Source: a virus
Length of the DNA: 20,681 nucleotides
Reading direction: 5' to 3' (one strand)
IMG/VR virus record: IMGVR_UViG_3300027754_000521
Location: 1-20,681 of that record
In this document: positions 1 to 20,681 of the stretch, one piece after another
Numbering within the stretch: position 1 is the stretch's first letter
How the letters are laid out: each line of letters opens with the position of its first letter
Notes under the pieces: generated by a model
The model's input: the letters and a program-made list of their open reading frames with translations, nothing else
Database searches by the model: none
Told to the model about the DNA's origin: nothing
Translations under genes and position numbers: made by a program

Positions 1-1190
1 GCTTGTGCTGCCACATTCATATCTACTACAGCAGATATATATGCAGTTTGTGTTGCAGATGCTGCGCTGTATCCGACATTATCTGCAAGACCCCAACGAT
101 TTGTTGACCCGGCAGTGGTATAGAAGAATGCTGACCCTGATGGGCTTGCACCACTATCTTGTACCACAAGACCGCCTTGTGCATTACCACCTGGCACTGA
201 TCCACTATTAACCAAGATAAAGCGATCTTCAATATTTAAATTAGTTGTATTGACCGTTGTCGTTGTTCCATCAACAAAGAGGTCACCACTAACTGTTAAG
301 TTTTGTGGGAATGTAAAGTTTGACGATGCAAAGGTTGTTCCTGAAATACTACCCAATGATACTTGACCAGAACTACTGATTGTACCAGCAGGAAGTAATG
401 GAGCCACTTGTGCAGACGAAGAAACAATTCCTGCGGAAACATTACTTAATCCAGTGAAGGAAACTTGACCCGATGATGATACCGTACCAGCAGGAAGTTG
501 TGCTGAACTACTGAAGATACCTGATGGGATATTGGTTATTCCCGTATAGGAAATCTGACCAGAACTACTGACGATGCCACTTGGAAGTGATGCGGCACCA
601 ATATTTGTTAATTGACTACCATCGCCTTTAAAGGCCGAAGCAGTAACTCCACTAGTTACAATTACCGAACCACTGATTGTTTGGGTACCAACAAAGGTGT
701 TTGACCCAGTAGTTGCTAATGTCGCAATGCCTGTTGTACTACGAACATCAACTTGAGCAGAACTACTGACCGTACCCGCAGGTAAAAATGCTACTACTTG
801 AGTAGAACTAGATACGGTATCTGCTGGTAAATATGTTTTAACTTGCGATGAACTTGATGCAACACCTTGTAATTGTGTCTGTAAAGCATACGAACTTGTT
901 GCTGTGTTTAGTGCATTGATAGAAACATCTTGTACATTATTTTTAGTTGCTATGGAAGAACTAAAGGTGGTATAATTTGTAGTTTGCGTTATATCAATTT
1001 GTGCTGAACTTGATACGGTTCCGGCGGCACTTACGCCAGTTAATCCACTACCATCACCAACAAACGATCCAGTAAACGAACCAGAAATTTTTGTTGTTGC
1101 TGCAGCGGTGGTTATTGATTGCGAACCTACTGTTACGGAATTTAAGGACGCATCAGACCCCGATACTATAATTTTTTTCCATTCTGCCAT
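1..1190 (-). CDS. Tail fibre/adhesin protein, N-terminal part (runs off left edge)
   Basis: The reading frame starts at ATG 1190-1188 (MAEWKKIIVSGSDAS), preceded by a GGAG Shine-Dalgarno, and stays open to the left window edge: 396 codons are visible with no stop. The protein is rich in Ser, Thr, Gly and Ala with almost no Cys or Trp. It carries about ten SSSxQ[VI] repeats (for example GTVSSSAQV) at 20-25 residue spacing, a [17 protein letters not shown] motif, the block TTGIATLATTGSNTF also found in two neighbouring genes, and later LNIEDRFILVNSGS, a segment I recognise from T4-like tail fibres. Inference: a trimeric beta-rich fibre whose first residues attach to the baseplate or another fibre. 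It is the fifth and last fibre gene in view and lies 26 bases after the preceding one. The C-terminal receptor-binding tip is outside the window, so specificity cannot be judged. Confidence 0.8.
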   Translation of the reverse strand, partial: MAEWKKIIVSGSDASLNSVTVGSQSITTAAATTKISGSFTGSFVGDGSGLTGVSAAGTVSSSAQIDITQTTNYTTFSSSIATKNNVQDVSINALNTATSSYALQTQLQGVASSSSQVKTYLPADTVSSSTQVVAFLPAGTVSSSAQVDVRSTTGIATLATTGSNTFVGTQTISGSVIVTSGVTASAFKGDGSQLTNIGAASLPSGIVSSSGQISYTGITNIPSGIFSSSAQLPAGTVSSSGQVSFTGLSNVSAGIVSSSAQVAPLLPAGTISSSGQVSLGSISGTTFASSNFTFPQNLTVSGDLFVDGTTTTVNTTNLNIEDRFILVNSGSVPGGNAQGGLVVQDSGASPSGSAFFYTTAGSTNRWGLADNVGYSAASATQTAYISAVVDMNVAAQ

Positions 1191-1216
1191 ACTAATTTCT
1201 CCAAAGAGTTAAATGT

Positions 1217-2098
1217 TTACGTACCGAGATACAATTCACCAGATGCGGAATAAAAAATCGTACCCGCTACTGATGCGCTAGGGGTAGATCTTGGTTTAAG
1301 GACCAACACACCATCTTCAGTTATGGTGGTTGACCCTGAAATAATAACATCACCATTTTTAAATATGGTAGTTTGCTTATATTGATAATTATTGTATTTA
1401 TTGCCAATCAGTAATTGACTGTCAGAACTTTGTGAGGTATTTAATGTGGTAAATGTTAATGCTGACCCATCCCCGACAAATGACCCGGTAAATGACCCTG
1501 AAAAATTAGGACTTAATACAAATAACGCAGTAGTGGCATAACTGGCCGATGCTATACTGCCAAAGAAGGATCCACTAAATGACCCCGTGGCATTTTCAGT
1601 AACACTTACTAATGCCCGAACTAAAATATTAGATTGTGATGGGGGTGTTGCAACGAAGGCAAGTGTCGGACCAGTTAAACTGTAATCTGCGACATTTGTT
1701 AATGTTAAGCCTTCAACAGATACAACGAGTGAATTTATATTATAACTTTGGGATAATATATAGTTTGTTGTTGACCCATTGCCTACAAAGGTGTATGTAT
1801 CAATGCTGAGTGTGGATTGTGGTCCGGTTGGTCCACTTGGTCCGGTTGGTCCTTGTATGCCCTGTGAACCTTGCCCACCTTGATCACCGGTATTGCCTTG
1901 TGGTCCTGTAGGTCCAGTAACGCCAATGCTACCTTGTGATCCAGTGGGTCCAGTGGGTCCAGTGGGTCCAGTGGGTCCACCTGGCATATTTGTGAGTTGA
2001 CTACCATCGCCTTTGAAGAACGATGCAGTAACTGAACCGGATACATTAATACTCCCGCTGGATATTAATCCTTTACGGGCAACAAACTCATTCGCCAT
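1217..2098 (-). CDS. Short collagen-like tail fibre protein
   Basis: 293 residues. It begins [12 protein letters not shown], nearly identical to the start of the next upstream gene, so the two probably share a docking site. Residues 41-94 form an uninterrupted Gly-X-Y tract (18 triplets, mainly GPT and GPQ), typical of phage collagen-like trimeric rods. Then comes a beta-rich segment (about residues 100-165, [15 protein letters not shown] and following) resembling small beta-domains seen in phage fibres. Next are [17 protein letters not shown] and SYATTA motifs shared with the other fibres. The end ([17 protein letters not shown]...LYLGT) resembles the C-terminus of many short fibres. Start at ATG 2098-2096; a GGGATA sequence lies just upstream. 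The long Gly-X-Y tract produces spurious open frames on this stretch. Structural role is likely; the ligand is unknown. Confidence 0.82.
1817..1978 (-). repeat. Collagen-like Gly-X-Y tract (18 triplets)
   Basis: Within the 293-residue fibre gene, codons for Gly-X-Y triplets run without interruption, beginning with four consecutive GPT triplets encoded by near-identical 9-base units (GGTCCAGTG on the plus strand repeated four times around 1939-1974). Threonine and glutamine occupy most Y positions and proline mostly X. This suits bacterial/phage collagen helices that do not depend on hydroxyproline. Confidence 0.9.
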
Positions 2099-2134
2099 AT
2101 TATCCCTTTTTCACATTTCCAAAGGTTAGTACAA

Positions 2135-2163
2135 TGGGGTGGGTAGGATTAGTACCCACCCCA
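2135..2163 (-). terminator. Perfect 10-bp hairpin between two fibre genes (terminator or attenuator-like)
   Basis: Arms TGGGGTGGGT (2135-2144) and ACCCACCCCA (2154-2163) pair perfectly around a 9-base loop, in the 86-base gap between two fibre genes. It is very GC-rich in an AT-rich surround. On the transcribed strand it is followed by ATTGTACTAACC, not a clear U-run, so it may attenuate, stabilise the upstream mRNA or mark processing rather than terminate fully. Confidence 0.55.
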
Positions 2164-2184
2164 CTTACTACGGTATATATTTTA

Positions 2185-3858
2185 TTATAATGCCCGAATC
2201 GCCGTCTTGACCGTCCATGTACCCGAAGTATTTGTAAACTTCAATCGAATTAACGAGCTAAGAATATCCACCGCAAATATTGCTTGGGCGGTATTACCAA
2301 TGTCATTTGTCGAAATATCAGTATATTCTACATTGACCGCATTAGATACGACCATCACAGTACCCGTTCTGTAATTTATGGTGTCGTTGATTGCGTAATC
2401 AAAAAATACGGCGGTACCGGTTGCTGTTGATACCGTGGAAACCACTTGATTAACTACCGGACCAACAATGCCGGCGACACTACTACCAGAATAAAATCCC
2501 GTTGCAGCGGTAACTGCTGCAAATGATGGTGCACTCGTAGATTGTAATGTGGTGATATTAACATTCACCCCATTAAGTTTAATCTGACCTTGTGCATCAC
2601 CCGATGCGGACGATGAAACTGCACCACTTATCTTATTTTGTATACTATTGTAATCTACTTGTCCTGATGAGGAAAACATCCCCACCATTGAGCCACTGAT
2701 TGTTCCTAATACACGAAGGGACCCAGTTACACTCATTACGTCATCTGCTGTATCACCAAATTTGGTAGAACCCGATTCGTAAATTATTGACGAACTAACA
2801 TATTCTGTTTGTACTTGTTGTGCTGTTAACGTGCCTTCTACTCGTACATCTTGTGGAAAATAAAATGCCGCATTACTAAATGTCGTACCCGTAATCGTAT
2901 TGAGATTTACGGTAGATGCAAATGACGCGGTTTGTGGTATAAATGTAATGCTGGTTGCTGCTGATGCTGTGGTCGCAAACGATGCTGATGTTGCCGTAGT
3001 TGCGGTGATTGCTGCCGATGCCGTGGTTGCAAACGATGCAGATGTACCTGATAAGGCATTAAATTGTGCAGACGAAGAAATCGTTCCGCTTAACTTATTC
3101 GCAATAGAATTATAATCTATTTGACCAGATGAGGACACTACTCCTGGCAGGGCGTCAATAATTTGCGCGGAAGAAGATACAGTTCCTGCTGTTGTGCTGA
3201 TTGTAACAGTTTGTCCGGATGCATTAGTAGAAATGCCCGTACCACCAGTAATTGTTAATGCTTGTGTTTTGAGATTAACGGTACCAGTGCCCGTGCTACC
3301 TGTTACACCAAGTGTTGATGCAACTCCAGTTAATCCACTGCCATCACCAGAGAACGACCCAGTGAACCCAGACGCACTTACCTGTCCTTGTATATTTTGG
3401 GTACCAACAAATGTATTGGAACCAGTAGTTGCTAAGGTAGCAATACCCGTGGTGCTGCGTACATCAACTTGACTTGATGAGGAAACCACACCACTTGGAA
3501 GGTTAGCGGTTACTTGTGTAGAACTAGATACGATACCTGATGGAATACTACTTAATCCCGTATAGGATACCTGTCCTGAGCTAGATACGATACCCACAGG
3601 AATACTACTTAATCCCGTATAGGATACCTGTCCTGAGCTAGATACGATACCTGATGGCTTATTGTCAATTGCATTCCATTGTACATAGGATGCACTATCC
3701 GCAGTAGATAAGGAACCAGAGAATGACCCGGTAAACGACTGCGCAGTGACACCATAACCAGTTGCATTAATAGCACCACTAACTAATAGCGAACCAGTGA
3801 TTTGTGCCCCACCGGTTTGGGCAATTATACCTCGTCGTGCTACAAATTCATTCGCCAT
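2185..3858 (-). CDS. Tail fibre protein with SSSxQ repeats
   Basis: 557 residues starting [12 protein letters not shown], the same N-terminus as the following 293-residue fibre. The body is low-complexity Ser/Thr/Ala/Gly with at least eight [IVT][VI]SSSxQ repeats, including an almost exact tandem duplication of a 19-residue unit (DNA 3542-3651). It also has the TTGIATLATTGSNTFVG block, a GSFSGDGSGLTGV motif, and a double SASFATTASA segment. The last 80 or so residues (from INYRTGTVMVV to TWTVKTAIRAL) look like a compact beta-domain homologous to the end of the 465-residue fibre (compare YTDISTNDIGNTAQ with VTDISSTDVGDTSD). Inference: a trimeric fibre shaft with a C-terminal tip domain. GGAGATTCCCG lies before the ATG. 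A promoter-like element sits 33 bases upstream of the start and a strong hairpin follows the stop. Confidence 0.82.
   Translation of the reverse strand: MANEFVARRGIIAQTGGAQITGSLLVSGAINATGYGVTAQSFTGSFSGSLSTADSASYVQWNAIDNKPSGIVSSSGQVSYTGLSSIPVGIVSSSGQVSYTGLSSIPSGIVSSSTQVTANLPSGVVSSSSQVDVRSTTGIATLATTGSNTFVGTQNIQGQVSASGFTGSFSGDGSGLTGVASTLGVTGSTGTGTVNLKTQALTITGGTGISTNASGQTVTISTTAGTVSSSAQIIDALPGVVSSSGQIDYNSIANKLSGTISSSAQFNALSGTSASFATTASAAITATTATSASFATTASAATSITFIPQTASFASTVNLNTITGTTFSNAAFYFPQDVRVEGTLTAQQVQTEYVSSSIIYESGSTKFGDTADDVMSVTGSLRVLGTISGSMVGMFSSSGQVDYNSIQNKISGAVSSSASGDAQGQIKLNGVNVNITTLQSTSAPSFAAVTAATGFYSGSSVAGIVGPVVNQVVSTVSTATGTAVFFDYAINDTINYRTGTVMVVSNAVNVEYTDISTNDIGNTAQAIFAVDILSSLIRLKFTNTSGTWTVKTAIRAL
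3542..3651 (-). repeat. 57-bp tandem duplication inside fibre gene
   Basis: A 53-base stretch beginning GGAATACTACTTAATCCCG at 3542-3594 recurs without a mismatch at 3599-3651 (period 57 bases = 19 codons). It encodes two copies of the GIVSSSGQVSYTGLSSIP unit. The identity at DNA level, including synonymous positions, indicates a recent duplication or ongoing slippage/recombination compared with the other, diverged SSSxQ units. Confidence 0.9.
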
Positions 3859-3891
3859 CGGGAATCTCCAAAAAATACAAGGGGGTCAATA

Positions 3892-3900
3892 TATAAATAG
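3892..3900 (-). promoter_or_regulatory. CTATTTATA element upstream of the 557-residue fibre gene
   Basis: The coding (minus) strand reads CTATTTATA, 33 bases before the ATG at 3858. The same 9-mer occurs in two other intergenic gaps (9297-9305 and 14538-14546), also 23-28 bases before starts. It is the exact reverse complement of TATAAATAG, which contains the T4 late-promoter core TATAAATA. It could be this phage's own late -10 element on the gene strand, or a T4-style late promoter firing antisense. The sequence does not decide which. Confidence 0.4.
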
Positions 3901-3907
3901 TTAGATA

Positions 3908-5305
3908 TTAAGGTAAAATGGGGAATAGTTTAAACAAACTCTGCACTGTCCATGGGTATGATCCGCTACCTACACTCTCTGCTCGTAGTTTAATATAACC
4001 CCCACTTTGGACCAATGAAAACCGTATATCCGAGGTATCTCCAACGTCCGTACTGGATATGTCTGTAACTGTCGTATTGCTACCACTCCATCCTGCCAAA
4101 ATAACGCCTACACGAAGGCCACCAGCACGGGAGGCAACATACTCAACCGTTGCGGCACAGAAGCTGCCAGTGGGGATGAACGGCATTACATATTCGGTTG
4201 CCCCGAAAATGCCCGATGTAATCGATCCTGTAAAGATTAAGGATACAGCTCCTGCGATTAATTTATATTCGTTGGATTGTACACGATTGGGAACGATAGT
4301 AGAACCACTAACATATGTTACTACTTGCCCCGAACTGGATACCGTGCCATCAGGTAATGATTCTACAATTTGGGTAGAACTGGATACAGTATACGCTGGT
4401 AGTGACGGTACTCCATCCGCTGTAATATAGACACTATTATCTACTGTGCCATCGGCTTTGAGAAATTGGGTTGTTAACCCCCCATCAACAATAAACGCTG
4501 ATGACGATACTGTACCAGAAATAATTTGATTACCCGTAAAGGTATTGGACCCTGTGGTAGCAAGGGTAGCAATTCCTGTCGTATTTTTGACATTAATTTG
4601 ACTTGATGCCGATACCGTTCCTGCGGGTACACTTGCTGCATTTGCCGCGTAACTTGCCGTGGTTGCATAGGATGCACTGACCGCAATACTTGCTGATGGG
4701 ACATTGGTAGCTACGGTTCTGCCAACATACTGGTTTGCCGTAATAGACACATATTGTGAATTTGACGGGGCAACACCAGAAGAACTAAACTGTAGAACGC
4801 CCGTCTTATAATCAAATGAATAATTGTTAGTGGATACTTGGTCCGCTGATACAACGCCTGACCCAGTAGTAGTTATGAATACTCGCGCCAAATATCCAGG
4901 AGGACTATCTTCTGTAGTGGCGTTTGCTAACGCCGGTACTGAATATTTTGGTGAAATAAAGCTTGTTTTTTGATTAGCGTCAATTAATTGAGCACCGATA
5001 CCAGCACTTGACCCCGAAGGATCTACTACAAACCATACCTCATTATTGAGGTTGGATTTGGTCATGGTTTGACGATAATAATATTTTAATACGGATTGCC
5101 CATTAACAGAATATGTTGTGCCACTCTGTCCACTTCCGCTAAATGGTAAACTGCTTGATGGAATTAAATTTTGATCCGTATACACTTCAGCCGCATTAAT
5201 ATCCAGTACGGATGTAAATGCTTCTTGTCCATCCGTATACCCATCATGCGTATACCGTCTACTTTGTAAAAGTCGTGATGATTTTTTGGAATTATCTATT
5301 GGCAT
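3908..5305 (-). CDS. Tail fibre / baseplate-attached fibre protein
   Basis: 465 residues starting MPIDNSKKSSRLLQSRRY. Residues 1 to about 200 form a distinct region (LQSRRYTHDGYTDGQEAF, VLDINAAEVYTDQN, then VWFVVDPSGSS and YLARVFITTTGSGV) with more aromatic and charged residues than the shaft, plausibly the attachment and a globular shoulder domain. From about 205 the shaft motifs appear: [16 protein letters not shown], SSSxQ repeats, TTGIATLATTGSNTFTG. The last 75 residues (GGLRVGVILAGWSG to FKLFPILP) are a beta-domain homologous to the C-terminus of the next fibre. The start lies 8 bases after the upstream 1006-residue gene, with AGGAA overlapping that gene's stop, so translation is probably coupled. 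Structural assignment is from composition and shared motifs; receptor and exact position on the virion are unknown. Confidence 0.8.
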   Translation of the reverse strand: MPIDNSKKSSRLLQSRRYTHDGYTDGQEAFTSVLDINAAEVYTDQNLIPSSSLPFSGSGQSGTTYSVNGQSVLKYYYRQTMTKSNLNNEVWFVVDPSGSSAGIGAQLIDANQKTSFISPKYSVPALANATTEDSPPGYLARVFITTTGSGVVSADQVSTNNYSFDYKTGVLQFSSSGVAPSNSQYVSITANQYVGRTVATNVPSASIAVSASYATTASYAANAASVPAGTVSASSQINVKNTTGIATLATTGSNTFTGNQIISGTVSSSAFIVDGGLTTQFLKADGTVDNSVYITADGVPSLPAYTVSSSTQIVESLPDGTVSSSGQVVTYVSGSTIVPNRVQSNEYKLIAGAVSLIFTGSITSGIFGATEYVMPFIPTGSFCAATVEYVASRAGGLRVGVILAGWSGSNTTVTDISSTDVGDTSDIRFSLVQSGGYIKLRAESVGSGSYPWTVQSLFKLFPILP

Positions 5306-5313
5306 TATATTTC

Positions 5314-8300
5314 CTAACTAAAAGCAATGGTTATACTGGATACGGGGGTTGGATCTCCCTTGTATCGGACAATCACATACACTTCATTATATGCCGATTC
5401 CACATAAATACCATCGGCGTTTCTCACCGGCATTGTATAAGTAGTACTTGCCAAACTACCACCAGTGTTACCATACAACGCGATGGTTGAACCAAAGGGA
5501 TTTTGCCCATCGGTATTTGCTGTTAAATTTCCAACAAAGTTTGATATGGTTTTTGTTGGATCATAGAATCGTGCAGTGGTTAATGGAGTACCACTGGCGG
5601 TGCTACCACTTACAGACGATTCAAATAATACCAATGCGGCAACAGAATTACTTCCTGAAGTTTGCCAATCGGATAATACTTGTCCTGCTGTTATGGTCAT
5701 TGCGGTTTTGGTACCAGACGTAGTAAACTTACGAATATAATATTTGTAATCGCTGGTACTACTTGGATTGGTTAACCAATATCCATAGGTGCCGCCGGGC
5801 TTGACTACATATCCGGGTTTTACTTGTAAGTCGGTATTGCCCAAGGTATAAAATGCCGATGAGGTATTCCATGCACTACCACTAAATGTTAGTACTGCAT
5901 CCGTTGCTTGAATGCGATAGGCTTCCCCAACAAATGATTCTACTAGTGCAGTAGATGTGTCTGTGGATTGTCCCGCCCCATAATAGGCAAGACCCCCACT
6001 GGCGGCTGGCTGTCCAAATGCGCCGGCGGTGTGGAAACTAACGGTGCTACTTTTTGCCGTGGCACTACCGTTATAATTATATCCATTTACCGTAAAGGTA
6101 AACGTAGATGATCCCGTACCGATTTGGCTTACATTGTTTGTTGCGCCGGGCGCAAAGACGTATGCCCCGCCTAATTTGATAATATCATCTTCTTTTGGAA
6201 TCGTTGACGATGCACGGGCAGTTGTTCCTGTGGAATCAAACACCGCGTTCACCGTAGAAATTGTACTGGGTGTACCAGCGGACATTGCAACGGATATAAT
6301 ACCACTGGTATTGGTTACCGTTGTAGCAGTAACCGTAGCAATAGTACTGGCATAATACAGCGGATTAAATACTCCTGTAACCGAGCTTGAAATTCCGTAC
6401 GTGGATCCACTTAAGTATGGAGCACCACTCAATGATCGTGAGGTGGCAGTTAATGCCGTAATCGTAGTGCTGCCAGTTGCTGGAGTTTGTGTAGGTATAT
6501 TGGTACTAATAGTTGTTGTGGGTGCCCAGAATATTTCCACATTACTTGCGATAGGAGTGCTATAATTTCCTGAACTACTAGCAATTGCAATAGAAGCAGA
6601 AATATGATAATATCCACTTGCACTTACGCCACTTGCCGACCCACTGTATAGATATGGAGAAAATACGGTTGCGTATTTTCCATCCTGATATGCTGCCGGA
6701 ATAACTGCCGGATTGGCGGTATTGATTTTCGCAAGTGAAACCCCGTTAGTAGTTCCTGCGCCTGTTTGGGTAATAATTTGTCCAGAACTTGATGTATCCG
6801 TATCTGTTTTTGCACTGTTATTTTTAAATCTAAATGTAAATGACCCAGACACACTGAAATCCGTGGGTGTACCCGATAACAATGGACCCACTCCAAAGAG
6901 TTGTGTATCTACCGAGGAAGATACCGTTGTAGATCCTGCAGATACTGACGTATAGGTATACGTATAATTTGCATTATAGATTGGTGTAATACCAGAAAAT
7001 ATTGCACTACCGCTGGTAGCGAATCCTTTCGTATTTAAATAATTAATCGTTGCATTACTACTTGCACTAGGAATTCTACCGGTCAGTGCTGTGCCTGTAC
7101 CAGTGCCGCCTGTATTTGACGTATAGGTGCTATAAGTTTTTGTATTTGGTGCGGCGTCGGGCGCGGAGGATGATAATAATCCTGCTACGAAACGCAATAT
7201 TTCAGAAATATCTGTTTGTGGAGTAAAATTATTAAAGTATGACCCGTTTAAACTGGATTGCCAATTATTTGATGTTGGCATGCCCACATTAACATTAGAC
7301 GCTGAAATTTTACCTGTTAGACTACCAGATACACCACTACCACTTACATAGAGTGACCCCGTGATAACGGCTGACCCACTAAAGGGGAATCCTGTACCGG
7401 TGCTTCCCGATATATTAAGTGCGTAGGATGCAGTGGTTGCATATGATGCGGTGGTTCCTGATAACGCATTGAATTGAGTAGAACTACTGATTGCACCAGC
7501 AGGCATTGGTCCTGTAGAACCCGTAACACCTTGTGGTCCTGTTGGTCCGGTTGTGCCTTGTATACCAGTAGCACCAGTAACACCGACAATACCTTGTGGT
7601 CCAGTTGGTCCAGTGATGCCTTGTATACCGGTTGGTCCCGTGATGCCTTGTATACCAGTAGCACCAGTAACACCGTCAATACCTTGTGGTCCTGTGGAAC
7701 CCGTGATGCCTTGTAGTCCTGTTGGACCAGTGATGCCTTGTGGTCCTGTGGAACCCGTAACACCTTGTGGTCCTGTTGGACCGGTTGTGCCTTGTATACC
7801 GGTTGGTCCGGTGGTACCTTGCGAGCCTGTTGGACCAGTGATGCCTTGTATACCAGTAGCACCAGTAACACCGTCAATACCTTGCGGTCCTGTTGGTCCG
7901 GTGGTACCTTGCGAGCCTGTTGGTCCGGTGATGCCTTGTATACCGGTTGGACCGGTTGTGCCTTGTATACCGGTTGGACCAGTGATACCTTGTGGTCCAG
8001 TTGGTCCAGTGATACCTTGTGGTCCGGTTGGTCCAGTGATGCCTTGTATACCCGTTGCACCGGTGGTACCTTGTGGTCCTGTGGGTCCGGTTGTGCCAGA
8101 CCCTGCATTGAGTGCGTAACTTGCAGTTTGTGCGTAGGATGCAGATACCGCACTGTCCATTGACCCACTAACTCGCAATGCATATGAGGCGGTGAGGGCG
8201 GTGTCAGCAACCGTGATAAATGACCCCGTACCAACACGGGGTGCAATATTAGATTGATCAACTACGACATTATACGAATCACCTTTATCTATAACAACAG

Positions 8301-8334
8301 TTATATTAGGGATATCCAACTTAATATTACTCAT
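5314..8334 (-). CDS. Large collagen-like fibre/adhesin protein (1006 aa)
   Basis: Largest gene in the window. Residues 1-45 ([18 protein letters not shown]...) are a unique N-terminal head. Residues 46-80 contain TASYAL and [15 protein letters not shown] motifs seen in the other fibres. Residues 83-277 are about 65 unbroken Gly-X-Y triplets, mostly in 9-residue units such as GITGPTGPQ. After another [16 protein letters not shown] motif comes a ~650-residue Ser/Thr/Gly-rich, aromatic-containing region with no motif I can name, probably several beta-domains forming the tip; it ends [20 protein letters not shown]. Position directly after the tail tube and a small beta-sandwich gene suggests a baseplate- or tail-associated adhesin. 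Its ATG is 3 bases after the upstream stop, with no good Shine-Dalgarno, so translation may depend on coupling. Other open frames across the collagen tract are by-products of the repeat. Confidence 0.82.
7504..8088 (-). repeat. Collagen-like Gly-X-Y tract (about 65 triplets, 27-bp units)
   Basis: A direct repeat of 9-base triplet-of-codons units, organised in imperfect 27-base (9-residue) modules of the form GPTGPQGIT or GPTGIQGTT, with occasional GIDGVTGAT and GSTGPQ variants. The [12 protein letters not shown] module occurs twice and a closely related [12 protein letters not shown] once, a higher-order duplication. Synonymous variation between units (GGT/GGA, CCG/CCA/CCT) shows the array is not freshly expanded. 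Because no unit contains a stop in several frames, this array makes long false open frames on both strands. Confidence 0.92.
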
Positions 8335-8337
8335 TCA

Positions 8338-8685
8338 TTATCTCGTCACCGCAGGGCGTATAGTAAACGGTCCTTCTAATAACCTACGGGTATTGTCAGC
8401 GGCAGAACCGCTACTGGCAATAATATCATATACATATTTCCGTTCTGTCATCGCAAGTGTTTGGACAGCATCCAATTCCACCATAAAGCTTCCTGATGTG
8501 TATGGTACCATCTTGGTAATAATAAATTGTCCGGCGAGTTCGTCCGTGGTATAATTTTCTCGTACCTGACCAGAGATACTATAGCCGGTTAGGTTCACTG
8601 GAGCACTTTGGTCATTTTCAATAAGAGTTACTAAAATTTTAAATGTTTCGCCTTGCCCAACACTTAAGGGTGTAAGTTCTGCCAT
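8338..8685 (-). CDS. Small tail-associated beta-sandwich protein (BppU-like N-terminal fold, tentative)
   Basis: 115 residues with no Cys, no signal peptide and no membrane segment. The pattern (GETFKILVTLIENDQSAPVN, then LTGYSISGQVRENY, a SGSFMVELDAVQTLAM segment, RKYVYDIIASSG, and a final LEGPFTIRPAVTR) matches the layout I know from small phage proteins whose fold resembles the N-terminal domain of baseplate upper proteins: an alternating beta-strand domain ending in VTR. It lies between the tail tube and the giant collagen-like fibre and overlaps neither; the fibre begins 3 bases after its stop. Inference: an adaptor or baseplate/fibre-attachment component. A terminator-like hairpin lies between it and the tube gene, so it may head its own transcript. 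Family assignment is from pattern memory only. Confidence 0.6.
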   Translation of the reverse strand: MAELTPLSVGQGETFKILVTLIENDQSAPVNLTGYSISGQVRENYTTDELAGQFIITKMVPYTSGSFMVELDAVQTLAMTERKYVYDIIASSGSAADNTRRLLEGPFTIRPAVTR

Positions 8686-8698
8686 AGTATATACCTAA

Positions 8699-8754
8699 AA
8701 AGAAGTGTCCCACCGCCCGATTATACTCTTATATAAGTATATGACAGTGGGACA
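8699..8754 (-). terminator. Terminator-like two-tier hairpin after the tail tube gene
   Basis: Arms TGTCCCAC (8706-8713) and GTGGGACA (8747-8754) pair perfectly. Inside lies a second dyad ATACT...AGTAT around CTTATATAAG (about 8723-8740). On the transcribed strand the outer stem is followed directly by CTTCTTTTT, as in an intrinsic terminator. It sits in the 93-base gap downstream of the highly expressed tube gene and upstream of the fibre block. Confidence 0.65.
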
Positions 8755-8778
8755 ACACCTTCTATTTTGACTGCCAGA

Positions 8779-9273
8779 TTAGTAGTTCAATACACAATAA
8801 TCAGGTTGAATCGTCAATTCAATATTGACTGCATCCGATGTATCTGACCATTCTAATTCACCAAAATCTGCCTTGGTAATTTGGCATCCCTTCAAAATCC
8901 ATTCTTCAACCTTATCACCAACTGGTCCGAGCACTTGAAGAGTTAAATCCTTTTTGTAAAATTCAGCATACCCATCACGACCCGTAACAGATTCATGATG
9001 TAAACGCACCCATTCCATTACGGCTTGTGCGCCCGATGGTACAATAGGGTCATACAAGGTCATATCCATTGTACTCCACTTGGTCATACCCTTAACATAA
9101 CGAATGGTATTGATATGTGGAAGCTTGATGGGTTCTTGTTCAAGAACAGGACGCTTGGTCTTCTTGACAATGTATGCTGGAATGCCTTCAATCAAAAGTA
9201 AATAACGATTTTTAACTTTTGGTTCAAAAGCCGTAAAAAATATTTCATTTTCGGCTACGATATTATTTGCCAT
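8779..9273 (-). CDS. 19: Tail tube protein (T4 gp19-like)
   Basis: 164 residues, against 163 for T4 gp19. It forms the inner tube of the contractile tail through which DNA passes. Family features visible: an N-terminal strand leading to NRYLLLIEGIPAYIVKKTKRP, then IKLPHINTIRYVKG and WSTMDMTLYDPI, the helix SGAQAVMEWVRLHHESVTG, the strand YKKDLTLQVLGPVGD, and the C-terminal WILKGCQITKADFGELEWSD followed by a strand ending in QPDYCVLNY. This order matches the gp19/Hcp-like tube fold. It follows the sheath gene after a 56-base gap that holds a promoter-like CTATTTATA and a GGAGAT Shine-Dalgarno, consistent with separate boosting of this abundant protein. Start ATG 9273-9271. Confidence 0.93.
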   Translation of the reverse strand: MANNIVAENEIFFTAFEPKVKNRYLLLIEGIPAYIVKKTKRPVLEQEPIKLPHINTIRYVKGMTKWSTMDMTLYDPIVPSGAQAVMEWVRLHHESVTGRDGYAEFYKKDLTLQVLGPVGDKVEEWILKGCQITKADFGELEWSDTSDAVNIELTIQPDYCVLNY

Positions 9274-9296
9274 TTGTATCTCCTAACAGATTTAAC

Positions 9297-9305
9297 TATA
9301 AATAG
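9297..9305 (-). promoter_or_regulatory. CTATTTATA element upstream of the tail tube gene
   Basis: Coding strand CTATTTATA, 23 bases before the tube ATG and after the sheath stop. With one more base (C at 9296 on the plus strand) the site is a near-palindrome, CTATAAATAG/CTATTTATAG, so orientation cannot be read from it alone. It is one of three identical 9-mers in intergenic gaps. Confidence 0.42.
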
Positions 9306-9329
9306 TCGGTATTGGAAAAATATAACTTA

Positions 9330-11684
9330 TTATGCTCCGGGGAATACTGCGCCCGTTGGGAGAACATTGAATTCAAGCTTAATAAATTCAGCGGTCTTTG
9401 TTGGTTGGAGATACAATTGACCAACCAAGATATTGCGGTCAATAACATCTGGTGTATTATTAGTTTCATCCATAATGACACGGAACGCATATAGACCCGA
9501 ACGTTCTTGGACATTTGCTAAATATGGGTTAACGATATTCAAGAAACGGCGACGGGTTGATTCAACATTTTGTTCGAACACAAGGAATCGTGATGAACTT
9601 GCAATGAATTTCTTAACCGCGATTAATAAGCGGCGTACATTAACACGATCAAGTGCTGATGAACGGCGTTGTAATGTCTTTTGTCCCCACACGCAAATCC
9701 CTTGTCCCGGGAATTGTGCGATTGGATTGACCTTACCTTCATACAATACATCGCGTTGACCTTGTGATAACCGAGTCTTAACTCCTGCGGCACCTGGAAT
9801 TCCACCACGATTTAACCCTGCTGGTGCAAACCATTCTGCGGCAACGTTATCGTTGTAGGCATAGACTTCTGGTAATGATACGGACGGTGGAACAAATACT
9901 AATTTATCTGTATTGGTATCCTTGACACGAATCCATGGATAATATGCTGCTGCATAATTCGTATCTAACAACGCTGCCTGTGTGACCGCGCCTGTGATTG
10001 TTTGTGATGCTTGTGTTAAGTCCATGATGTAGAAGCAATCCCCACGTGCTTCGCAAAGACTTAATGCGTAGTTAGCAACATATGAATGTAATTCATAGAC
10101 AACACCGGGTAATACTAACAAATTAATATCATAGGTGTCAGGATTACTGATTGAATCTAACGCTTGCTTGTATGCACGTGAGCCAGCAGATGTTGCACTG
10201 GACAAATTAAAGCCTTGTGTATTACTATTAGTAATGGCATCATACATGTTGATGTATCGTGCAGGATTATCACCATCAAATCCACCTTGGAATGGTACGG
10301 TGAAGCGAAGACTACCAACAATTGATGGGGTAGTTAAGAAGCTTGCAACAGCTACTGCGGCACCCGTATCATCATATAATTCCGTTGCAGCGAGATTTTC
10401 AAGAGTAAATACCGCGCCCACTTGAACTGAACCACTTGGAAGTGGTGCCAAGTATGACATATTGGTGTTTAAGGTATCGCTATATTGGAACCCATAATAT
10501 TCATAACTGTTACGTGATGAAGATACACTGTATCCACGAACACCACTGGCAACCCAACTTGATGACAAGAAAGTTGGTGCAATGACTTGTGATATTGATG
10601 TACCAATTGGGGTACTTAATTTATCAAATCCAAATGGTACAGCGTTGGCAGGAACATTGCTAATACCCGCTGCCATTTCAGTCCAGATATATTGGGATAC
10701 ATTGGCAAAATCACCTTGGAAATAGCGTTCGCCAGTAACAGTATCTGTGGTTGGTGCGCTATTACCAATACGGCGAGCAATATAATTTGGACTTGAGGTA
10801 TCAAGTGTTAAATTATCAAATTGTTCAAGAACGCTTGGACGCTGATCGGTATCTAAGAAGTCACGCACTTGTAATGTAAAGGTTGCGTAATCTCCAGCAT
10901 TCTGACCAAGCTTTGGACCAATGATAGAAATTTTAATATCGGAATTTGCAGCAACACCATCCGTCAAGGTGTGTACCTTAAAGAGATTTAACTTTTGACC
11001 GCCCAATGTCTGTGATTGGACATATGGAGTAGTTGCATGATTATATACGCCGTAGATACTACCCGTAAGCGATAGCGCAAGGCTACTCGTTGCAGCGGAC
11101 ATACTTACCGATGCACCAGCAGCCGTGATTGCTTCTGGGAACAATGCATATGCATATCCGTTGTGCGTACCTGCTGCACCATAGCCAAGATAATTACCCA
11201 CGAATGCAGCGGCACTTGTTGTGGTGTTTAATCCTGATGTGGTTACATCTGTTACAACCGAGGACGATATGGTTAGTGCAAAATTTGTAGCAGGACCAGA
11301 AGCACTGATTGCTTCAATATTACTACCTGATACCGTTGGATGTATTACTGCGTATACAAATGAGCCACTTGACCCCGTTGCAAACAATAATGCCGACGCT
11401 GCCGTAGTTGGACTATATCCATCTAATCCCAACACACGTACTACCGTGGCTTGTCCTGATTCGCGGAGATAATTCTTTACCGTAAGACCAAGAAATGACT
11501 TTGCATCGGGTGTACCGAATGTTGTTTCATATTCTTGTTGGCTTCTAACCACAGTTGGAATAAAAGCCGGTCCCTTTGATGAAGGACCAATAAATGCACC
11601 AGCGATTTCACTAACACCTTGTGCTAAAAAGCTAAGGTCACGTTCCTGTGTAAATACACCAGGTGATACAATGCGTTCTGCCAT
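9330..11684 (-). CDS. 18: Tail sheath protein (T4 gp18-like)
   Basis: 784 residues, larger than T4 gp18 (659). The contractile sheath polymerises around the tube and shortens to drive injection. The N-terminus MAERIVSPGVFTQERDLSF and the following GAFIGPSSKGPAFIPTVV, QQEYETTFGTPDAKSFLGL and YLRESGQATVVRVLG are the classic sheath start. The conserved C-terminal region is also clear: GICVWGQKTLQRRSSALDR, VNVRRLLIAVKKFIASSS, then FLVFEQN and a final LEFNVLPTGAVFPGA. Residues roughly 90-480 are more variable and Ser/Thr-rich and probably hold the surface-exposed domains that account for the extra length. A GGAGATTCCGT Shine-Dalgarno precedes the ATG. The gene lies 22 bases after a small coiled-coil gene and before the tube gene, the sheath-tube order seen in T4. 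Confidence 0.95.
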   Translation of the reverse strand: MAERIVSPGVFTQERDLSFLAQGVSEIAGAFIGPSSKGPAFIPTVVRSQQEYETTFGTPDAKSFLGLTVKNYLRESGQATVVRVLGLDGYSPTTAASALLFATGSSGSFVYAVIHPTVSGSNIEAISASGPATNFALTISSSVVTDVTTSGLNTTTSAAAFVGNYLGYGAAGTHNGYAYALFPEAITAAGASVSMSAATSSLALSLTGSIYGVYNHATTPYVQSQTLGGQKLNLFKVHTLTDGVAANSDIKISIIGPKLGQNAGDYATFTLQVRDFLDTDQRPSVLEQFDNLTLDTSSPNYIARRIGNSAPTTDTVTGERYFQGDFANVSQYIWTEMAAGISNVPANAVPFGFDKLSTPIGTSISQVIAPTFLSSSWVASGVRGYSVSSSRNSYEYYGFQYSDTLNTNMSYLAPLPSGSVQVGAVFTLENLAATELYDDTGAAVAVASFLTTPSIVGSLRFTVPFQGGFDGDNPARYINMYDAITNSNTQGFNLSSATSAGSRAYKQALDSISNPDTYDINLLVLPGVVYELHSYVANYALSLCEARGDCFYIMDLTQASQTITGAVTQAALLDTNYAAAYYPWIRVKDTNTDKLVFVPPSVSLPEVYAYNDNVAAEWFAPAGLNRGGIPGAAGVKTRLSQGQRDVLYEGKVNPIAQFPGQGICVWGQKTLQRRSSALDRVNVRRLLIAVKKFIASSSRFLVFEQNVESTRRRFLNIVNPYLANVQERSGLYAFRVIMDETNNTPDVIDRNILVGQLYLQPTKTAEFIKLEFNVLPTGAVFPGA

Positions 11685-11706
11685 ACGGAATCTCCAATAT
11701 TACTTA

Positions 11707-11982
11707 TTATTTCTCAGGGGTAAAAATACCAGTATCAATATCTAAAGAACCAATGCCGTACTTTTCTAACAAACTATTCATAAGTTGCTTTTCAGTATTC
11801 AATAATTCTTTGTATACACTACTTTGTTGTGCTAATTTATCCGTTGTTGCTTGCAAATCATCAGAAATTAAATCGTGGGTAAGTTTTAACTGACCAACGG
11901 TAGAAATCACACTGACAATTTGTTCTCGCAGCTGGGTAACGGATAATAATTCTTCTGCTGTTAATTTCTGTGGATCTGACAT
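11707..11982 (-). CDS. Small predicted coiled-coil protein
   Basis: 91 residues, function not recognised. Residues 5-73 are almost entirely helical in character, with regularly spaced Leu/Ile/Val (EELLSVTQLREQIVSVIS, then VGQLKLTHDLISDDLQ, and VYKELLNTEKQLMNSLLEK), which suggests a helical hairpin or coiled coil. The tail YGIGSLDIDTGIFTPEK is probably a short beta element. No Cys, no signal peptide. It has one of the strongest ribosome sites in the window (AAGGAGG, 8 bases from ATG). It lies between the tail-completion gene and the sheath, where many T4-like phages carry a small coil-containing protein; an assembly or chaperone role is a guess from position. Its leader contains a degenerate form of the promoter-like element. 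Confidence 0.75.
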   Translation of the reverse strand: MSDPQKLTAEELLSVTQLREQIVSVISTVGQLKLTHDLISDDLQATTDKLAQQSSVYKELLNTEKQLMNSLLEKYGIGSLDIDTGIFTPEK

Positions 11983-12017
11983 ATAACCTGCCTCCTTTGT
12001 GATATTACTACTCGTAT

Positions 12018-12028
12018 CATAAATATAG
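12018..12028 (-). promoter_or_regulatory. Degenerate CTATATTTATG element upstream of the coiled-coil/sheath genes
   Basis: The coding strand reads CTATATTTATG in the 69-base gap between the tail completion gene and the small coiled-coil gene, about 35 bases before the ATG. It differs from the CTATTTATA of the other gaps by an inserted AT and a final G. The position is comparable, so a weaker promoter of the same class is plausible. Confidence 0.25.
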
Positions 12029-12051
12029 AATATTTTACCGAAACATTACTT

Positions 12052-12864
12052 TTACCCGTCTAGAATCTCAGTAAAAACAATAGCTTTTTTCGTAGTAAAC
12101 CGTTGCTGTGATGTTTGTCGTACCTTCCCATATCTATCCAACATTCGTTCTGGTAGAAGGTATGCCGCCACATTCAATGTAAACAATGTTTTTACTAAAC
12201 GATCTTTTTCTGCGGGAAGGGTATTTTCCATCTTATATTCGTCTATTCTGGTGCGGAACTTATACCGATTCCTGTCGCCCCAGAATTCATCGTCTTCAAA
12301 AGAAATTTGTTCTACTATACGGTTCATCTGTTCCATATATTCTGTCCAAACTACACATTCGTAGGTAAGGTCGAAATAATCGGGCGTAATCGTCGTTAAA
12401 CGCTGTTTGACGGGCTTAATCCCATTGAGGGCAGCAAACCTATCATACGGATTGTATTTGTTCCAGCCAGTCTCAAATTCCCGTTCTAAATACTTGTTAA
12501 CTGGAGAATTTATCTTTATATTTTTCTTCATACCTGACCGACGAATCATAATCAACGGTAATTGAATTTTCCCCTTATAATCACGAAGCACCCCATCTTT
12601 TTGAACACTTTTCCAGCGTTCGGGGTTTCCGTACATAATAGGAACTGGTATTTGCCGCTTATCTTGGGTCACGAGTGGACGAATCCGCTCATTTAAATAC
12701 TTTATAAGAGTTTCGTCAATAGTGGTCAATGTAATGGCAATAGGACTATTATCACCGTCTGGTGTTTTAGTGTCCAGCCCACGATTCTGTGTTTCGTCGG
12801 GAGTATTAACCCCTGTATTCTGTACAGGAATTTGGTCCGACTTTTGATTGCTATAATCAGCCAT
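12052..12864 (-). CDS. 15: Tail completion / sheath terminator protein (T4 gp15-like)
   Basis: 270 residues, against 272 for T4 gp15, the hexamer that caps the finished tail and binds the neck. After a disordered polar N-terminus (residues 1-45, Asn/Gln/Asp/Pro-rich) the conserved fold begins: TLIKYLNERIRPL, RQIPVPIMYGNPERWKSVQ (about 71-89), KIQLPLIMIRRSG (99-111). The best marker is FDLTYECVVWTEYMEQMNRI (164-183), which parallels the gp15 strand-helix with its Y-E-x-x-x-x-T-x-Y pattern. The end KAIVFTEILDG is beta-like. The start ATG overlaps the end of the preceding neck gene by 8 bases, indicating translational coupling. Assignment rests on length, motif and position after gp13/gp14-type genes. 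Confidence 0.82.
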   Translation of the reverse strand: MADYSNQKSDQIPVQNTGVNTPDETQNRGLDTKTPDGDNSPIAITLTTIDETLIKYLNERIRPLVTQDKRQIPVPIMYGNPERWKSVQKDGVLRDYKGKIQLPLIMIRRSGMKKNIKINSPVNKYLEREFETGWNKYNPYDRFAALNGIKPVKQRLTTITPDYFDLTYECVVWTEYMEQMNRIVEQISFEDDEFWGDRNRYKFRTRIDEYKMENTLPAEKDRLVKTLFTLNVAAYLLPERMLDRYGKVRQTSQQRFTTKKAIVFTEILDG

Positions 12865-13321
12865 TAGCGTTTAGTTCCTCAATATTAATACCACTAATGC
12901 GGGTCAAGTGGGCATTACACAAAATAGAGATGGAATTGTATGGTTGCCCTGCTACATATTGGGTATCGTTGATATTGTCAATTTCATAGTAACTATAATC
13001 ATAATTTATGATATCACCAATTTCTGGGTAGACTTGCGCTTCTTCCAATAATTTACGCACAAAGCGGAATTCTACATCTTGTTCAATGTCCACACCAAAT
13101 CCAGCGTCGGTGGTAGATACATTTTTCTTATACTTGACCAAGGCTTTTAATTCAACACCCGTATATCGAGTTTTGCTCGACGATTCCCCGTAAATGTTAA
13201 TACTAGTATTATCTAATACCATCTTATAGATAATGACATCAACATCAACAATCGCGTTTAGTAATTCACGATTGTAATGCTGCATTAAATTAAAATCACG
13301 GTCACCGACAAAGCGAGGCAT
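12857..13321 (-). CDS. 14: Neck / head-closure protein (T4 gp14-like)
   Basis: 154 residues, shorter than T4 gp14 (256). gp13 and gp14 plug the portal after DNA packaging and make the surface that the tail docks to. The segment IGDIINYDYSYYEIDNINDT (101-120) followed by QYVAGQ corresponds to the gp14 GDLIYFPMDNSLFEINWV region. Upstream, VDVIIYKMVLDNTSINIYGE and VEFRFVRKLLEEAQVYPE fit the same family. The C-terminal extension of T4 gp14 is missing, so this is a minimal version. It starts 3 bases after the gp13-like stop and overlaps the next gene by 8 bases, forming a compact 13-14-15 operon as in T4. Homology is inferred from motif layout and synteny, not a computed alignment. Confidence 0.75.
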   Translation of the reverse strand: MPRFVGDRDFNLMQHYNRELLNAIVDVDVIIYKMVLDNTSINIYGESSSKTRYTGVELKALVKYKKNVSTTDAGFGVDIEQDVEFRFVRKLLEEAQVYPEIGDIINYDYSYYEIDNINDTQYVAGQPYNSISILCNAHLTRISGINIEELNANG

Positions 13322-13324
13322 AGA

Positions 13325-14509
13325 TTATCCGATGTAAATTAAGAATGGTGTCTTTTGATAAATTTCTTGCATGTATTTTGCATTTTCTGCTTGCTTCTTC
13401 ATTTGTGCTTGCATTCCGGTTTGTTCCAATGTTTCGCGTAATTCTTTTACGAGATATTCCTTTTCTTCTTTTCCTTCACGACGAAGTAATTCACCGTCTA
13501 ATTTAATTAAAGCATCAGGAATTGGGATATTATCATACTTACTACGGATATCTCCTAATGTTTCCTTCGATAATGCTAATGTATATTTAAAAATCCATGT
13601 ACGACCAATAGAATTAATTGTGGTATAGGAAATATGACCATAGGGCACATTAGAATAATCTGACACAATACTACCCGATGGATTATATGTTGAGCCTGGT
13701 CCTTGCTTATCATCAACCACGATATAATCAAAGTATATTGGAGTATTATTCTTAAAATATGGACTAAATCGAATGCTATTATTTGAAATTTCAAATGAAT
13801 ATTGACTTTTACGAATCATATCATTGACTTCAATTGCTTGGATACGCAATAAATCTTCGTATGCTGGCATCATTACGAACGTAACGGCTGGTGAATATCC
13901 ATCAAATCCAAATTCACCCATTAGATTAGTTAATCCAAGTCCTGTTGCAGCAAACGGATCATAATATCTGGCGACGGCGGCTGGCATGTAATGATACACA
14001 CGACGAATTTCTAATTGCTTACCACTTTCACTAACATCTGCCCACAATGCTTTCAAATCATACTCTTGTTTATAGTAGGATTGTCCTGATGCGGTGGTGG
14101 GTGTGATATAGCCACGTTTAATATTTACATTTCCACCCGATTGTGCTTCTGTACCATATGCAGCAGATAATTTAATAATCTGCGGAAGAGCTGACCCCAC
14201 AATATTACGTTGCGTAATTGCAGTCGTGGTGGGCATCCCTTGTAACGTGAGCATATGCTCACGCGCATTAAACTGATTGACCTGTGCACCGTACGTCATC
14301 GCGGCTTCTTCAAAACACGTATATAAAATTTTATCCACCAATTCAATATCTAATACAGGATATCCCAACCGACGCGCTACAAATTGAGCAACTTTTGGGG
14401 CATCGCTCTGAAATGGTGTTTCGGCATCAAATATTCCAAAGGGTGTGAGTCCACTTGGGTTTATTGATTCATCGGTATAAACTATTGGATCGTCGCTTAA
14501 TATGGCCAT
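13325..14509 (-). CDS. 13: Neck / head-closure protein (T4 gp13-like)
   Basis: 394 residues, longer than T4 gp13 (309). The key match is VARRLGYPVLDIELVDKILY (44-63) followed by TCFEEAAMTYG, which lines up with the gp13 pattern RRLGAP-x-x-N-V-E-L...I-x-x-C-I-x-x-A-L-E-x-Y-G. The remainder includes YDLKALWADVSESGKQLEIR, VYHYMPAAVARYYDP, and a C-terminal charged helix (about 330-380, LDGELLRREGKEEKEYLVKE) likely to be a coiled coil. It opens the neck/tail block immediately after the strong terminator that ends the capsid transcript, and a CTATTTATA element 28 bases upstream of the ATG suggests a new transcript starts here. GAGAT serves as a weak ribosome site. Confidence 0.8.
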   Translation of the reverse strand: MAILSDDPIVYTDESINPSGLTPFGIFDAETPFQSDAPKVAQFVARRLGYPVLDIELVDKILYTCFEEAAMTYGAQVNQFNAREHMLTLQGMPTTTAITQRNIVGSALPQIIKLSAAYGTEAQSGGNVNIKRGYITPTTASGQSYYKQEYDLKALWADVSESGKQLEIRRVYHYMPAAVARYYDPFAATGLGLTNLMGEFGFDGYSPAVTFVMMPAYEDLLRIQAIEVNDMIRKSQYSFEISNNSIRFSPYFKNNTPIYFDYIVVDDKQGPGSTYNPSGSIVSDYSNVPYGHISYTTINSIGRTWIFKYTLALSKETLGDIRSKYDNIPIPDALIKLDGELLRREGKEEKEYLVKELRETLEQTGMQAQMKKQAENAKYMQEIYQKTPFLIYIG

Positions 14510-14537
14510 AGTAATCTCACAAATGGAAAACTCTTAG

Positions 14538-14546
14538 TATAAATAG
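14538..14546 (-). promoter_or_regulatory. CTATTTATA element upstream of the neck/tail operon
   Basis: Coding strand CTATTTATA lies 28 bases before the gp13-like ATG and about 20 bases after the capsid terminator, exactly where restart of transcription would be needed. Same 9-mer as at 3892-3900 and 9297-9305. Confidence 0.45.
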
Positions 14547-14567
14547 CACTTTACTTTGTATAACAGG

Positions 14568-14599
14568 AAAAAGGGGTGACCTTTTGGTCACCCCTTTTT
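14568..14599 (-). terminator. Strong intrinsic terminator after the major capsid gene
   Basis: A perfect inverted repeat: AAAAAGGGGTGACC (14568-14581), loop TTTT, GGTCACCCCTTTTT (14586-14599). The 9-bp GC-rich core GGGGTGACC is flanked by five A on one side and five T on the other, so the transcribed strand has stem plus U-run. The structure is symmetric and would also work for transcription from the other side. It lies 25 bases after the capsid stop. Confidence 0.92.
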
Positions 14600-14623
14600 C
14601 TACTACATTACATCATTGACCGA

Positions 14624-16201
14624 TTAAACTTGTGCTAATGCGTCAATGTAAATCTTACCGAAGAATTCAGGACGGACAATCTTCTTTGCGTAACGAGTCA
14701 TAACGCCTCTACGTGGTGTAAAGTTGTTTGGATCGTATACGAGTGGTGTCATGATTAATGGAATGTATGGAGCATAAACTGCGCCAGTTTCTAAGAAGTT
14801 TGAACCACGGAAGCCAAGAAGTAATACGTTTTCCGTCATGTATGGATTCTTGTAGATGGTGTAACGATTTTGGAATGAACCAACCTTCGTGATGCCACCT
14901 GCAAATTCATTCTTTTCGCCATCGGTTGATGTCATGAAGCCAGGAATGGTTTCAAGAATTGTTGCTACGGTTGGTGAGCAAACTGCGAAGTTTGCACCGC
15001 CACGCATGGTCAACTGATGAATCTTGTTTGAAACCTTCTGCATCTTCTGACCAAGCGTTTGGTACCAAGTCATGTTGGTCCAAGCTGTGCCGGCAAATGA
15101 TGAAGCGGTAAATGCTGAACCGTTCCATGTCTTGCCAATGTCTGCTGACCAGTATTCCGTGGTTGTTGCGTTAACAAGCAACATGTCAAGGATTTCAAGG
15201 TCAATTTCCGTTGCGATGTAATCACTTAACATTGCTGTTAATTCCGCTTCTGCATCAATACTGTGATAAGCATTCAAGTCTTGTGCAAGTTCTGGTGACC
15301 AGACTGCCTTCAACTTACGTGTCTTAGCAACGATTGTTTCTGAACGAAGTTCCAAATCAATCTGTGGAATGTTCAAGTTTGTTACTGAGTTGTCACGATC
15401 TTCGAAGTCACCACGAGTGGTGTCACTTGGTTGCTTGAGGTATTGAACTGAATTTAATACACCGTTTGCCGAACTACTTACGATAAAGTATACGGTGGTT
15501 TGTGCTGGATCAACACGGGTAAATTCTGGAAGATACAACGATCCAAAATTTAGGGCTGAACCTGATGGAACCCATGCACGAACTGAACTGATGTCTGGGT
15601 TTGTGAATGCTGACAATGATGCTGAAACAATTCTGAAACCTGAGAATGATGAACTGTAGCTATCATTGAAGTTTACATCACTATAGGTAACTGCGGCTGA
15701 TTGGGTTGGGATTGACAAACCAGTCAACGATACAACGTTGGCTGAGTAGCCGAATTCGCCAGCACCGTATAAACCACCTGCTGGGATTGTGCCTGAACCT
15801 GACGTTGTGCCGTAGAGTGAACTGCCATTGGCCTTGGTTAAGTTAGCTGCTGAACCGTACTTGAAATCCATGAAGAATACCAAACCTGCTGGCAAGTTCA
15901 TTGGTTGAACTGATACGAAGTTCTTTGATGCGATTGAACCGAACACCTTACGAACTAATGGAAGTGCAACACCTGCCCAGTTTTCACCAGCGGTGCCTGA
16001 ACCACCTGGGTTCGTTGAGGTTGCTTCTGAAAGAAGCTGTGTTGCTTGGTTTTCAAGCATTACTGCCATGCCTTGCTTTTCGTGGCCTGTTAAGCCTTCA
16101 AGCAGACCTGAGCGGTCCCACTTGCCCGACAATTTGCGGGACTGATCAATGATAACCTTATGGGCGGACCCGGCTTCATTGATAAATTCTTGTACTGACA
16201 T
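14624..16201 (-). CDS. 23: Major capsid protein (T4 gp23-like)
   Basis: 525 residues, against 521 in T4. Builds the icosahedral head on the scaffold; HK97-type fold. Strong family landmarks: LLEGL then MAVMLENQATQLLSEA (45-60), matching the gp23 LLEGL...LLENQ region; VSVQPMNLPAGLVFFMDFKYG; KLKAVWSPELAQDLNAYHSI; FAVCSPTVATILETIPGF; and NFTPRRGVMTRYAKKIVRPE near the end. LLSE-A (E59/A60) fits the T4 protease rule (L/I-x-E before a small residue) at the point where T4 gp23 is cut, giving a mature chain of about 466 residues. The very N-terminus MSVQEFINEAG resembles the T4 capsid-targeting peptide and offers a second possible site after E9. GGAG ribosome site 9 bases from ATG; strong terminator downstream. 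Confidence 0.97.
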   Translation of the reverse strand: MSVQEFINEAGSAHKVIIDQSRKLSGKWDRSGLLEGLTGHEKQGMAVMLENQATQLLSEATSTNPGGSGTAGENWAGVALPLVRKVFGSIASKNFVSVQPMNLPAGLVFFMDFKYGSAANLTKANGSSLYGTTSGSGTIPAGGLYGAGEFGYSANVVSLTGLSIPTQSAAVTYSDVNFNDSYSSSFSGFRIVSASLSAFTNPDISSVRAWVPSGSALNFGSLYLPEFTRVDPAQTTVYFIVSSSANGVLNSVQYLKQPSDTTRGDFEDRDNSVTNLNIPQIDLELRSETIVAKTRKLKAVWSPELAQDLNAYHSIDAEAELTAMLSDYIATEIDLEILDMLLVNATTTEYWSADIGKTWNGSAFTASSFAGTAWTNMTWYQTLGQKMQKVSNKIHQLTMRGGANFAVCSPTVATILETIPGFMTSTDGEKNEFAGGITKVGSFQNRYTIYKNPYMTENVLLLGFRGSNFLETGAVYAPYIPLIMTPLVYDPNNFTPRRGVMTRYAKKIVRPEFFGKIYIDALAQV

Positions 16202-16220
16202 ATGATTTATCTCCTAAAAG

Positions 16221-17522
16221 TTATAGAATTCCTGCGAGTAGTTGTAGACGCTTTGCGACTGTGTTTTCTTCTAAAATTTCCTTCTTTGGTGCGGTACTTG
16301 CGGTTCGCTTACTTGCTAACCCTTCGGTAACGACCTTTGATGATGTTGCACGGCTCTTGAATGACTTAGCTGCTACCGTTAAGGTTTCAACTAATGTGGT
16401 ATATACCATCTTGACTTCACGAACATTGACAGCACGATCAAATGATTCTAGGATACGTACCTTTTGTTCGTTGGTCAAACCTTCCTGACGGAAGATACGA
16501 TTTGTATATAGGAGCTTTGCATTTAGAAGGTTGACTTCTTGTAGCTTGCCTCGTAGGACGTTTACAACCTCACGATATTCTGCAAGTTCATTTTTGAGAG
16601 CTTCCATCTTAGCAGCAATTGTTGATGCGTCTGGATGTTGCATTGCGGCGTCCTGATCAGGATGTTGCATTGCGCCATCTTTCCCATCTGCTTCTAATTC
16701 ACGAAGGATTGCTTCCAAATCAAGTTCTTCTTCACCTTCACCTTCTCCTTCTCCATGACCCTTATCCATGCCCATATGCATTGCGTCCATCTTAAGTGCT
16801 GAATCGCCATACTTATGACCATTTGCTGCTGATGGAGCGTCGATAGCTTCATCTTCTTCACCATGTGCCTTCATATCACCACCCTTAACATCGGCATTGG
16901 CAAAACCTGACTTTGCCATGGTTGCAGACTTGTCCATACCTGCGGCTGCTGGTGTATGCGCCTTGTCGGTTGGGTCAACGATAGTTTTATCGTCTTCTTC
17001 ACCTAGACCTTCTTCACCTTCTTCTTCATCATGTCCTGAAAGTGACTTAATATCTTCTTCTAATTCCTTGATTACTTCGTCAAGGTCAAAATCCTTTTCT
17101 GACCAATCATTGTACCAATCTGTTGATGAATCCTTCTGGCCTTCACCACCTTGGTCGATATCTGACGAATCAAATGCGTCTACTGATGGTTCCTTATTAT
17201 CAGCGCCACCAATTGTTGATGTATCTGCTGGACTCGTACCACCGACTGCTGTTGCATCTTGGAATGGAGTTTCCTTTGCAGTACCTTCATCTTTCATTGC
17301 CCCATCTACTGGTGCTGGTGCTTTCTTTTCAGCACTGTCATCAGTCATCTTGGTATCTTCTTCTTCGTATGCTTCTGCACGAAGGCGACGAGCAAGCATT
17401 GACTTGATCTGAGGTGTGAATGTTTCTTCTAATGCAATCTTTGCATTTGCGATAGCGGTCTGACGGACAGCTTCTGCATCTGCAATGGCTTGCTTAAGAA
17501 GTTCGTTCGTAATTTGTGCCAT
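16221..17522 (-). CDS. 22: Prohead core scaffold protein (T4 gp22-like)
   Basis: 433 residues. Forms the temporary inner core of the prohead and is later degraded by the gp21-type protease. N-terminal helix with Ala/Gln (ELLKQAIADAEAVRQTAIAN), then a long acidic disordered middle (about 50-297; runs of Glu/Asp/Gly including EEEGEEGLGEEDD and GEGEGEGEEELDLE, and a duplicated AMQHPD). The C-terminal helical region holds the family signature: LAEYREVVNVLRGKLQEVNL then LNAKLLYTNRIF (about 314-344), ESFDRAVNVREVKMVYTTL. Possible protease sites of the L/I-x-E type occur (IKE, LRE, ILE). It directly precedes the capsid gene (19-base gap), as in T4. Its 136-base leader is the longest gap in the window and contains two hairpins. 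The expected acidity makes similarity searches of the middle unreliable; the C-terminus carries the identification. Confidence 0.92.
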   Translation of the reverse strand: MAQITNELLKQAIADAEAVRQTAIANAKIALEETFTPQIKSMLARRLRAEAYEEEDTKMTDDSAEKKAPAPVDGAMKDEGTAKETPFQDATAVGGTSPADTSTIGGADNKEPSVDAFDSSDIDQGGEGQKDSSTDWYNDWSEKDFDLDEVIKELEEDIKSLSGHDEEEGEEGLGEEDDKTIVDPTDKAHTPAAAGMDKSATMAKSGFANADVKGGDMKAHGEEDEAIDAPSAANGHKYGDSALKMDAMHMGMDKGHGEGEGEGEEELDLEAILRELEADGKDGAMQHPDQDAAMQHPDASTIAAKMEALKNELAEYREVVNVLRGKLQEVNLLNAKLLYTNRIFRQEGLTNEQKVRILESFDRAVNVREVKMVYTTLVETLTVAAKSFKSRATSSKVVTEGLASKRTASTAPKKEILEENTVAKRLQLLAGIL

Positions 17523-17593
17523 ATATGTTGCCTCTCAAAATGTGTTCAATAGTTATTCAAACTATTATATGGTTATTATTTACAAATAAATGC

Positions 17594-17611
17594 ACACCCC
17601 ATAGGAGGTGT
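17594..17611 (-). terminator. Hairpin in the leader of the scaffold gene (possible terminator/attenuator)
   Basis: On the transcribed strand ACACCTC-CTAT-GGGGTGT forms a 7-bp stem (one T-G pair) with a tetraloop, followed by GCATTTATTT, a moderately U-rich tail. A second hairpin, ATAGTGTT...AACACTAT (17626-17633 with 17647-17654), sits just upstream beside the bS21 stop. Together they could separate the accessory cassette from the scaffold-capsid transcript. Confidence 0.45.
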
Positions 17612-17658
17612 AATCTACATAATATATAGTGTTATATTATCCAAAAAACACTATTTTT

Positions 17659-17877
17659 TTACCACTCGGCTGGTTTTTTCTTTTCTTGCTTTTTTTCATC
17701 TCGGATGCGTCGGCGTAGTGCTTCCTGCCGCTTGAGAATTTTTTTCTTTGACCGCTTTACATAAAACTCACGCCGCTTAACTTCATTGAGAATTTCCGAT
17801 TTCTTCACCAATTTTGAAAACAACCGAAGTGCTCGTTCTAAATCACCAATACTATCACCTTTAACTTCTACGTACAT
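17659..17877 (-). CDS. rpsU: Ribosomal protein bS21 homologue, phage-encoded
   Basis: 72 residues from ATG 17877 (E. coli bS21 has 71). bS21 is a late-joining small-subunit protein near the mRNA exit/anti-Shine-Dalgarno region and aids initiation. The hallmark is visible: ALRLFSKLVKKSEILNEVKR then REFYVKRSKKK (16-46), parallel to the bacterial [27 protein letters not shown], followed by a Lys/Arg-rich helix (ILKRQEALRRRIRDEKK). A longer frame beginning with TTG at 17883 exists, but AGGAGG abuts that codon and sits 6 bases from the ATG, so the ATG is the start. The Shine-Dalgarno overlaps the stop of the HAD gene, giving coupling. The gene lies between the prohead protease and scaffold genes, so it should be expressed with the head module. 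Known in other phages; probable role is to bias host ribosomes towards phage mRNA. Confidence 0.9.
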   Translation of the reverse strand: MYVEVKGDSIGDLERALRLFSKLVKKSEILNEVKRREFYVKRSKKKILKRQEALRRRIRDEKKQEKKKPAEW

Positions 17878-17887
17878 ACACAACCTC

Positions 17888-18577
17888 CTATCTCATGTTT
17901 TTTTGAATATATGATACTGCGGTTTTTCTAACACTACTATCGGGGGCATACCCCAATGCTGATTTTACATAGATATCATTCCCTGTGAGTGGGTTTTTAA
18001 TCCGATGTTTTAATAAGTCTTTTAACCGAGCCTGATTGGTGGGACTTTCCCCTGTTTTCTTTTCTTCGGCTTCCTTGGCTTGGTGCACGACCAATTTCAC
18101 ATCGGGATATTTTGCCTTAAGGGTATCTACGGCCTTGACATTCTTGGGTGCATCATCCACGAACACTACGCGAGTATACCCATCCTTGATGTGCTTTTCA
18201 ATATAGTTTGCTTTTGCAATAGGGTCGGAATTCCCCAAGGCGGCAATGGTCACGCCTGATGTAATACCCTGCGACTTAAGAAATTGTGCGATGGGTTTGG
18301 TGTGCCCACGTGCGGTTAATACAGCAACTTTATCGGCTTTCTTATTCTGTATAACATTCTTAAGTAAATTAACGAACCGCTTAATAGGACGGGGATTCTT
18401 TAATTGTTCAAATTCAGTAAAATCAAAAGTATCACCCGGTTGCTTTTCGTAGGATGCATATTCAGCGGGAGAAATACTACGCTTGTTGCCATCTGTATCT
18501 ATTACAGTAACTCGGGCATCCGTATGGACCAGAGTATCATCAAAATCAGTTATATACGCTGTTTTTTCCCGTGCCAT
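17888..18577 (-). CDS. HAD-superfamily phosphohydrolase
   Basis: 229 residues. HAD motifs in order: motif I DFDDTLVHTD with nucleophile D11 and acid D13; motif II VLTARGH with T88; a motif III lysine probably K122 (DPIAKANYI); motif IV VVFVDDAPKN with D141/D142. The cap is small: the stretch between motifs I and II (about 20-80) contains a short insertion with FDFTEFEQLKNPRPIKRF. Family members dephosphorylate nucleotides, sugars or nucleic-acid ends; the substrate cannot be read here. After the catalytic domain (about residue 165) a Lys/Glu linker leads to a C-terminal tail, IKNPLTGNDIYVKSALGY then SSVRKTAVSYIQK, not part of the HAD fold. It starts 3 bases after the previous stop and is followed after 4 bases (10 to the ATG) by bS21. 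Catalytic residues are intact, so an active enzyme is expected. Confidence 0.88.
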   Translation of the reverse strand: MAREKTAYITDFDDTLVHTDARVTVIDTDGNKRSISPAEYASYEKQPGDTFDFTEFEQLKNPRPIKRFVNLLKNVIQNKKADKVAVLTARGHTKPIAQFLKSQGITSGVTIAALGNSDPIAKANYIEKHIKDGYTRVVFVDDAPKNVKAVDTLKAKYPDVKLVVHQAKEAEEKKTGESPTNQARLKDLLKHRIKNPLTGNDIYVKSALGYAPDSSVRKTAVSYIQKNMR

Positions 18578-18580
18578 GTA

Positions 18581-19018
18581 TTAGCGAGTAACAAGCTTGT
18601 ATGCTGTCGCCACCATTTTGTCTACGGGCATCTGTAGAAACTTGTGCTTATTTTCGCCCGTTAATGAACAAATTACTTTATATAATAACGCTGCCGTGTA
18701 TAGGTCTACTGCGGTTCCATCAATCATGGCAGGTTTGCGGTCTTTTACAATCGCCATGAGTGCAGTTTGCTTTAAATTATACCCATCAGTTTCCTTAGTA
18801 ATTTCAGCACCAGCATTAATATCCTGTTGTAATAATTCAGCAATCTTGTTTGGAAGATTTGACACTGCAGTCGTAGCATATTTCTTCACATCTGCATGTG
18901 ACATAGTTTGTGCTAAACGCCGTGCAGACTTACTAAACTTCTTTGGGTTTGCACGACCTGTTTGAATAGCATGAACTATGCCAAATAATTTTTGTTGTGT
19001 TTTGCTGACTGCTGGCAT
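18581..19018 (-). CDS. DUF3008-like phage protein
   Basis: 145 residues. The first 50 (MPAVSKTQQKLFGIVHAIQT, then SKSARRLAQTMSHADVKKYA) match the pattern of the small DUF3008 family that phages often carry in or beside head genes: MPA-x-SK-x-QQ-x-x-x-G followed by a helix ending in a MS-x-x-D/E-x-x-x-(Y/F)A motif. The function of the family is unknown. The rest (about 55-145) is helical with KQTALMAIVKDRKPAMIDGT and LYTAALLYKVICSLTGENKH, possibly a second small domain. No signal peptide or clear membrane segment. GGAG lies 7 bases from the ATG, inside the end of the preceding metallopeptidase gene. Its place in the accessory cassette suggests co-expression with virion genes; whether it is packaged is unknown. 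Confidence 0.6.
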   Translation of the reverse strand: MPAVSKTQQKLFGIVHAIQTGRANPKKFSKSARRLAQTMSHADVKKYATTAVSNLPNKIAELLQQDINAGAEITKETDGYNLKQTALMAIVKDRKPAMIDGTAVDLYTAALLYKVICSLTGENKHKFLQMPVDKMVATAYKLVTR

Positions 19019-19019
19019 C

Positions 19020-19382
19020 CTAAATCTCCGAGTATATCTCTGGATGTAAATATCTAAATTTACGCATTAAAACTCCTGCTAGTGCGTTTGCTTCATTTTC
19101 CATAAACGACCCGTCACTACCATCGGCGGGTATATTCATTTCGCGTTGCTTATGATGCACCAATTCATGGCATAATGTACGACAAACATCAACAATATGC
19201 CGACCACTATTGTACACCCGTATTTCATCAGTATCTGTTGAATACACACCAAAACTTAATTGTGTTTTTATAAAATTTGGGTCATTAACAATAATGACTT
19301 TTTGTGGCAACGCATTTAATTCAAGTTGCGATGCCACAAATTTTACAATTTCATTTAAGTATTGCTTGTGGCTTGCGTTCAT
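19020..19382 (-). CDS. Small zinc-metallopeptidase (HExxH)
   Basis: 120 residues. CHELVHHKQRE places the zinc/catalytic motif H72-E73-x-x-H76 in a helix. The downstream FMENEANALAGVLMRKF provides a glutamate (E97, possibly E95) as third ligand about 20 residues later, as in gluzincin/ImmA-like minimal peptidases. Before it, FGVYSTDTDEIRVYNSGRH is the usual edge strand. No signal peptide, so it acts in the cytoplasm or the virion. All catalytic residues are present and the length equals a bare catalytic domain. Substrate unknown: candidates are host regulators, a phage structural precursor, or cell-wall-linked targets. It lies 3 bases after the dockerin-like gene and 1 base before the DUF3008-like gene, so the three are probably co-translated. 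Confidence 0.82.
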   Translation of the reverse strand: MNASHKQYLNEIVKFVASQLELNALPQKVIIVNDPNFIKTQLSFGVYSTDTDEIRVYNSGRHIVDVCRTLCHELVHHKQREMNIPADGSDGSFMENEANALAGVLMRKFRYLHPEIYSEI

Positions 19383-19385
19383 GTA

Positions 19386-19661
19386 CTATGATTTTTTCTT
19401 TTTCTTTGTTATTACGGCTTGAACTTTCTTGGTAATCTTCTTGCCAACAACGACAGCATCCTGAATGTCTACCTTACCGTCTTTGTTAACATCGGCAACT
19501 TTTGTAAGTACTGCTACTGCATCCTTACCATCAATCGTACCATCCTTGTTAACATCAGCAACTTTTTTAATTGCAATGCTAACTAATGATTTGTTGCCAT
19601 CCTTATTAACCCACCAAATAATTGCACCTACTACCGCAAGAACTACTAATGTAATTAGCAT
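19386..19661 (-). CDS. Membrane-anchored protein with two dockerin-type/EF-hand calcium loops
   Basis: 91 residues. Residues 2-18 (LITLVVLAVVGAIIWWV) form one hydrophobic membrane segment. Then two 21-residue repeats follow, each with the dockerin type I / EF-hand loop D-x-N-x-D-G-x-(I/V)-D-x-x-D: D36-V-N38-K-D40-G-T-I-D44-G-K-D47 and D57-V-N59-K-D61-G-K-V-D65-I-Q-D68. A degenerate third loop (VNKDGNKS, 18-25) abuts the membrane. The tail is Lys-rich (KKITKKVQAVITKKKKKS). By the positive-inside rule the C-terminus should face the cytoplasm. Dockerin pairs normally bind cohesins in cellulosomes; here a calcium-binding or scaffold role at the host membrane is inference. AAGGAG, 5 bases from ATG, is a good ribosome site. 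Lies between the prohead protease and a metallopeptidase gene. Confidence 0.82.
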   Translation of the reverse strand: MLITLVVLAVVGAIIWWVNKDGNKSLVSIAIKKVADVNKDGTIDGKDAVAVLTKVADVNKDGKVDIQDAVVVGKKITKKVQAVITKKKKKS

Positions 19662-19683
19662 AGAAACTCCTTAAATATAGGGA

Positions 19684-20271
19684 TTATTTCAACTCGCCTA
19701 GAAAATCATAAATGAGCGTGTCAATACGAGAATACGGGGTAACAATTGCGTTCGCCGTATTCTCGTTGATGAATGCACCTTGTGTTGATGGGTTTGATAC
19801 AATATCAAAACAAATAAGACTGAAGTCTTCTTGCACTTCTACTGTGTTCTCACTCATTTGCTTAACTGACCCTACCCCACGAGATGATACACCCAAACGA
19901 ATATTGTTCTTGATTAATTCACGAACAATATTTCCCGATGGCGTAGAAAGAATTTCAATATTTCCACGAACATCAGCACCTTCAAACCATAAATCCGTAA
20001 CATTGCAGCATACATTCTTAAGATTAACTATAGGACTTTCTGGATGATCTAGTTCACCTAATGCACGGCGTTGTACTACGAAATTGTTCTTGTATGTTGT
20101 TGCTTCACGAGCTAAAATATCTTTTGGATACACACGACCATTTTGATTTTGGTGATCTGCGCGTTGTAAAACAACATTACGAAGCGTTAATGGCTTTGTA
20201 ATATCAGCCGCTTCAGTAATTAATGAAGTGTCATAGGTAATGATATTATATTCTACGAGTAACGATTGCAT
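19684..20271 (-). CDS. 21: Prohead core protease (T4 gp21-like)
   Basis: 195 residues (T4 gp21 212). Serine protease of the herpesvirus-assemblin type that digests the scaffold and trims the capsid protein during head maturation. Family motifs in order: QNQNGRVYPKDIL (41-53), as in the N-x-N-x-R-x-YP gp21 element; ALGELDHP with catalytic H76; LWFEGADVRGNIEI (94-107); and LGVSSRGVGS (126-135) containing the catalytic serine (S129 or S130). FDIVSNPS, near the end of the core, is also typical. It stands five genes upstream of its substrate genes for scaffold and capsid; in T4 the three are adjacent. The ribosome site is weak (CTGGAAC). All expected catalytic residues are present. Confidence 0.94.
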   Translation of the reverse strand: MQSLLVEYNIITYDTSLITEAADITKPLTLRNVVLQRADHQNQNGRVYPKDILAREATTYKNNFVVQRRALGELDHPESPIVNLKNVCCNVTDLWFEGADVRGNIEILSTPSGNIVRELIKNNIRLGVSSRGVGSVKQMSENTVEVQEDFSLICFDIVSNPSTQGAFINENTANAIVTPYSRIDTLIYDFLGELK

Positions 20272-20299
20272 AAATTATGTTCCAGTAAAGTAAAAACTA

Positions 20300-20681
20300 C
20301 TATAGGTCATCGTTCCAGTCAAAGCTGTCAAAGTGTACGGTATCCGATGCTGGGTCGTATTGAAATAATCCTGTGGATTTGTTATTATTATTTATTTTTG
20401 TATACGCACTTATTTGTTTATTATTAAATCCTGTAAGCTTTCTGAAATCATTACCCGTCATTGTTGGATTATCACTATCTATTGTACTTTTTATAGCATC
20501 ATGAACGCGGTCATCTTGAAACACTTTGTCATCCATTTTATTAATCAATCGTGTTGCTGTATTTCCGTACCGCATGCTATCTTCTGGAGCGTTTCTTCTG
20601 CGGTTAGTGTCAGGTGTTACTTTTGGTTGGATGCGTTGTAATTTACCAGGTTCGGTCATTTTTGCTTGTGGTACATTTCCC
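20300..20681 (-). CDS. 3' part of an unidentified gene (open to right edge)
   Basis: From the stop at 20302-20300 the frame is open to the window edge (about 126 codons). The first ATG (20659) has no ribosome site and the frame continues upstream of it (GNVPQAK before the Met), so this is more likely the C-terminal part of a longer protein than a 119-residue one. Visible features: a basic Pro/Arg/Asn-rich stretch (KLQRIQPKVTPDTNRRRNAP), two short helices (ATRLINKMDDKVFQDDRVHD, then NDFRKLTGFNNKQISAYTKI) and an acidic end (HFDSFDWNDDL). I do not recognise it. In T4 the portal gene 20 and small core genes precede gene 21, so a portal C-terminus or core protein is possible by position only. Confidence 0.55.
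   Translation of the reverse strand, partial: GNVPQAKMTEPGKLQRIQPKVTPDTNRRRNAPEDSMRYGNTATRLINKMDDKVFQDDRVHDAIKSTIDSDNPTMTGNDFRKLTGFNNKQISAYTKINNNNKSTGLFQYDPASDTVHFDSFDWNDDL

Follow-up and report, generated by a model that had tools for sequence, protein, structure and literature searches.

In canonical type I dockerins, two loop-helix segments stand in tandem with their loops about 30 residues apart, and phage i-spanins carry lysine or arginine residues (K/R) before their transmembrane (TM) segment. EfhP (PA4107) of P. aeruginosa has one N-terminal TM helix and two EF loops 27 residues apart, and is predicted to be periplasmic (PMC4053335), while p16.7 of phage phi29 is an integral membrane protein for which a role in bringing phage DNA to the host membrane has been proposed (PMC4974454). 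Prohead assembly in T4 begins on the inner membrane and requires gp40 (PMC9958956). The small phage gene described here encodes a protein that invites comparison with each of these systems.

The window, as we call the whole 20,681-nucleotide stretch that was analysed, is identical with its virus record (IMGVR_UViG_3300027754_000521), which holds nothing beyond it. Its module genes mark it as a T4-like phage: besides the prohead protease they encode DUF3008-like, HAD, bS21, acidic scaffold-like, gp23 capsid and tail sheath proteins, and the capsid protein is closest (51-52% identity) to those of Flavobacterium phage immuto and Microcystis phage Mel-JY01. The scaffold-type protein (16221-17522), which belongs to the same module as the small gene, is very acidic. 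Freshwater Bacteroidetes phages encoding bS21 have been described (Chen et al. 2022, PMC9723584); like the window, they have a terminase-portal-protease-capsid region and a bS21 gene, but theirs lies on the opposite strand. In the window the bS21 gene (17659-17883, minus strand) shares the strand of the structural genes, has an AGGAGG Shine-Dalgarno sequence and likely starts at the ATG at 17877. A link between bS21 and the small gene was set aside: bS21 was found in 9 of 14 contigs but is frequent in such phages anyway. Another protein of the window, 1006 aa in length (5314-8334, minus strand), contains a long stretch of collagen-like G-x-y repeats (GPTGPQG), and a shorter collagen-like G-x-y repeat protein lies at 1217-2098. 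The small gene and its surroundings have the following features:

19386-19661, minus strand: small membrane protein ORF, 91 aa, complete, with two dockerin/EF-hand-type loops
19667-19672, minus strand: Shine-Dalgarno sequence AAGGAG
19608-19658, minus strand: N-terminal transmembrane helix, residues 2-18, with no K/R ahead of it
19521-19556, minus strand: metal-type loop 1, DVNKDGTIDGKD, residues 36-47
19458-19493, minus strand: metal-type loop 2, DVNKDGKVDIQD, residues 57-68; this final loop is found in all members
19389-19457, minus strand: basic amphipathic helix (by hydrophobic-moment test) and lysine tail, residues 69-91
19684-20271, minus strand: gp21-type prohead protease (Peptidase_S77, E = 7.6e-27), directly upstream of the small gene
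19020-19382, minus strand: HELVHHKQ putative metallopeptidase, directly downstream; weak metalloprotease match (phrog_87, E = 2.6e-4)

The ORF starts with ATG, 5 nt from its Shine-Dalgarno sequence. An earlier note had described its product as a membrane tether with a dockerin-like double loop, and this description holds: residues 2-18 form a hydrophobic helix (mean Kyte-Doolittle 2.74), and residues 36-47 and 57-68 are EF-hand-type loops of 12 residues, with ligands at positions 1, 3, 5, 9 and 12, glycine at 6 and a hydrophobic residue at 8. The 21-residue spacing of the loops and the lysine-rich tail after them are both borne out, the tail having 23 residues with 39% K/R and ending in KKKKKS. 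The position of the ORF between a prohead protease and a metallopeptidase was likewise confirmed, with Peptidase_S77 on one side and the HELVHH protein, whose match is weak, on the other. Shuffling the protein 200,000 times gave one strict loop in 3 cases and two loops in none, and in all six frames of the window the only strict loops are the two in this ORF. Against its closest homologue (L001) the ORF has a dN of 0.13 and a dS of 0.33, and by this comparison it is under purifying selection.

Relatives were collected by scanning viral contigs with loop-containing peptide patterns; this gave 54 distinct proteins, of which 53 were aligned, in 30 clusters at 60% identity (sequences inside one cluster are not independent), and about 25 further members came from loci after the protease. 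The carriers are uncultured T4-like phages of up to 365 kb, whose hosts are assigned by inference only. Members consist of a membrane helix, a linker of variable length, the loop or loops and a basic tail; the helix is present in all but L113 (52 of 53). The proteins stand alone and are 65-173 aa long, with one loop in 24, two in 29 and three in one of the 54, spaced 17-39 residues apart. All 14 contigs of 98-365 kb contain the small gene, 13 of them having been picked as carriers, and each carrier contig has one copy, extra matches being the same ORF or a different protein. In INPHARED, tblastn found chance matches only, though low-complexity masking may hide some, and in PHROGs no family was convincing: the strongest match (E = 2.7e-6) was that of phrog_18963, with 11 members, to the loop-tail part of a two-loop member. 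The gene is indeed unusual for a phage, as had been supposed; INPHARED gave no relative, and the PHROGs matches are weak and partial. A genome scan for a bacterial source returned five Clostridia/Ruminococcus-type loci and one Desulfatirhabdium locus. Throughout, absence is weak evidence, because the contigs are fragments. On these sequence comparisons, the window ORF is no one-off: it belongs to a family that is conserved and has no name.

Two other kinds of protein came up alongside the family. One is soluble, 290-400 aa long and devoid of a TM helix, with several EF-type loops (DVNNDGKVDKND among them), and is encoded by relatives in which no small gene follows the protease (L205-L208, e.g. 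L207:1423-2616, plus strand); it is also matched in G028, G029 and G031, and more weakly in G027 and G038. The other comprises short helical proteins whose genes run divergently to the loop gene (L002:3489-3779, L010:512-730, L026:3436-3654 and L030:3510-3827, all minus strand), which form two similarity clusters and match no Pfam family. The idea that the divergent neighbour (in L002, L009, L010, L011, L026 and L030) is phasin-like was dropped, as the five tested gave no Pfam support; a resemblance to lanmodulin was also set aside, being weak and with unlike loops.

A search based on the protease recovered 80 head-module relatives, and 27 distinct proteins of the head-module group were compared part by part. 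Mean pairwise identity and dN/dS were 0.82 and 0.10 for the loop, 0.56 and 0.21 for the tail, 0.42 and 0.48 for the TM helix, and 0.42 and 0.52 for the linker; by both measures the loop is the most constrained part of the protein, and it is lost in none of the 47 small genes that directly follow the protease. The earlier note had held its reading to be wrong if the loops vary while the hydrophobic segment is kept; given these values for loop and TM helix, with no loss in 47, that case came out reversed. In the 83 loops of 53 proteins, N at position 3 and D at position 5 are invariant, G occupies position 6 in 82 loops, and position 12 holds D or E. Conservation in this wider set is partly imposed, because its members were found by loop-containing patterns, which themselves partly fixed positions 1, 6 and 12; the protease-anchored set is free of this bias, save for a preference for loop-bearing ORFs among several candidates. 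GRKP/RGR motifs occur in the tails of 7 of the 30 cluster representatives, compared with 0.11 in shuffles.

None of the 53 members has K/R ahead of the TM helix, while all 53 have K/R within residues 17-26. By the positive-inside rule, K/R found only after the helix strongly suggests an N-out/C-in topology with cytosolic loops and tail, a call for which charge rules only were used; so oriented, the loops would lie in the cytosol, where calcium is low. Behind the last loop, the chain has the character of an amphipathic helix (with a mean z of 1.56 relative to shuffles), its hydrophobic moment peaking at 100-119 degrees in 53 of 78 cases, and the loop spacings (17, 21, 28, 32, 35, 36 and 39) have a helical phase in common (p about 0.003 by the Rayleigh test, and 1e-4 when compared with random spacings). 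Two AlphaFold models have helices between and after the loops; with a pLDDT of only 61-63, they carry no argument.

The T4-type late promoter is TATAAATA in T4 and KVP40, and NATAAATA in S-PM2 (PMC2984593). Its core, TAAATA, lies 19-41 nt ahead of the start codon in 35 of the 54 members, with 0.8 expected, and in 17 of 98 other Shine-Dalgarno-preceded ORFs of the same loci. By context, it is present in 24 of 27 members beside UvdE/Kds genes, 8 of 8 in Clp neighbourhoods, 0 of 10 in the primase operon, 1 of 3 in the head module and 2 of 6 elsewhere, so that the UvdE and Clp contexts hold 32 of the 35. Since so many members carry a late-promoter core of their own, we regard transcription of the family gene late in infection as strongly suggested; the late promoter also makes an early idea, that of a replication tether, less likely. 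The window gene itself lacks a TAAATA late promoter and is presumably co-transcribed with the protease. Late expression of the protease region is known from related freshwater phages, in which a hypothetical gene lying downstream of the protease may share its transcript (PMC9723584).

We suggest, with a probability of roughly 0.4, that the protein is a late inner-membrane tether which is stiffened by its metal loops and binds a polyanion through its basic helix; that it tethers something at the host cell membrane is probable. The N-terminal helix would anchor it in the inner membrane, with loops and tail on the cytosolic side. Each loop would take up a divalent ion, either Ca2+ or the Mg2+ of the cytosol, and the metal-filled loop would act as a stiffened elbow that nucleates the following helix. 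The polyanion bound by the basic helix and tail could be phage DNA, an anionic lipid surface or an acidic protein of assembly, for instance the scaffold—three candidates that the sequence data do not separate—and it would be kept at the host inner membrane through the phase from assembly to lysis. No AT-hook is among the reported Pfam matches of the family. In its way of working the family would come closest to membrane tethers of the kind of phi29 p16.7, also a phage-encoded membrane protein, whose type the TM helix and charge pattern of the family fit; the comparison is confined to the way of working, and p16.7 has no EF loops and serves the replication of a protein-primed phage.

The placement of the gene differs between lineages. 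In 47 of the 80 head-module relatives the small gene comes immediately after the protease, namely in every locus with a protease identity of at least 82% and enough downstream sequence, plus L198 and L199 (78%); in most relatives with 76-80% protease identity this site has no small gene, and the metallopeptidase comes next after the protease. In G028, the phage behind L172, the small gene is likewise missing after the protease and is found in a lysis cassette, alongside a holin-like ORF with two TM helices, a secreted DNA/RNA nuclease (Endonuclease_NS, 4.9e-41), a lipase, a GH19 endolysin (phrog_181, 1.4e-71) and an amidase. Nuclease, class 3 lipase, endolysin and amidase lie there in one stretch (L209; G028:C1:8237-14600). 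G040, the phage behind L155, has the same cassette neighbours with a 3-bp gap at the site of the small gene, which in this phage stands after the protease. The gene is single-copy and mobile, occupying the protease site or the lysis cassette among close relatives. In other lineages it is found beside UvdE and KdsA genes, in a primase/ThyX/RNR operon, or in a ClpS/ClpP/ClpX/SprT/bS21 neighbourhood (several of these names were assigned by eye, SprT and bS21 by Pfam). Because the neighbourhood varies between lineages, it implies no partner. Lysis timing and assembly at the membrane, both named in the earlier note, stay in play, the gene being late and lying in a head module in one lineage but among lysis genes in a close relative.

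The G028 cassette makes lysis the main rival to the tether. The protein might be an accessory of the holin, antiholin or spanin kind, whose loops read the entry of ions as the membrane fails and so set or execute lysis; it is small, late and single-TM, with a basic tail as in holins. Like Rz-type i-spanins (PHROGs), it combines an N-terminal TM helix with a helical remainder, and weak Rz-like spanin profile matches occur in several, if few, members (best 3.5e-4; best holin match 0.042). These matches do not place the family among lysis proteins and may reflect TM-plus-helix composition, and the window protein matches no lysis family of PHROGs. The charge pattern is opposite to that of i-spanins, with no K/R ahead of the TM helix. 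L014 encodes its own spanin pair (phrog_739, 2.1e-10; phrog_812, 3.8e-7) apart from the family protein, which is thus not the i-spanin there, and G028 has its separate holin-like ORF. With the gene in the head module in 49 loci (the window, L013 and the 47 protease relatives), we consider a lysis function unlikely.

These same loci could point to a membrane anchor for prohead assembly that replaces T4 gp40, its basic tail capturing the acidic scaffold or the portal. The gene sits directly behind the prohead protease in 47 of them, a very acidic scaffold is encoded in the module, and the gp40 profile PF11113 (Phage_head_chap) matches neither the window protein nor anything in 14 related contigs, which makes a gp40-like role conceivable, although PF11113 may simply miss a divergent gp40. 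The parallel to gp40, which serves T4 in assembling proheads at the inner membrane (PMC9958956), is partial: gp40 has no EF loops and no sequence relation to the family. Most other lineages keep the gene away from head genes, and close relatives have it in the lysis cassette; as the neighbourhoods do not favour it, we believe this replacement to be improbable.

Free calcium is higher outside the cytosol than inside, and a periplasmic calcium sensor like EfhP, oriented N-in/C-out with calcium-loaded loops and a tail touching the outer membrane or cell wall, would profit from this. EfhP offers a precedent in its single N-terminal TM helix and two EF loops 27 residues apart, predicted to be periplasmic. 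It is, however, a cellular protein with the N-in/C-out orientation predicted, and no basic, lysine-rich tail has been described for it; the charges of the family, with K/R before the TM helix in 0 of 53 members and just after it in all, are the reverse of what that orientation needs, and we hold such a sensor to be quite improbable.

There remains the name dockerin. The window protein scores 32.2 bits against Pfam Dockerin_1 (gathering score 22.9, E = 1.2e-7) and 22.8 bits against EF-hand_1, just below the cut-off of 25.4, so that of the two profiles proposed as a check, the first was passed and the second fell short. Of 53 members, 51 match Dockerin_1 at E <= 0.1, some below cut-off (e.g. L203, 16.7 bits). 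The best PDB sequence match is the ScaH dockerin (E = 4.4e-6); the best Foldseek match, dockerin 2vn5, is not significant (E = 1.5, from a low-confidence model). With type I dockerins (PF00404) the family shares the loop signature D-x-N-x-D-G-x-[IV]-[DN]-x-x-D and a short helix after the loop. In place of a fixed loop pair about 30 residues apart, however, it has one to three loops spaced 17-39 residues apart (21 in the window), to which a cohesin-tuned dockerin fold is ill-fitting, and its members stand alone, with a membrane anchor and basic tail and without attachment to a secreted enzyme or structural protein. The suggestion of a cohesin-like partner at the membrane found no support, as cohesin (PF00963) was found in none of the 19 family-bearing contigs searched, five of them 100-358 kb long, and loop number and spacing vary. 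Dockerin membership is thus doubtful—profile and loop agree, while loop number, spacing, architecture and cohesin partner do not—and we do not file the family as dockerin. That the protein is a true dockerin, with a cohesin-bearing partner docked to it at the membrane, is, despite the Dockerin_1 score and the ScaH match, very improbable in view of the missing cohesin, the 24 of 54 members with a single loop, the foreign spacing and the insignificant Foldseek match. As a separate observation, the sole cohesin match was a secreted cohesin-domain protein of Flavobacterium phage immuto (L031:1447-2178; PF00963, E = 2.5e-10); an 843-aa open frame in the genome of this phage also matches dockerin weakly.

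We return to the late inner-membrane tether as our tentative reading. An odd single ORF has become a defined, testable family of environmental T4-like and large phages, which current annotation overlooks or would label 'dockerin'; EF-type loops in a late phage protein that faces the cytosol would be surprising. We speculate, well aware that this is a long shot, that such late inner-membrane tethers form a phage-wide, hitherto undescribed class in which the metal loops are an ion switch coupling assembly or lysis to the state of the membrane: if so, the cytosol would be low in ions during assembly, and the entry of ions once the membrane fails would alter the hold on DNA, proheads or membrane. 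The family may offer a handle on the long-standing question of what keeps the assembly, DNA or lysis machinery at the membrane in phages without a recognisable gp40.
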